Origin: a virus
Length of the DNA stretch: 49,168 bases
Virus record (IMG/VR): IMGVR_UViG_3300025137_000064
Location: 1 to 49,168 of that record
Strand: one strand, 5' to 3'
A program made the translations under genes and the position numbers. Every line of letters begins with the position of its first letter. Within the stretch, counting starts at the first letter, position 1. Positions 1 through 49,168 of this stretch are shown piece by piece. A model generated the notes under the pieces. That model made no database searches, had not been told where the DNA came from, and was given only the letters and a program-made list of their open reading frames with translations.

Positions 1-422
1 AGCTGCCTACTATTCATCTTAGTCTTAGTAGTAAGAGCCTGAAACGAATCGACTACCATAATATCGTTCTTCTCCATCTCCTTACTGATCGTATCGATAT
101 CGGTAACGTTAGCGATCTTAACACCTTTAACGTTAAGGCGCTTACAAGTAAAGGCTAGCTGGTAGCAGTTCTCCTCACCAGAAGCGTACGAGGTATCGTA
201 CCCTGCTTGCGATAGATGCTCTAGAAGCTGAAGGGCGAAGGTAGTCTTACCACAACCAGCCTGCGCGGTAAGAGTAATAGCGGCCCCGGGAAGGAGACCT
301 TCACCGAAGAGCTTGTCGAAGTCCTGCACTCCGGACTTCATTCGATTAAAAAAGATCTCTGGGATCTCGATCTCACCAACGGCGGTGAAGTCTGTTTGAT
401 CTGTAATAAGTTTCATCTGCAT
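1..422 (-). CDS. RadA/RecA-fold ATPase, C-terminus outside window
   Basis: About 140 N-terminal residues are visible. Residues near 33-47 fit the RadA/Sms pattern (FDKLFGEGLLPG), followed by a Walker A loop AQAGCGKTT. A YASGEENCYQL stretch corresponds to the RadA VSGEES signature, and a Walker B strand reads IMVVDSFQAL. RadA-family proteins are RecA-fold ATPases acting on recombination intermediates; the N-terminal zinc finger of bacterial RadA is absent. It could instead be a DnaB- or UvsX-like phage ATPase, but the GEEN motif favours RadA. A second possible start lies 6 nt in (Met3). The promoter before it overlaps the stop codon of the upstream gene. Confidence 0.75.
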   Translation of the reverse strand, partial: MQMKLITDQTDFTAVGEIEIPEIFFNRMKSGVQDFDKLFGEGLLPGAAITLTAQAGCGKTTFALQLLEHLSQAGYDTSYASGEENCYQLAFTCKRLNVKGVKIANVTDIDTISKEMEKNDIMVVDSFQALTTKTKMNSRQ

Positions 423-427
423 AACTA

Positions 428-443
428 ATTATATCTGAGTTCC
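428..443 (-). promoter_or_regulatory. Class A promoter (GGAAC-N5-TATAAT) of RadA-like gene
   Basis: GGAACTCAGATATAAT; 5 nt separate the hexamer from the ATG. The first G is the last base of the upstream stop codon. Confidence 0.8.
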
Positions 444-622
444 TAAAGCCACTCCTGGCATCTTGCTTCTTCGTGATCCTTTAAGGCCTTCTTAAGCCTT
501 TCGTTAACGACCCGATCGTCGGGACTGTTGTTAGTATATCCAACGAGCCACATGAGCTCGTCTCTTAGCATTATAGCGGCTGAGCGCTCCTCTGTTAGTT
601 TCTCAAAGTCTGTCTTCGGCAT
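443..622 (-). CDS. Small hypothetical protein, 59 aa
   Basis: A soluble, charged protein beginning MPKTDFEKLTEERS, with no domain I recognise. The start is fixed by the class A promoter 6 nt upstream, and the TAG stop runs into the GGAAC of the next cassette. Both boundaries argue that this is a real gene despite its size. Confidence 0.7.
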   Translation of the reverse strand: MPKTDFEKLTEERSAAIMLRDELMWLVGYTNNSPDDRVVNERLKKALKDHEEARCQEWL

Positions 623-628
623 ACTCTT

Positions 629-644
629 ATTATATTAAAGTTCC
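629..644 (-). promoter_or_regulatory. Class A promoter of 443-622 gene
   Basis: GGAACTTTAATATAAT, 6 nt before the ATG. It overlaps the last codons and stop of the preceding gene. Confidence 0.8.
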
Positions 645-817
645 AATCTAGCGGCCTTGCTCTCCATCTTAATTGTGAGGAACTTAATAATGTCTTCTGC
701 TTCAAATGGCTCATGCTTCTGAATATCTCTTACAACAAACTCAAAATGGGCTAGCATATTCTTCACTCCATCAATTGAATGAAGCCCATCTAATCTCTCA
801 AACATCTCTTTATCCAT
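635..817 (-). CDS. Small hypothetical protein, 60 aa
   Basis: Probably helical and acidic/basic mixed, beginning MDKEMFERLDGLHSIDGV. It is preceded at 5 nt by a class A promoter. No recognisable family. Its C-terminal codons contain part of the promoter of the next gene. Confidence 0.7.
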   Translation of the reverse strand: MDKEMFERLDGLHSIDGVKNMLAHFEFVVRDIQKHEPFEAEDIIKFLTIKMESKAARLEL

Positions 818-822
818 ACCTA

Positions 823-838
823 ATTATATTAGAGTTCC
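823..838 (-). promoter_or_regulatory. Class A promoter of 635-817 gene
   Basis: GGAACTCTAATATAAT; 5-nt gap to the ATG. Confidence 0.8.
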
Positions 839-850
839 TTCAACCTACGC

Positions 851-876
851 CCCGGGGCAAGTTCCCTTTCGGGAAC
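851..876 (-). other. Intergenic hairpins before a class A promoter
   Basis: On the minus strand a GTTCCC-GAAA-GGGAAC hairpin (six base pairs, GNRA tetraloop) is followed by the palindrome GCCCCGGGGC. It lies between the stop of the 50-aa gene and the promoter of the next. No T-run follows, so it is not a standard intrinsic terminator; an mRNA 3'-end or attenuation hairpin is possible. Confidence 0.5.
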
Positions 877-883
877 CTCCTTT

Positions 884-1036
884 CTAGTAAGCTACATCTG
901 ACATCTCATCTCTCAAGAGATCTCTCAAGTTCTCGTATACTGCCAACCTTACACTCTCCATATCGATATCGACCTCACCATCTTCAATAAGTTCGGCCTT
1001 CTGCATCTCGACACATTCTTCAATTAATTCTTCCAT
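884..1036 (-). CDS. Small acidic hypothetical protein, 50 aa
   Basis: Starts MEELIEECVEMQKAELIEDG and ends DEMSDVAY. Strongly acidic and probably helical; no family recognised. The ATG lies 5 nt after a class A hexamer, and a hairpin follows the stop codon. Confidence 0.65.
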   Translation of the reverse strand: MEELIEECVEMQKAELIEDGEVDIDMESVRLAVYENLRDLLRDEMSDVAY

Positions 1037-1041
1037 ACCTA

Positions 1042-1057
1042 ATTATATCTGATTTCC
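1042..1057 (-). promoter_or_regulatory. Class A promoter variant of 884-1036 gene
   Basis: GGAAATCAGATATAAT; the fifth base of the upstream box is A rather than C, with spacing unchanged and a 5-nt gap. Confidence 0.75.
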
Positions 1058-1060
1058 TTT

Positions 1061-1162
1061 TTAAAGATTGTCAATTACATTTGCAATAGCATCTTTTACT
1101 TCTTGAGAAGGAGCTACCTCAAGTGCCTCTTCTAACAACTGCCAACATTCTCTCTCTTGCAT
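1061..1162 (-). CDS. Micro-protein, 33 aa
   Basis: MQERECWQLLEEALEVAPSQ then a short helix ending VIDNL. The gene is supported by a class A promoter 5 nt upstream and by tight packing against the next promoter. Function unknown; amphipathic helical character. Confidence 0.55.
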   Translation of the reverse strand: MQERECWQLLEEALEVAPSQEVKDAIANVIDNL

Positions 1163-1167
1163 ACCTA

Positions 1168-1183
1168 ATTATAACAGATTTCC
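1168..1183 (-). promoter_or_regulatory. Class A promoter variant of 33-aa gene
   Basis: GGAAATCTGTTATAAT; 5-nt gap, upstream box GGAAA. Confidence 0.75.
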
Positions 1184-1202
1184 TTTTTGCGAACCTATGC
1201 GA

Positions 1203-1224
1203 GAGCTCCCTTTTAAAGGAGCTC
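1203..1224 (-). other. Intergenic stem-loop
   Basis: GAGCTCC and GGAGCTC form a perfect 7-bp stem with an 8-nt loop, just after the stop of the 79-aa gene and before the next class A promoter. Same position as the hairpin near 851-876. No T-run. Confidence 0.5.
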
Positions 1225-1235
1225 CTTCCTACTTA

Positions 1236-1475
1236 TTAAAACTCTACCAACACATCATCATCTAACTTACTAATACTACTAACCATCTTACTAATTACTT
1301 CCTTCTTCTCTACACTCTCATCCCACTCCAATCTATCTTGAAACATAATATTTAAAAACTCTACATCCAAATACCTTCCTTCAATCGATTTGTCACATCC
1401 ATCCTCATACAACTCATTACAGACATCATAATTGAATCCAACTTCCTTACAACTTACAACTTTAACTTCCTTCAT
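1236..1475 (-). CDS. Small hypothetical protein, 79 aa
   Basis: Begins MKEVKVVSCKEVGFNYDVC with three cysteines in the first 30 residues (Cys9, Cys19, Cys27) and an acidic C-terminal half. No family recognised; the Cys spacing does not give a clear zinc ribbon. The start is set by the class A promoter at 5 nt. Confidence 0.7.
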   Translation of the reverse strand: MKEVKVVSCKEVGFNYDVCNELYEDGCDKSIEGRYLDVEFLNIMFQDRLEWDESVEKKEVISKMVSSISKLDDDVLVEF

Positions 1476-1480
1476 AACTA

Positions 1481-1496
1481 ATTATAACAGACTTCC
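1481..1496 (-). promoter_or_regulatory. Class A promoter variant of 79-aa gene
   Basis: GGAAGTCTGTTATAAT; 5-nt gap, upstream box GGAAG. Confidence 0.75.
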
Positions 1497-1573
1497 TTTT
1501 TAAAACAAAAGGGAAAAGTGCGACGGGGCCCCCTCCAAAATTTAGGAAAACAACCAGTGGGTAGAAGTTCCTT

Positions 1574-1675
1574 TTACCACTTCTCCATTACATATACTAC
1601 AAATAAGAAAATGGCGAGAAATATTAAACTTCCGAACACTATCCCTTCAAAAAACTCTCGATCGTCTCTCTTCAT
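1574..1675 (-). CDS. Single-pass membrane micro-protein, 33 aa
   Basis: A charged N-terminus (MKRDDREFFEG) is followed by one hydrophobic helix (IVFGSLIFLAIFLFVVYV) and MEKW. This is a typical small phage inner-membrane peptide. A class A promoter sits 8 nt upstream, the longest start gap among the small genes with an exact hexamer and an ATG start. Role unknown; host membrane modification or superinfection exclusion would be guesses. Confidence 0.6.
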   Translation of the reverse strand: MKRDDREFFEGIVFGSLIFLAIFLFVVYVMEKW

Positions 1676-1683
1676 CTTATTAT

Positions 1684-1699
1684 ATTATACGCTAGTTCC
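1684..1699 (-). promoter_or_regulatory. Class A promoter of 33-aa membrane peptide
   Basis: GGAACTAGCGTATAAT; 8 nt to the ATG. Confidence 0.75.
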
Positions 1700-1750
1700 T
1701 TTTCTTCTAAAAGATAACTAGCTGGATCCACCGTAGAGTGAGAGGTCTAA

Positions 1751-1810
1751 TAGGTTGATTCGTACCCGTTATTTAGACATGTGGAGTGGACATGTCGATT
1801 CGATCAACCT
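1751..1810. other. Nested inverted repeats
   Basis: AGGTTGAT and ATCAACCT form an outer 8-bp stem enclosing two copies of ACATGT separated by 7 nt (inner hairpin). It lies just past the stop codon of the 58-aa gene. It has no tRNA T-arm and no T-run. It could be a transcript-end structure or a protein-binding site. Confidence 0.45.
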
Positions 1811-1980
1811 GTAGTATCGATACCGCCGCTATTCAGTGTAAGCACAGTACCGTCAGGTAGTGTAGTAACATAAAGACCAGCTTGTGTAGTACAGTCTAGT
1901 GTTAAAGTGATTGTGTCTCCTATTGTGAATGTACCTTCTGCCTTAGGATTCTCTTTGTGCGCTTTATATTTTACCTGCAT
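1804..1980 (-). CDS. Small beta-rich hypothetical protein, 58 aa
   Basis: MQVKYKAHKENPKAEGTFTI followed by Thr/Leu-rich strands (TITLTLDCTT, GLYVTTLPDG). The alternating pattern suggests an all-beta domain such as a small tail or decoration protein, which is inference only. It is preceded by TATAAAT rather than a class A site, so it may be expressed late. Bases 1981-2162 between it and the next gene hold no credible gene. Confidence 0.6.
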   Translation of the reverse strand: MQVKYKAHKENPKAEGTFTIGDTITLTLDCTTQAGLYVTTLPDGTVLTLNSGGIDTTG

Positions 1981-2162
1981 AATTTATATTTCTTTTGTAT
2001 TACTGTATTTCAATATACGTACATGCGTATTATTTCGAGGGGGAAACTATTTCAACCTTGTAGAATGAAGGATTTAGAAAGATTACGAGCAGTTTAGTTT
2101 ATAAGGTACATGCTCAGGTCCTTTTATTTATTTGTTGTTTTTGGGAAAATATCTATAGTTTT

Positions 2163-2330
2163 CTAACTACCTTTGATACTATACCTATTAGACATAGCCA
2201 TAAGCGTTGGAGCCCACAGACCCACAAAGATACCTAATGACTTATCAGTATTTGTAGTATACAGATAGATAGAAGCCAGTACGGATACTAGTGATGCGAT
2301 AAAGAACAGTTGGGATTTCTTATTATTCAT
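2163..2330 (-). CDS. Small membrane protein, 55 aa
   Basis: MNNKKSQLFFIASLVSVLAS forms a first hydrophobic helix, and LGIFVGLWAPTLMAM a second. Two membrane passes predicted. The next gene upstream in the transcript also begins MNNK and has two hydrophobic segments, so the two may be a related pair. Class A promoter at 6 nt. Confidence 0.65.
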   Translation of the reverse strand: MNNKKSQLFFIASLVSVLASIYLYTTNTDKSLGIFVGLWAPTLMAMSNRYSIKGS

Positions 2331-2336
2331 ACTCTT

Positions 2337-2352
2337 ATTATACTAAAGTTCC
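2337..2352 (-). promoter_or_regulatory. Class A promoter of 55-aa membrane protein
   Basis: GGAACTTTAGTATAAT; 6-nt gap. Confidence 0.8.
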
Positions 2353-2353
2353 C

Positions 2354-2542
2354 TTATACCATTCCATCCGGTTGTTTAATCAGACGTACTGATGTCCAAA
2401 TACCGAATACAATCATAAACAAGCCTGCCGAACTTACTACTAGAGTGTTGGATGGTTTGTTTGTTACTGCTTCTAACACTCCTAGTACCATCGGAAAGAA
2501 GATACACAGGAGGTTAATTACTGCTAATGTTTTGTTGTTCAT
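2354..2542 (-). CDS. Small membrane protein, 62 aa
   Basis: MNNKTLAVINLLCIFFPMVL and SSAGLFMIVFGIWTSVRLI give two transmembrane helices. An upstream in-frame start would add 11 residues, but this ATG sits 5 nt after the preceding gene and gives a normal N-terminus. Probably co-transcribed with 2547-2720. Function unknown. Confidence 0.6.
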   Translation of the reverse strand: MNNKTLAVINLLCIFFPMVLGVLEAVTNKPSNTLVVSSAGLFMIVFGIWTSVRLIKQPDGMV

Positions 2543-2546
2543 AAAA

Positions 2547-2720
2547 TTACCAATTGATCTTACAATTATAACCAATAGAGTTACCTCTAGTCATCTGCCT
2601 CATACGGTTTCTGCGCCTACGTTCATCTTCTGCTTCTTTATGATACAGATCAGCATATGAACCTTCTGTTACTCTCTTGATCGTATTAGATCTTACTTGT
2701 TGTTTTGCTCCCTTTGCCAT
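2547..2720 (-). CDS. Small basic hypothetical protein, 57 aa
   Basis: MAKGAKQQVRSNTIKRVTEG is followed by an Arg-rich segment (EDERRRRNRMRQMTRG). The strong positive charge suggests nucleic-acid binding, but no family is recognised. A longer in-frame reading upstream is rejected because a class A promoter lies 6 nt before this ATG. Confidence 0.6.
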   Translation of the reverse strand: MAKGAKQQVRSNTIKRVTEGSYADLYHKEAEDERRRRNRMRQMTRGNSIGYNCKINW

Positions 2721-2726
2721 ACTATT

Positions 2727-2742
2727 ATTATAAGGTAGTTCC
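2727..2742 (-). promoter_or_regulatory. Class A promoter of 57-aa basic protein
   Basis: GGAACTACCTTATAAT; 6-nt gap. Confidence 0.8.
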
Positions 2743-2743
2743 T

Positions 2744-2809
2744 TTACATGCCATCTGGGTATTCGGCATGTAAGTAGATTAATATGATTGCGACGAGTAT
2801 AATCAACAT
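2744..2809 (-). CDS. Possible membrane micro-peptide, 21 aa
   Basis: MLIILVAIILIYLHAEYPDG then Met: almost entirely one hydrophobic helix. The TAA stop abuts the next class A promoter, as for accepted genes. There is no clear promoter or ribosome-binding site, so it remains tentative. Confidence 0.35.
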   Translation of the reverse strand: MLIILVAIILIYLHAEYPDGM

Positions 2810-2850
2810 TGTGTATAAAATTTTTTGCCGTGCTGCCTAGCAGTTGTTGT

Positions 2851-3123
2851 CTATACTCTAATGGATGGGTATAGTAATAGAAGATGATAAGTGCCATCTT
2901 TCCATTGATTAGGTGGGAATGCTTTCTTCTCTTTTTTCTCCTCCTCCTTCTCTTTCTTTACTGACCATACTAGATAGAGCCTATTAGAACCTTTCGGCGC
3001 TTTAACTGCTTTCTCTACTTGTGATCTAGTAATCGTCTTATCATCTGATGTAAACGTTACGATCTGCTTACGGTCTTTACCGGTTGCGATACGTACTCGT
3101 GATGCTTTAAATGTCTTTGTCAA
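2851..3123 (-). CDS. Hypothetical protein, about 90 aa
   Basis: A region like KTFKASRVRIATGKDRKQIV leads to a Lys/Glu-rich linker (residues about 56-67) and a C-terminal LLLLYPSIRV. No in-frame ATG is available, so a TTG start with GGGAGG two bases before it is assumed; this start is uncertain. It follows the small secreted-peptide gene at 3154-3252. Confidence 0.5.
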   Translation of the reverse strand: MTKTFKASRVRIATGKDRKQIVTFTSDDKTITRSQVEKAVKAPKGSNRLYLVWSVKKEKEEEKKEKKAFPPNQWKDGTYHLLLLYPSIRV

Positions 3124-3153
3124 TGCCTCCCAGACATGAGTTTTACATCCGCC

Positions 3154-3252
3154 TCATGTTACTCCGGACATTACTGAGACGTACTTTGTTTGTCCGGTTG
3201 CTGCTGTTGTTAAGCCTATTAAGGCTACTAATGTTAATAATGCTTTCATCAT
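3154..3252 (-). CDS. Signal-peptide-like micro-protein, 32 aa
   Basis: MMKALLTLVALIGLTTAATG reads as a classical signal peptide with a likely AxA-type cleavage, leaving about 12 residues. A TATAAT hexamer lies 5 nt before the first ATG, but the upstream GGAAC box is missing. Export to periplasm or membrane is inferred from the sequence alone. Confidence 0.55.
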   Translation of the reverse strand: MMKALLTLVALIGLTTAATGQTKYVSVMSGVT

Positions 3253-3257
3253 ATCTT

Positions 3258-3263
3258 ATTATA
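3258..3263 (-). promoter_or_regulatory. TATAAT hexamer without GGAAC box
   Basis: TATAAT stands 5 nt before the ATG of the 32-aa gene. The expected upstream box position reads ACCAA. It overlaps the stop codon of the preceding gene. Confidence 0.5.
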
Positions 3264-3438
3264 GTAAATTGGTAGGAGATGTCCACCGTGCCACATGGAT
3301 TAAAGCGTCGAGGCACTGGCCAACTCGTAAGTTAATCTCGCCATCTCCTTGCTGGAATTCTCTGAGGGCTCCAGACTGAACCCACCTTTGTTCATTATTT
3401 TTCGACTTATTCAAAGGCTTAACCGTGTTTATACTCAC
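3259..3438 (-). CDS. Small hypothetical protein, 59 aa, GTG start
   Basis: MSINTVKPLNKSKNNEQRWV then residues ending VARWTSPTNLL. GTG is the only sensible start and lies 13 nt from the class A hexamer, unlike the 5-6 nt of its neighbours. No family recognised; two Trp and mixed charge suggest a folded soluble protein. Confidence 0.55.
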   Translation of the reverse strand: MSINTVKPLNKSKNNEQRWVQSGALREFQQGDGEINLRVGQCLDALIHVARWTSPTNLL

Positions 3439-3451
3439 TTGTCGTACTATT

Positions 3452-3467
3452 ATTATACTAGAGTTCC
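3452..3467 (-). promoter_or_regulatory. Class A promoter of 59-aa GTG-start gene
   Basis: GGAACTCTAGTATAAT; 13-nt gap. A second GGGAACTC copy lies 11 bases further upstream, a direct repeat of the upstream box. Confidence 0.7.
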
Positions 3468-3498
3468 CTCGGAGTTCCCTCTAATACAGTAGTAAAAT

Positions 3499-3666
3499 CT
3501 ATTTCTTTTTGAACTCTTTGATCTTAAGCTTTCTTACGCGTAAGAACCTTCGTTCGGTTTTAGATGAGATACTTTCGTATCCTTCTGCTTCTTTAGTTAA
3601 CTTCAGAGCTTCATCAAGTGAAGCTGCTGCTTTCATTCTCTCTACTATTCCAGTTGGTTTGTTCAT
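3499..3666 (-). CDS. Small basic hypothetical protein, 55 aa
   Basis: MNKPTGIVERMKAAASLDEA followed by a Lys/Arg-rich tail ending KIKEFKKK. Starts 4 nt after the stop of 3671-3925 and is presumably translated from the same mRNA. The basic C-terminus suggests nucleic-acid contact; nothing more is supported. Confidence 0.6.
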   Translation of the reverse strand: MNKPTGIVERMKAAASLDEALKLTKEAEGYESISSKTERRFLRVRKLKIKEFKKK

Positions 3667-3670
3667 AATC

Positions 3671-3925
3671 TTAAAGGTCTTTCCAGTTAGTAATAATATC
3701 AGCAGGTGAATTAGCTTCTAAGTTATTAGCTAGCGTTTGAATTAAAGGTCTCATCTCATCAAGCTCTTCTACAAGTCGTTGAGCATAACGAGCATCAGTC
3801 TGAGTAAAGTCTTCAACATCATTCATAATTAAAGCCTCTTGTAAGTCTTGCATAAAGAAGAACGCATCCCTAACGTAATGACCGCTAATCATTCTACGTC
3901 CTTGCTTATCTTTTCTTGCTGCCAT
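3671..3925 (-). CDS. Hypothetical protein, 84 aa
   Basis: MAARKDKQGRRMISGHYVRD then a long helical region (FFFMQDLQEALIMNDVEDF). First gene of a two-gene unit with 3499-3666. No class A site; TATT precedes the ATG. No family recognised. Confidence 0.6.
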   Translation of the reverse strand: MAARKDKQGRRMISGHYVRDAFFFMQDLQEALIMNDVEDFTQTDARYAQRLVEELDEMRPLIQTLANNLEANSPADIITNWKDL

Positions 3926-3986
3926 AATACAGGTTTGCGTTATTTCTCCTACTCTCCGCTTTTACAATCTCGTAATCAAGACACAT
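3906..3986 (-). CDS. Possible micro-protein, 26 aa
   Basis: MCLDYEIVKAESRRNNANLY then YGSKKR. Overlaps the start of the next gene by 20 nt. It fills an otherwise unexplained 90-nt gap but has no promoter or ribosome-binding site; tentative. Confidence 0.25.
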   Translation of the reverse strand: MCLDYEIVKAESRRNNANLYYGSKKR

Positions 3987-4014
3987 CTTATTAAGGTCAC
4001 AACTTACAGGAAAC

Positions 4015-4335
4015 TTACAACTCTTCGTCCGACAATTCTTCTGCTTGCTTAAGCTGGAATTCAACCCAGTCCATATCTTCTTTAGATACTTTGTTATCAT
4101 TACTAATCTTTTGATCGTTTTTAATCTTCTTCTCCAGTTCTTGAATAAACCTTAGCTCATCTTGGAGGTTAAATTCATCTGCAATCTCTTTCTCTTTAGG
4201 AGACAGATGATCATCCATATTTACTTCTTTGTCTTCTGCTAATTCTTCACTTACAAGCAAAAAAATCTCATAGGCCTCTTCAAGCGATACTTTATTATCG
4301 ATGGCGTAGTTAATAACTTCTTTCGGGTAATCCAT
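4015..4335 (-). CDS. Acidic hypothetical protein, 106 aa
   Basis: MDYPKEVINYAIDNKVSLEE begins an N-terminal segment that recurs in the 58-aa gene at 5919-6095 (EVINYSIDNKVSL). The rest is helical and very acidic, ending AEELSDEEL. The chosen ATG lies 5 nt after a TAAATA core; a longer start 18 nt upstream would bury that promoter inside the gene. Confidence 0.65.
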   Translation of the reverse strand: MDYPKEVINYAIDNKVSLEEAYEIFLLVSEELAEDKEVNMDDHLSPKEKEIADEFNLQDELRFIQELEKKIKNDQKISNDNKVSKEDMDWVEFQLKQAEELSDEEL

Positions 4336-4339
4336 ATCT

Positions 4340-4639
4340 TTATTTACTAGCATGAACAGAAAACAACGCAGGAGATACTGAATAGATCCAACGGTTATTA
4401 ACTTTCTCCCTATCTCCACCAAGCTGCTGAACTACCCGGTAGATATGACCATTCAGCCTATCGTTAAAGCTATCCCAATCCCATGTAGCTTTATACTCTT
4501 TCTTATAAAGCTTACGCAGATGAATAGAATCCTTTAAGCGCTCCTTTACATCTACTGAAGTAAATTTACCCATCTTAACGAATGCAATTCGAGTAAGTTG
4601 AGATGCTAGATATTGATCGAATGATGCTCTTTTCTTCAT
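4340..4639 (-). CDS. Hypothetical protein, 99 aa
   Basis: MKKRASFDQYLASQLTRIAF then an HLRKLYKKEYKATWDWDSF region and a C-terminus with NRWIYSVSPALFSV. The predicted helix pattern and basic residues resemble a small winged-helix-like DNA-binding protein, but this is a guess. The stop codon falls inside the TAAATA-promoter region of the next gene. Confidence 0.6.
   Translation of the reverse strand: MKKRASFDQYLASQLTRIAFVKMGKFTSVDVKERLKDSIHLRKLYKKEYKATWDWDSFNDRLNGHIYRVVQQLGGDREKVNNRWIYSVSPALFSVHASK
4341..4346 (-). promoter_or_regulatory. Class B (TAAATA) promoter of 106-aa gene
   Basis: TAAATA core 5 nt before the ATG, inside the 3' end of the 99-aa gene. Confidence 0.6.
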
Positions 4640-4644
4640 ACCTA

Positions 4645-4660
4645 ATTATATCAGAGTTCC
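4645..4660 (-). promoter_or_regulatory. Class A promoter of 99-aa gene
   Basis: GGAACTCTGATATAAT, the consensus version; 5-nt gap. Confidence 0.85.
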
Positions 4661-4839
4661 AATTCTTCGCGCTTCTCACTCGCTAAGCGATGCTGATTCC
4701 AACGCTCTTCAAATGCTTGTTGATGAGAGATCTTCTCCCGGTTTTTCTCTTGGTCTTTTTCTTCAAATAGATTACGCACTCTGTCGTCTATCAACTTAAG
4801 AATCTCCTGTTTTAGTTTAGCACTTAACTCTTCGGGCAT
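4651..4839 (-). CDS. Charged helical protein, 62 aa
   Basis: MPEELSAKLKQEILKLIDDR is followed by a long Lys/Glu/Gln helix ending REELEL, probably a coiled coil. No family recognised. The last codons encode part of the downstream class A promoter, so promoter and coding sequence overlap. Confidence 0.65.
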   Translation of the reverse strand: MPEELSAKLKQEILKLIDDRVRNLFEEKDQEKNREKISHQQAFEERWNQHRLASEKREELEL

Positions 4840-4845
4840 ACTATT

Positions 4846-4861
4846 ATTATATAAAAGTTCC
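4846..4861 (-). promoter_or_regulatory. Class A promoter of 62-aa coiled-coil gene
   Basis: GGAACTTTTATATAAT; 6-nt gap. Confidence 0.8.
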
Positions 4862-4876
4862 GATGTATTTTGACAG

Positions 4877-5149
4877 CTAACGCGTTAAGAAGTTAGAATA
4901 AGTTTCAGATGAGATAGCATCTACTGAATCAACTCTAAAAGAGCGCCAGCCTTCTGCTTCTACATCATAAACGCGTACAGTCTCTTCTGTATTATAGGTA
5001 AAATTACTACCTTCTTGAGGATATTCTTCTTCCGGAATATTCTTTAAGTCAGTTGTACACTTCATCTTTCGCTTATCTCCATTCTTCTTAGTAAACTCGA
5101 CAATTAGAATGTCTCCTCTACCCAATATGTGTTTAATTTCATTAATCAT
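4877..5149 (-). CDS. WYL_2 / Sm-like SH3-barrel protein, 90 aa
   Basis: The FTKKNGDKRKMKCTTD strand pair near residues 19-34 and the VYDVEAEGWRSFRVDSV block near residues 60-76 match the small phage family known as DUF2693/WYL_2, a predicted Sm/SH3-like beta barrel. Members are common in T4-like phages and have no settled function. Third gene of a 5598-to-4877 run; the ATG is 4 nt downstream of the preceding stop. Confidence 0.65.
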   Translation of the reverse strand: MINEIKHILGRGDILIVEFTKKNGDKRKMKCTTDLKNIPEEEYPQEGSNFTYNTEETVRVYDVEAEGWRSFRVDSVDAISSETYSNFLTR

Positions 5150-5153
5150 AATC

Positions 5154-5393
5154 TTAATCTGGTTGAATACCTTTAGCTACCATTTTCTTTACGTAGTGAT
5201 TCCATTCTGCTGGGGGACCGGCTTTATCTGTTGAAAGCTTCCAATACTTCATTTCTGTAGGCTCGTTGCGTACCTCGTTAATAATCCTATCAATCAAAGC
5301 ATCACGGCCGGCCTCTGAATTGAGATTAACATCTTTAAAATCCACAAGCGCGTTATGAAGCTTATCTCTTACATTCCTATGAGTATCATACAT
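5154..5393 (-). CDS. Hypothetical protein, 79 aa
   Basis: MYDTHRNVRDKLHNALVDFK then RDALIDRIINEVRNEP and a Trp-containing C-terminus. The ATG overlaps the stop of 5386-5598 by 8 nt and carries a strong GGGAGGT ribosome-binding site. It is one of the few obvious Shine-Dalgarno sequences here, consistent with an internal operon gene. Function unknown. Confidence 0.65.
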   Translation of the reverse strand: MYDTHRNVRDKLHNALVDFKDVNLNSEAGRDALIDRIINEVRNEPTEMKYWKLSTDKAGPPAEWNHYVKKMVAKGIQPD

Positions 5394-5598
5394 GACTTAC
5401 CTCCCAGGGAACTACTTTATTAAGCTCTTCATAACTCTTACAGAGATCATGATTACTACAGAAGTTATCAAAGAACTCTTCAAACTCATCCTCACTCATC
5501 CATCTAATCATATCATTGAAGAAGTCAGAGTCTGCTGCCGGCATAATGCCTGGAGCGCAAGTCTCAATGAGGAATTCTACTTTCTCGAATCGGTTCAT
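5386..5598 (-). CDS. Acidic hypothetical protein, 70 aa
   Basis: MNRFEKVEFLIETCAPGIMP then an acidic run (WMSEDEFEEFFDNFCSNH). Promoter-proximal gene of a three-gene operon (this, 5154-5393, 4877-5149), started 6 nt after a class A hexamer. No family recognised. Confidence 0.65.
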   Translation of the reverse strand: MNRFEKVEFLIETCAPGIMPAADSDFFNDMIRWMSEDEFEEFFDNFCSNHDLCKSYEELNKVVPWEVSHV

Positions 5599-5604
5599 AC
5601 TATA

Positions 5605-5620
5605 ATTATATCAGAGTTCC
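5605..5620 (-). promoter_or_regulatory. Class A promoter of three-gene operon
   Basis: GGAACTCTGATATAAT; 6-nt gap to the ATG at 5598. First G shared with the TAG stop of the upstream gene. Confidence 0.85.
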
Positions 5621-5808
5621 TATCGCTGCTGTGACTTAGTCTGCCAACCACGCTCAAGTCCATAAATGAATGCTTTCTCTAGCGCCTCTTTAACATCCCA
5701 GACACTCAGCTCATGAAAGTCTTCACTATCAGAATTCTTAGTTTTAAGCGTGTTAATATTCAGAACGTCGTTGGCAATTTGCGTTAGCATCTCTTCGTTG
5801 TGGCTCAT
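5620..5808 (-). CDS. Hypothetical protein, 62 aa
   Basis: MSHNEEMLTQIANDVLNINT then SVWDVKEALEKAFIYGLERG: helical and soluble. Flanked tightly by class A cassettes on both sides, with the stop overlapping GGAAC by one base. No family recognised. Confidence 0.65.
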   Translation of the reverse strand: MSHNEEMLTQIANDVLNINTLKTKNSDSEDFHELSVWDVKEALEKAFIYGLERGWQTKSQQR

Positions 5809-5813
5809 ATCTA

Positions 5814-5829
5814 ATTATATCAGAGTTCC
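5814..5829 (-). promoter_or_regulatory. Class A promoter of 62-aa gene (5620-5808)
   Basis: GGAACTCTGATATAAT; 5-nt gap. Confidence 0.85.
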
Positions 5830-5889
5830 CTATCGCATTGCGCATATTAACGCAGTAGTCGTTACAGTGATGAGTATAAGATCGTACAT
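5830..5889 (-). CDS. Membrane micro-peptide, 19 aa
   Basis: MYDLILITVTTTALICAMR: one short hydrophobic helix. A TAAATA core lies 8 nt upstream, and the TAG stop abuts the GGGAAC of the next promoter, as for larger neighbours. Size makes it tentative. Confidence 0.4.
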   Translation of the reverse strand: MYDLILITVTTTALICAMR

Positions 5890-5897
5890 TACTTCTT

Positions 5898-5903
5898 TAT
5901 TTA
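5898..5903 (-). promoter_or_regulatory. Class B promoter of 19-aa peptide
   Basis: TAAATA within AAATAAATAAAG; 8 nt to the ATG, longer than the usual 5. Confidence 0.4.
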
Positions 5904-5918
5904 TTTTACGAAAGTTGA

Positions 5919-6095
5919 TTACTTTGAAAACTGAACGTCTTCGATAGTAAATTCAACAGCTCGTCTCAGATCATGCAATTCTTTATCAACTTTAGCAAAC
6001 CTCTGTTCAATAATTGCAGCATACGCTTTAATCAACGAGACTTTATTATCGATGCTGTAGTTAATGACTTCCTCTGAATGATTATTTTCTTTCAT
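5919..6095 (-). CDS. Hypothetical protein, 58 aa
   Basis: MKENNHSEEVINYSIDNKVS then helices ending FTIEDVQFSK. Residues about 8-25 are nearly identical to the N-terminus of the 106-aa protein at 4015-4335, indicating duplication or a shared interaction module. Class A promoter at 5 nt. Function unknown. Confidence 0.65.
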   Translation of the reverse strand: MKENNHSEEVINYSIDNKVSLIKAYAAIIEQRFAKVDKELHDLRRAVEFTIEDVQFSK

Positions 6096-6100
6096 ACCTA

Positions 6101-6116
6101 ATTATATCTGAGTTCC
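6101..6116 (-). promoter_or_regulatory. Class A promoter of 58-aa gene (5919-6095)
   Basis: GGAACTCAGATATAAT; 5-nt gap. Confidence 0.85.
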
Positions 6117-6120
6117 TTAT

Positions 6121-6429
6121 CTATCTCCAATAACCTCTCATGAATTTGGTCATCTCTATGTAATTCATCGCTCTCTTTCCTCCGTATTGTATTGTCTCTG
6201 TAGGAACTTCTCCCCAATCCTCACATAAATGATCCCACATTATAGGATCAGTCTCTTCTGCTGGAGCTTGTTGTCGAGTAATATCTGCATACTCTTTAAC
6301 AACCTTATTATACTCTTCAAGCCTGTTCTCCTCTCCCCCTCTTATTTCCTCCGCTAACTCTGATATTCTTAAAACTATTTCACCTCTCTTTTTAAATTTA
6401 GGCTTAGTTGTTCGCTTGTAAGTTTTCAT
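6121..6429 (-). CDS. Hypothetical protein, 102 aa
   Basis: A basic start (MKTYKRTTKPKFKKRGEIVL) is followed by a helical acidic middle and a C-terminus with MTKFMRGYWR. The start codon has GGGAG about 14 nt upstream and TATAAAAT between, but no class A site. The leader contains the structured element at 6446-6505, so expression may be controlled through the 5' RNA. Confidence 0.65.
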   Translation of the reverse strand: MKTYKRTTKPKFKKRGEIVLRISELAEEIRGGEENRLEEYNKVVKEYADITRQQAPAEETDPIMWDHLCEDWGEVPTETIQYGGKRAMNYIEMTKFMRGYWR

Positions 6430-6445
6430 ATTTTATATACTCCCA

Positions 6446-6505
6446 CCTAGCCTCTCCCTTTCGGGTTGTAGGCGTGAAGATTTTGACGCCTCGTTATTTG
6501 CTAGG
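6446..6505 (-). ncRNA. Candidate three-way-junction RNA, possible leader element
   Basis: On the minus strand CCTAGC pairs with GCTAGG (closing stem). Inside are AGGCGT/ACGCCT with a 10-nt loop and CCC-GAAA-GGG, a short GNRA-capped hairpin. The layout is a small three-way junction directly between the tRNA-like gene and the 102-aa gene. I do not recognise a known riboswitch; the structure is read by eye only. Confidence 0.4.
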
Positions 6506-6509
6506 AGCA

Positions 6510-6630
6510 GGCCTGAGCGGGATTCGAACCCGCATTCCTCTATAGACGCTCGCGAGCGCACATCACGGTAAAATGCACTTTACCGATATGGGTTTTATAT
6601 AGAGGTCTTACCTTATTAGATGATCAGGCC
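6510..6630 (-). tRNA. tRNA-like RNA with expanded anticodon arm, 121 nt
   Basis: The acceptor stem GGCCTGA/TCAGGCC and T-arm GCGGG-TTCGAAT-CCCGC are perfect, and a GG-containing D-loop follows the 5' strand. In place of a 17-nt anticodon arm there is an 8-bp stem CCTCTATA/TATAGAGG enclosing about 50 nt. That insert folds into two hairpins (CGGTAAA/TTTACCG and the palindrome CGCTCGCGAGCG). No CCA is encoded, unlike the three other tRNAs. It could be an intron-containing tRNA, a pseudogene or a tRNA-like regulatory RNA. The anticodon cannot be assigned. Confidence 0.5.
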
Positions 6631-6645
6631 ATATTTTGTTTTTAT

Positions 6646-6661
6646 ATTATACTGTAGTTCC
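6646..6661 (-). promoter_or_regulatory. Class A promoter of tRNA-like RNA
   Basis: GGAACTACAGTATAAT, 15 nt before the mature 5' end. The GGAAC box begins in the stop codon of the upstream gene. Confidence 0.85.
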
Positions 6662-6750
6662 TAAAGTCCTCGACCATCAAACTCTATCTCGTTTTCTACT
6701 GTCTCGAGCATCTCCTCAACAATATCTTTAATCTCTTGTTCTTCGGGCAT
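6661..6750 (-). CDS. Acidic micro-protein, 29 aa
   Basis: MPEEQEIKDIVEEMLETVEN then EIEFDGRGL: a single acidic helix. Start set by a class A promoter at 5 nt; stop TAG overlaps the tRNA-like gene promoter. No family recognised. Confidence 0.55.
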   Translation of the reverse strand: MPEEQEIKDIVEEMLETVENEIEFDGRGL

Positions 6751-6755
6751 ATCTA

Positions 6756-6771
6756 ATTATACGAGAGTTCC
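6756..6771 (-). promoter_or_regulatory. Class A promoter of 29-aa gene
   Basis: GGAACTCTCGTATAAT; 5-nt gap. Confidence 0.8.
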
Positions 6772-7139
6772 TATCGAGCGTTCGTTACTGATGTTTCTGA
6801 ATAGATTACTCCATTACCATCAGCGCTGCTTCCTACTTGAGCACCAGTGGAGAGATCAAAAGCTACTAAATCTTCGTGATGATCTCTATATGCCTCAATG
6901 TATCGTAAAGCTTCTCCTAACGTTTCAGTTAGTTCGAGTCGTTCATTAGTATAGTCATTAACGATTCGAACTTCAAAACCTTTCAGTTGAGAGGCTTCAA
7001 TAATTACAGGCTCTAAAACCTGTATATCTTCTGCAACATTCTCTTCTTTATTATCATTAACCGATAATGCATACTGAACATACAGGATGGTTAGTACGAA
7101 ACAAACGAATATTCTTAGTTCTAGGGTATCTTTTTTCAT
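6771..7139 (-). CDS. Membrane-anchored or secreted protein, 122 aa
   Basis: MKKDTLELRIFVCFVLTILY starts a hydrophobic N-terminal segment (residues about 9-27), an uncleaved anchor or signal peptide. An acidic, mostly beta-like domain of about 95 residues follows (VIIEASQLKGFEVRIVNDYT). Topology would place it in the periplasm. Its ATG is 3 nt from the stop of 7143-7355. No family recognised. Confidence 0.6.
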   Translation of the reverse strand: MKKDTLELRIFVCFVLTILYVQYALSVNDNKEENVAEDIQVLEPVIIEASQLKGFEVRIVNDYTNERLELTETLGEALRYIEAYRDHHEDLVAFDLSTGAQVGSSADGNGVIYSETSVTNAR

Positions 7140-7142
7140 AAA

Positions 7143-7355
7143 TTAAACTGGTTCAGGGTACAGTTGATTCCAATCTTCAGGAGAAACTCCGGAAATAAGA
7201 AACTCCCTTTCATCTGCTGAAAGATAAGGAAGAGCGTCTTGAATATTAACTCCACCCTTTTTCCACCTAACATAATCGTTAGGATTCATCTCAATCTCCA
7301 TAATATTGACCCTTCCAGTCACAGGAGAAGTTTTTTCTATCTCATACTTTTGCAT
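7143..7355 (-). CDS. Conserved phage hypothetical protein, 70 aa
   Basis: The pattern SPVTGRVNIMEIEM ... RWKKG ... ALPYLSADEREFLISGVSPE resembles a small family found across many unrelated phages (SP-G-N-M ... F/YL-EREFL-SG-EEW). No biochemical role is known to me. First gene of a two-gene unit with the membrane protein at 6771-7139; class A promoter at 5 nt. Confidence 0.65.
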   Translation of the reverse strand: MQKYEIEKTSPVTGRVNIMEIEMNPNDYVRWKKGGVNIQDALPYLSADEREFLISGVSPEDWNQLYPEPV

Positions 7356-7360
7356 ACCTA

Positions 7361-7376
7361 ATTATATCTAAGTTCC
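7361..7376 (-). promoter_or_regulatory. Class A promoter of 7355-6771 unit
   Basis: GGAACTTAGATATAAT; 5-nt gap. Same 16 bases as the sigma-factor promoter at 11667-11682. Confidence 0.85.
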
Positions 7377-7604
7377 ATCTTCAATCTCTTTAAGCCGAGT
7401 TTGAGTATAACCATTCTTCTTTTCAATTTCATATTGAAGCAGAAGATCTACTTCTATATCTCTTAGATAACGTTTCAAATTCTTTCTAAAGTTATTCTCC
7501 GTATGAGATACTTCTTCAATCCTCGAAAAGATTCTATGAAGCATTTCTGAATATGTCCACTCAATGTTCTTAATCATCTTACTAATATTCTTTCTGATCT
7601 CCAT
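7368..7604 (-). CDS. Basic helical hypothetical protein, about 78 aa
   Basis: From the chosen ATG the protein begins MEIRKNISKMIKNIEWTYSE and is helical, with a basic middle (NNFRKNLKRYLRDIEVDLLL). It overlaps the 3' end of 7582-7815 by 23 nt; in-frame ATGs at 7616, 7619 and 7643 are alternatives. No promoter of its own, so probably translationally coupled. Confidence 0.55.
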   Translation of the reverse strand: MEIRKNISKMIKNIEWTYSEMLHRIFSRIEEVSHTENNFRKNLKRYLRDIEVDLLLQYEIEKKNGYTQTRLKEIEDGT

Positions 7605-7815
7605 GTGCTTCAGCATCATCCCAACCAGATTTATATTCCTCAACCTCTTTCTCTGTCATATCACGTTCAATAATCTCAGGAGAGTTGTATGTATCTCCCA
7701 TGAAATAATGAGGCTTATAAGGCCTACCGTAATAATAATCAGCTGTTCCTCTGTCGAAGGGTCCTCCATGTCTATGTACGAATGTTGTTAGTTCTTCTTT
7801 ATTAAATTTCGGCAT
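7582..7815 (-). CDS. Hypothetical protein, 77 aa
   Basis: MPKFNKEELTTFVHRHGGPF then DRGTADYYYGRPYKPHYFMG: Tyr/His/Gly-rich N-terminal half and an acidic C-terminal half (EVEEYKSGWDDAEAHGDQ). This HGGPFDRGxADxYYGRxxxPHY pattern looks like a conserved phage signature, but I cannot name the family. Class A promoter at 6 nt. Confidence 0.65.
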   Translation of the reverse strand: MPKFNKEELTTFVHRHGGPFDRGTADYYYGRPYKPHYFMGDTYNSPEIIERDMTEKEVEEYKSGWDDAEAHGDQKEY

Positions 7816-7821
7816 ACTATA

Positions 7822-7837
7822 ATTATATCAGAGTTCC
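7822..7837 (-). promoter_or_regulatory. Class A promoter of 77-aa gene
   Basis: GGAACTCTGATATAAT; 6-nt gap. Confidence 0.85.
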
Positions 7838-8103
7838 TAAAGGAGTTTCTTCTTCAGATACTGTTCAGGAGTAGCTAACGCATTTCGGAAATTAGAGAGA
7901 TCAACAATAATATCATCTAGGACTTCTCTCATATGCTGATGTTCTCTACTGCTTTCGATATTACCTCTTACAAAATCCATAATATGCTCTTCAATATTTT
8001 CATGAGGCATATAAACTCCTTCTTCAATAGGCTCAGAGCTATAAGGGGCTTCAGGAAGAACTGCAAAGTCTCCGTTTTTAAGATGCATAACGTCGTTGTT
8101 CAT
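7837..8103 (-). CDS. Acidic hypothetical protein, 88 aa
   Basis: MNNDVMHLKNGDFAVLPEAP is followed by an acidic helical region and a basic end (EQYLKKKLL). No family recognised; class A promoter at 5 nt, and its TAG stop runs into the next GGAAC. Confidence 0.65.
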   Translation of the reverse strand: MNNDVMHLKNGDFAVLPEAPYSSEPIEEGVYMPHENIEEHIMDFVRGNIESSREHQHMREVLDDIIVDLSNFRNALATPEQYLKKKLL

Positions 8104-8108
8104 ACCTA

Positions 8109-8124
8109 ATTATATCAGAGTTCC
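8109..8124 (-). promoter_or_regulatory. Class A promoter of 88-aa gene
   Basis: GGAACTCTGATATAAT; 5-nt gap. Confidence 0.85.
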
Positions 8125-8324
8125 TTACTGGTTTCGCTTTCGTAATAATCTTCTTCGTCAAATGGCGTTATCTCTTCAAAATAACTGACTAATACTTTAT
8201 CTCCAGCCTCATCATATGTAAATGTTTCCTCTGTAATGAGACCATCCTCAACGATGCGTTGAAAAATAACTCTGCCGGCCTCATCCCGAAGGCAGCCGGC
8301 AGAGTTGTCATCTAACTTTTCCAC
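8115..8324 (-). CDS. Acidic protein with YD-like repeats, 69 aa, GTG start
   Basis: Two short motifs of the form RDEAGRVIF and TYDEAGDKVLVS resemble single YD repeats, and the C-terminus is very acidic. The GTG start overlaps the end of 8312-8527. A perfect 12-bp inverted repeat (8268-8306) lies in codons 7-19 and could fold in the mRNA near the ribosome start site. Function unknown. Confidence 0.55.
   Translation of the reverse strand: MEKLDDNSAGCLRDEAGRVIFQRIVEDGLITEETFTYDEAGDKVLVSYFEEITPFDEEDYYESETSKEL
8268..8306 (-). repeat. Perfect 12-bp inverted repeat inside a gene start
   Basis: AACTCTGCCGGC and GCCGGCAGAGTT are separated by 15 nt, in the 5' coding region of 8115-8324. In RNA it would be a very stable GC-rich hairpin in an otherwise AT-rich region. 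Confidence 0.8.
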
Positions 8325-8527
8325 TCTGAATCTCGTTTAATCGACTTGATCGTTTCAACTACTTCATTATGATGAGCGATAATCTCTACTTTCTTTTCAA
8401 TTTCTACGCCTAGATCAGGATGCTCTCCTATAGCTACTTGATTATTCAAATAGGTTTCTAGATCTGCTCTAGCGATATCTCGTAGAGCTTCGTGCTTTTT
8501 CTTAATTGCTTTTAAATGTGCGTTCAT
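8312..8527 (-). CDS. Helical hypothetical protein, 71 aa
   Basis: MNAHLKAIKKKHEALRDIAR then VEIIAHHNEVVETIKSIKRD; probably a helical hairpin or coiled coil. TAAAAT precedes the ATG, with no class A site; it may be read through from 8748. Overlaps the next gene by 13 nt. Confidence 0.6.
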   Translation of the reverse strand: MNAHLKAIKKKHEALRDIARADLETYLNNQVAIGEHPDLGVEIEKKVEIIAHHNEVVETIKSIKRDSEWKS

Positions 8528-8547
8528 TATTTTAGGTTCTTACTTTC

Positions 8548-8748
8548 TTACTTATGGACTAGAGTAAAAGCTACGCTATTTGCTCCTGGTACTGCTTGAA
8601 TATCAGCATCAATTAACTTTACTTGAACATCCGGCCCATCAGCGGTTGCACAAGTTCCTATCTTTCCGATAACTACTTCTGAAAAATCATTAATGTTACC
8701 ATGTTTCTCAAAAAATTTGATATGCTCTTTAAGCTCTCCTAATCTCAT
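8548..8748 (-). CDS. Small hypothetical protein, 66 aa
   Basis: MRLGELKEHIKFFEKHGNIN then SEVVIGKIGTCATADGPDVQ and a beta-like C-terminus. The arrangement (short helix, then DFSEVVIG and VKLIDADI strands) resembles small phage proteins of unknown function. Class A promoter at 6 nt. Confidence 0.65.
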   Translation of the reverse strand: MRLGELKEHIKFFEKHGNINDFSEVVIGKIGTCATADGPDVQVKLIDADIQAVPGANSVAFTLVHK

Positions 8749-8754
8749 ACTATA

Positions 8755-8770
8755 ATTATATCAGAGTTCC
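8755..8770 (-). promoter_or_regulatory. Class A promoter of 66-aa gene
   Basis: GGAACTCTGATATAAT; 6-nt gap. Confidence 0.85.
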
Positions 8771-8773
8771 TAT

Positions 8774-8944
8774 CTAGCTGTCTTCCTTACTTACAAACTC
8801 TTTCTCTGTAAGGGTCGCTAAAAATCCTTTTTTCTTAAATTTAGCTACTTTTTTATGAGCTGTAGCATAACTGAATGGACCGATAGCAGCTACTCTTTCA
8901 AAACGGTGATCATAGATTTCGACAATATATTCTTGGTCTTTCAT
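8774..8944 (-). CDS. Small basic hypothetical protein, 56 aa
   Basis: MKDQEYIVEIYDHRFERVAA then a Lys-rich helix (AHKKVAKFKKKGFLATLTEK). A start 15 nt further upstream (MYNKN) is rejected because this ATG lies 6 nt after a class A hexamer. No family recognised. Confidence 0.65.
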   Translation of the reverse strand: MKDQEYIVEIYDHRFERVAAIGPFSYATAHKKVAKFKKKGFLATLTEKEFVSKEDS

Positions 8945-8950
8945 ATTCTT

Positions 8951-8966
8951 ATTATACATGGGTTCC
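8951..8966 (-). promoter_or_regulatory. Class A promoter of 56-aa gene
   Basis: GGAACCCATGTATAAT; 6-nt gap. Placed 9 nt downstream of the tRNA-Arg CCA end. Confidence 0.8.
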
Positions 8967-8975
8967 TTTTAAAAA

Positions 8976-9052
8976 TGGCACGCTCTATAGGATTCGAACC
9001 TATGACCCACAGCTTAGAAGGCTGTTGCTCTATCCATCTGAGCTAAGAGCGC
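8976..9052 (-). tRNA. tRNA-Arg(TCT)
   Basis: Acceptor GCGCTCT/AGAGCGT with a G-U closing pair, D-arm AGCTCAG...GAGC, anticodon stem ACAGC/GCTGT with loop CTTCTAA (anticodon TCT, reads AGA/AGG), 5-nt variable loop, T-loop TTCGAAT, encoded CCA. AGA is frequent in these AT-rich phage genes, so it probably tops up the host supply. Confidence 0.93.
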
Positions 9053-9065
9053 TTATTTCAAATTA

Positions 9066-9081
9066 ATTATACCAGAGTTCC
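9066..9081 (-). promoter_or_regulatory. Class A promoter of tRNA-Arg
   Basis: GGAACTCTGGTATAAT; 13 nt to the mature tRNA 5' end. With no protein start nearby, it shows that the motif is transcriptional. Confidence 0.88.
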
Positions 9082-9086
9082 GAAAT

Positions 9087-9419
9087 TTACTTCTCATAAC
9101 GTTTACCGTCAAATACACATACAAAATAAAGAGGATGTTTCCATGTATTTTTTACTTTATGAAACATTCCATTAGGAATTAAAACCACATCGCTCCCAGC
9201 AACAGAAAACGTTTCTTCTCCTAGAGTCATTTCTCCATATCCATACTGAAAGAAATAAACCTCTTCTTGTCCTTCATGACTATGACCTCTTGTCTCTTTA
9301 CCTGGTTTTAAGAGTGTACTACTTACTACTAGGTTTTTAAGATGTTTATTATCTTTAAGTAAGTACGTCTCGTTATCTTTAACTATTTCACCACCAATAT
9401 TATTAATAGGTACCTTCAC
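9087..9419 (-). CDS. Cupin-fold protein, 110 aa
   Basis: A single cupin barrel. Motif 1 is GKETRGHSHEGQEEVYFFQY (residues about 40-59), with two His and Glu as metal ligands. Motif 2 is PNGMFHKVKN (about 82-91), with the last His. Cupin_2 proteins include sugar isomerases, dioxygenases and sugar-binding regulators; the substrate cannot be told. A role with the nucleotide-sugar genes is possible but they are 7 kb away. GTG start assumed because no ATG is in frame. Confidence 0.75.
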   Translation of the reverse strand: MKVPINNIGGEIVKDNETYLLKDNKHLKNLVVSSTLLKPGKETRGHSHEGQEEVYFFQYGYGEMTLGEETFSVAGSDVVLIPNGMFHKVKNTWKHPLYFVCVFDGKRYEK

Positions 9420-9464
9420 CTCACATATACCAATCTACCTTTATATTCTACCCTCTAACGTCTC

Positions 9465-9668
9465 TTATTCAAGGCGCCAAATCTTATTTTCCTGATCATA
9501 ATTACTCCAGGGCTTTTCAGCAAATACTATACCCGCAACTAATTTGTTTAAATGGTTATCGTTTAAAGTATTCAGAACCTTTTCAAATGTTTTTATATCT
9601 TTGTATGAAGAAGAAGATTTTTCATTAATAAGCTCCATTATCTTATCAATCTTTTCTTCCTTATCCAT
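9465..9668 (-). CDS. Small hypothetical protein, 67 aa
   Basis: MDKEEKIDKIMELINEKSSS then helices ending QENKIWRLE. A TAAATA core lies 5 nt upstream, so it is predicted late and perhaps virion-related. No family recognised. Confidence 0.6.
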   Translation of the reverse strand: MDKEEKIDKIMELINEKSSSSYKDIKTFEKVLNTLNDNHLNKLVAGIVFAEKPWSNYDQENKIWRLE

Positions 9669-9673
9669 ACAAT

Positions 9674-9679
9674 TATTTA
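9674..9679 (-). promoter_or_regulatory. Class B promoter of 67-aa gene (9465-9668)
   Basis: CTAAATA, 5 nt before the ATG. Confidence 0.65.
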
Positions 9680-9710
9680 GGTCTTCTAGACCTTAGTAAC
9701 TGTATGTTAA

Positions 9711-10070
9711 CTATCTTTTTCCTCCATGATATTCTACAGCGTGTCCTTCTTCTAGAAGCATCTTATTAGCATTACTCTCATCCTCATTAGGACTTATAAG
9801 CTCTCCTAATAGCCTACCGAACTTACCTTTCTTATCAATTGAAGTTCTGATAACCATCTTATCACCCCATGAAGCTAAAATATCAATCAGTCTAGCTTTG
9901 GCAGCCAGCCCTTTTGCTTTCTCTTCTAAATCCCTCGTTCTGCATTCAGGAGTATTAATACCTTTCAATCTAACTCTCTCTTTAATGTGCATGTTAAACC
10001 CACAGTCAATTGTTACATCTACTGTATCACCATCGACAACTCTTCTTAACTCTGCATTGTATTCGTACAT
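9711..10070 (-). CDS. Staphylococcal-nuclease-like (SNase/TNase) protein, 119 aa
   Basis: A complete minimal SNase OB-fold. VVDGDTVDVTID (residues 11-22) holds the calcium-binding Asp, RLKGINTPE (34-42) the catalytic Arg and Glu, and KKGKFGRLLGE (80-90) the second catalytic Arg. The family hydrolyses DNA and RNA. No signal peptide, so it should act in the cytoplasm, perhaps in host nucleic-acid degradation. The TAAATA core 5 nt upstream predicts late expression, so a head- or tail-borne nuclease is also possible. Confidence 0.85.
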   Translation of the reverse strand: MYEYNAELRRVVDGDTVDVTIDCGFNMHIKERVRLKGINTPECRTRDLEEKAKGLAAKARLIDILASWGDKMVIRTSIDKKGKFGRLLGELISPNEDESNANKMLLEEGHAVEYHGGKR

Positions 10071-10075
10071 GTTGT

Positions 10076-10081
10076 TATTTA
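10076..10081 (-). promoter_or_regulatory. Class B promoter of SNase-like gene
   Basis: TAAATA, 5 nt before the ATG, overlapping the end of the upstream lipoprotein gene. Confidence 0.65.
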
Positions 10082-10285
10082 TTTGTCTGCTAGTGGTAAT
10101 TCAACAGGAGTCCATACATTATTAACTCTAATCATGTAAGGTACAGTTGAACATTTACCTGTATCATCATCCATCGGAAATATTAAGATGGAATCATATT
10201 TTTCAAATAGCTCGTCATTAAGCTTTCTATTTTTTATACTCGAACAGGAAGTAAGAGTTAGTGCGAGAATTATATATTTAAACAT
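10079..10285 (-). CDS. Predicted lipoprotein, 68 aa
   Basis: [20 protein letters not shown]: short basic start, hydrophobic core and lipobox LTSC with Cys14 as lipidation site. The mature part is about 55 residues. An in-frame start 30 nt upstream would spoil the signal sequence. The ATG overlaps the TAA of the preceding gene (TAATG), so the two lipoproteins are translationally coupled. Possible roles are outer-membrane spanin subunit or superinfection exclusion; neither is demonstrated. Confidence 0.65.
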   Translation of the reverse strand: MFKYIILALTLTSCSSIKNRKLNDELFEKYDSILIFPMDDDTGKCSTVPYMIRVNNVWTPVELPLADK

Positions 10286-10512
10286 TATCTTAGTGCTGGT
10301 CGATATGAGCGGCAAACTACTCTTCTAGGGGCTCCTCTATATCTAATATAATCTGGTCTAGTATCAAATCTATAATTAAATTGATACAAGTGATTAGTCG
10401 GTAGAACTCTATAATAACGAGGGGTAGGAGTAACAGTCCTTACCGTATACGTATCAAGAGTACAGGATGATAATAATATGACTGATAGTAGAGATAGAAT
10501 AATTGATTTCAT
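10285..10512 (-). CDS. Predicted basic lipoprotein, 75 aa
   Basis: [20 protein letters not shown] with lipobox LSSC (Cys17). The mature region is unusually rich in Arg and Tyr ([29 protein letters not shown]), giving a strongly cationic surface. Its ATG overlaps the sigma-factor stop (ATGA), so sigma factor and both lipoproteins form one operon. The pairing with a second lipoprotein is unusual. Confidence 0.65.
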
Positions 10513-11660
10513 GATGCTTTATGATCTGTAATCATATTTAGTAGCTTTCTTATAGCTTTAGCTTCTATCTGACGAATTCTTTCCCTCGTAACAGTATAAG
10601 TATCACCAACTTCTTCAAGAGTTCGCTTAATACCATCGTTCATACCAAATCTCATCTTAAGTACATCTACCTCTCTATTCGTTAGAGAACTTAAAGTAAA
10701 CGTTAAGTTATCTTTCAGAACTTCGAAAGCAGCATCTGAGCTACTATCGGTATTAAACTCTCGTTCATCTTCAATAAAGTCAGCAATAGTAGTATTACCA
10801 CTATCACCAACAGGAGCATCTAGAGAGATAGGATGCATAGCAATCTTTAGAATAGACTTAACCCGAGTAGCAGGCATTTTAAGCTCATGAGCAATCTCTT
10901 CTGCAGAAGGTTCACAGCCTCCAGATTGAAGCAGCGTACGTTGAACTCTAAAGATCTTATTGATAGTATCAATCATATGCATAGGTACACGAATAGTTCT
11001 TCCAGTCTCTCCTACACATTTAATAATAGACTGCCTGATCCACCAAGTAGCATAAGTAGAAAACTTATAGCCTCTCTTATATTCAAACTTCTCTACAGCT
11101 TTAATCAAGCCGAGATTACCTTCTTGAATCAAATCAAGTAAAGCTACCCCTCTATTAGTATACTTCTTAGCGATACTTACCACTAGTCTTAAGTTAGCCT
11201 GAGCCATCTCACCCTTAGCTTTACTCATATCTCTTAATGCTTTACTCATAGTAGATTTACTACTATCACCTACATTATTACAAAGACTAAGCTTAGCCAT
11301 TTTCTTAAAGCTGAATCGCTCATAAAGCTTTTTAGCCTTCGCTTTACTACATTTACCTTTATGAATCTCTACTCTAGATACTTTAATCAGATGACGGAGA
11401 CCTTTCATATACTTCTCCTTAGAAGGAGTATCTACGACTTCATCAAGTCGCGTCTTACCATTTAAGATATCTTTAGCTACTTGCTCGTAATTCTTAAAGC
11501 AGTTTTCATCTGAATAGAGAATATTGAAAGCCTTATTCTCAGCAGTCTCGATTCGTTTAAAGATTTCAACTTCTTGCTCCTTAGTTAGGAGCTCCGTCTG
11601 ACCCATTTGCTTCATATATGCGCGGATAGGATCGTTCGCGCGTTCTTTAGTTTCTGGCAT
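10509..11660 (-). CDS. Phage-encoded sigma-70-family RNA polymerase sigma factor, 383 aa
   Basis: Full primary-sigma architecture without region 1.1. Region 1.2 is [11 protein letters not shown] (10-20). A non-conserved insert spans about 40-145. Region 2 spans 150-229, with [26 protein letters not shown] and [15 protein letters not shown]. Region 3 spans about 230-300, and region 4 about 320-378 with [13 protein letters not shown]. Gln210 equals E. coli Q437, but the next contact positions T440/R441 are Ile213/Lys214. The region 4.2 helix is nearly RpoD-like. It should recruit host core polymerase. It has its own class A promoter, so autoregulation is possible. T4-like phages normally carry only the much smaller gp55. 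Confidence 0.93.
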
Positions 11661-11666
11661 TATCTA

Positions 11667-11682
11667 ATTATATCTAAGTTCC
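11667..11682 (-). promoter_or_regulatory. Class A promoter of the sigma factor gene
   Basis: GGAACTTAGATATAAT; 6-nt gap to the ATG. Confidence 0.85.
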
Positions 11683-11708
11683 TTTAACGTTTTTAACTCC
11701 ACATAATA

Positions 11709-11743
11709 TAATCTCTTTTACAACTAAGTTCAACAAGAGATTA
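11709..11743 (-). other. Inverted repeat between sigma gene and tRNA-Leu
   Basis: TAATCTCTT and AAGAGATTA (9 bp) are separated by 17 nt, in the 90-nt spacer after the tRNA pair. No T-run. Possible processing or termination signal for the tRNA transcript. A 27-codon reading frame overlaps it but has no support. Confidence 0.4.
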
Positions 11744-11774
11744 CAATTATTTTGCATGAAGTTCCTTTTTAAAA

Positions 11775-11851
11775 TGGTAGGAGCGGTGGGATTCGAACCC
11801 ACACTGTACGGATTTTAAGTCCGTTGTCTCTGCCAATTGGACTACGCTCCC
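11775..11851 (-). tRNA. tRNA-Leu(TAA) with short variable loop
   Basis: Acceptor GGGAGCG/CGCTCCT, anticodon stem ACGGA/TCCGT with loop CTTAAAA (anticodon TAA), variable loop ACAGT of only 5 nt, T-arm GTGGG-TTCGAAT-CCCAC, discriminator A and encoded CCA. Bacterial tRNA-Leu normally has a long variable arm, so this class-I shape is unusual. It reads UUA, a favoured codon here. Confidence 0.88.
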
Positions 11852-11853
11852 GA

Positions 11854-11929
11854 TGGTGCGCCCGGTGGGACTCGAACCCACGACCAAGGGTTTATGAGAC
11901 CCCTGCTCTAACCACTGAGCTACAAGCGC
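11854..11929 (-). tRNA. tRNA-Met or Ile2 (CAT anticodon)
   Basis: Acceptor GCGCTTG/CGGGCGC with two G-U pairs, anticodon loop CTCATAA (CAT), T-loop TTCGAGT, discriminator A, encoded CCA. A paired 1-72 position excludes a typical initiator. Met elongator versus lysidine-modified Ile2 cannot be decided by eye. First gene of a two-tRNA transcript with tRNA-Leu, 2 nt apart. Confidence 0.88.
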
Positions 11930-11941
11930 TTTCATAAAGTT

Positions 11942-11957
11942 ATTATATTATAGTTCC
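11942..11957 (-). promoter_or_regulatory. Class A promoter of tRNA-Met/tRNA-Leu pair
   Basis: GGAACTATAATATAAT; 12 nt to the tRNA 5' end. Confidence 0.85.
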
Positions 11958-11994
11958 TTTTACAAAAAAGCTATGGAATTTTAGCTAATTTTAA

Positions 11995-12000
11995 TAAATA
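11995..12000 (+). promoter_or_regulatory. Class B promoter of 12006 gene
   Basis: AATAAATA, 5 nt before the ATG; divergent from the tRNA promoter. Confidence 0.65.
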
Positions 12001-12005
12001 TTTCT

Positions 12006-12464
12006 ATGAGCGAATTTGATAGAGCAGCTAATGCAATCCTAAGAGGATTGAACGAGAATTTTATTAACAGTGCAGATGATGCTATCCAGCATCGGTGAGC
12101 TAAGACTATTGCACATCCAGGTCTGGGTGAAGAAGACGAAGAGTTTCGTGTGATTGATCATAGCTTAAATGCTGATGGTATTGTAGAAGAGTACTACGTT
12201 GATTACAAAGATGAGTTAATCTCAGTACCTGCTGATGAAGCTAAGGTAATAGTTGCTGAGAGTCACGGTGATGAAGAAGAGGATGCCAAGAAAGAAGATG
12301 AGGAGAAAAAGAAGAAGAAGAAAGATCATGACGAAGATCATGACGAAGATGAAGAAGAGCTTAACTCAATTAGAGAGGCTTATGGACTTAATAAAAAGAG
12401 AAAAGGTCCTCATGGAGAGAAACCTAAACTTAACTGTAGATCAGTACACGCTATTAACTATTAA
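12006..12464 (+). pseudogene. Acidic late protein gene with in-frame TGA at codon 31
   Basis: The frame opens after a TAAATA promoter with MSEFDRAANAILRGLNENFI, reaches TGA at 12096-12098, then continues uninterrupted to 12464. The downstream part is extremely acidic and Lys-rich (EEEDAKKEDEEKKKKKKDHD) and ends RSVHAINY. This is typical of T4-like prohead-core or internal head proteins. TGA ends other genes here, so it is not a general sense codon. It may be a nonsense mutation of TGG, a sequencing error or readthrough. A GTG at 12150 could restart the downstream part. Confidence 0.6.
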
Positions 12465-12487
12465 TTAAACTTAACCATAAAAAAAGA

Positions 12488-12512
12488 AAGCCTCCTTTCG
12501 GAGGCTTTTTTT
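12488..12512. terminator. Bidirectional intrinsic terminator
   Basis: AAAGCCTCC-TTTC-GGAGGCTTTTTTT: 9-bp stem, tetraloop and T-run on the plus strand, A-run on the left giving a T-run on the minus strand. It sits between the convergent 12006-12464 and 12511-12777 genes. Confidence 0.9.
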
Positions 12513-12777
12513 ATGAGCAGATATTTCTACTAAAGTTCTTTAACGCCGATCGCGCACCATTCGGAATAAAGTACTTCTTATTTTCATTCCAACTCTCCTC
12601 AGAGTGAATCTCAATTTCGGCACCAGTCTTATGACTATATACCATTCTACCTTTCGGACGAGAGACATCAGGACCAGTATGCGCACATGAGGCACAGTTT
12701 TTAAACCCGAATTCAACTCTAGCTCTTTCAACTTCTCGTCCACAATTTATACAATTTCTAATATTATCGTTTACCAT
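12511..12777 (-). CDS. Zinc-ribbon protein, 88 aa
   Basis: CINC at residues 9-12 and CASC at 28-31 form a likely four-Cys zinc site. A basic/aromatic tail follows (GRMVYSHKTGAEIEIHSEES, then SALKNFSRNICS). Its role could be transcription-related or nucleic-acid binding, but this is not shown. The ATG overlaps the end of 12771-12959 by 7 nt. Confidence 0.65.
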   Translation of the reverse strand: MVNDNIRNCINCGREVERARVEFGFKNCASCAHTGPDVSRPKGRMVYSHKTGAEIEIHSEESWNENKKYFIPNGARSALKNFSRNICS

Positions 12778-12959
12778 GCTGCGTAAATAGCTTGCGGACT
12801 ATCTTCAAAGTCCTTACGTTCTTTCTCTTTCATCTGATACCAAGTAACCATCATCTCTTCTTCACGGATCTGATCCTCCTTAAAGTCTCTCATTTCTCCG
12901 TAAGATAGACCATGCCTCTTAGCGTACTCTTTATCACTATCAATAAGTTCTATCGTCAT
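12771..12959 (-). CDS. Hypothetical charged protein, 62 aa
   Basis: MTIELIDSDKEYAKRHGLSY then a helical acidic stretch (REEEMMVTWYQMKEKERKDF) ending QAIYAAW. A much longer in-frame extension upstream is rejected because a class A promoter stands 6 nt before this ATG. Operon partner of the zinc-ribbon gene. Confidence 0.65.
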   Translation of the reverse strand: MTIELIDSDKEYAKRHGLSYGEMRDFKEDQIREEEMMVTWYQMKEKERKDFEDSPQAIYAAW

Positions 12960-12965
12960 ACTATT

Positions 12966-12981
12966 ATTATAGCGACGTTCC
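12966..12981 (-). promoter_or_regulatory. Class A promoter of 62-aa gene (12771-12959)
   Basis: GGAACGTCGCTATAAT; 6-nt gap, with G at the sixth base. Confidence 0.78.
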
Positions 12982-12990
12982 TTTTTAGTT

Positions 12991-13167
12991 CTACGAATTA
13001 AACTTCGCATACCAATCCATAATCTCGTAATGAAAATCTTTCTCAGAGATAGTACTCTTGCTTTCAATAAACCATTCAGGTTCACTATTAGCAGGCTTCT
13101 CATAGATATTAATCTGCTCTTCAATAGGATCGTGACGAAATATATATTTTCCAATTTGACCTTCCAT
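12991..13167 (-). CDS. Hypothetical protein, 58 aa
   Basis: MEGQIGKYIFRHDPIEEQIN then EKPANSEPEWFIESKSTISE, ending DWYAKFNS. The ATG overlaps the stop of 13167-13394 (TAATG), so it is probably coupled to it. A degenerate class A site lies just upstream within the preceding gene. No family recognised. Confidence 0.6.
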   Translation of the reverse strand: MEGQIGKYIFRHDPIEEQINIYEKPANSEPEWFIESKSTISEKDFHYEIMDWYAKFNS

Positions 13168-13394
13168 TATATTAGACTTAGTTCCTCGGTTACTAGTTTA
13201 GTTAAGTACAAGTGGCAAAAGATATCTAGTTCATCAGATATATTTTTACCAACAATATTATTATCTACATAATAAACTCTCATTTCAGTTATGCAAGGTA
13301 TAGATTTCTCAAATTCATAAAAGGTATGAACTAATATCCCGGGTCCATATTCAGACTCCGGGATATAAGTTCTATGAATATTTATCCAGCCCAC
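13167..13394 (-). CDS. Hypothetical protein, 75 aa
   Basis: MGWINIHRTYIPESEYGPGI then EMRVYYVDNNIVGKNISDEL. Overlaps the end of the DUF932-like gene by 13 nt and is presumably in its transcript. No family recognised; beta-rich pattern. Confidence 0.55.
   Translation of the reverse strand: MGWINIHRTYIPESEYGPGILVHTFYEFEKSIPCITEMRVYYVDNNIVGKNISDELDIFCHLYLTKLVTEELSLI
13170..13185 (-). promoter_or_regulatory. Degenerate class A site before 58-aa gene
   Basis: A perfect GGAAC box with CTAATA at the hexamer position, one base out of register with TAATAT. Lies inside the end of the 75-aa gene. Confidence 0.4.
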
Positions 13395-14221
13395 GTGATT
13401 GCTGGTTCTTTTAGCACTCTAAGCGCTTTAGTCGAGAGCGTATTACCCATAAGAGACCTTACGAGCTTCTCAGGCGTTTGCTTCCTACTATGAGTTTCAT
13501 ACTCAGTAAAGGCATTAAGAGCATCCCAACGAGACTCTCCAACGTTACCTTGACCACTCTGATAGAGCTCTACAATCTTCTCGCGATTATTAATTCTACG
13601 AGTCGACTCGTCCTTCTCTACTGGAATGAGCAGTTGAGTAAGTTTAGCCATCTGATCTCTAGAGAACTTTTGATTCTTTAGAAACTCAACAGTCATATTA
13701 AAGCCTTTGAAGTCTTCAATATTTTTAGCAATCCTACCAATCATACGCTCAACGTTTGATTCAAAGGTTTGAGAGTGACGAAGATTATCTTCTCGCCTCT
13801 TTTCAATTAGATGGAGAGCATTATCACATGCAATTCGATTAGTAGAAGGAGCACATTTATTAGAGTTCATTCCTGTATTATCCATTACTGTATAGAAATA
13901 ACCATCTACTTTATCTCCATCAACATCGATAGGATCTCCTAACTTAGACTGAACTACAACACGCTTACCTTCACCAGCAAAAGTATAACCTATATGATCA
14001 ATACCCCCTACCCTATCACTAGCAGTATCTAGAATATCAAACATTTCCTCCATTTGAATTGGACGATACTTCTTACCGCATGCACCTAGGTGAGCGCCGT
14101 TATCGGAGCGTTCAAGAGCGAATACTCCGTTATGTTCACCGCGATCATTTTGAAGCGGTACTTTATTTACCTCAAAGCGAGGTACTTCTTCTAGCGTTTT
14201 GATTTCTGTTAAGAATCCCAT
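13382..14221 (-). CDS. DUF932-like phage/plasmid protein, 279 aa
   Basis: The body fits the DUF932 family seen in phages and plasmids: GACGKKYRPIQMEEMFDILD (about 47-66) followed by VVQSKLGDPIDVDGDKVDGY and TGMNSNKCAPSTNRIACDNA. The family is about 250-300 residues, so this copy looks full length. Its biochemical role is unknown; it is often next to replication or recombination genes. The mRNA leader is about 30 nt with GAAG before the ATG, unlike its leaderless neighbours. Confidence 0.7.
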   Translation of the reverse strand: MGFLTEIKTLEEVPRFEVNKVPLQNDRGEHNGVFALERSDNGAHLGACGKKYRPIQMEEMFDILDTASDRVGGIDHIGYTFAGEGKRVVVQSKLGDPIDVDGDKVDGYFYTVMDNTGMNSNKCAPSTNRIACDNALHLIEKRREDNLRHSQTFESNVERMIGRIAKNIEDFKGFNMTVEFLKNQKFSRDQMAKLTQLLIPVEKDESTRRINNREKIVELYQSGQGNVGESRWDALNAFTEYETHSRKQTPEKLVRSLMGNTLSTKALRVLKEPAITWAG

Positions 14222-14257
14222 TTTATTTCTTCTTTAGTTGTTTTTGTTTACTCTCTT

Positions 14258-14273
14258 ATTTTAACCTAGTTCC
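14258..14273 (-). promoter_or_regulatory. Class A-like promoter with 36-nt gap
   Basis: GGAACTAGGTTAAAAT upstream of the DUF932-like gene; hexamer TAAAAT rather than TATAAT. Confidence 0.6.
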
Positions 14274-14713
14274 TTTAAGTTAAATCGTTCAAATTTTGCT
14301 TCAGCATTCTTAAATGCATCGTAAATCTTAAGTACTTCAGTAGTTAACTTCTCTTGCTTTCTAGCGTCTCTTTCTTCTTTAGAGTTATAGTAAGCATTAT
14401 ACGAAGCGAATCTAGCTACATAAGTAAAGTTAAAGATATATTCTTGAAACGCATGTCTTAACTCATGCAAAATACTACTAAATGTATATCGTCTATTACC
14501 TTCAGTATCCAAATCCATCTTATAGGTTCGTAATCCTCTAGATACTCTCTCCATAGTAGATTGTTCTTTCACTCTACTCTTCCAGACTTTCACATCTACA
14601 TATATCTTACGATTGAACCCTGCTTCGAATATCTTCGTACAAATATCCCCTAATAAATCGAAATCAATCTCAGTTTCCTTGAGTATTCCTTTCGAAGGTA
14701 TAAAATTAATCAT
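14261..14713 (-). CDS. HExxH metallopeptidase-like protein, 150 aa
   Basis: FSSILHELRHAFQEYIF contains HELRH (His83, Glu84, His87), a canonical zincin motif on a helix. An acidic SKEERDARKQ about 25 residues later could supply the third ligand (Glu113 or Glu114), as in gluzincin-like families. No signal peptide, so it should be cytoplasmic. Targets might be host regulators (compare ImmA/IrrE) or phage head proteins; unresolved. The ATG overlaps the stop of the 62-aa gene upstream. Confidence 0.6.
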   Translation of the reverse strand: MINFIPSKGILKETEIDFDLLGDICTKIFEAGFNRKIYVDVKVWKSRVKEQSTMERVSRGLRTYKMDLDTEGNRRYTFSSILHELRHAFQEYIFNFTYVARFASYNAYYNSKEERDARKQEKLTTEVLKIYDAFKNAEAKFERFNLKELG

Positions 14714-14898
14714 CCTATTTTCTTAATAACTGGTTTGTTAACTCCTTCCGACTTAAGTCGGTCTCTAACTTTAACTGCATCCTTATAATTATCAATGTGT
14801 TCCTTATGAAAACGGAGTAGACCTGATACCGTTTCCCGGTATTCAATAATATATCTACCGTATTCAAACGGTTTTATGGGCGGTCTGCGCCTGTTCAT
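14710..14898 (-). CDS. Small basic hypothetical protein, 62 aa
   Basis: MNRRRPPIKPFEYGRYIIEY then NYKDAVKVRDRLKSEGVNKP and VIKKIG. Very basic, with a C-terminal motif like small DNA- or RNA-binding proteins. Leads an operon with the HExxH gene (ATGA overlap). Class A promoter at 6 nt. Confidence 0.65.
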   Translation of the reverse strand: MNRRRPPIKPFEYGRYIIEYRETVSGLLRFHKEHIDNYKDAVKVRDRLKSEGVNKPVIKKIG

Positions 14899-14904
14899 AC
14901 CTTA

Positions 14905-14920
14905 ATTATAACAGAGTTCC
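14905..14920 (-). promoter_or_regulatory. Class A promoter of 14898-14261 operon
   Basis: GGAACTCTGTTATAAT; 6-nt gap. Confidence 0.82.
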
Positions 14921-14932
14921 TTACATTTCCAC

Positions 14933-14938
14933 TAAATA
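14933..14938 (+). promoter_or_regulatory. Class B promoter of 14944 gene
   Basis: CTAAATA, 5 nt before a GTG start; 12 nt from a divergent class A site. Confidence 0.65.
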
Positions 14939-14943
14939 ATGAT

Positions 14944-15414
14944 GTGTTAGAAGATAAATTATTGGAGAATAGTTCCGAAAAACAAAAGAGACTTTTGGGT
15001 CCAGCGGAGCGTGCGTATAAAAAACCGGATATTGGCGTAGAAATTAAGAATAAATCTGCTTACTATGTGATTAGAGACTGTGCTTTGATCACAAGTAAGT
15101 TTTTAGTATTGCATATTTGGAATGCTTATGATGATCCTTTCAAAAGCTTAGAAGGTAAATTTACTAAAGATGACATCCAAGACTTTTTTAAGAGAGCTAA
15201 AACAGATAAAAACGTTAATAATATCAAGAGTGTAATTATTTCCGCAATGAGAGATAAATTTGACACTACTACAACTTCTAAGTCATTTGACTATTCTCAA
15301 GAAGAAGATGATATATATGGCTACTACGGAGATACAGAAGAGAGTAACGACGACTTCGTAGAAGAAGAAATGACTGAAGAAGAAATGTTCTTAAAGTTCT
15401 TCAAAGTTAGCTAA
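14944..15414 (+). CDS. Late hypothetical protein, 156 aa, GTG start
   Basis: MLEDKLLENSSEKQKRLLGP, a mixed middle (KSAYYVIRDCALITSKFLVL) and a strongly acidic tail (MTEEEMFLKFFKVS). The GTG is placed by the TAAATA promoter. The N-terminal L-L-E fits the L-x-E pattern seen in several other late proteins here. Possibly virion-associated; no family recognised. Confidence 0.6.
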   Translation: MLEDKLLENSSEKQKRLLGPAERAYKKPDIGVEIKNKSAYYVIRDCALITSKFLVLHIWNAYDDPFKSLEGKFTKDDIQDFFKRAKTDKNVNNIKSVIISAMRDKFDTTTTSKSFDYSQEEDDIYGYYGDTEESNDDFVEEEMTEEEMFLKFFKVS

Positions 15415-16804
15415 ACTCAAGCTTAATAGCCTTTGACGTACCAGCTAAACCTAGATATACATCTTTATCTTTTACTAACGCATGCGTAGAGTATCCTGTA
15501 CCCAAACTCATAATTCCTGAACCTTCTTTAACTGTGGGAGAATCTCCTTTAAAGAAGCATTCATAATCTCTCCATTGTATTTCATTTGTATGTGGATTGA
15601 TTCTAAAGCATAATGTATCAGCCCAGAACGCGCTATATACCCATCCATCAGGTCCTAAGAAGCCATGGAAGTTTTTATTCTTATTAGCTATATCAAGATA
15701 CTCAGAAGGTAAATTAACTTCCTCATAAGAGTCATCAACGCAGTTAATAATTAGAATCTTCTTTCCTTGTCTAGGTAAGCAAAAGACTTTATCTACTGCC
15801 TCAACATAGATTGCACCTATGTACTTATGCGTCCATCCTGACACTCCAGATGTAACAGGAGCTCCTTTTAAATATTTGAATACTCCATTCTTATCTATTT
15901 TTGCGATACTTTTTCCTAAAACTTGAGGCATATAAATCTCTCCTTTTTTATCTGTAGCAGCACCCCAGATGTGATTACAGCCTCCTATTCCACTATATGC
16001 AGGCTTTTCAGGAGTAAATGATGTTGTTTCACCTGTCTTAGTATTATAGGTATAAATCTTTAACGTTCTAGTATAAGAAGGCATATAGATGATACCATTT
16101 GTACCTTCTGCGCCTGATCTAACTTGAGGCGTGGATGTGTATTTGTTTTCAAGAGTAATAGCTCCTGTACGTCTATCTAACTTACCAATAGATGTTGTAT
16201 ATGCCGGCATGAAGTAAGTATTACCGTCAGAAGCTTTAACGGTGCCAATAAATCCTTTATGACCTTTCTCTTCTCTTGTAATTTTATCTAAGACTGTATC
16301 AGTCTTAATATGCATATCAGATTTATATCCTAAAGAGTGGATGACGTTTGAATCATCCAAGGCCATTGTACGGGTTTTAGTTAAGTTACCTACGATTTCT
16401 CCAGCTAGATACTTGAATTTTGGCCATGATTCGGTTAAGCCACGAGAAAAAAAACCTGAATTAGTATTGCAGGTAGTAGGTGTACAAGTATCTACTTTAC
16501 AAGTAGCTTCTGTTTGTACAGTACTGCAGCATGAGCAACTTGAAGTTGACTGACATGAAGAAGGCGTACATGAGCAACAAGAGCTTGATTGGCAGGGAGC
16601 AGGTGTACATGAGCAACATGAAGCTGTCGTGTTAACTGTACAACAACAAGAGCTTGCTGTACAACAAGCAGATTGAGATTTTTCTGGAGGAGTTGAGTCT
16701 ACATTAACTGTTACAGGAGCCGTATCAACTTTTAAAGTCTCCAGCTCTTTGATAGTATTTTGTAAATCATCGATTATAGAATTAATTTTACCCGTCTGGC
16801 TCAT
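15407..16804 (-). CDS. Cys-rich linker plus beta-propeller protein, 465 aa
   Basis: Three parts. Residues 1-40 form a coiled-coil-like start (SIIDDLQNTIKELETLK). Residues 47-112 are a low-complexity segment with 19 Cys in imperfect SCCSCTP-x2-CQS repeats. Residues about 125-465 are a repeated-sheet region with blades of the type GYMP/IYMP (NTYFMPAYTTSIGKLDRRTG, GIIYMPSYTRTLKIYTYNTK), resembling a 6-7 bladed propeller such as virginiamycin B lyase or NHL/SMP-30. The TAAATA promoter predicts a late, virion-linked protein. The Cys segment could form disulfides or bind metal. Converges with the 156-aa gene (8-nt overlap). Confidence 0.7.
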   Translation of the reverse strand: MSQTGKINSIIDDLQNTIKELETLKVDTAPVTVNVDSTPPEKSQSACCTASSCCCTVNTTASCCSCTPAPCQSSSCCSCTPSSCQSTSSCSCCSTVQTEATCKVDTCTPTTCNTNSGFFSRGLTESWPKFKYLAGEIVGNLTKTRTMALDDSNVIHSLGYKSDMHIKTDTVLDKITREEKGHKGFIGTVKASDGNTYFMPAYTTSIGKLDRRTGAITLENKYTSTPQVRSGAEGTNGIIYMPSYTRTLKIYTYNTKTGETTSFTPEKPAYSGIGGCNHIWGAATDKKGEIYMPQVLGKSIAKIDKNGVFKYLKGAPVTSGVSGWTHKYIGAIYVEAVDKVFCLPRQGKKILIINCVDDSYEEVNLPSEYLDIANKNKNFHGFLGPDGWVYSAFWADTLCFRINPHTNEIQWRDYECFFKGDSPTVKEGSGIMSLGTGYSTHALVKDKDVYLGLAGTSKAIKLEFS

Positions 16805-16809
16805 TAAAA

Positions 16810-16815
16810 TATTTA
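16810..16815 (-). promoter_or_regulatory. Class B promoter of beta-propeller gene
   Basis: CTAAATA, 5 nt before the ATG. Confidence 0.65.
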
Positions 16816-16843
16816 GTCATAAAGCCTTAAGACTCAACAATAT

Positions 16844-17821
16844 CTATCCAGATCTATATTTCTCTACGTAATACTTAATAGTCTTACCTAAACTAAATTT
16901 ACTTTGCTTCTTAACAGCTTTCAAGTTATGTTTAGAAGTAAGTTGGTATTTAAAATCATGACCTTTTCTATCGGATACAAACTCGATATAGTCGTTACCT
17001 TTTCTTTTGAAAGCTGGATACTGAAGTTCAACTCCTTTAATAATTTTCTTAATTAAATCTAAATTATTAATAACCAAATTACCTACTACATTATAGAGAT
17101 TATCTTTACCTTTTAAAGCTACTTCTATAATAGCTTTAGCATGGTCTTCAGCATGAATCCATTCTCTAATATTATCTCCCTTACCGTATACAGGAATCTT
17201 ATTACCTGATATAATAGATCTTATTACTGTAGGGATTAATTTTTCATCACCCTGTCTTGGACCGTAGTTGTTACAGCATCTAGTTATAGCTGCATTAATC
17301 TTAAACGTTTCGATATAAGACTGTACAAGTAAATCTGAACCGGCTTTAGTAGCCGAGTATGGCGACCTCGGAGCAATGGGGCTCTCTTCAGTAAACGGTG
17401 GGTCATCTTTACCCAAGTGACCATAAACTTCATCAGTCGAAACATGTACCATTCTACAGTTATGCTTACGAACTAATTCTAATATTTTAGCTGTACCAAC
17501 TAAGTTACTGTTAACAAATGAAAGGGGGTTATCAATGGATCTATCTACATGAGACTCAGCAGCTAGATGAATAACATAATCGACTTGCTTGCTAATAAAC
17601 TCTAGAGGATTGGCCATATTTAACCTCCAATGATCATCATTAGATATATCTATAAAATGATTTTGTACTCTTTCATCTTCAATAATATTTTCCTCAGAAG
17701 AACCAACCCCCATCTTGTCGATATTATAAATAAAAAGATTATCATCCTTACTCTTTAGAAGTTCTTTCACTACATATGACCCAATAAAGCCACACCCTCC
17801 AGTTACAACATATGTACTCAT
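16844..17821 (-). CDS. NDP-glucose 4,6-dehydratase-like SDR enzyme, 325 aa
   Basis: Extended SDR fold. TGGCGFIGSYVV at residues 7-18 binds NAD. HLAAESHVDRSIDNP, STDEVYG and the catalytic YSATK tetrad motif follow, and NNYGPRQGDEKLIP is typical of RmlB/RfbB. The Asp-Glu in TDEVYG distinguishes dehydratases from epimerases. The product would be an NDP-4-keto-6-deoxy sugar. Last gene of a four-gene operon, overlapping the nucleotidyltransferase gene by 4 nt. Confidence 0.88.
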   Translation of the reverse strand: MSTYVVTGGCGFIGSYVVKELLKSKDDNLFIYNIDKMGVGSSEENIIEDERVQNHFIDISNDDHWRLNMANPLEFISKQVDYVIHLAAESHVDRSIDNPLSFVNSNLVGTAKILELVRKHNCRMVHVSTDEVYGHLGKDDPPFTEESPIAPRSPYSATKAGSDLLVQSYIETFKINAAITRCCNNYGPRQGDEKLIPTVIRSIISGNKIPVYGKGDNIREWIHAEDHAKAIIEVALKGKDNLYNVVGNLVINNLDLIKKIIKGVELQYPAFKRKGNDYIEFVSDRKGHDFKYQLTSKHNLKAVKKQSKFSLGKTIKYYVEKYRSG

Positions 17822-18258
17822 TTCTTCTTAATAATATCAGGATTCTGTTTAATTGTTTGTATCGTAATTAAGTCTTTTATTCTTGTAGTTGACCACTCAT
17901 GCGACCTTGTAGTATAGATTACCCTTGGAGGTAAATCATCACCTGTAAAAGGTTTACCGATATAATCTTCTCCTAGTATTCTTATATCTGGTTTAAAGAA
18001 TTTTATTAAATCGTATAGCTCTTCTTCTGTTTGATACATATATACATCATCAATGTACTGAATAGCCATTAAGGTTTTATACCTTTCATAATAAGGAATT
18101 ACAGGCTTGTATTTAGTATACCTGGTAGCAGAAGGGTCTTGTTGTAGAAATACTAAAAACTTATCACAATGTCTTTTAGCTTCTTCAAAAGTATAAATGT
18201 ATCCCGGGTGCAATAAATCAAAACTTCCAGCTGTAAAGCCTACAATATCTCTATTCAT
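17818..18258 (-). CDS. Cytidylyltransferase-family nucleotidyltransferase, 146 aa
   Basis: TAGSFDLLHPGYIYTFEEAK (residues about 9-28) carries the HxGH-type nucleotide-binding loop with Gly in place of the usual second part (HPGY). RSHEWSTTRIKDLI near the end corresponds to the ISSTxI signature. Size and motifs fit TagD (glycerol-3-phosphate) or RfaE-C/HldE (heptose) cytidylyltransferases rather than RmlA-type enzymes. The activated group is therefore unknown. Overlaps both neighbours. Confidence 0.82.
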   Translation of the reverse strand: MNRDIVGFTAGSFDLLHPGYIYTFEEAKRHCDKFLVFLQQDPSATRYTKYKPVIPYYERYKTLMAIQYIDDVYMYQTEEELYDLIKFFKPDIRILGEDYIGKPFTGDDLPPRVIYTTRSHEWSTTRIKDLITIQTIKQNPDIIKKK

Positions 18259-19105
18259 CCTTTATTATATTATTCAAAGCTTCACGAATAGCAAGTTCTT
18301 CAAGAAGAGGGAAGAATGAATAATCTTTTTGTAACTTAGTAGTATCTAACACACAATTAGATCTATTCGCTTTACAATTTAACTCTTCAAATTGAACCCA
18401 TTCCCAGTTAGGGTTACCTAACTTAAACGACTTCATAAAATCGATTACACCATCAGTAGATAGAGCCTGAGGCTGAACAAAGTTAACAATATCTTTTTCT
18501 TTAGTTTCTCTACCTTTACTAACTATCATACTAATAAATTTAATTAGATCAGGCATATATGTTTTAGAGTTTTTAAGATTGATTAAGTTATCATAATTTT
18601 TAATTTTAGTAAGGTATGATCTTTCATGAAGCTTATCGCAGAAAGGCATACGAACTCTTAAAATTAAACCATAATCACTTCCTAATTCATAAGCATGCTT
18701 GCTCTTAGAATACGTAGATGACTCTTTACTATACAGTCCAAAGTTTGGCTCGTCTTCTTCATCGTATTGTTTTTCATAGCCTGTATAAATGCAACCAGAT
18801 GAAATATGAATATAATTTATATCTAAACTTCTACAAATCATACTCAATCGTAAAGGAGCAAAAGTATTTAACTCATAACAAAGTTCAGGTTCTAACTCAC
18901 CTTGATCAACATTAGGTCTACCTGTAAATCCAAAAGCGTTAATTACATAATCGAATGCAGAGCTTTTTAAGAACTTATCTAGATCTTTTGAATTAGTATA
19001 ATCTAAAAAGTCTTTCTTAGCAATAACAACATCATGCTTCTTTTTAAGTTCACTGTAGAGGTAACCTCCAACGTATCCATATCCAAGTATTAGTATCTTT
19101 TTCAT
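18251..19105 (-). CDS. NDP-4-keto-sugar 3,5-epimerase/4-reductase-like SDR, 284 aa
   Basis: GYGYVGGYLY (residues 8-17) is the NAD(P) loop. ISSGCIYTGY, EDEPNFGLYS, YSKSKHAYE and LRVRMPFCDK closely follow the plant and giant-virus bifunctional UDP-rhamnose synthase C-domain (NRS/ER, UER1 type). Bacterial RmlD is a weaker match. With the adjacent dehydratase it would make an NDP-rhamnose-like donor. Overlaps the GMP reductase stop by 1 nt and the nucleotidyltransferase start by 8 nt. Confidence 0.78.
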   Translation of the reverse strand: MKKILILGYGYVGGYLYSELKKKHDVVIAKKDFLDYTNSKDLDKFLKSSAFDYVINAFGFTGRPNVDQGELEPELCYELNTFAPLRLSMICRSLDINYIHISSGCIYTGYEKQYDEEDEPNFGLYSKESSTYSKSKHAYELGSDYGLILRVRMPFCDKLHERSYLTKIKNYDNLINLKNSKTYMPDLIKFISMIVSKGRETKEKDIVNFVQPQALSTDGVIDFMKSFKLGNPNWEWVQFEELNCKANRSNCVLDTTKLQKDYSFFPLLEELAIREALNNIIKDE

Positions 19106-20160
19106 TATATTTCTAAAGTATTAGACTCATAAATTTTACTATGAGTATTAGTACATCTTATAAACGTAGCACATTTACTAAGATGTTTAAGCTGACTTGC
19201 ACCTACATACGTACAAGTACTTCGTAATCCTCCAAGGATGTCTTGTACAACGTCCTTAATCAAACCTCTATAAGGTAACGCAACTCTTCTACCTTCTGAT
19301 GTTCTATAATCTTTAAGCCCTCCACTATGCTTCTCATTAGCAACCTTACTGCTCATTCCATAGAACTCTACATAAGATGCACCATCCTTCTCGATTACCT
19401 CACCGCCTCCTTCTTTACAACCAGCTAACATCGAACCTAACATTACAAAATCTGCCCCAGCGCCAAACGCTTTAGCAACATCACCCGGCGAAGTACATCC
19501 TCCATCAGCAATAATATGGCCATCTAATCCATGAGCAGCATCAGCGCATTCAGCAATACAACTAAACTGCGGATAACCTACGCCAGTTTTAATTCTCGTT
19601 GTACATACACTTCCTGATCCTATACCTACTTTAACAATATCTGCTCCAGCTAGAAGTAGCTCTTCAACCATCTCACCAGTAACCACATTACCAGCTATAA
19701 TATTAGTATGAGGTAGAAACTCTCTAACTTTCTTAATAAAGTCTACAAAGCTTTGACTGTATCCATTAGCAACGTCAACACACAAAAATTTAAGAATACA
19801 TCCTTCAGTAAGTAGAGCTTCCTTCAAGAAGATTAATTTATTAAAATCTAAATCACTCTTACCTATAGTAACAGCTACGTTATGTTCTCTTTGAGAAGTT
19901 AGTTCTGCAATTAAAGTTTTCTTTCCTAGTGATTTTTTTAAGCAAGTAAACAATCCTATATCAGATAACTCTTTTGAAACCTCTACAGTTCCTACCCCAT
20001 CCATATTAGCAGCCATAATAGGAATGCCAAAATATGTTCCGCCATGTTTAAACTTATACGATCTATGAAGATCAACTTCTTTTCTTGACGTTAGAGTAGA
20101 TCGCTTAGGTCTAATCAACACATCATCGAAATCGTACTTGAGCTCAGTTTCTATTCGCAT
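19105..20160 (-). CDS. guaC: GMP reductase, 351 aa
   Basis: Near-textbook GuaC. FDDVLIRPKRSTLTSRKEVD (residues 11-30), NMDGVGT, the catalytic loop GSGSVCTTRIKTGVGYPQFS with its Cys, ADGGCTSPGDVAKAFGAGAD, FYGMSSKVANEKHSGG, YRTSEGR and DILGGLRSTCTYVGA are all present. IMP dehydrogenase would have CBS domains and a different flap. The enzyme converts GMP to IMP with NADPH, redirecting purine pools. Full length versus bacterial GuaC (about 347). First gene of the operon with the sugar enzymes, behind a sigma-70-type promoter. Confidence 0.95.
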   Translation of the reverse strand: MRIETELKYDFDDVLIRPKRSTLTSRKEVDLHRSYKFKHGGTYFGIPIMAANMDGVGTVEVSKELSDIGLFTCLKKSLGKKTLIAELTSQREHNVAVTIGKSDLDFNKLIFLKEALLTEGCILKFLCVDVANGYSQSFVDFIKKVREFLPHTNIIAGNVVTGEMVEELLLAGADIVKVGIGSGSVCTTRIKTGVGYPQFSCIAECADAAHGLDGHIIADGGCTSPGDVAKAFGAGADFVMLGSMLAGCKEGGGEVIEKDGASYVEFYGMSSKVANEKHSGGLKDYRTSEGRRVALPYRGLIKDVVQDILGGLRSTCTYVGASQLKHLSKCATFIRCTNTHSKIYESNTLEI

Positions 20161-20169
20161 GCCTATCTA

Positions 20170-20196
20170 ATTATAAGGCATAAAACGAATAATCAA
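20170..20196 (-). promoter_or_regulatory. Sigma-70-type promoter of guaC/sugar operon
   Basis: TTGATT, 15-nt spacer, TATAAT, then 9 nt to the ATG. No GGAAC box, so probably read by host sigma and active early. Confidence 0.65.
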
Positions 20197-20396
20197 GACA
20201 AAATATGATCTCTTATATTCTCTATTGTTACTTCATCCTCTTCAATAGCACTAGCTATCTGATCTAGAAAAGTACCTCCTAGTTCAGATAATTCAAAATC
20301 TTCTGTACTCTCTAACAAGTCCTTAATTTTGTAAATTTGCTCCCATAAATTTTCCGTCTCCGCGTCAAACTTTTTAAGTAAAGAATTTCGTTTCAT
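20193..20396 (-). CDS. Acidic hypothetical protein, 67 aa
   Basis: MKRNSLLKKFDAETENLWEQ then acidic helices ending ENIRDHILS. TAAATA lies 5 nt upstream. Divergent from the superoxide dismutase gene with 28 nt between starts. No family recognised. Confidence 0.6.
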   Translation of the reverse strand: MKRNSLLKKFDAETENLWEQIYKIKDLLESTEDFELSELGGTFLDQIASAIEEDEVTIENIRDHILS

Positions 20397-20401
20397 ATTG
20401 C

Positions 20402-20407
20402 TATTTA
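20402..20407 (-). promoter_or_regulatory. Class B promoter of 67-aa gene (20193-20396)
   Basis: AATAAATA, 5-nt gap; back to back with the dismutase promoter. Confidence 0.65.
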
Positions 20408-20412
20408 TTAAT

Positions 20413-20418
20413 TAAATA
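20413..20418 (+). promoter_or_regulatory. Class B promoter of superoxide dismutase gene
   Basis: TTAAATA, 6 nt before the ATG. Confidence 0.65.
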
Positions 20419-20424
20419 TAATTA

Positions 20425-21051
20425 ATGTCATTCTTATCAGAAGTAAACTTAATTTTAGAGAAAGTTGGTCCTTATAAGCCAATTAACCTACCATATAAAT
20501 TAAATGCATTGGAGCCTGTAGTTAATAAACAGACAACAGACTTTCATTTTAATAAGCATTACAAAGGATATGTTAAAAAATTAAATGCGGCTATGGGGGC
20601 TAGAAGAAAGATACCTCTTGTAGAGCTAGTTAAAAATATTGACAACTATAATGATAAAGTAAGAGACAACGCTGGCGGAGCTTACAATCATCAATTATTC
20701 TTTAACATGATGAAGCCTGGTGGCAGTGACTTTAACGGAGAGATTGCTGATAGGATCAAAAAACGCTTTGGTACCTATGCAAAATTTAAGAAAGAGTTTA
20801 TTGATAATGCAGCAAGTCAATTTGGTTCAGGCTGGGGCTGGTTAGTCGAAAAAGATGGTAAGCTCGATCTAGTTAAGACTCCTAATCAAGATAATCCTCT
20901 AATGCATAATATGGGTAAGCCTATATTAGGGGTAGATGTATGGGAGCATAGTTACTACCTAATGTATGGACCAGATAGGAAAGAATGGTTAAGCAAGTTT
21001 TTCGATATTGTTAACTGGGACTTCTGCTCTGCGCTTCTGCATACTAGCTAA
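20425..21051 (+). CDS. Fe/Mn-family superoxide dismutase, 208 aa
   Basis: LPYKLNALEPVVNKQTTDFH starts the SOD N-domain. Metal ligands are His41 (FHFNKHY), His89 (YNHQLFF), Asp171 and His175 (DVWEHSYYLMYG). FGSGWGWLV and VNWDF are also conserved. It should convert superoxide to peroxide and oxygen; Fe or Mn preference is not decided. It has an extra 20 residues before the usual start (MSFLSEVNLILEKVGPYKPI), containing L-I-L-E. The late promoter suggests expression with virion proteins. The 3' end overlaps the convergent nuclease gene by 63 nt. Confidence 0.93.
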   Translation: MSFLSEVNLILEKVGPYKPINLPYKLNALEPVVNKQTTDFHFNKHYKGYVKKLNAAMGARRKIPLVELVKNIDNYNDKVRDNAGGAYNHQLFFNMMKPGGSDFNGEIADRIKKRFGTYAKFKKEFIDNAASQFGSGWGWLVEKDGKLDLVKTPNQDNPLMHNMGKPILGVDVWEHSYYLMYGPDRKEWLSKFFDIVNWDFCSALLHTS

Positions 21052-21714
21052 GATCGCTTCTACTTCCGCTTTCATATAATTTACATGATAAGCTAAAAAT
21101 CTATCATCTTGTAAGTAATAGATTACACACTTCCTACATCTCTTACCAGACATTCTTTCATAGAGGTAAGCATATAAAGATAGCTGCAAACCATATAAAT
21201 TAAACTCACAGTTATGTAAATGACTTACAGGGTCTTTCAATCTCTCACTAAAGGGTGAGCTAAATCTAAAACGTTTATTAGTTTTAAAGTCACCAACAGT
21301 AAACTCGTTTTTATGTTCATAAATTAAGTCTGCAGTACCAGCTATTTTAAACTCTTCATCATAAAGTAAATTTTCACATAATACGTTTTTAAAAGAATCG
21401 ATAGAGCGTTCTGCAGCTTTATCATAAGATTTGCATAGCCAACCATAATTCTCTCTAACATCACCGAAACTGATATAATCTTCTAAAATCTTATGAATAT
21501 CAGTCCCTCGGTTACATGCTCTTACTTTTTCTTTCTCCCACATTTCAAGAACAAATTCTTGAGATATGCCCTCTCTATTAGCTACCCTTTTAGAATGACC
21601 ATCCCTATCAAAGGGCTGCTTATACTCACCGAGTAAAGTAGTTACTGAAATAAACTTTTCCTTAGTATCTTTGTGCGTATAGGTATGAGACGCTTCATCA
21701 AACTTTATCTTCAC
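20989..21714 (-). CDS. PD-(D/E)XK nuclease, RecB/Cas4-like, 241 aa
   Basis: RGTDIHKILE (residues 69-78) is the GxxxH motif of RecB-like nucleases. IAGTADLIY (Asp129) and FTVGDFKTNK (Asp142, Lys144) complete the catalytic PD-(D/E)XK core. A Gln-containing helix (LYGLQLSLYAYLYERMSG) is typical of motif IV. C/x/C residues near RCRKC exist but no clear iron-sulfur set. Likely DNA exonuclease in replication or recombination. GTG start, 8 nt after a sigma-70-type hexamer. Confidence 0.85.
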   Translation of the reverse strand: MKIKFDEASHTYTHKDTKEKFISVTTLLGEYKQPFDRDGHSKRVANREGISQEFVLEMWEKEKVRACNRGTDIHKILEDYISFGDVRENYGWLCKSYDKAAERSIDSFKNVLCENLLYDEEFKIAGTADLIYEHKNEFTVGDFKTNKRFRFSSPFSERLKDPVSHLHNCEFNLYGLQLSLYAYLYERMSGKRCRKCVIYYLQDDRFLAYHVNYMKAEVEAILASMQKRRAEVPVNNIEKLA

Positions 21715-21722
21715 TATCTATT

Positions 21723-21749
21723 ATTATATACTGATTATATGAAAGTCAA
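21723..21749 (-). promoter_or_regulatory. Sigma-70-type promoter of PD-(D/E)XK nuclease
   Basis: TTGACT, 15-nt spacer, TATAAT, 8 nt to the GTG. No GGAAC box. Confidence 0.65.
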
Positions 21750-21790
21750 GAATTTATATACAACTCTCTAGATCTACGTAAGTTTATCCA

Positions 21791-21796
21791 TAAATA
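21791..21796 (+). promoter_or_regulatory. Class B promoter of holin-like gene
   Basis: ATAAATA, 6-nt gap. Confidence 0.65.
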
Positions 21797-21802
21797 TATA
21801 AA

Positions 21803-22120
21803 ATGGAACCTGAAAAATCCTTGCTTAAAGAGTTCCTCCAAGGAGGCTGGGTTGTACCTTTAATTGGTGCAGGTGCTATGTTAGCACGTTTATTGTCCGG
21901 AGAGAATCACTATACATGGGGACAACAACTTAGAAAGATATTTACTGCTGGTATTTCAGCAGGTATCGCATGGTTTATATTAGAGCAAACAGAAATATCT
22001 TCTCTTTATAAAGCAGTTACATATGGAATCATAGGAGTTATATCTCCAGAGGTTATAGCAGGTATAGTAAAGTTAGGCAAGAAGTTTGCGGATAACCCTG
22101 AAAATATTATTAAGAAATAA
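21803..22120 (+). CDS. Holin-like membrane protein, 105 aa
   Basis: A polar start (MEPEKSLLKEFLQGG) is followed by hydrophobic segments WVVPLIGAGAMLARLL, IFTAGISAGIAWFIL and YGIIGVISPEVIAGIV, and ends in a Lys-rich tail. The three-helix layout and GVISPE motif resemble the LydA-type holin superfamily III. Late promoter and the membrane-protein partner downstream fit a lysis cassette; no endolysin is seen nearby. Confidence 0.65.
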   Translation: MEPEKSLLKEFLQGGWVVPLIGAGAMLARLLSGENHYTWGQQLRKIFTAGISAGIAWFILEQTEISSLYKAVTYGIIGVISPEVIAGIVKLGKKFADNPENIIKK

Positions 22121-22124
22121 TATT

Positions 22125-22370
22125 ATGAAGCCGAAGTATTTAGTTTATTTGTTATCTGCTATTATATTAGCTTTTGTGGTTAAAGGATACTTTTGCGTAG
22201 AGATGATAAGTACTTACTTAAACGCGTTAGAAAACGGAGCTTCTACTAAAGATGGAGATTTACATGGCTTAATGTGTAATAATTTAGAAGATTTTAAGAA
22301 GCATTTATTATTCTCAGGAGTATTTGCTACAGTTATTGCTGTTTGTTGTAGGTTAAAAGCACCAAAGTAA
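22125..22370 (+). CDS. Small membrane protein, possible lysis accessory, 81 aa
   Basis: MKPKYLVYLLSAIILAFVVK begins the first membrane helix, and LLFSGVFATVIAVCC is the second. A Cys-containing loop lies between (YFCVEMISTYL ... LMCNNLEDF). Starts 4 nt after the holin-like stop. An antiholin or spanin-like role is possible from position only. An upstream in-frame ATG inside the holin gene is less likely. Confidence 0.55.
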   Translation: MKPKYLVYLLSAIILAFVVKGYFCVEMISTYLNALENGASTKDGDLHGLMCNNLEDFKKHLLFSGVFATVIAVCCRLKAPK

Positions 22371-22371
22371 A

Positions 22372-22377
22372 TAAATA
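22372..22377 (+). promoter_or_regulatory. Class B promoter of fibre gene
   Basis: AATAAATA (second of two overlapping copies), 5 nt before the ATG. Confidence 0.65.
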
Positions 22378-22382
22378 TAAGT

Positions 22383-24806
22383 ATGGGAAAGAAGATATCC
22401 GAACTTACTATAGCTAGCACTCCATATGAAGGTGAAGAACTTTTTGCAATGGTTGAGGATAATGCTACTGTTGCAGCTCCTATTAGCTCGTTACAAACAT
22501 TTTTATCCGGGCAAGATCATTTAGCGTCACCGTTTAAAAATAATCGGTTTGCTTGCACTCAAACATTCTTAGGCGCTATTAGCGGCATGACTACTTTAAC
22601 TGTAGGTACTGTTGCAACTCATACTAACGCAGGAGGTACCGGTTCTACAATCGCAGGTGGTAGAAATAATACAAACTGCGGAGCTTGTGGTACTATTGCA
22701 GGGGGTTGTGGTAACTCTATTGCCTCATCATCCGATGTTGCATTTATTGGAGCAGGTAAAGGTAATACTGCTTCGTCGACTTGCGATGCTGTAGTTGGAG
22801 GTAGTGGCAATACTGCCTTAGGTGGTGGTAGTTTTGTAGGAGGCGGAGCATCGAATACTGCTGCCAACTGCACATCAGTAGTAGTTGGAGGTCAAAGTAA
22901 TGGCGCTAATTGTGCACATACAATAGTAGGAGGCGGGTGTAGAAATACCGCGGCTGGTAAATGTAGTACTATTACAGGTGGTAAAGATAATAAAACCTCA
23001 GGAGATTTTTCTACTATAGTTAGTGGTAATGCTAACCAATCTAGAGGAGACTATGCTTCCTTAGTTGGAGGGTTAAGTTCATGTGCCATTGGTAAAGCTT
23101 CTTTTGTTGGTGGAGGTACTTGTAACTGTGTAACGGGCCTTAGTGCTTTTGCTGGAGGTGGTCATATTAATAAAGTTACTGGAGCAGCAAGCTCAATTGT
23201 TGGAGGTAATACTAATACAGTAACAGGAAGCGGTGCTTTCGTTGGTGGTGGTAACTTCAATAATGCTGCAACTAAAGAATCTTTCATAGGAGGAGGAGCG
23301 GGTAATGCTAATGGAGGTGCTTGTTCAGTAATTGTTGGTGGTGAAAGTAATACTGCTTCAGCTGCTTATACGTCTACTGTTGGAGGTAAAAGTAACTCTG
23401 CTAGCGGTGCACATTCTACAGCAGTAGGAGGTTGTAATAATACCGTTACTGGGACTTGTAGTGTAATAGTAGGAGGTAAGTCAAATAGTGCATTAGGTTG
23501 TGATACTTTCATTGGAGGTGGAAACTGCAACCAAACCAATAGTACAGCAGACGTAGCTACTATAGTAGGAGGTCAATCTAATTGCATTAACGCTAACGCT
23601 GATCATGGATTCATTGGTGGAGGTTGCGCTAATAGTGTAATAGCTAATGCATGTGATGCTGTAATAGGTGGTGGTGATAATAATAAAGTTGCAGGTGATC
23701 ATGGTTCTGTAGTAGGAGGTTGCGCTAATTGTGCTAATGGGGTCAAGTCTTTTGTAGGAGGTGGAGGCGACAACGTAACGTCTGGTGTAGCGTCAGTTCG
23801 TGTTGGAGGACTTTGTAACACTGGTTGCGGTCCATATTCTTTTATTGGAGGAGGAGAAGCTAATACAGATAACGGAGCTAATATGACCGTTATTGTTGGA
23901 GGATGCGGTAACACTCTTACTAATTCAGTTACTGGTGCATTTATTGGAGGAGGTAGTAATAACAAGACTTGCGGATATAGTTCATTTATTGGAGGTGGAG
24001 AATCCAACTCAATGGGATGCTCTAATTCATACTTTGGAGTTATCGTAGGAGGTAGAGGTAACTGCTTAACAGGTTTAAATGCTGTTATTGTAGGAGGAGA
24101 GAGTAACTGTGCTTTAGCAGTCCATACTACTGTTGGAGGCGGTCGTGCTAACTGTATAGGTACATCTGGTATAGGAAGTATCATAGGAGGTGGTCTTTGT
24201 AACGATATTAATACTGCTAATTCTACTATTGGTGGAGGAAGTAGTAATACAAATACAACTGGTGAAGGAGGCACTATTGGTGGAGGAAATAGTAACAAAG
24301 TCGCTGCAAATAAAGCTACAGTTGCAGGAGGTAACGCTAACTGCGCATGTGGTAACTGTTCTTTTGTTGGAGGAGGTGATCTTAATAAAGTTAATACCCC
24401 TGATAGTGTTATTGTAGGTGGTAAGCAGAACTTCGAAAGTGGTACATGCGACAATAGTATTGTAGGAGGTCAACTAAATAACATTTGTGGTACTTCGTAT
24501 GGTTCAAATATAGTAGGTGGCCAAAGTAATTGCTTATGCAACTCTAACCATTCAACTATTGCAGGTGGAATAAATAATACTTTGTCTGGTGCATGCGGGT
24601 TTATAGCTGGTGGAAATTGTAATGTTATAAAAAGTATTCATACCGGTTCTGCTATGGTAGCTACAAGTCAGATAACTTCTGTTTCATCTAATATGCTTCA
24701 TGCTACAAATTTATACTTAAAAACAGTACCGACAAGTGATCCTGGTGTTGATGGTGTTATTTGGAATTCTTCTGGTACATTAAAAATATCACAAGGTAAT
24801 TGTTAG
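22383..24806 (+). CDS. Cys-rich beta-solenoid tail fibre/adhesin, 807 aa
   Basis: The N-terminus (MGKKISELTIASTPYEGEEL) is the KISELxxxT-x-GxE type that begins many phage fibre and collar proteins. Residues about 75-750 comprise about 43 repeats of 15-18 residues of the form SxVxGGxxNxxxGxx, like trimeric-autotransporter (YadA-type) head repeats, so a left-handed beta-roll trimer is likely. Cysteines are strikingly frequent in the turns (NCACGNCS, TCNCVTG). The C-terminus (TVPTSDPGVDGVIWNSSGTL) is a common virion tip ending. Receptor binding is inferred. Followed by a glycosyltransferase gene. Confidence 0.8.
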   Translation: MGKKISELTIASTPYEGEELFAMVEDNATVAAPISSLQTFLSGQDHLASPFKNNRFACTQTFLGAISGMTTLTVGTVATHTNAGGTGSTIAGGRNNTNCGACGTIAGGCGNSIASSSDVAFIGAGKGNTASSTCDAVVGGSGNTALGGGSFVGGGASNTAANCTSVVVGGQSNGANCAHTIVGGGCRNTAAGKCSTITGGKDNKTSGDFSTIVSGNANQSRGDYASLVGGLSSCAIGKASFVGGGTCNCVTGLSAFAGGGHINKVTGAASSIVGGNTNTVTGSGAFVGGGNFNNAATKESFIGGGAGNANGGACSVIVGGESNTASAAYTSTVGGKSNSASGAHSTAVGGCNNTVTGTCSVIVGGKSNSALGCDTFIGGGNCNQTNSTADVATIVGGQSNCINANADHGFIGGGCANSVIANACDAVIGGGDNNKVAGDHGSVVGGCANCANGVKSFVGGGGDNVTSGVASVRVGGLCNTGCGPYSFIGGGEANTDNGANMTVIVGGCGNTLTNSVTGAFIGGGSNNKTCGYSSFIGGGESNSMGCSNSYFGVIVGGRGNCLTGLNAVIVGGESNCALAVHTTVGGGRANCIGTSGIGSIIGGGLCNDINTANSTIGGGSSNTNTTGEGGTIGGGNSNKVAANKATVAGGNANCACGNCSFVGGGDLNKVNTPDSVIVGGKQNFESGTCDNSIVGGQLNNICGTSYGSNIVGGQSNCLCNSNHSTIAGGINNTLSGACGFIAGGNCNVIKSIHTGSAMVATSQITSVSSNMLHATNLYLKTVPTSDPGVDGVIWNSSGTLKISQGNC
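22640..24640 (+). repeat. About 43 tandem 45-54-bp coding repeats
   Basis: Degenerate in-frame repeats with a GTWGGAGGT-like core encoding V-G-G. They explain the long open frames on the opposite strand, which are not genes. Such a tract is prone to slippage and recombination. Confidence 0.8.
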
Positions 24807-24844
24807 TAGTTGAATAATATCTTTTCCATACTATATATTTTAGT

Positions 24845-25747
24845 ATGGCTACTACAGTTTTTCACATTGAAGGAGGTATAGGTAAGAACATCGCAGCTAC
24901 AGCAGTAGTTGCAGCTTATAAGAAGGCTAAACCTAAACGTAAAATTATTGTCGTATCAGCTTGGGCTGAAGTATGGATGAATAATCCTGATGTTGAGAGA
25001 TTTTATGTTATAGGTAGAACGCCATATTTTTATAAGGATATTATTCAAGGCAAAGATGTTGAGGTATATAGTGCTGATCCTTATCGTACAACTAATCATA
25101 TAACTAAGAAGACGCATTTGGTTGAAACCTGGTGTAATATGGTAGGAGTAGAGTATAATAAAGAACAGCCTAAGTTACATTTTAATTTCAGAGAAGTAGA
25201 AGAAGGTAATGCTTATGTTAATCAATTTAAGCAAGATGGTCGCCCAGCAGTATTATTCCAGCCATTTGGAGGACCTGGACCTGAACATCAGCAGCACCCT
25301 TATGCATGGACAAGAGATATTCATCCAACTGTTGCGCAAGAGATTGTTAATATGTTAGCTCAAAAATATAATGTTATCCATGTATGCTATGAGTTTCATC
25401 CTAAGCTACAAAACGCGCATCGATTTGATAAAACTGTCGGGAAGAAGGCTCTCTTCGCTATGACAGCAGCAGCAGAAAAGAGATTATTTATTGACTCTTC
25501 TCTTCAGCATGCAGCAGCTGCTTTAAATAGAAAATCTACTGTAGCATGGGTAGCTACTCAACCTAAGATCTTTGGTTATGAACTTCATAAGAACATAGGT
25601 CCTAAAAAAGAATTCCTAGATGGTCATATCGATTCATATCTATTCGACTATAACTTTACTGGAACGATTTACGAGTGCCCTTATACCGATATGAAAGATA
25701 TTCATGATGCTAAAGAGATCGTTGCTGCAGTTGAAGCACAAGGTTAA
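24845..25747 (+). CDS. GT9 (heptosyltransferase)-like glycosyltransferase, 300 aa
   Basis: FHIEGGIGKNIAATAVVAAY (residues 6-25) matches the N-domain glycine loop of GT9 enzymes. PAVLFQPFGGPG begins the second Rossmann domain. LFIDSSLQHAAAALNRKSTV (about 213-232) is the GT9 DSgxxHxAAAL motif, with WVATQPKIFGYELH after it. GT9 enzymes transfer heptose or related sugars to lipid A core. It lies next to the fibre, so it may modify the virion or the host LPS. Precise donor unknown; no TAAATA, but TATATATT before the ATG. Confidence 0.75.
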   Translation: MATTVFHIEGGIGKNIAATAVVAAYKKAKPKRKIIVVSAWAEVWMNNPDVERFYVIGRTPYFYKDIIQGKDVEVYSADPYRTTNHITKKTHLVETWCNMVGVEYNKEQPKLHFNFREVEEGNAYVNQFKQDGRPAVLFQPFGGPGPEHQQHPYAWTRDIHPTVAQEIVNMLAQKYNVIHVCYEFHPKLQNAHRFDKTVGKKALFAMTAAAEKRLFIDSSLQHAAAALNRKSTVAWVATQPKIFGYELHKNIGPKKEFLDGHIDSYLFDYNFTGTIYECPYTDMKDIHDAKEIVAAVEAQG

Positions 25748-26541
25748 TAATACGATCCGTATATATCAGTATCGTTAACATCCATATCCATTACATCTGA
25801 CTTAGATAATGTATCAATGTCATATGGATCTTCTTCTGTAGGGTATGATTTACCGGTTGATGTAAGTTGATCAGTAAGCGTAGATGATAACACTCCACTA
25901 AAGGTGTTATCGTATACTTGCTCGTTAACCTTCTCACTTGATAAACCATTCTGGAAAGTAAAGTCTAATCTCTTACCTCTCAGCCTATAAATGTAATGAC
26001 CTAAGATAGGGTTAAGAGTAGATATATCTTGATCCATTCTTTCAGTTATTTCATATTTAACTGAACCTCTTCCATTAGGTCTATCGCAACCTAATACAGT
26101 TAGATCAATTACATCACCTGCTTTAGGTTCTATCGATTGACCAACAGAAGAATAATCAAAGTAAGCAGAAGCAGCAGAGTGAAAAGTACTAATGTGGACA
26201 TAAGCTGTAAATTCGTCACCAGGGTCGAAACCAAACTTAGTTAAGTTAACTGCATCGTCATTTAACTCAACATACATTTGTACTCCTGAAAGAGGACCTT
26301 TATATTGTTTAACTGAATCTTCACCATAAAGTAGATCAGCAGCTGATAAATTAAAGGTGTTTATATAGTAATCAACAGGTATACCGAAGTTATTAATAAG
26401 ATCGTTATATGCTTGATCAAAGACTAATTGCTCTGCTTGTAAGTTAGAAGGATTAACTAATTGACCGCAAGAAGGTATAGCAGTAGCAGCTAATACTTCT
26501 TCCGGGGTACAGTTTAATCTATTTTCGTTACATACAGACAT
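25744..26541 (-). CDS. gp14: Neck protein, gp14-like, 265 aa
   Basis: Residues 42-90 (VFDQAYNDLINNFGIPVDYY, then ADLLYGEDSVKQYKG) and the later KFGFDPGDEFTAYVH, PKAGDVIDL and VKYEITERMD follow the arrangement of T4 gp14 neck proteins (about 256 aa). The C-terminal acidic tail is extra. It would join the head portal complex to the tail. Starts 1 nt after the stop of 26543-27574. Convergent overlap of 4 nt with the glycosyltransferase gene. Confidence 0.65.
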   Translation of the reverse strand: MSVCNENRLNCTPEEVLAATAIPSCGQLVNPSNLQAEQLVFDQAYNDLINNFGIPVDYYINTFNLSAADLLYGEDSVKQYKGPLSGVQMYVELNDDAVNLTKFGFDPGDEFTAYVHISTFHSAASAYFDYSSVGQSIEPKAGDVIDLTVLGCDRPNGRGSVKYEITERMDQDISTLNPILGHYIYRLRGKRLDFTFQNGLSSEKVNEQVYDNTFSGVLSSTLTDQLTSTGKSYPTEEDPYDIDTLSKSDVMDMDVNDTDIYGSYY

Positions 26542-26542
26542 A

Positions 26543-27574
26543 TCATCTTTTGGCTAACATTCCACATTGGTTACCTTCTTCGTCTTCAAACATCTTAACT
26601 TCAACACCAGAGTTACCTAATACTTTAGTTTCACCTGGTAAATATTGAACTCCGTAAGTATTTAAGGTATTAAGTAAAGGCATTCCCATAAGTTTTATTT
26701 GGCTGGCCGCGCCATTAATAAGGTTATTAACATGAGGACATTTATGATTATACTTTTTAGGTAAGGTATTGAGATGTTTCTTATTTAAACCTACTCTATT
26801 AATGTTCTTACCTACTCTCATATGAGGGTTAAGAAGGTCTTCTCCTTGATAATACTCAAAGAATGTCTTAAAGTTTTCCATATAGATCTTATCATATGAT
26901 TTAGCAATTAGATCAATAAGATTCTCAATTACTTTAGTATTACGTAAGACTTTAAATGCTAAATTTTCAATACTAAACTCCCCTTCTCTTTCAAGACCTC
27001 TTTTTCTCATCTTAGAGATCTTTCCTTTTAACTTCTTAGCAACATCATTAAGCTCTCTAGCTTCTTTACCTTTTACTTCACTTAACTTCTCTTCTAGTAT
27101 TTGAGTATCTTTTACAAAAGCATTAGCTTTCTTATAAACATCTTTTAAGTCGACAGAAGGAGGATCATATGAAGGTTTAGTTAACCAGCTATCATCCTGA
27201 ATAGAATATAAACCAGATGCAGTATGTGGTTCGTCTTTATCCTGTACATACATCTCTACATCATGCCCTTTAAAGTTTATATTATGTCTTTGATTCCATA
27301 TAAACCTCTTACCATCTAATGCATCTTTAACTAGATCTTCATCTTCATTAATATCTTTATAATCAATAAGAACATGTACATCTAAGTCAGAAAAGTCATT
27401 GTAGTTGTAGTTACTATTGCTTCCTGTTAAAGTAACATCATGAATCTTTACATTGTCTAATTCCAACTCGTTTATAAAATCTGAAGTGATAGCTAGTAAT
27501 TTTTGCCTTATTTCAGGATCAAAGCTATCATCAGACCAAAACTTTTCATTTAGAGTTTTGTTATAGATCTTCAC
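26543..27574 (-). CDS. Nucleotidyltransferase-fold (pol-beta superfamily) protein, 343 aa
   Basis: LTGSNSNYNYNDFSDLDVHV (residues 49-68) is the hallmark G-S-x10-DxD motif (Asp63, Asp65), and HDVEMYVQD about 40 residues on may give the third acid. The rest is a basic helical domain (about 135-240) and an unknown C-terminal region. Such folds AMPylate, uridylylate or act as toxins, but the substrate is unknown. Its late GTG-start promoter and adjacency to the neck gene suggest a virion or assembly role. The N-terminus contains L-N-E. Confidence 0.68.
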   Translation of the reverse strand: MKIYNKTLNEKFWSDDSFDPEIRQKLLAITSDFINELELDNVKIHDVTLTGSNSNYNYNDFSDLDVHVLIDYKDINEDEDLVKDALDGKRFIWNQRHNINFKGHDVEMYVQDKDEPHTASGLYSIQDDSWLTKPSYDPPSVDLKDVYKKANAFVKDTQILEEKLSEVKGKEARELNDVAKKLKGKISKMRKRGLEREGEFSIENLAFKVLRNTKVIENLIDLIAKSYDKIYMENFKTFFEYYQGEDLLNPHMRVGKNINRVGLNKKHLNTLPKKYNHKCPHVNNLINGAASQIKLMGMPLLNTLNTYGVQYLPGETKVLGNSGVEVKMFEDEEGNQCGMLAKR

Positions 27575-27579
27575 ATTTA

Positions 27580-27585
27580 TATTTA
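27580..27585 (-). promoter_or_regulatory. Class B promoter of nucleotidyltransferase-fold gene
   Basis: AATAAATA, 5 nt before the GTG, immediately after the terminator T-run. Confidence 0.68.
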
Positions 27586-27587
27586 TT

Positions 27588-27619
27588 AAAAAAGCCCGAA
27601 GAGGTCTACTCTACGGGCT
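27588..27619 (-). terminator. Intrinsic terminator of 27647-28627 gene
   Basis: On the minus strand AGCCCG-T-AGAG, a 5-nt loop and CTCT-T-CGGGCT, followed by TTTTTT. It separates two late transcription units, each with its own promoter. Confidence 0.85.
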
Positions 27620-27646
27620 CTTTTAATTTAATTATTGAGCTTTTTT

Positions 27647-28627
27647 TTATTCGAATGCACTTTGGCCGGACTTAAGATCACCAACCTTGTTACTTCCGCC
27701 AGTTCCCATATTTACATTGTGATGAAGCTCAGAACCAGGATCAACTGTTCCAGAAGCTGTTTTGCTTTTAGCAGCTCCTCTTGGCTTTAAGTTACCCACT
27801 TTGTTCTTTCCACCTGTTCCCATATTAACTGTATGATGAAGTTCAGAACCAGGATCAACTGCTTCTTCATCCTCTTCATAAGATACAGGCGCTTCAAAAT
27901 CCTCATCAGGCTCATCATCGCCTCCCATAGCTGCCATTAATACTTCATGAAGCTTTTCGGCTACATCTTTTGGAATGGTAACAGTAAGATCGCCTCCGTC
28001 TCCACCATCGTCTTCATCTACGTCGATTCCAAGGGCTTCAATTTCAGACATATCTTCGGCATCTTCAAATTCACCGAAGTTTTCATTAACCATTACTTTA
28101 TTATAAAGTTTATCAAATACAGAAGGTTTGCTCATAAAATTATTTAGGCTGTCGCGTGCAATTTTCTCGTGTTCTCCTAAAATTTCTTCATCTTCTTCAT
28201 GGGTCTTCTTCTTTTTCTTATCTTTTGCAGCTTTTTTCATGGACTCCTTCTTATCACCATCACCATCAATATCTATGTAATCAGGCTTTTCTTCATCTTC
28301 TTCATCCTCTTCAGGACCCACATTACCTGTATAAGCTACTTGCCCGTAAGTTGGTCCAGTTGGCTTAGGACCTTGACAATCAACTGGATCGTTTCCGTCT
28401 CCATATGAATATCCCTTTATATTATAGATGTTATCTTTTTTATCTTTATCAGACATGTTTTCTAGATCAACAAGAGGCTTTCGAAATCCTCCTTCTTCTT
28501 CAGGTCCCCCCTTTACTAGAGGAGCTTCTCCTGTAGTTCCTGCAGGAACATCTTCGTTAACTACTACTTGTTTGAAGACATCTCTATATGCTTCACCTAA
28601 TGACATAAAGTCTTTTCCTTTTGACAT
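27647..28627 (-). CDS. Acidic late (head/scaffold-like) protein with tandem repeat, 326 aa
   Basis: MSKGKDFMSLGEAYRDVFKQ then long acidic and Lys-rich low-complexity stretches (EEDEEDEEKPDYIDIDGDGD). A 25-residue repeat, VDPGSELHHTVNMGTGG and its copy VDPGSELHHNVNMGTGG, lies near the C-terminus. Composition and size resemble T4-like internal or core proteins, but homology is not shown. The N-terminal S-L-G-E-A-Y may be a targeting/cleavage site. An internal TAAATA and ATG at 28135 could give a shorter product starting MSKPSVFDKL. Confidence 0.6.
   Translation of the reverse strand: MSKGKDFMSLGEAYRDVFKQVVVNEDVPAGTTGEAPLVKGGPEEEGGFRKPLVDLENMSDKDKKDNIYNIKGYSYGDGNDPVDCQGPKPTGPTYGQVAYTGNVGPEEDEEDEEKPDYIDIDGDGDKKESMKKAAKDKKKKKTHEEDEEILGEHEKIARDSLNNFMSKPSVFDKLYNKVMVNENFGEFEDAEDMSEIEALGIDVDEDDGGDGGDLTVTIPKDVAEKLHEVLMAAMGGDDEPDEDFEAPVSYEEDEEAVDPGSELHHTVNMGTGGKNKVGNLKPRGAAKSKTASGTVDPGSELHHNVNMGTGGSNKVGDLKSGQSAFE
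28141..28146 (-). promoter_or_regulatory. Internal class B promoter candidate
   Basis: CTAAATA inside the coding region, 5 nt before an in-frame ATG; same spacing as true late promoters. Confidence 0.45.
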
Positions 28628-28632
28628 GTAAT

Positions 28633-28638
28633 TATTTA
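28633..28638 (-). promoter_or_regulatory. Class B promoter of 27647-28627 gene
   Basis: ATAAATA, 5-nt gap. Divergent from the terminase promoter, 10 nt between cores. Confidence 0.68.
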
Positions 28639-28648
28639 TGCTCCTTAC

Positions 28649-28654
28649 TAAATA
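28649..28654 (+). promoter_or_regulatory. Class B promoter of terminase gene
   Basis: CTAAATA, 5 nt before the GTG at 28660; fixes the start codon. Confidence 0.68.
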
Positions 28655-28659
28655 TTTCT

Positions 28660-30402
28660 GTGGCTAGACAAGATAATATGTTTTATATGGGTAATAAAAA
28701 TTTACCCAACGTTAACTGGAAGGGTGAATATACTAAGGATCAGGTAAAGAATCTTAAAAAAGCAAGCAGTAATATACTATACTTCGCTGAAAACTTCTTC
28801 CATATTATTAACTTAGATAGAGGTAAAGAGAAGATTAATCTTTATAAAGCTCAAAAGAGGGCATTGAGAAAGATGAGAGATAATCGCTTTTTCTGTTTAT
28901 TGGCTTCAAGACAGATAGGAAAGTCTACTATGATGACAATCTATATTCTATGGCAAGCATGCTTTAGTAACGATCAACGTATACTTTTAGTAGCAAACAA
29001 AGAGGCTACCGCTATTGAGATATTTCAGAGAGTTAGAATGGCATACGAAGAGCTACCTAACTGGTTAAAGCCTCCTGTAAAGGAATATGCTAAGACGTCT
29101 ATGACCTTAGAAAATGGTAGTCGTATAGGTATAACAACTACTACTGGTACAGCTGCTCGTGGTCAATCTGTTAACTGTTTAGTTATTGATGAGATGGCAT
29201 TCATTGAACCACATTTAGTAGAAGAGTTTTGGAAGTCGGTATTTCCTATTATTACCTCTTCTAAAAAATCTAAAGTATTTGTTTGTTCTACTTCTAATGG
29301 AAGTGCTAATTTATTCTATAAACTTTATACTGGTGCCGTGGAGGGTCATAACGGATGGGCTCATGATAAAATAAAATGGGATGAAGTACCTGGAAGGGAT
29401 AAAGAATGGGCTCAAGCTACTAAAACTGCTATTGGTTCAGCAGAAGCATGGTTACAAGAATTTGAATGTGAGTTTATTCACTCTGGGGAATCTTCTCTTG
29501 ATGATGATCTATTTGAGGAAATGATGTCAAAGGTAACTGAACCTAAAATTATATTAGATGAAGGTCATTATAAGATTTGGGAAGAGCCAGATGAAAGTAA
29601 AGTATACGTTGCAGGGGTAGATATATCTGAAGGTGTAGGTGTTGATTCATCTGTTATTCAGATTTTAGATATAACTGATATTAAAGATATTAAGCAAGTA
29701 GCCATCTATAGAAACAATCAGATACCCCCTTTAGAGTTTACTAATAGATTATACAAGATTTTACGTAACTGGGGGTCTCCCTTGGCTCTCATAGAGAGAA
29801 ACAATTGTGGCGCCCAGGTCGTGGATAGGTTATCAGAAGATTTAGGCTATGATAAAATAGTATCATATGGTAATAAAAATGCTCATCGTAGAAATGTAAT
29901 GAGGGGAATGATAGCCCATACTAATTCTAAATATAAAGGCGTTCTTAATATGAGATACTTTATGAATGAAATAAGAGTAGTTACTATAAGAGAGGAAGAC
30001 ACAGTAACTGAACTAAGAAACTTTGTAAGGTATCCTAATGGTACATGGAAAGCTAGAGCAGGTTTTCATGATGATAGGGTCATGGCTATGCTTTATGGGT
30101 TGTTTATTCTAGAGAAAGAGATCACTGAAAGGTTTTTTGATATAGTAGAAGTAGATGATATGGGCAAACCTTCTGTTATCGAGCCTATGGACTTCGGTAT
30201 TCAGTATTTTGAAGATCCTACCTCTATCTATCTAGATGAAGAGATTACTGGCATAGGATCTAATAATGTATCCGCTGTAGTGTTTGGCATGGGTGGTGAT
30301 GAAGGGTCAGACGATATGGATGATTTAAGATCTGCAGGATTTACTTTCTTAGGTGAAAATCCACAAGATAATTGGCAAGCGGGTATACCTAGGCAGCTAT
30401 AA
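28660..30402 (+). CDS. gp17: Large terminase subunit gp17, 580 aa
   Basis: N-terminal ATPase: Walker A SRQIGKSTM (residues 83-91) in the T4 gp17 form, Walker B CLVIDEMAF with Asp177-Glu178, then the coupling motif CSTSNGSANLFY. C-terminal RNase H-like nuclease: VAGVDISEGVGVDSS, IERNNCGAQV and HDDRVMAML supply the three acids. It packages DNA at the portal and cuts headfuls. T4 gp17 is 610 aa. The GTG was chosen over an ATG 39 nt upstream because of the late-promoter spacing. Confidence 0.94.
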   Translation: MARQDNMFYMGNKNLPNVNWKGEYTKDQVKNLKKASSNILYFAENFFHIINLDRGKEKINLYKAQKRALRKMRDNRFFCLLASRQIGKSTMMTIYILWQACFSNDQRILLVANKEATAIEIFQRVRMAYEELPNWLKPPVKEYAKTSMTLENGSRIGITTTTGTAARGQSVNCLVIDEMAFIEPHLVEEFWKSVFPIITSSKKSKVFVCSTSNGSANLFYKLYTGAVEGHNGWAHDKIKWDEVPGRDKEWAQATKTAIGSAEAWLQEFECEFIHSGESSLDDDLFEEMMSKVTEPKIILDEGHYKIWEEPDESKVYVAGVDISEGVGVDSSVIQILDITDIKDIKQVAIYRNNQIPPLEFTNRLYKILRNWGSPLALIERNNCGAQVVDRLSEDLGYDKIVSYGNKNAHRRNVMRGMIAHTNSKYKGVLNMRYFMNEIRVVTIREEDTVTELRNFVRYPNGTWKARAGFHDDRVMAMLYGLFILEKEITERFFDIVEVDDMGKPSVIEPMDFGIQYFEDPTSIYLDEEITGIGSNNVSAVVFGMGGDEGSDDMDDLRSAGFTFLGENPQDNWQAGIPRQL

Positions 30403-30405
30403 ATA
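30400..30405 (+). promoter_or_regulatory. Class B promoter of 30411 tube-like gene
   Basis: ATAAATA overlapping the terminase TAA stop; 5-nt gap. Confidence 0.65.
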
Positions 30406-30410
30406 TATAC

Positions 30411-30992
30411 ATGGCAAGGAATACTATGCAGCAGTCGATGCTGAACAAATCTAGAGCTGATAAGTTTTTATTAGTTTTTGATGTACCACCGATTTTAAAG
30501 GAATTTAGTAAAAAGTTTAATCAAACTAATGACAGTTTAATTCCTGAATCAGTTCAATTTTCAATATTTGGTGCTGCAGTACCTGAAGTTAACGTACCTG
30601 CAGTAGAGAATAGGTATGCAGGTAATACTTTATATTTATCTTCTCATTCAAAAAACCCTTATCCTCCAGTAACTATAGGATTTAAGATAGATAATGAGTA
30701 TAAAAATTACTACGCGATATACTCTTGGCTTAATTTACTACATGATCAATACGATGGAAGGTATAATGCTCGTGAAATAAATGAAAATAATCCAGATTTT
30801 CAGGATTACCAAACAGATTTAACCATTTTTGGTAAAGATGAGTTCAATAATAATCGTATCAAATTCACTTATACAAAAGCATTTCCCACAACAGTTGACG
30901 CAATAAACTACAGTTACACAGATGCTGATGAAATTACCTCAGGGTTCACATTTGTTTACTCACAATTACACACAGAAGTTATCAGTTTTTGA
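30411..30992 (+). CDS. Tail-tube-fold structural protein, 193 aa
   Basis: FLLVFDVPPILKEF, VPAVENRYAGNTLYLSSHSK and the C-terminal FTYTKAFPTTVDAINYSYTD then FTFVYSQLHTEVISF follow the strand order of tube/gp19-like proteins (central helix, C-terminal beta hairpin). It differs from the clear gp19 at 33378. It may be a tube initiator or terminator (gp54- or gp3-like). It is inserted between gp17 and gp18, where T4 has no gene. Ends in TGA. Confidence 0.6.
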   Translation: MARNTMQQSMLNKSRADKFLLVFDVPPILKEFSKKFNQTNDSLIPESVQFSIFGAAVPEVNVPAVENRYAGNTLYLSSHSKNPYPPVTIGFKIDNEYKNYYAIYSWLNLLHDQYDGRYNAREINENNPDFQDYQTDLTIFGKDEFNNNRIKFTYTKAFPTTVDAINYSYTDADEITSGFTFVYSQLHTEVISF

Positions 30993-31013
30993 AATTATTA
31001 ACCTGAATTAGGA

Positions 31014-31019
31014 TAAATA
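31014..31019 (+). promoter_or_regulatory. Class B promoter of sheath gene
   Basis: ATAAATA, 5-nt gap. Confidence 0.68.
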
Positions 31020-31024
31020 ATTTT

Positions 31025-33352
31025 ATGGCACAGCGTACTATTAACTCACCTGGAGTAGAAATAAGAGAATCTGATCTTTCCTTTACAACACCTGCAGCTG
31101 CCGGAACTAGCGTTTATGTTACTGGTTTCGCTCAACAGGGTCCCATTGATGAAGTCTTACTTATATCCACTAAGCAAGAATTAGTTCAAATATATGGTCC
31201 TCCTACAACTGCAGCAGAAAAATATTTTCATTATACTATATCCGAACTACTTAATTCACCTGCTACTGTTTACACTGGTAGACTGCCATATGGTACAGGT
31301 ACAGGAGATGGATTTGGATCTAAGTATTCTGCTTTAGCCTATTCAGTATCTGCGTTGGATACTAATGGAAAAGCATTATCTTCTCTATCTCACTCTGGCT
31401 CAGCTCTTTACGTTGTAGGGCCCCCAGTACACTTCCAACTAACTGAAGCTGAATATTTAGGAATAGTAGATGGTTCAAGTATTACTTGGACAACCAATGC
31501 TACTTCTCCTATTAATAGTGTAACTAATATCGGTAATGCAGGTATTGTTGTTCTTAATAAAACTCAACTAGCTAATAACCAAAGCTTAGAAGGTACTTAT
31601 GTAGGTGTTCTAGATAATACTCAAAACCCTGCTACTAATTTCTTAGCAGTTTCAGGTATAAAATCATTACCTGATGCCCGGACTAGCACGATACCAGCAG
31701 AATATCTCGACGTGCCATTAAACACTATAACATTTGACTTAACCTCTTCTGCAACAGATGGCGCAGGTCAAAGTGTATCAAGAGTAATGGAAAATCTTAC
31801 TGATTATGACTTAGATGCTAGGTCGTTTGATGATTATTTACAATTTGGTGTGTTTAAATTACGTAAGTCTGTTTATGCGAATGAAGCTACTAAACTTGAC
31901 TACGTCTTAACTGATGTTATTGCTGGTTCTATTAATGCTCATAGAACTGAACTTAATCCTAATGGTGGAACTGATAGATCGATATTCTTAGAAAATGTTT
32001 CCGAAAAATCACAAAACGTTAAAGTTTTAGTTAACGATAATGTATCGAGAAGATTAACAGGTGAAACAGGTCTTAACGCACAAGGAAGCGCGCAATTAAA
32101 AGTGAAAACTACAGGCGGTTTAAGAAACGCTACTTCAGCTAATACCGGCTTAACTGGAGTTGGTGGCTATGGCGGGAACGGTAGAATCTTCAAATCGGTC
32201 GCGACATACCCATCTACTGCTGATCTTGCACCATTAGGTCAATTTACTAATCAGAAAGTAACGACTAAACTTTTAGGTAATATTCCAAATAAGCTTGAAA
32301 GATCGCTTGATAATATCAAAAACGATGAAGTATATAACATTGATATAGTAACTGAAGCAGGTTTAGGTACTATTCATGCAATATCACAAGCAGATGGTAA
32401 TGATTATTATGATGATGTTTCTTATAGCACAGCAATTAGCGGTGCAGTAAATGGATTAAGAACTTCAAACGATGTATCATTCCCAGCATCAGTTACATTA
32501 AGAAATAACTACTCTACAATCTTTAATAAGTTTGAGAAGTTTGTAAAGCCTCCATACGAAGGTGGTGATAGAGGTGATTGCATCTTTGTAGCAGATCCTA
32601 TTAGACAGATTGTTATTAAAGGTGAGAATACTAAGCCATTAGCTGATAAGACAAAGAATTTCCAAACAGAAATTTATTGGCCAATAAGACATCAGTTTGA
32701 GAATGAAAATACTTCTTATGCTACAACTTATGGTAACTGGATGGCAATCAATGATAGTTATAGTGGTAAGCAGTGCTGGGTACCATCTTCTGCATATGCT
32801 GCAGCTGCTATGGCAAGAACAGACGCAGTAGCATTTCCATGGTTTGCACCAGCAGGCTTTACTAGAGGATTAGTTTCCTTTGCTAATGATATTGCAGTTA
32901 ATCCTAATCAAAAGCAGCGTGATGAACTTTACAAAGCTAACATTAACCCAATAGCTCAATTCCCTGGATCGGGTATTGTAATATTCGGTCAGAAGACTTT
33001 ACAGAAGAAGCCAAGCGCATTCGATAGAATTAACGTTAGAAGATTGTTCTTATCATTAGAAAGACCTACTAAGCAGTTGGCTCGTCAGTTTGTATTTGAG
33101 CAGAACTCTGAGTTTACTAGAACTAGATTAGTAAATGCTTTAACACCTCTGTTTGAAAGAGCGAAGAACAATGAAGGATTATTTGATTACTTGATTGTTT
33201 GTGACGAAAGAAACAATACTCCAAACGTTATCGATGCTAATGAGCTTGTGGTAGATATTTACCTTAAGCCAACGAGAACAGCAGAGTTTATCTTAGTTAA
33301 CTTCTACGCTACAAGAACAGATGCCAATTTCCAAGAGTTAGTTGGCGGTTAA
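31025..33352 (+). CDS. gp18: Tail sheath protein gp18, 775 aa
   Basis: The N-terminus (RTINSPGVEIRESDLSFTTP, with GTSVYVTGFAQQGP after it) and the strongly conserved C-terminal half (INVRRLFLSLERPTKQLARQ, FVFEQNSEFTRTRL, DANELVVDIYLKPTRTAEFI) are diagnostic of contractile sheath proteins. It is longer than T4 gp18 (659 aa), with the extra length in the variable middle. It forms the contractile outer tail around gp19. Confidence 0.93.
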   Translation: MAQRTINSPGVEIRESDLSFTTPAAAGTSVYVTGFAQQGPIDEVLLISTKQELVQIYGPPTTAAEKYFHYTISELLNSPATVYTGRLPYGTGTGDGFGSKYSALAYSVSALDTNGKALSSLSHSGSALYVVGPPVHFQLTEAEYLGIVDGSSITWTTNATSPINSVTNIGNAGIVVLNKTQLANNQSLEGTYVGVLDNTQNPATNFLAVSGIKSLPDARTSTIPAEYLDVPLNTITFDLTSSATDGAGQSVSRVMENLTDYDLDARSFDDYLQFGVFKLRKSVYANEATKLDYVLTDVIAGSINAHRTELNPNGGTDRSIFLENVSEKSQNVKVLVNDNVSRRLTGETGLNAQGSAQLKVKTTGGLRNATSANTGLTGVGGYGGNGRIFKSVATYPSTADLAPLGQFTNQKVTTKLLGNIPNKLERSLDNIKNDEVYNIDIVTEAGLGTIHAISQADGNDYYDDVSYSTAISGAVNGLRTSNDVSFPASVTLRNNYSTIFNKFEKFVKPPYEGGDRGDCIFVADPIRQIVIKGENTKPLADKTKNFQTEIYWPIRHQFENENTSYATTYGNWMAINDSYSGKQCWVPSSAYAAAAMARTDAVAFPWFAPAGFTRGLVSFANDIAVNPNQKQRDELYKANINPIAQFPGSGIVIFGQKTLQKKPSAFDRINVRRLFLSLERPTKQLARQFVFEQNSEFTRTRLVNALTPLFERAKNNEGLFDYLIVCDERNNTPNVIDANELVVDIYLKPTRTAEFILVNFYATRTDANFQELVGG

Positions 33353-33366
33353 ACAATAAGAACTAT

Positions 33367-33372
33367 TAAATA
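33367..33372 (+). promoter_or_regulatory. Class B promoter of tube gene gp19
   Basis: TTAAATA, 5-nt gap. Confidence 0.68.
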
Positions 33373-33377
33373 TTATT

Positions 33378-33920
33378 ATGGCAACAACAATTCAAAACTT
33401 CTTTACTAAAGCAGCCGAAAATCAATTTTCAAGAGATTTTCTATTTAGAGTTAGAAACATTACATTAGCAGGTGGAGTTACATTTGTTGGTGATAACGAT
33501 CTAGTTTATGCAAAGACAGCACAGTTGCCGGGACGAAACATTGATAGCAAGGTAGTTAACTATTTTGGACAAGAGTTTCAGGTGCCTGGTAGATCTACTT
33601 ACCCTGAAGCGGGTGGCTATACGATTAGTTTTTATCACGATGAAGATTGTACGTTAAGAACTAAATTTGAAGCTGCTTCTAGAATTGTTTTTAATAACGA
33701 AACATCAATTGGTCAATATGGTATGCCCGGTGAAGAGTCAATAATTAACTTAGTACAAGTTGATAAACAACTTAACGATGTTAGAAATATTGAACTTGTA
33801 GGTGCTTCTCTTAGAAATGTAGGAGCCGTAAGTTATGATATTGCTGATGGTTCAGGTGATGTATTAAGCTTTGATGTAACCTTTGCATTTCACTTCTATA
33901 GAGACTTTGCCCTTTCTTAA
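33378..33920 (+). CDS. gp19: Tail tube protein gp19, 180 aa
   Basis: FFTKAAENQFSRDFLFRVRN, TAQLPGRNIDSKVVNYFGQE and FQVPGRSTYPEAGGYTISFY match the T4 gp19 family (163 aa), ending in the beta hairpin DVTFAFHFYRDF. It stacks as rings inside the sheath. Directly follows gp18, as in T4. Confidence 0.93.
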   Translation: MATTIQNFFTKAAENQFSRDFLFRVRNITLAGGVTFVGDNDLVYAKTAQLPGRNIDSKVVNYFGQEFQVPGRSTYPEAGGYTISFYHDEDCTLRTKFEAASRIVFNNETSIGQYGMPGEESIINLVQVDKQLNDVRNIELVGASLRNVGAVSYDIADGSGDVLSFDVTFAFHFYRDFALS

Positions 33921-33933
33921 CTACACTCGCGAT

Positions 33934-33939
33934 TAAATA
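33934..33939 (+). promoter_or_regulatory. Class B promoter of 33946 gene
   Basis: TTAAATA, 6-nt gap. Confidence 0.65.
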
Positions 33940-33945
33940 TTATTA

Positions 33946-34593
33946 ATGGCGTTTGAGCAGCAAGATTTTCTCGATAGGTATAGCTATAGTGAAAGGTTCT
34001 TTCTTTCGCATCCCTTTCTTTGGAAGATAGAATTTCTATATGAGGGTGCGGATTTAATACCTAACATTAATAAGGCTATTACTAAAGCGTATAAGCAAGA
34101 CGCAAACAATTGGAAAGCTTCCACAGAACCAGATTCTTTTACTGAAAACGGTAATATATTAGTAGCCAGAACAGTTAACGTTCCTAACGAAAATTCTCAA
34201 TTTGATCTCGCTGGTCAGCAAAATATGGGAGGGTTCTTACCTGGTTATGCTTTAAACAAAAGAGCAGACTTCTTATCTAAAAACTTGGCTATAAACTTTT
34301 TTGATACTGTTGATGATATTGAACATTTCTTCTTTAGACCCTGGATGATAGCTTTAGGTATAGATGGGTTACTAGAGAGAAATTTATTATGTCCTAAAGT
34401 TGTATTAAGACAATATGACAATAGAATGCGTTTACGTAAAGGATATGAATTCAGTGAAGTCTTTCCTACTAATGTAGAAGGTTATCAGTTATCTTATAAT
34501 GATGAAGAGTTTCAAGAAAAGTCAGTTACTTTTGCATTTAGAGATTATAAGCCTTTACCTATAACTGGAGCAGCTTTACCTTTTGCATTTTAG
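33946..34593 (+). CDS. Second tube-fold protein (baseplate-tube junction candidate), 215 aa
   Basis: FLSHPFLWKIEFLYEGADLI, NILVARTVNVPNENSQFDLA and the C-terminal FPTNVEGYQLSYNDEEFQEK then VTFAFRDYKPLP resemble tube-like proteins. The C-terminal strand pair parallels gp19. By position it could be gp54-like (tube initiation on the baseplate). No direct match is claimed. Confidence 0.55.
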   Translation: MAFEQQDFLDRYSYSERFFLSHPFLWKIEFLYEGADLIPNINKAITKAYKQDANNWKASTEPDSFTENGNILVARTVNVPNENSQFDLAGQQNMGGFLPGYALNKRADFLSKNLAINFFDTVDDIEHFFFRPWMIALGIDGLLERNLLCPKVVLRQYDNRMRLRKGYEFSEVFPTNVEGYQLSYNDEEFQEKSVTFAFRDYKPLPITGAALPFAF

Positions 34594-34607
34594 TAATAAT
34601 TAATAGT

Positions 34608-35375
34608 ATGCAATGTGAGTTTAAACTTCCTAACGGTAAGGAAGTAATTACTAAAGAGTTCTTATTTAAAGACGTTAGACAGTTCTTTTATAAATCTTCA
34701 CTTGAGCATAATTTAAGTAGATTAGAAGATTTTATTATTACCGAAAATCTAAATGCTTTAGAAAAATTTATAACTCTTCTATATCTTAGAGAAAGATGTT
34801 TAAAGAAAACTTTTAATATCAATATAAACGGTACAGATAAAGATGTAAGTATAGATTTAGTAATAAAAAATTTTGATGAGATAATTGATATAAGAGAGGA
34901 AAGGGAGGTAGGTGATCTTAAATTAGTTTTGGACTATCCATCAAAATTTTTAGTTAATACAGATAATATCTTTAGTGTAATTAAAGAAATAAAGATAGGA
35001 GATGATGTTATGGATTTAAGCAATGTATCCAATCAGGAACTTATTGATATAACTAATAATTTACCTACTAATGTTCTTACAGTAATAGATCAGTTTGTAA
35101 AAGATAATAAGCATGCTCTTGAATATACTCTAATTCCTAATAATAATGATTACCAGATTAGTTTTTTAAATGCATCCCCTTTCTACCTTTTACAAAATCT
35201 GTTTAAATGTATAGATGAATATGCTTATAGAGAGTATATCTTTGTCTTGAGTAAGAGAATAAAGGATGTATCGTTTTTACTAAATAGTACGTTCACTGAT
35301 ATTTTAGATTATATGGATCTTTATATGCGCGAAAATGATGATCAAAACGATAAAGTTGCAAATTTAGATAACTAG
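34608..35375 (+). CDS. Baseplate-hub-associated candidate, 255 aa
   Basis: MQCEFKLPNGKEVITKEFLF begins like T4 baseplate-assembly proteins of the gp26/gp51 group, with an N-terminal strand then long helices and an acidic, Asn-rich middle. Next to another such protein (35388-36128) and the tape-measure-like gene. No TAAATA; AATAATTAATAG precedes the ATG. Confidence 0.45.
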   Translation: MQCEFKLPNGKEVITKEFLFKDVRQFFYKSSLEHNLSRLEDFIITENLNALEKFITLLYLRERCLKKTFNININGTDKDVSIDLVIKNFDEIIDIREEREVGDLKLVLDYPSKFLVNTDNIFSVIKEIKIGDDVMDLSNVSNQELIDITNNLPTNVLTVIDQFVKDNKHALEYTLIPNNNDYQISFLNASPFYLLQNLFKCIDEYAYREYIFVLSKRIKDVSFLLNSTFTDILDYMDLYMRENDDQNDKVANLDN

Positions 35376-35376
35376 T

Positions 35377-35382
35377 TAAATA
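35377..35382 (+). promoter_or_regulatory. Class B promoter of 35388 gene
   Basis: TTAAATA just after the preceding stop; 5-nt gap. Confidence 0.65.
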
Positions 35383-35387
35383 ATATC

Positions 35388-36128
35388 ATGAGTACTTCGA
35401 CTTCAGATTTCATTAATAAACTTTCTGAGCTCAAAAAAGAGTTTAAAGTTTTTCTACCTTCTATTAAGAAAGAAGTAACAGCTAAGCAAATTAACTTAAA
35501 GCAACAAAAAGACATTATATCTACTGCAGTTAACGGTGTTCTTGGCGCGTTACAATTTAGTAAGGCTGTAAATGAATTAATTATTCAGAATGTGGATAGT
35601 GATAATATGTTTACATTTGATAGAGTACCAGCATTGTTAGCTTTAAGAGTTGAGTCTTTGGGAGATAAGATCAAACTCGATAGTGGTGATATTGTTTCAT
35701 TAAACGATTCACTGGAGAGAGCAAAAGATGTGCCTCCTTTTGATTTAGTTAAAAAGGTTAAAATAGGTTCTATAAAGGTTGAATTAAGAATACCTTCATT
35801 ACAAGAAGAGAATGTAATTTTAAAACGGTGTATTCAGGAGATAGATAATTTAAAATCAGAAGATCTTTCTAAAGCTATGGGATTAATTTATATCTTTGAA
35901 TTAATAAAAACTATTAAGTCTGTAGAAGTAGAAGAAGAAGTAGTAGACTTTAATGAACTTAAAGTTGTTGATAGAGTTAAAATAGTAGAACAATTACCTT
36001 TAGAGCTTTATGATGATATTACATCTTTTTTAAGTCCTATAGTTAAGTTTGAAGAAAATATATTAACAGTTAACGAATCTATTATACCTGTTGATACTTC
36101 ATTGCTTGATGCCACTACTAGCGCATAA
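35388..36128 (+). CDS. T4 baseplate protein family (gp26/gp51-like), 246 aa
   Basis: FKVFLPSIKKEVTAKQINLK (residues 20-39) resembles the LPS-x-K-x-V-x-x-K opening of the T4_baseplate family. VELRIPSLQEENVILKRCIQ repeats the pattern at about 125-144, and a helical acidic end follows. The T4 order 26-51-27-28-29-48 supports a hub-assembly role. Confidence 0.5.
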   Translation: MSTSTSDFINKLSELKKEFKVFLPSIKKEVTAKQINLKQQKDIISTAVNGVLGALQFSKAVNELIIQNVDSDNMFTFDRVPALLALRVESLGDKIKLDSGDIVSLNDSLERAKDVPPFDLVKKVKIGSIKVELRIPSLQEENVILKRCIQEIDNLKSEDLSKAMGLIYIFELIKTIKSVEVEEEVVDFNELKVVDRVKIVEQLPLELYDDITSFLSPIVKFEENILTVNESIIPVDTSLLDATTSA

Positions 36129-36131
36129 ATA
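36126..36131 (+). promoter_or_regulatory. Class B promoter of tape-measure-like gene
   Basis: ATAAATA overlapping the upstream TAA; 5 nt before a GTG start. Confidence 0.68.
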
Positions 36132-36136
36132 TATAT

Positions 36137-37642
36137 GTGGCTGATTTTTTCAAAACATTAGGAAACGTAGTATCCGGGGAAACCATAGGAGGTGCTGCAG
36201 ATAAAAAGATTTTAAAAAAAGTTAATCCTGTCTTAACTAATAATGAGAAAAGACGTATAACTAATGAATCTACTATTGCTGCAGAAGCTTTCTTTAATGT
36301 TCAGAGAAAAAATAAAAAGGATACATTTGGTGAAACGGCTCGAGCTTCTACTCCAGCAGGAATGGCTAGAGAATCGATTCAAAAAAGTAAAGATGAAAAG
36401 CCTAAAAAACTTAAATTTCCTTTATTGCTAGCTTTAGGTGCAGGTATTACAGCATTTGCTGCTTGGATTGCTGACTTTATAGGACCGGTGGCTGAGTTTA
36501 TAGCTAAAACTTTGCCTAAGCTTTTTAAACCGATGGCTAAGTTAGCAGGAGGCTTTTTTAAAGCTATGAAGGGAGGTAAGTTAGGTAAAGTGTTAGCTGG
36601 GTTAGCGAAAGGCATAGGGGGTAGGTTATTAAAATTTGGTAGGTTTATTCCTGTAATAGGTTCACTTTTTAGCTTTGGATTTGGAATAGCTAGATGGAAG
36701 AAAGGTGAATATATTCCTGCAGTATTTGAATTTCTTTCTGGTATCTTAAATCTTCTTCCAACTGGCGTAGGTAATATTGCATCCTTAATTATTGACGGTG
36801 GCTTACTGCTATATGATCTAAATAAAACTGAAGGTGAAGAAGAAGGTGTTGACCCTACCGGAGGTCAATTTAATATGTGGGGTAAGATAAAAGAGTTTGC
36901 TATGAAGTTACCCGGTATACAGAATATTATTTCATTAGGAAAAGGTATAGGTGCAATATTCAGAGGGGAATGGGCTGAAGCTGGTGAACATTTTAATGAA
37001 GCTCTACCATTTGTTGGAAGTGTAGTATCGTGGTTAGCTAGTGCTGGAGAAAGTATTGCAAAAGGTACAGGATTTGCGTTAGGTAAAGCAGGTGATTTCT
37101 TTGGTTCTGTTAAAGATAAATTTGTAGGTATATTTACTGGTATTGTTGATAATGTTACAGGAGGATTAAAGAGCTTTGGTAAGAAGTTTAGTACTGTAGG
37201 TGCAGGAGTTAAAGCAGCATTTAGCGCATTAGTACCTGGTGGCGAATCTCCTATAGAAGCTTTTAAGAGAGTTGTATATGCAGATGACTTTGCAAGGTTT
37301 AACGACGGTACATTAGTAAACTTTAATAGTAGAGATGATGTAGTAGGGATGAAAGAGGGTGGCACACTATCTAAATTAATTAAAGGCGCTGCTACAGAGA
37401 GTATTACTGTTAAGGATGTTTTTGATAAAGCTGTTGCTAACGAAGTTAAAAAATCTAATCAACTCTTAGCTCAGTTAGTTCAACTTACAGCACAAATGGG
37501 AAAGTCAGGTAATGGTAGTACTGTACCTGTGGTATTACAATCTCCTGCTAATAATGATATGCCAGGTTCAATGGAAGGTCCTTCATATAACGATGCTAAA
37601 ACAAACTTCCTAAACTCAGCATATACTATGCAGCCAACCTAA
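36137..37642 (+). CDS. Tape-measure-like tail protein, 501 aa, GTG start
   Basis: Begins MADFFKTLGNVVSGETIGGA. Several hydrophobic, Gly/Ala-rich helices follow (FPLLLALGAGITAFAAWIAD, FIPVIGSLFSFGFGI, VFEFLSGILNLLPTGVGNIA), alternating with amphipathic Phe/Lys repeats, and a polar end. Such composition is typical of tape-measure proteins. It sits where T4 has gp29 (590 aa), just before the gp48-like gene. It would set tail length and be ejected with DNA. Confidence 0.6.
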   Translation: MADFFKTLGNVVSGETIGGAADKKILKKVNPVLTNNEKRRITNESTIAAEAFFNVQRKNKKDTFGETARASTPAGMARESIQKSKDEKPKKLKFPLLLALGAGITAFAAWIADFIGPVAEFIAKTLPKLFKPMAKLAGGFFKAMKGGKLGKVLAGLAKGIGGRLLKFGRFIPVIGSLFSFGFGIARWKKGEYIPAVFEFLSGILNLLPTGVGNIASLIIDGGLLLYDLNKTEGEEEGVDPTGGQFNMWGKIKEFAMKLPGIQNIISLGKGIGAIFRGEWAEAGEHFNEALPFVGSVVSWLASAGESIAKGTGFALGKAGDFFGSVKDKFVGIFTGIVDNVTGGLKSFGKKFSTVGAGVKAAFSALVPGGESPIEAFKRVVYADDFARFNDGTLVNFNSRDDVVGMKEGGTLSKLIKGAATESITVKDVFDKAVANEVKKSNQLLAQLVQLTAQMGKSGNGSTVPVVLQSPANNDMPGSMEGPSYNDAKTNFLNSAYTMQPT

Positions 37643-37651
37643 TTTAAAGGA

Positions 37652-37657
37652 TAAATA
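37652..37657 (+). promoter_or_regulatory. Class B promoter of gp48-like gene
   Basis: GATAAATA, 5-nt gap. Confidence 0.68.
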
Positions 37658-37662
37658 ATAAT

Positions 37663-39312
37663 ATGGCTAGATATGATGATATACGTAATGGAACAGGTGT
37701 TAATGCAACCCCTGGTGTATATGACATCGTAAAGGAGTACGACTGGACTTCAGTACCGAGAACCTCAGACTTACGTAATGAAGCCCCGTCAGCATATATA
37801 ACTGCTTACGAATTAAAATATTCACAGCTACGTTCGTTTGTAGATGGTTATATGAATATCTTATCACCACAAAATAATGCTGGTTCATATACAAATAGTA
37901 AGAATCCAGGTTTAGATTTTTATAAAGGTTTATATACAGTTAAAAATGGTCCTATAGCTAGATTAAATTTTCCGTTTTTTGAAGATAGCTTTAGATCATT
38001 TAGTACGGAATTTGCTGATACCTTTTCACCTATAAGTCAAAGAGGTGCTCAAATGTTTGGAGGTCAAGCAATCCAAGGATTAGGAGGAGCTGCTGAAAGT
38101 ATAGCAGGAGGGGGATTAGCAGCGGTAAATGCTCTTGCTTCATTTGGTGATACAGGCAATAGCGGCAGTCAATCATTAGCCGATAAAGTAGCTAAGACGG
38201 CATCAGGAGCAGCTACTGGGGTAGCTAAAGCATTAGGCTTAAATCCTGGTAGACAAACTATTGGTACTCCTGGTTCGTATATTGAAACACCTAAGTTTTA
38301 TCAGTATAGTAATACTGATAACGGATTACAGGTAGGATTTACTCTTTCTAATACTTTAGAAGATGATTCAATTGATAAGAACTTCAAGTTTATTTGTGAC
38401 TTTACTAAGATGAATAGACCTTATAGATATGGTCCTATAGGAATGGATTTTCCTGCTATTTATAATTTAGTAGTACCAGGTTTAAGATATATACAATGGG
38501 CATATTTAGAAAATTTTGAAGTAAGTATGCTCGGAAACAGAAGGAAAATTGGTTCTAGAGTAATACCTGAAGCATATGTTTGTAATTTTACTTTTAGATC
38601 GTTAACTGTGGAGCCTGCTAACTTCGTTGAAGAGATATGCGACAATAGAGACGCTTTTGGTGATTTTGATAGATATTCTGCTAATCAAGCTAAAGAAGAA
38701 CTAGGTTTTCAAAAGGGTAGGTATCAAAGAGAAAGAGCTTTAAACAAGAGATCTAATCTAGCTAGAGCTATTCAAAATGGAGAAGCTCTACCTAATACTC
38801 AGCCTAATATCCCCCTTGTAGGTCCTAATACGGGTGAGAATGTGGTATTCCCTGGTGTTACAGGAACTAGAGAAGAAGCAGAAAGACGGGAGGCGCAACG
38901 CCAAGCAGATGAAGCAAACCAAGTTCGGGAGGCAGAAGAACTTGCGCGAAGCGTTACATATGGATTAGGAACAGCTCCAAGACCAGTCGCTGATGCAAGC
39001 TCCTTCTTAACAGCAGCAGGTACTGGGGGAGGTACTTTAACATTTAGTACGGATGATCTGGTTTCAGGTGATAGGGCAAACATGAGCGTGTCATTAGGCC
39101 CTCCTATTGGTGCTAATTTAAATTTAAGTGATGTATACGGGGAGGGACCTACACCTGGAGTTACTAAAGTTCAAGCATTAGATGCTGGTGGTAATACAGA
39201 ATTGCAGAAAGTGTATAATCGACAAGCTGCAGAACAAGAAAGATTTAATTTTTTATACCCTGATCAAAGTAGCGGTGGCGGCGATGGCGGCGGCGGCGGT
39301 GGGGGATTTTAA
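37663..39312 (+). CDS. Tail tube cap / gp48-like baseplate protein, 549 aa
   Basis: Residues 220-335 (VGFTLSNTLEDDSIDKNFKF, RYIQWAYLENFEVSMLGNRR, IPEAYVCNFTFRSLTVEPAN) match the C-terminal tube-like domain of T4 gp48. There is also a C-terminal extension: charged Glu/Arg/Gln helix, then Gly-rich ending GGGDGGGGGGGF. T4 gp48 is 364 aa, so this one is much longer. It would cap the baseplate to start the tube. Confidence 0.6.
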   Translation: MARYDDIRNGTGVNATPGVYDIVKEYDWTSVPRTSDLRNEAPSAYITAYELKYSQLRSFVDGYMNILSPQNNAGSYTNSKNPGLDFYKGLYTVKNGPIARLNFPFFEDSFRSFSTEFADTFSPISQRGAQMFGGQAIQGLGGAAESIAGGGLAAVNALASFGDTGNSGSQSLADKVAKTASGAATGVAKALGLNPGRQTIGTPGSYIETPKFYQYSNTDNGLQVGFTLSNTLEDDSIDKNFKFICDFTKMNRPYRYGPIGMDFPAIYNLVVPGLRYIQWAYLENFEVSMLGNRRKIGSRVIPEAYVCNFTFRSLTVEPANFVEEICDNRDAFGDFDRYSANQAKEELGFQKGRYQRERALNKRSNLARAIQNGEALPNTQPNIPLVGPNTGENVVFPGVTGTREEAERREAQRQADEANQVREAEELARSVTYGLGTAPRPVADASSFLTAAGTGGGTLTFSTDDLVSGDRANMSVSLGPPIGANLNLSDVYGEGPTPGVTKVQALDAGGNTELQKVYNRQAAEQERFNFLYPDQSSGGGDGGGGGGGF

Positions 39313-39326
39313 CCTTAATTTATAAA

Positions 39327-39719
39327 ATGAGCTTAACAGGAAAAACAGGACAATATCAAAATCAGGTAAAAGCTTTACCAAGCTTACCTTTGAATCGCTA
39401 TGAGCGTATATTTAAATTGTTTACTCAACCAACAAATGGTAAAGAGTTTTACTTTTATAATATACTTAACAAGATGGAGTTTCCAGATAACATTGATAGC
39501 TCGTTATTAGATACACATAATGTACTTAGTAAACAAGCTTTAACTACCACATCATATGACATATACGGTGATATTCATAGTTGGTGGATTATATATTTGT
39601 TGAATAAAGAAACTATCGGCAACAGCTTTTTCGCTGAAGGTGGGCAGCAGCTTACCTTTATTAAACCAAGTAAGAGGGGTTTAATATACCAGCAAATAAC
39701 TGAAGCTACTTTAAGATAA
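39327..39719 (+). CDS. gp53: Baseplate wedge protein gp53, 130 aa
   Basis: ALTTTSYDIYGDIHSWWIIY then LLNKETIGNSFF follows the gp53 signature (TTSxD-YGD-xxWW-I-LLN), and FIKPSKRGLIYQQI its end. T4 gp53 is 196 aa, so this is a compact version. Forms part of the wedge that joins into the hexagonal baseplate. Stop overlaps the next ATG (TAATGG). TATAAAAT precedes the start. Confidence 0.75.
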   Translation: MSLTGKTGQYQNQVKALPSLPLNRYERIFKLFTQPTNGKEFYFYNILNKMEFPDNIDSSLLDTHNVLSKQALTTTSYDIYGDIHSWWIIYLLNKETIGNSFFAEGGQQLTFIKPSKRGLIYQQITEATLR

Positions 39720-41320
39720 TGGCTACTGCTTCTAAACCAATAGATGACGAATCATTTAAATTTAAACTAAATGGTTCAGATTACTTTTGCTATTTCTTAC
39801 TTTCAGGCAACGAAGACGCACTTGCTCCGGATGCTTTTACAGGAAGGAAAGTAGAAGAGGGTATATTGCTAACTAAATCGTCTATTATTAGTTTAGATAT
39901 TCATGAAAACTTTTTTACTCCTGAAATAGTCGGTTCAATAACTATTAATAATCCTTATAATTATATAGAAAATGAATTAGTAACTAATAATGATACCGGT
40001 GAAAACTATCTTCATATAGAATTTATAGATTATGAAACTTACAAAGGAGCAAACAGACAAGTAAATGGATTGAAATATTCTTTTGTTTTGCAAGATGAAA
40101 GCAATAGCATTTCTAAAACTGATAGATCTAATAACTTTAAAACATATGCATTAATAGATAAAAACTTTCATCGCTTGAATAGAGAATCTGAGCCAGGAGC
40201 AAGATACCCTTCTTCTAATAAAACATCAAACCCTAAAGAATCATCCGGTGTGCCTATAGGTGATATTATAAAAGATGATATTTTTAAAAAGGTTTTTGAT
40301 AATAAAAATATGATCGATGAAGAGTTTTTTACTCCCGGTAGTCACTTAATAAATGGAAATGATGGTGCGTTTCCGAATAACATTGAACATATTACACCTG
40401 GACTACATTGGAGATACTCAGATGCTTTAAAGTATCTTTTGCGTTTTAACTATTCAATAACACAAAGCCAAACTTTACCTGTACAGCCGTTTTTACAGTA
40501 TAATAGAGATACTGAAAAATATACATATCTACCTTTAGATCATTATTTTGTAAATAATGAAAGTTTAACTATTGAGGCAATGGGTGTGGGAGATCTTCAA
40601 GGTGATGGTACGGGTGGTGAGAATTCAAATAACCCTGTAAGTAAGGACAAAGATGACGAGAATCCAGTACCTTTTAACACTTACCAGGGTATGCTTCATA
40701 ATACCAATTTAACCTCACCTTTTACAACATATACCAACGAATACTTTCACAATTATATAGTTAAGAGTAGTAATAATATGTTAGGCTCGGAAGAGAGTGA
40801 AGTTATAGAATTAGTGGATGTAGTTGATAATTGGAGAACATTATTCGTTGATCGATTTAGATGTGTAGGCGGGGCTCCGGAACCATACATTCCTTTTTAT
40901 GATAATAAAAATCGACCAGTAAAGCCTTTTTCATTACCTAATTATAAATTTAGTGATTGTAAAAACTTAGTTACAGCACAAATGGTTTCAAACTTAACGT
41001 TTTATAATCTCCAATTAACATTAGATGTTCCCGGTGATACTTTTAGAAGACCAGGTAAATTTTTAGATGTGTTTAAACCAGGAGCTCAAAAGGATGTTTC
41101 GGATGCTAAATTATTAGGAAAGTGGTTTATTACTAGCGTGCACCATAGATTCTTTAAAGATAAATATCAAAACGTAATGATTTGTGTAAAACCTTATGTA
41201 GGTCCGGAGAAGCCTGATGATGCATCTTTAGATCCAGGTATATTGAACCGACAACAGCAAAGAGGTAGAGGTGGAGGGCTAGCCCCGTTAGATCAAAATT
41301 ATGGACTCGCAGCAGTATAG
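39719..41320 (+). CDS. Baseplate hub protein, gp27/hub-like, 533 aa
   Basis: IISLDIHENFFTPEIVGSIT, LKYSFVLQDESNSISKTDRS and the terminal LTLDVPGDTFRRPGKFLDVF then LLGKWFITSVHHRFFKDKYQ are the strand patterns of hub proteins with two tube-like domains (gp27, phage P2 gpD). Larger than T4 gp27 (391 aa). It would form the central hub below the tube. Coupled to gp53 by overlap. Confidence 0.6.
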   Translation: MATASKPIDDESFKFKLNGSDYFCYFLLSGNEDALAPDAFTGRKVEEGILLTKSSIISLDIHENFFTPEIVGSITINNPYNYIENELVTNNDTGENYLHIEFIDYETYKGANRQVNGLKYSFVLQDESNSISKTDRSNNFKTYALIDKNFHRLNRESEPGARYPSSNKTSNPKESSGVPIGDIIKDDIFKKVFDNKNMIDEEFFTPGSHLINGNDGAFPNNIEHITPGLHWRYSDALKYLLRFNYSITQSQTLPVQPFLQYNRDTEKYTYLPLDHYFVNNESLTIEAMGVGDLQGDGTGGENSNNPVSKDKDDENPVPFNTYQGMLHNTNLTSPFTTYTNEYFHNYIVKSSNNMLGSEESEVIELVDVVDNWRTLFVDRFRCVGGAPEPYIPFYDNKNRPVKPFSLPNYKFSDCKNLVTAQMVSNLTFYNLQLTLDVPGDTFRRPGKFLDVFKPGAQKDVSDAKLLGKWFITSVHHRFFKDKYQNVMICVKPYVGPEKPDDASLDPGILNRQQQRGRGGGLAPLDQNYGLAAV

Positions 41321-41337
41321 ATTAACAATATAAAATT

Positions 41338-42576
41338 ATGGCAGAATTATTACCAGATATGGTTGTTGAAGCTACTAGGTTAAGTAATACCGGTAACAGA
41401 TCAGCGTGTGTAGATCAATTAGTTAATAAGCTAACTAAAGACGTTAATGGCTTTTTTAATGTTAAGGCACAAGTTCTTAGATCTCTTTTTGTTAGTAGAA
41501 AGCAGTTTGAGAATTTAATTGAAAGAGATTGTGATGGTAAATTAAACGGTCAATTTCAACATAATTATTCGGAATCTGATTTAGATTTCATGGAAAACTA
41601 TTTAAAGATTTTTGAATTGGGATTAGATCAATTAGAAGACTTTATAGGAATGCTTCAATCTGCTGAAGGACTTTTAAAATTAGATGAATGTACTATTCTT
41701 TATTATTTACGTCAACTTCTTAATGGTCCTTTTGCTTGCGCGGCATATGATCTATCTAAGCTAGCTTCTGGGGAGAGTATAAATTTATTAGCTTCTGTAA
41801 GTGATGGAATAGGTACATTGGGTAATGCTGTAAGAGGTAATATATCAACTACAGTATATGGATTAGAACCATTTAATGCAGCTTTAGATTTATATAATAA
41901 TCTACCTCCTTATATGCAAGAAAACATACAAAAGGGGACTAGAGCGGCTACTAACGTCTTTAACTATAATTTTGAAAATAGTGTTTTTAATGATAATACT
42001 TTACCCTTTATAGATAAATTTCCCAAGTTAAGAGTTAACAATGAATTTTCACAAGGCTTTACTGATTTTGCTTCTGCTTGTCTTAATTTAAAAGATATAT
42101 CTTTGTTTAATGATTTAAGAGATATATCAAATGATATCTTTGGGACTATAAAATCAGCTTTAGGAGTTGCTGGTAATAAACTATTTGAATTTAGAAAGTT
42201 TGTAAATTCTTTTTATATACAAGGTAGCGAAGCATTTACTATTTTAAATGGGGTTAATAGACTACTAATATCTTTAGATAAAACTGAATACACAGTTAAG
42301 AATAGAGTAATTCAACAAAAATGTGAAAGTGCTTTAACTAGTATATTAGGATTTCCAATAACTACTGATGAAACTTATGATTTACAAATTCAGCTAGATG
42401 ATGGAGTATATGATTTATATACTTTAAATGGTTTGTTTGGTGGGACTGATGGTAGAACAAGCAAGCTTCCGGAAGAGGTAGAGCAAATACCTGAAGAACA
42501 GATAGATGTATCAGTAGTTAGGAAAAAGAAGGATCTTTGTGAGGATAAAGGTGAATGTAAAGATCTTTACTTCTAA
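41338..42576 (+). CDS. Hypothetical virion protein, 412 aa
   Basis: Largely helical (LDFMENYLKIFELGLDQLED, QNVFNYNF-type repeats). Scattered Cys and a C-terminal domain with DLQIQLDDGVYDLYTLNGLF, ending Cys-rich (KKKDLCEDKGECKDLYF). Position after the hub and before the gp16-like gene suggests a tail or baseplate role. No family recognised. Converges with the gp16-like gene with a 4-nt overlap. Confidence 0.5.
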   Translation: MAELLPDMVVEATRLSNTGNRSACVDQLVNKLTKDVNGFFNVKAQVLRSLFVSRKQFENLIERDCDGKLNGQFQHNYSESDLDFMENYLKIFELGLDQLEDFIGMLQSAEGLLKLDECTILYYLRQLLNGPFACAAYDLSKLASGESINLLASVSDGIGTLGNAVRGNISTTVYGLEPFNAALDLYNNLPPYMQENIQKGTRAATNVFNYNFENSVFNDNTLPFIDKFPKLRVNNEFSQGFTDFASACLNLKDISLFNDLRDISNDIFGTIKSALGVAGNKLFEFRKFVNSFYIQGSEAFTILNGVNRLLISLDKTEYTVKNRVIQQKCESALTSILGFPITTDETYDLQIQLDDGVYDLYTLNGLFGGTDGRTSKLPEEVEQIPEEQIDVSVVRKKKDLCEDKGECKDLYF

Positions 42577-43013
42577 ACATCAATAACACCCTCATCTTTA
42601 TCAACCAGCGCCTTCATTATATCATCTCTTGATAGCAGCATCTTAGTTTGATTATCAGCTAAATTAAGTCTTTCCTTACTTTCAACATCTAACTGCTTTA
42701 CTGCAACTTGTGTTTCGTTTCTTTCTTTAGCAGTATGAAGACGATTAAGCGTATCGATAGCTGATGAGGAAGCTTTAATTAATTCAGCTAAAGCAGCTAC
42801 ATCTCTATTTTCTGGAGCAGAAGATATATAATCATTAACGTTATCTACTATAGTCAAAGACTTTTTGATGAGTTTGCCAGAATTTTGAATAAGAAAGTCC
42901 TCTAAATCGTCCTTATTCAAGACACTTTCTTCTATAGGAGCTTTTGCCATTTTATTATTACTCTTTAATTGATTAATAATATCATTAACAGCTTCGTCTA
43001 ATTCTTCAGCCAT
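42573..43013 (-). CDS. gp16: Small terminase subunit candidate (gp16-like), 146 aa
   Basis: The central helices LIKKSLTIVDNVNDYISSAP and VAALAELIKASSSAIDTLNR, then LHTAKERNET, resemble the T4 gp16 core (residues of type A-x-E-LIK-x-x-S-x-x-ID-L-x-LH). The C-terminus KMLLSRDDIMKAL parallels the gp16 C-terminal peptide. T4 gp16 is 164 aa. It would recognise phage DNA and stimulate gp17. It lies far from gp17 on the other strand, which is unusual. Confidence 0.55.
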   Translation of the reverse strand: MAEELDEAVNDIINQLKSNNKMAKAPIEESVLNKDDLEDFLIQNSGKLIKKSLTIVDNVNDYISSAPENRDVAALAELIKASSSAIDTLNRLHTAKERNETQVAVKQLDVESKERLNLADNQTKMLLSRDDIMKALVDKDEGVIDV

Positions 43014-43018
43014 ACTTA

Positions 43019-43024
43019 TATTTA
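43019..43024 (-). promoter_or_regulatory. Class B promoter of gp16-like gene
   Basis: TTAAATA, 5-nt gap. Confidence 0.65.
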
Positions 43025-43032
43025 ATCGACAC

Positions 43033-43060
43033 TTGAAAATTTTACATAGTATATTATCAT
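43033..43060 (+). promoter_or_regulatory. Sigma-70-type promoter of dUTPase/clamp loader
   Basis: TTGAAA, 16-nt spacer, TATCAT, 6 nt to the ATG. Early expression by host polymerase expected. Confidence 0.55.
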
Positions 43061-43066
43061 ACGTAT

Positions 43067-43489
43067 ATGTTACTACAATTTGAAAAGACTCATGTAGATG
43101 CTGTACTACCTGGTAAGAACCATGATAGTGATACAGGTATGGATGTTACTTGTATTGAGGACTTTACAGTACCGGCCGGAGGATCAGCAGTAGTCGGGGT
43201 TGGTCTTAAGTTTGCCTTTATCCAGCCAGGCTATTGGGTAAAGATTGAAGGTCGTTCTGGTCTAGGCTTTAAGCATGGTATTATGCCTCATCCAGGTATC
43301 ATTGATAGTGGTTATCGAGGTGATGCTGGTATTAAACTTTATAACCTTACTAGTACAGATTACGAAGGTAAAGCTGGTGATCGGATCGCTCAGTTAGTTG
43401 TTTATGCTAATCATGATGTAATAGTGACTGAAGGTGATGTTGTAAAGTCAGAGCGAGGTGAAAAAGGCTTTGGTTCTTCTGGTAAATAA
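43067..43489 (+). CDS. dut: dUTPase, trimeric family, 140 aa
   Basis: All five motifs are present: SDTGMDV (1), GRSGLG (2), PGIIDSGYRGD (3), GDRIAQLVV (4) and RGEKGFGSSG (5). It hydrolyses dUTP to dUMP, keeping uracil out of DNA and feeding dTMP synthesis. Full length. Followed after 2 nt by the clamp loader gene, so likely an early replication operon. Confidence 0.95.
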   Translation: MLLQFEKTHVDAVLPGKNHDSDTGMDVTCIEDFTVPAGGSAVVGVGLKFAFIQPGYWVKIEGRSGLGFKHGIMPHPGIIDSGYRGDAGIKLYNLTSTDYEGKAGDRIAQLVVYANHDVIVTEGDVVKSERGEKGFGSSGK

Positions 43490-43491
43490 TT

Positions 43492-44415
43492 ATGATTGAT
43501 TTTGATAAAATTTGGGTTGAGAAATATCGTCCTGCTAAGCTTGATGATATTATCTTAGATGAACGTACTCTTAATATTGTTAAAGAGTTTAAAAATGAAA
43601 TTCCTAATCTTCTCTTTGTTGGTAATCCCGGTACTGGTAAGACCACGCTTGCAAGAGTTATTGTTAACGATATACTCGGATGTAATTATCTTTATATTAA
43701 TGCTTCTGATGAGTCTGGTATCGATACTATCAGACATAATATTACTAACTTCGCACAAACTAAGTCATTTGATGGTGGTATAAAAGTAGTAATCTTAGAT
43801 GAAGCTGATGGACTTACTCCTCAAGCGCAAGCTGCATTGCGTAATACTATGGAGACGTTCGCTAAATATTGTAGATTTATTCTTACTGCTAACTACAAGC
43901 ATAAGATTATTCCTGCCTTGCAATCTAGATGCCAGGCTTTAGATATTAAACCTGTAATAGAGTTAGCTGTAAAGCGTTGTTATTATATCCTTAAAAATGA
44001 AAAAGTTAAAATATCCGATGAACAAAAGAAAAAATTCGTACAGCTGGTCAAGAGATTCTTCCCGGACTTACGGAAAGCGATTAATGAGCTCCAGAAAAAC
44101 GTTATTGATTCAGAGCTGTGTATTGCTAGCATTAATAGCGATAACGAGCTGCTCGAAACTGTCTACAAAAAAGTAGTAAGTAAGAAGAGTCTTGAAGCTA
44201 GAAAGTACCTAATTGAGAATGAAGATAGATTTCAAGGTGACTATGATACTTTGCTAGCTAACTTCTTAAACTATATCTATAATACTAATCTACAAGATGC
44301 TCAAAAGAAAGCTTTTATAGCTAATATAGCTGATCATTTGTATAAGAGCGCTTTTGTAGTAGATAAAGAGATAAACGCTTTTGCGTGTCTAGTAAATCTA
44401 GAAAAATGTATATAG
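43492..44415 (+). CDS. gp44: Sliding clamp loader large subunit gp44, 307 aa
   Basis: WVEKYRPAKLDDIILDERTL (residues about 7-26) is the RFC/gp44 N-motif. Walker A GNPGTGKTT, Walker B VVILDEADG and the SRC arginine-finger motif (LQSRCQAL) are intact. T4 gp44 is 319 aa. It loads the gp45 clamp with gp62, neither of which is seen here. Transcribed with dut. Confidence 0.95.
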   Translation: MIDFDKIWVEKYRPAKLDDIILDERTLNIVKEFKNEIPNLLFVGNPGTGKTTLARVIVNDILGCNYLYINASDESGIDTIRHNITNFAQTKSFDGGIKVVILDEADGLTPQAQAALRNTMETFAKYCRFILTANYKHKIIPALQSRCQALDIKPVIELAVKRCYYILKNEKVKISDEQKKKFVQLVKRFFPDLRKAINELQKNVIDSELCIASINSDNELLETVYKKVVSKKSLEARKYLIENEDRFQGDYDTLLANFLNYIYNTNLQDAQKKAFIANIADHLYKSAFVVDKEINAFACLVNLEKCI

Positions 44416-44418
44416 GAG

Positions 44419-45036
44419 TTACTCTCCTTGACGTGCCTTTTGCTCTTTCTCGTAACCTTTTTGGAATGCAGCTCCTGCTTGACCCATGAAACCACCTTGT
44501 CGAGCTTGAGTAGCAGCTAGTGCTTTACTACTAGCAGTTGCTCCTATTGCGAGTTTAAGCTGCTTTATAGTAATATCGTTAAGTTTTGTTTTCTTTAATC
44601 TTGAGTCAGGTGACGCTTCAATATGTGCTGCAAAAAGATCTTCTAATTGAGCAACGTGGTTCAAAAGTTGTGACTTTCGCTTTGCCGCTTCATTCTTATC
44701 TACACCAGCTTTATACATTCCCTTGACGTTATCCTTAACTTGACCTGCTGCAGCTTTTGCACCAGCACCAACTCCAGCAGCGACATCCTTAGCACCAGCT
44801 ACTGCGTTTGTAGCGGCTCCTTGAATAGCTTCTTTACCGGCTTTCAATACATTTCCAACACCAGATGCTGCATTGCGAAGTTTACCTAAAAGTTCTTCTA
44901 AAACTTCTAACTCCATAGGAGTAGCATTTTCAATTACAAGTCGAGCTTGATCAATTGTCAAATTAGAAAAATTTTCTTTTAGTTGGGTTGCTTGATAAGC
45001 TTGCTCAAGCAGGAGTGAGTCTGAATGTCGTTTCAT
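44419..45036 (-). CDS. Ala/Gly-rich late internal-protein candidate, 205 aa
   Basis: MKRHSDSLLLEQAYQATQLK then residues about 60-115 rich in Ala, Gly and Lys (GAKDVAAGVGAGAKAAAGQV), followed by helices. The N-terminal L-L-E-Q-A-Y matches the L-x-E-[AQS]-Y pattern of two other late proteins. Probably a capsid-internal or DNA-associated protein by composition. Convergent with gp44. Confidence 0.55.
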   Translation of the reverse strand: MKRHSDSLLLEQAYQATQLKENFSNLTIDQARLVIENATPMELEVLEELLGKLRNAASGVGNVLKAGKEAIQGAATNAVAGAKDVAAGVGAGAKAAAGQVKDNVKGMYKAGVDKNEAAKRKSQLLNHVAQLEDLFAAHIEASPDSRLKKTKLNDITIKQLKLAIGATASSKALAATQARQGGFMGQAGAAFQKGYEKEQKARQGE

Positions 45037-45041
45037 ATTAT

Positions 45042-45047
45042 TATTTA
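45042..45047 (-). promoter_or_regulatory. Class B promoter of 205-aa gene
   Basis: CTAAATA, 5-nt gap, overlapping the end of the preceding gene. Confidence 0.65.
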
Positions 45048-45599
45048 GTAAGCGCTAGGACCTTTTGTTAAATCCCCGAGATATTGTTGAGTGTATGAAG
45101 CAGAATCAGATGGAATAGTTGTATTACTATCTGGCAACTCTCTTTCGGTGTTACCATCTCTAGCCTCAGGAGCTTGTGTAGTTTCAGCTTCTTCAGGCTT
45201 TATAATAACATCGCTCTTTCTCTTAAACACATCAGGTATAGGAGGGAGATTAGGATAAAATTCCTCAGACTGTCCTAAATTACTAGGAATAGATACATGA
45301 TGTGAATATCGTCCCCCTCCATCGTCGAGAGCTAAATCTAATACAACGTCTAATGTTGTTGTATCTGCATTAGCAGGGTAGCGTGCTGATGTTGTGTCTT
45401 TTATACCTACAACTCTTACATGCTGACCTGAATCAATCATTTGCTGCAAAAGCTCTTGTGTATTAGTACCTAAAGATTTAAACTCATCTGAATTTTTAAA
45501 GTTATCATTGAACTTAAAAACATCTCCTACAAGAAAGCCTCCACGCTCATACCTTTTCATATAAGATTCGTGCAAACTTACAAACTTTTTATCGGCCAT
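45045..45599 (-). CDS. Late virion-associated candidate, 184 aa
   Basis: MADKKFVSLHESYMKRYERG, then GGFLVGDVFKFNDN and a folded beta-like middle (QHVRVVGIKDTTS, YSHHVSIPSNLGQ), ending in an acidic/Ser/Thr-rich tail. Looks like a conserved hypothetical of T4-like marine phages, but I cannot name a function. Carries the L-x-E-S-Y variant of the N-terminal motif. Confidence 0.55.
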   Translation of the reverse strand: MADKKFVSLHESYMKRYERGGFLVGDVFKFNDNFKNSDEFKSLGTNTQELLQQMIDSGQHVRVVGIKDTTSARYPANADTTTLDVVLDLALDDGGGRYSHHVSIPSNLGQSEEFYPNLPPIPDVFKRKSDVIIKPEEAETTQAPEARDGNTERELPDSNTTIPSDSASYTQQYLGDLTKGPSAY

Positions 45600-45604
45600 A
45601 TGAT

Positions 45605-45610
45605 TATTTA
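45605..45610 (-). promoter_or_regulatory. Class B promoter of 184-aa gene
   Basis: ATAAATA, 5-nt gap. Confidence 0.65.
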
Positions 45611-45627
45611 TGCCAACTTGTACAGAA

Positions 45628-45891
45628 TCACACGTTATCTAAAAATTCTTTTACAGTTTTAAACGCTTCAAATACTTTAATATCCTCTTTACTTGCAAGC
45701 TTTACTGGTTTCTCATATTCAAATCTATGAGAAGTATGTGCATCAACAGTTTCAATAAAAGAAATACCATCATGATGGACAGGATTATAACGAGGTAGAT
45801 CAAGTTCGATAAAAATAGCACGTTTAAGAGCCTTGCCTAGATCTTTATGATCAACTTCTACTTCGGTAATGAGTTTTCCGACAATCTTCAT
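45628..45891 (-). CDS. Hypothetical protein, 87 aa, class A-driven
   Basis: MKIVGKLITEVEVDHKDLGK then AIFIELDLPRYNPVHHDGIS and ending FKTVKEFLDNV: a mixed alpha/beta small domain. Stands alone among structural genes yet has a class A promoter, so it belongs to the left-arm regulon. Not recognised. Confidence 0.6.
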   Translation of the reverse strand: MKIVGKLITEVEVDHKDLGKALKRAIFIELDLPRYNPVHHDGISFIETVDAHTSHRFEYEKPVKLASKEDIKVFEAFKTVKEFLDNV

Positions 45892-45896
45892 ATCTA

Positions 45897-45912
45897 ATTA
45901 TATTATAGTTCC
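45897..45912 (-). promoter_or_regulatory. Isolated class A promoter in the structural region
   Basis: GGAACTATAATATAAT; 5-nt gap. Identical to the tRNA-Met promoter. Confidence 0.82.
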
Positions 45913-45932
45913 TTAATATGAATATGCTACAT

Positions 45933-45938
45933 TAAATA
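45933..45938 (+). promoter_or_regulatory. Class B promoter of gp25/gp6
   Basis: TTAAATA, 6-nt gap; probably drives gp25, gp6 and the PKD-domain gene, which are packed without gaps. Confidence 0.65.
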
Positions 45939-45944
45939 TAATAA

Positions 45945-46433
45945 ATGGCTTTGATAAAATTAACAGATACCTCAGTTAGTAATTTAGATGGTAATTCGCT
46001 AAAACAAGGGTATCTTTATAAAGATTTATTTTTGGATCTTGAAACATCTGTTTACTACAATAAACAGTTTAATAAATCTACTATATTAAAAGACGCGCAA
46101 GGTTTATATGATGAGAATGCTGTTCTTAATAGTATAGCCAATATTTTTCTCACAGCGCCTGGGCAAAAAATATTAAGTCCAGAATTTGGTTTAGATTTAA
46201 GAAGATATTTATTTGAACCTATAAGTGATTTTAGCGCGTTTGCTATTAAAGATGATATACAAAATAGATTACCTTTAATGGAACCAAGAGTCGAGATAGA
46301 AGGTGTAAGTGTAATTCCAAACCCAGACGATAATGAATATAGAATTAATTTACAAATAAACGTCCCTTCTTTAGATGTATATGGGATCTCAGTGAGATCG
46401 GTATTAAATAACAACGGATATATTATATTTTAA
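45945..46433 (+). CDS. gp25: Baseplate wedge protein gp25, 162 aa
   Basis: NIFLTAPGQKILSPEFGLDL (residues about 65-84) then RRYLFEP is the gp25/lysozyme-like wedge motif (LxTxPGexxxxpxFG...LFEP). DIQNRLPLMEPRVEI follows. It joins wedges around the hub. T4 gp25 is 132 aa; this has a longer N-terminus. It precedes gp6 as in many contractile systems. Confidence 0.85.
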   Translation: MALIKLTDTSVSNLDGNSLKQGYLYKDLFLDLETSVYYNKQFNKSTILKDAQGLYDENAVLNSIANIFLTAPGQKILSPEFGLDLRRYLFEPISDFSAFAIKDDIQNRLPLMEPRVEIEGVSVIPNPDDNEYRINLQINVPSLDVYGISVRSVLNNNGYIIF

Positions 46434-46435
46434 TT

Positions 46436-48274
46436 ATGGCTACTCCTAATAACAAAGATAACGAATTTTTAGATTTTAGCTTACCGCAGAATGCTTATGT
46501 GGCCTTTGATGCGGTGAGTCTAAAAGACTATATAGTAAACAGACTTAATACGAACGAAAAGTTTACAGATCAGAATTATGATGGTAGTAACTTAGCTGCA
46601 GTTATAGATATTATAGCTTATTCTTATCATGTACTATTATTCTATTTAAATCAAACCGCTTCAGAGGTTAATTTTGATCAAGCTTCTCTCTATGAGAATA
46701 TGAATAAGATAGTTAAGCTTATTGGTTATAAACCAGCTGGTAAGCAAACTTCTATAGTACCTATAAACGCTGTAGGCTCAGCTAGTATGCCTATAGCAAA
46801 TTATACTATAAGAAAAAATTCTTACTTCTTAGCTGATGGGTTTCAATACAATTTTATTGATGATTACTCTTTTAATAAAACTGAAGCGGGAAGTCAAACT
46901 TTAAAGAGTTTAAATGATTCGGTAATTTTATACCAAGGCTCTATAAAGGAATATCCGGATTACCCCGCGCAGGGAGAAGAATTTGAGTTGGTTCCTATTG
47001 TAGTAAAAAATATAATTGATAATCAAGTAGAAAAATTTATAGCTGATAATACTATTGATGTTTATATAAAAGAAGCGGATAGTAACACATATTATCTTTA
47101 TAAAGAAGTAGATAGTTTATATCTTTCCGATTCTACTGATAGAGTATACGAAAGACGTTTAAACGAAAACGGTTTTTATGAAATTAAGTTCGGAAGTGGT
47201 GTTTTTGGAAAGAAATTAAACGCTGGAGATATAGTTTCTATTAACTACATTCAATCAGATAATACTGAGGGCATTATAAGCAAAAACGTAATAAATGGAG
47301 GTAAGTTATTTGTATATGATTCTTTAAGACAAAGACAAATTTTTAACGATACGTTCGCAAATAAAAACGAAACAACATTTATAGATAGTTCTAATTCTTC
47401 TTTATTATCTATTAATAATCCTCAAAATTCAACCTCTCTTTCAGATGAAGAAACAGTAGATGAGATAAGAAAAAATGCTCCTAAAGCCTTTTCTTCACAA
47501 CTACGCTTAGTCAACGAATCTGATTATGAGGCATTTTTAGAAAAGAATCTAGCTAACGTATTAAACAGTATATCAGTAGTAAATAACGATTCGTATATTA
47601 ATGAATATATACAATATTTTTATGATATATGTGTTGATCCTAATAAGGTAAATAGAGTGCTTATAAATCAAATTAACTTCGCTGATGCTTGTGATTTTAA
47701 CAATATTAATATTTTTTGCGCACCAAAGTTCACTGTTACACAAGATAAATTCTTTCCTCCTTATCTTTCAGAATCATTTAAAAATTTAATTGTTGAGACG
47801 TGTAAAGAAAGAAAGATGGTTTCAAATACTGTTGTACCAAGAGACCCAATTTATATGGCTTATGGTTTAGGATTTACTAATTCATCTGATTTAAATTTAA
47901 ATTTACTAAATGAAACTAGTTTATATATTGTTAGAGAGCTTAATAACAAGATTAATAAAAATACTTTAAGTAGTAGAGCAGCTAATTTAATAAGATCGTT
48001 TTTTGATCCTTCTAATAATAAATTAGGACAATCCATTAATTTAAATGAACTAAGCAATGATATACTTTCATTAGAGGGAGTAAAAAGAATATATACAAAA
48101 AATGAATCTACTGGAGCGAGTATAGATACTGTTTCTTTTTTAACATTTAATCCTCAGTACGAAACTAGTGATATATCGTTAGTTAATCAAGATATTACTT
48201 TACCGTATTTTAAGTTTCCGTACTTATATTCTCCTCTATCCTTAACGAATCGTATCAAAGTTGTAGATGAGTAA
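46436..48274 (+). CDS. gp6: Baseplate wedge protein gp6, 612 aa
   Basis: NYDGSNLAAVIDIIAYSYHV (residues 42-61) and NMNKIVKLIGYKP reproduce the gp6 core motif (GSNLxxLxDxLAYNTH...NxxxxAKxLGY). IRKNAPKAFSSQLRLVNESD is the J-like middle of baseplate gp6/gpJ proteins. T4 gp6 is 660 aa. It forms the wedge ring that triggers sheath contraction. Starts 2 nt after gp25. Confidence 0.9.
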   Translation: MATPNNKDNEFLDFSLPQNAYVAFDAVSLKDYIVNRLNTNEKFTDQNYDGSNLAAVIDIIAYSYHVLLFYLNQTASEVNFDQASLYENMNKIVKLIGYKPAGKQTSIVPINAVGSASMPIANYTIRKNSYFLADGFQYNFIDDYSFNKTEAGSQTLKSLNDSVILYQGSIKEYPDYPAQGEEFELVPIVVKNIIDNQVEKFIADNTIDVYIKEADSNTYYLYKEVDSLYLSDSTDRVYERRLNENGFYEIKFGSGVFGKKLNAGDIVSINYIQSDNTEGIISKNVINGGKLFVYDSLRQRQIFNDTFANKNETTFIDSSNSSLLSINNPQNSTSLSDEETVDEIRKNAPKAFSSQLRLVNESDYEAFLEKNLANVLNSISVVNNDSYINEYIQYFYDICVDPNKVNRVLINQINFADACDFNNINIFCAPKFTVTQDKFFPPYLSESFKNLIVETCKERKMVSNTVVPRDPIYMAYGLGFTNSSDLNLNLLNETSLYIVRELNNKINKNTLSSRAANLIRSFFDPSNNKLGQSINLNELSNDILSLEGVKRIYTKNESTGASIDTVSFLTFNPQYETSDISLVNQDITLPYFKFPYLYSPLSLTNRIKVVDE

Positions 48275-49168
48275 TATAAAGACAGACTATGCTATTTTTG
48301 ATGTCGTAGATTATAAAGGAGAAGCTAAACTATCTTCTTACAATCTTGATATAACACCTCTTACTTTCAAAGCGCGTATACCTGAAGATGAGAGTCGTGA
48401 AATCCCGTTAAATAATCAAAAAATAACTTTTGATTATGGTGATGGTAGTTTTGGAAATACTTTAAGTAGTTCTCACGTTTACGAATACCCTGGTGAATAT
48501 ACAGTACGTATGATTATACGAGACTGTAAAAATAATTCTATTTTAGCTTCATATAGTGATTCGGTGCATATTAAAGATTATATAACTAATACCTTTTCAT
48601 TAAGTATGCCTCCAGGAGATATTGCAGCTACTAAACCTGCTTTGGTTTTATCGGCTAGCGAAATATCTGGTCCTATTACTGTTACATCACAAACTCCTTT
48701 TTATCAAGATTTTCAAGATCTATATTATAGCGTTTCAGGTAGTGATGTTGAAAATTATTTCAATCTAGCTCCGAATAAGTTTAATTCATTAAAGAAGTAT
48801 TTTTCTGTATATGAAAGAAACTACTTACCAACGTTATCTTCTTTCGAGTATGTAGAGTTAGATAAAATATCACTCTCTTCGCAAGATATATATGCTAAAT
48901 TAAATTTAGATGGAACTATTAGTTATGGTGTAAGTTCGAGTCTATCTAGTGTATATGTAGGTAGTTCAGGTAGTAAGGAGATATATGTAAGAACAGAAGA
49001 TCAAGATACTCCTATAAATATTTCCTTTTTCAAAGACAGAGAAAACATATTCTCAAATAGTTTAAAAGGTTATAAAAATAATAATTATACTAATAATTTT
49101 GATATTACTCTATCTTCTTATACAAGTCCTACTTCTGGACAAACTTTAAGTGCAATCAAATTTACTTC
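48267..49168 (+). CDS. PKD-domain baseplate-region protein, 3' end outside window
   Basis: At least 300 residues. Residues 49-90 (KITFDYGDGSFGNTLSSSHV, then YEYPGEYTVRMIIRD) are a classical PKD/Ig-like domain (DFGDGS...HxYxxPGxYxVxL). The remainder is Ser/Tyr-rich beta structure. Starts inside the gp6 stop codon region (8-nt overlap), where T4 has gp7. It may be a functional analogue with a glycan- or protein-binding role; homology to gp7 is not visible. Confidence 0.7.
   Translation, partial: MSNIKTDYAIFDVVDYKGEAKLSSYNLDITPLTFKARIPEDESREIPLNNQKITFDYGDGSFGNTLSSSHVYEYPGEYTVRMIIRDCKNNSILASYSDSVHIKDYITNTFSLSMPPGDIAATKPALVLSASEISGPITVTSQTPFYQDFQDLYYSVSGSDVENYFNLAPNKFNSLKKYFSVYERNYLPTLSSFEYVELDKISLSSQDIYAKLNLDGTISYGVSSSLSSVYVGSSGSKEIYVRTEDQDTPINISFFKDRENIFSNSLKGYKNNNYTNNFDITLSSYTSPTSGQTLSAIKFT

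Follow-up and report, generated by a model that had tools for sequence, protein, structure and literature searches.

The window analysed here, a single stretch of DNA of 49,168 nucleotides from a T4-like marine phage, carries a superoxide dismutase (SOD) gene flanked by one divergently and one convergently transcribed neighbour, with the following features:

20193..20396, minus strand: divergent late gene of 67 residues, adjoining the SOD gene in clade A
20402..20407, minus strand: opposite-facing late element TAAATA, 11 nt ahead of the start of the divergent gene
20413..20418, plus strand: late-promoter element TAAATA, beginning 12 nt before the SOD ATG and present in related loci
20425..21051, plus strand: superoxide dismutase gene for a precursor of 208 residues, an open reading frame with Pfam and PDB matches that keeps its position in 20 related loci
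20425..20460, plus strand: putative capsid-targeting-like leader of 12 residues, MSFLSEVNLILE, distinguished by conservation, synonymous-only change, low pLDDT and similar N-termini elsewhere
20452..20463, plus strand: predicted gp21-type prohead protease site, I10-L11-E12 / K13, fixed in position, with the same motif in polyprotein linkers and capsid propeptides
20488..21048, plus strand: SOD catalytic core, from LPY, with ligands H41, H89, D171 and H175, assigned by Pfam, PDB, fold match and residue check
20989..21714, minus strand: convergent gene for a PD-(D/E)XK (RecB-like) nuclease, sharing 63 bp with the 3' end of the SOD gene

Related phage SODs form three clades. Clade A consists of 20 IMG/VR loci that retain the leader (SOD identity 74-100%); clade B (49-56% identity) also retains it, for example as MNYDKLADLILEEVGGYKPVKLPY; and in clade F (45-51% identity) the SOD is embedded in proteins of about 360-960 residues. 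In the tree, clades A and B group together (100/93), as do the fusions (97/91), and both groups are separate from the sampled bacterial SODs; phages may have acquired SOD in one event or in two. No closely related phage isolate came up when about 20 kb of structural genes were searched by megablast, and the related phages are uncultivated. SOD matches in Staphylococcus, Salmonella, Listeria, Enterococcus and Acinetobacter phage records were set aside as likely host DNA, and the freshwater sequence MW462191, whose SOD is surrounded by bacterial-looking genes, was left out. One further SOD, from a Fluviicola MAG (L142), is flanked by secreted-protein-like genes and may be of host or phage origin.

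The SOD product matched Pfam profiles PF00081 (8e-20; 71.5 bits against a curated cut-off of 27) and PF02777 (2.5e-34; 117.8 bits against 20.9), and by Pfam it is single-domain, while a search of PHROGs returned no family for it. Its closest solved structures are bacterial Mn-SODs (E = 2e-53), and it resembles those of B. subtilis (2rcv) and S. equorum (5x2j) in fold, ligands and QDNPL signature, sharing about 44% of residues with them when matched by structure. An AlphaFold model built with 20 homologues as input had a mean pLDDT of 87, exceeding 90 across most of the core, and superimposed on Mn-SODs with a TM-score of about 0.9. The four metal ligands are invariant across 22 aligned SODs, Gly85 and Gln155 (QDNPL) are indicative of the Mn type, and the second-sphere set is complete for H45, Y49, W137, Q155, W173, E174 and Y178. 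By fold and residues the window protein is thus a complete Mn-type Fe/Mn-SOD, and it is probably enzymatically active. Its sole second-sphere oddity is F93 at the position of E. coli W85, and this replacement of an active-site neighbour, together with the frequency of DNA binding among packaged proteins, would be compatible with a SOD fold that has lost its enzyme function and been co-opted into the head for structure or DNA binding. The phenylalanine is however a feature of clade A, as W stands here in clade B and in the fusions, and the ligands, the H30/Y34 gateway and the equivalents of Q146 and E170 are all retained; we consider loss of enzyme function highly improbable.

The SOD gene also departs from those of bacterial Mn-SODs in having a late phage promoter. 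In all four genomes the TAAATA element peaks sharply 11-12 nt ahead of start codons; it precedes 19 of 34 structural-region genes against 3 of 26 replication-region genes (Fisher p = 4e-4). The copy at -12 of the SOD gene is a TATAAATA-like element of the T4 late type and falls within the -11/-12 peak. A sequence-only reading of this DNA had proposed both a full set of metal ligands and a late-type promoter for the SOD, and both proposals hold: all four ligands were found, and the promoter element is correctly positioned, enriched in the structural region and kept in relatives. Expression of the SOD late in infection is well supported by these promoter comparisons. Across the window and three related genomes (G001-G003), promoters fall into two classes, both very close to the start codon: TAAATA, at -11/-12, and TATAAT, which lies at about -11 to -13. 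With promoters almost on the start codon and few Shine-Dalgarno-like sequences, many mRNAs of these phages may be nearly leaderless.

The N-terminus of the window SOD reads MSFLSEVNLILE-KVGPYKPIN-LPY, placing 21 residues ahead of the conserved LPY compared with 7 in most sampled bacterial SODs. This puts the real excess at about 12-14 residues, and not the roughly 20 claimed in the sequence-only reading, which was correct in reporting an extension with L-I-L-E but overestimated a leader that is nearer 12 residues long. In the AlphaFold model residues 1-14 have pLDDT below 50, and the leader is predicted to be disordered and outside the fold. Among 17 distinct clade A genes, which share kinship and so are not independent counts, the codons of F3, V7, L11 and E12 differ synonymously only, L9 and I10 exchange only between L and I, and positions 2, 4 and 5 are variable. 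Synonymous-only change at the key positions implies that the constraint acts on the leader peptide. The constrained pattern is a hydrophobic residue at every fourth position followed by E, with a spacing (F3, V7, E12) that differs from that of the T4 capsid-targeting sequence (CTS) MKTYQEFIAE, with aromatics at 4 and 7 (Y4, F7, E10).

In T4, internal proteins carry leaders of 10-19 residues that are removed by gp21, which cuts after the E of (L/I)xE (PMC9026906, PMC5694885). The window leader, 12 residues ending in ILE, agrees with this length range and ending, and the predicted cut after E12 would leave a 9-residue SOD N-terminus of normal length. Of 42 distinct phage SODs, fusions included and not independent within clades, 38 have an (L/I)xE exactly 8-9 residues ahead of the core, and none of 32 Bacteroidia SODs has such a site before the core (0/32). 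In the fusions, the last (L/I)xE ahead of the SOD is 8-9 residues upstream of LPY, with two exceptions. A bare (L/I)xE occurs within the first 20 residues of 21% of proteins in this phage family, so the motif by itself is weak proof; it is the conservation of the site, its exact placement and its spread over three SOD clades that are beyond chance. The same observations bear on whether the gene is an ordinary auxiliary metabolic gene, encoding a late, soluble, unpackaged SOD that eases oxidative stress as the cell lyses and owes its leader to neutral drift. Leaderless SODs do occur in jumbo phages, including PA5oct-like phages and Vibrio phage 2.275.O, and the variability of leader residues 2, 4 and 5 would fit with drift. 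The key leader residues are however fixed in the protein despite codon change, and a site kept in place over three clades, polyproteins among them, is not expected of a neutral tail. We therefore regard an unpackaged auxiliary enzyme as unlikely.

The clade F proteins show two recurring layouts. In one, an N-terminal HExxH domain is followed by SOD and often by extra C-terminal domains; in the other, SOD lies between a short N-terminal segment and a domain at the C-terminus. Outside the SOD these polyproteins matched no Pfam model, and from a motif-level guess some of the C-terminal domains are possibly nuclease-like. A polyprotein structure model was of low confidence (pLDDT 56) and was left out of the fold search. 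Features of this group are found in L098-L141, for example:

L114:2503-4638, L105:2308-5181 and L098:2935-4494: large phage polyproteins with HExxH metallopeptidase-like and SOD domains, often with C-terminal domains

The density of (L/I)xE per 100 residues is 7.4, 6.4 and 4.8 in three types of linker, compared with 0.4 in the SOD and 1.2 in the HExxH domain. After reduction to below 70% identity, the 27 linkers flanking SOD contain 66 (L/I)xE motifs, against 24.6 expected from within-linker shuffles (maximum 44 in 5000). Enrichment was restricted to L or I at P3 and E at P1, and was not seen for V, A, M or F at P3 or for D, Q or K at P1, which matches the preference of gp21. These linkers also bear on the idea that the leader has some other role, such as helping to translate a near-leaderless mRNA, promoting oligomerisation or contacting a partner from host or phage, and that its likeness to a gp21 site is fortuitous. 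Many genes here seem to have next to no 5' leader, and this could restrict the choice of early codons; yet the conserved residues show synonymous codon changes, the leader is predicted to be disordered and not within the fold, and its homologous position in the fusions is a linker rich in cleavage sites. Such a role for the leader is accordingly quite improbable.

Neither gp21 nor gp23 is encoded in the 49-kb window, which is a fragment; both were seen only in longer relatives. The S77 (gp21) protease was found in each of the seven searched SOD contigs that measure at least 138 kb (7/7) and in two shorter contigs, and gp23 in nine SOD-bearing contigs. Both are present in G001, a related genome that is syntenic with the window around the SOD and has a SOD 96% identical to the window's. 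In these phages the capsid protein and the scaffold themselves bear (L/I)xE-type sites, those of the capsid lying ahead of the mature protein, and the N-terminal region of clade A gp23 contains RADSLLEKW and AILLENQ. Leaders similar to that of the SOD were sought with a PSSM, used in place of the pattern F-x3-hydrophobic-x2-[LI]xE, which matched few N-termini. Seven other N-termini in the same phages scored at p <= 0.001, against 0.6 expected, one of them being MKFDDLVKRIIEENW, on a late gene. The T4-type CTS K[STK][FY]..[YF] (MK[STK]F..[YF]) was present at 7 of 567 N-termini and in 0 of 10196 internal windows, and in G001 it begins four proteins that are otherwise mutually unrelated, in a cluster about 75 kb distant from the SOD. 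From these SOD-leader-like and T4-like N-termini, the phages appear to employ leader-based head targeting. The G001 cluster lies on the plus strand at 84-92 kb (L034:8090-16044), with the CTS-like N-termini MKTFREYFE, MKTFKEYFEDQ, MKKFKQFFAEK and MKFDDLVKRIIEE, and includes cytidyltransferase-like and Zn-protease-like proteins as candidate packaged proteins.

The explanation that we favour, with a probability of roughly 0.7, is that the window SOD is a late-made precursor that is targeted to the head by its leader, trimmed by gp21 and packaged with the DNA. Late transcription of the precursor, the step with sequence support, would be followed by docking of the amphipathic leader stretch (F3, V7, L11) on the prohead scaffold core, and gp21 would then cut after E12 (ILE|K), leaving a normal-length mature SOD trapped alongside DNA in the head, from which it might be ejected with the DNA, guard the packaged genome, or both. 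Packaging inside the particle is likely on the comparative data; cleavage and delivery, like packaging, are proposed by extension from T4 and from the related phages, and we infer that the SOD acts as an enzyme and benefits the phage. The earlier suggestion of a late, possibly packaged SOD with a targeting-like N-terminal extension thus survives in large part, with conservation of the leader, gp21 in long relatives and gp21-type sites flanking SOD in polyproteins all backing a targeting and cleavage leader made late, and with its length of about 20 residues corrected to nearer 12. The roles it offered for the enzyme, guarding virion DNA, the next host or Cys-rich virion proteins against oxidation, look alike at the level of sequence, and each may apply. 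Delivery into the next host is modestly favoured over protection of virion DNA, because related SODs are fused to HExxH metallopeptidase-like and other domains that are more plausible inside a cell. More broadly, we lean towards the view that aquatic T4-like phages have a widespread set of head-packaged enzymes, released by prohead protease from precursors or polyproteins, in which SOD would be delivered with DNA along with metallopeptidase-like and other effector domains.

This proposed SOD cargo resembles the T4 internal head proteins IPI, IPII, IPIII and Alt in its short leader ending in (L/I)xE, its late-type expression and the presence of gp21 in long relatives, but differs in being a cellular-type metabolic enzyme, in a leader spacing that departs from MKTYQEFIAE, and in that its packaging is a prediction (PMC9026906, PMC5694885). 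Polyvalent phage proteins are multidomain, contain an HExxH metallopeptidase and are predicted to enter the host with DNA (PMC5512222). The clade F fusions are alike in being multidomain with HExxH, a layout confined to these relatives as the window SOD stands alone; in contrast to the polyvalent proteins, for which no SOD is mentioned (PMC5512222), the clade F linkers bear gp21-type sites. The Chlorovirus PBCV-1 Cu/Zn-SOD A245R is described as late, packaged in the virion and thought to lower superoxide in infected cells (PMC7019647). It belongs to an unrelated SOD family and a eukaryotic virus, and the description cited mentions no prohead-protease leader (PMC7019647), but it is the nearest functional precedent for a late, packaged viral SOD. 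The SODs of jumbo phages PA5oct and MIJ3 and of Vibrio phage 2.275.O share a phage-encoded Fe/Mn-SOD fold with the window protein, but have only about 26-32% identity to it, no matching leader, and a setting among metabolic and translation-related genes. In the divergent SOD of Pseudomonas phage MIJ3 (L061:2971-3519), an IAE lies about 10 residues ahead of IPY, which is in the place of LPY; this could be chance. In the open-access literature we found no paper describing a packaged phage SOD of this kind.

T4 packaging leaders are used in the laboratory for loading foreign enzymes into heads. If our reading is true, the window would provide a natural case of a leader-loaded metabolic enzyme in a phage head, and part of the phage SOD genes tallied as auxiliary metabolic genes would be virion cargo. 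The polyproteins also suggest that prohead protease sites could allow further packaged effectors to be recognised from their sequences.

Several neighbouring genes merit description. The divergent 67-residue protein shares a back-to-back late promoter region with the SOD and has LLES in its N-terminal part, and may be a core or packaged protein. The convergent nuclease gene is conserved in clade A and in all four clade B loci checked (4/4). After the SOD, at 21803-22370 (plus strand), are two small membrane-type proteins that are holin candidates; conservation of the first is about 93% across most loci of clade A. These are followed at 22383-24806 (plus strand) by an 807-residue protein, expressed from a late-type promoter and containing GGG/VGG repeats as well as 41 cysteines (5%), which is probably a tail fibre or adhesin, and a 465-residue protein with 24 cysteines is encoded at 15407-16804 (minus strand).
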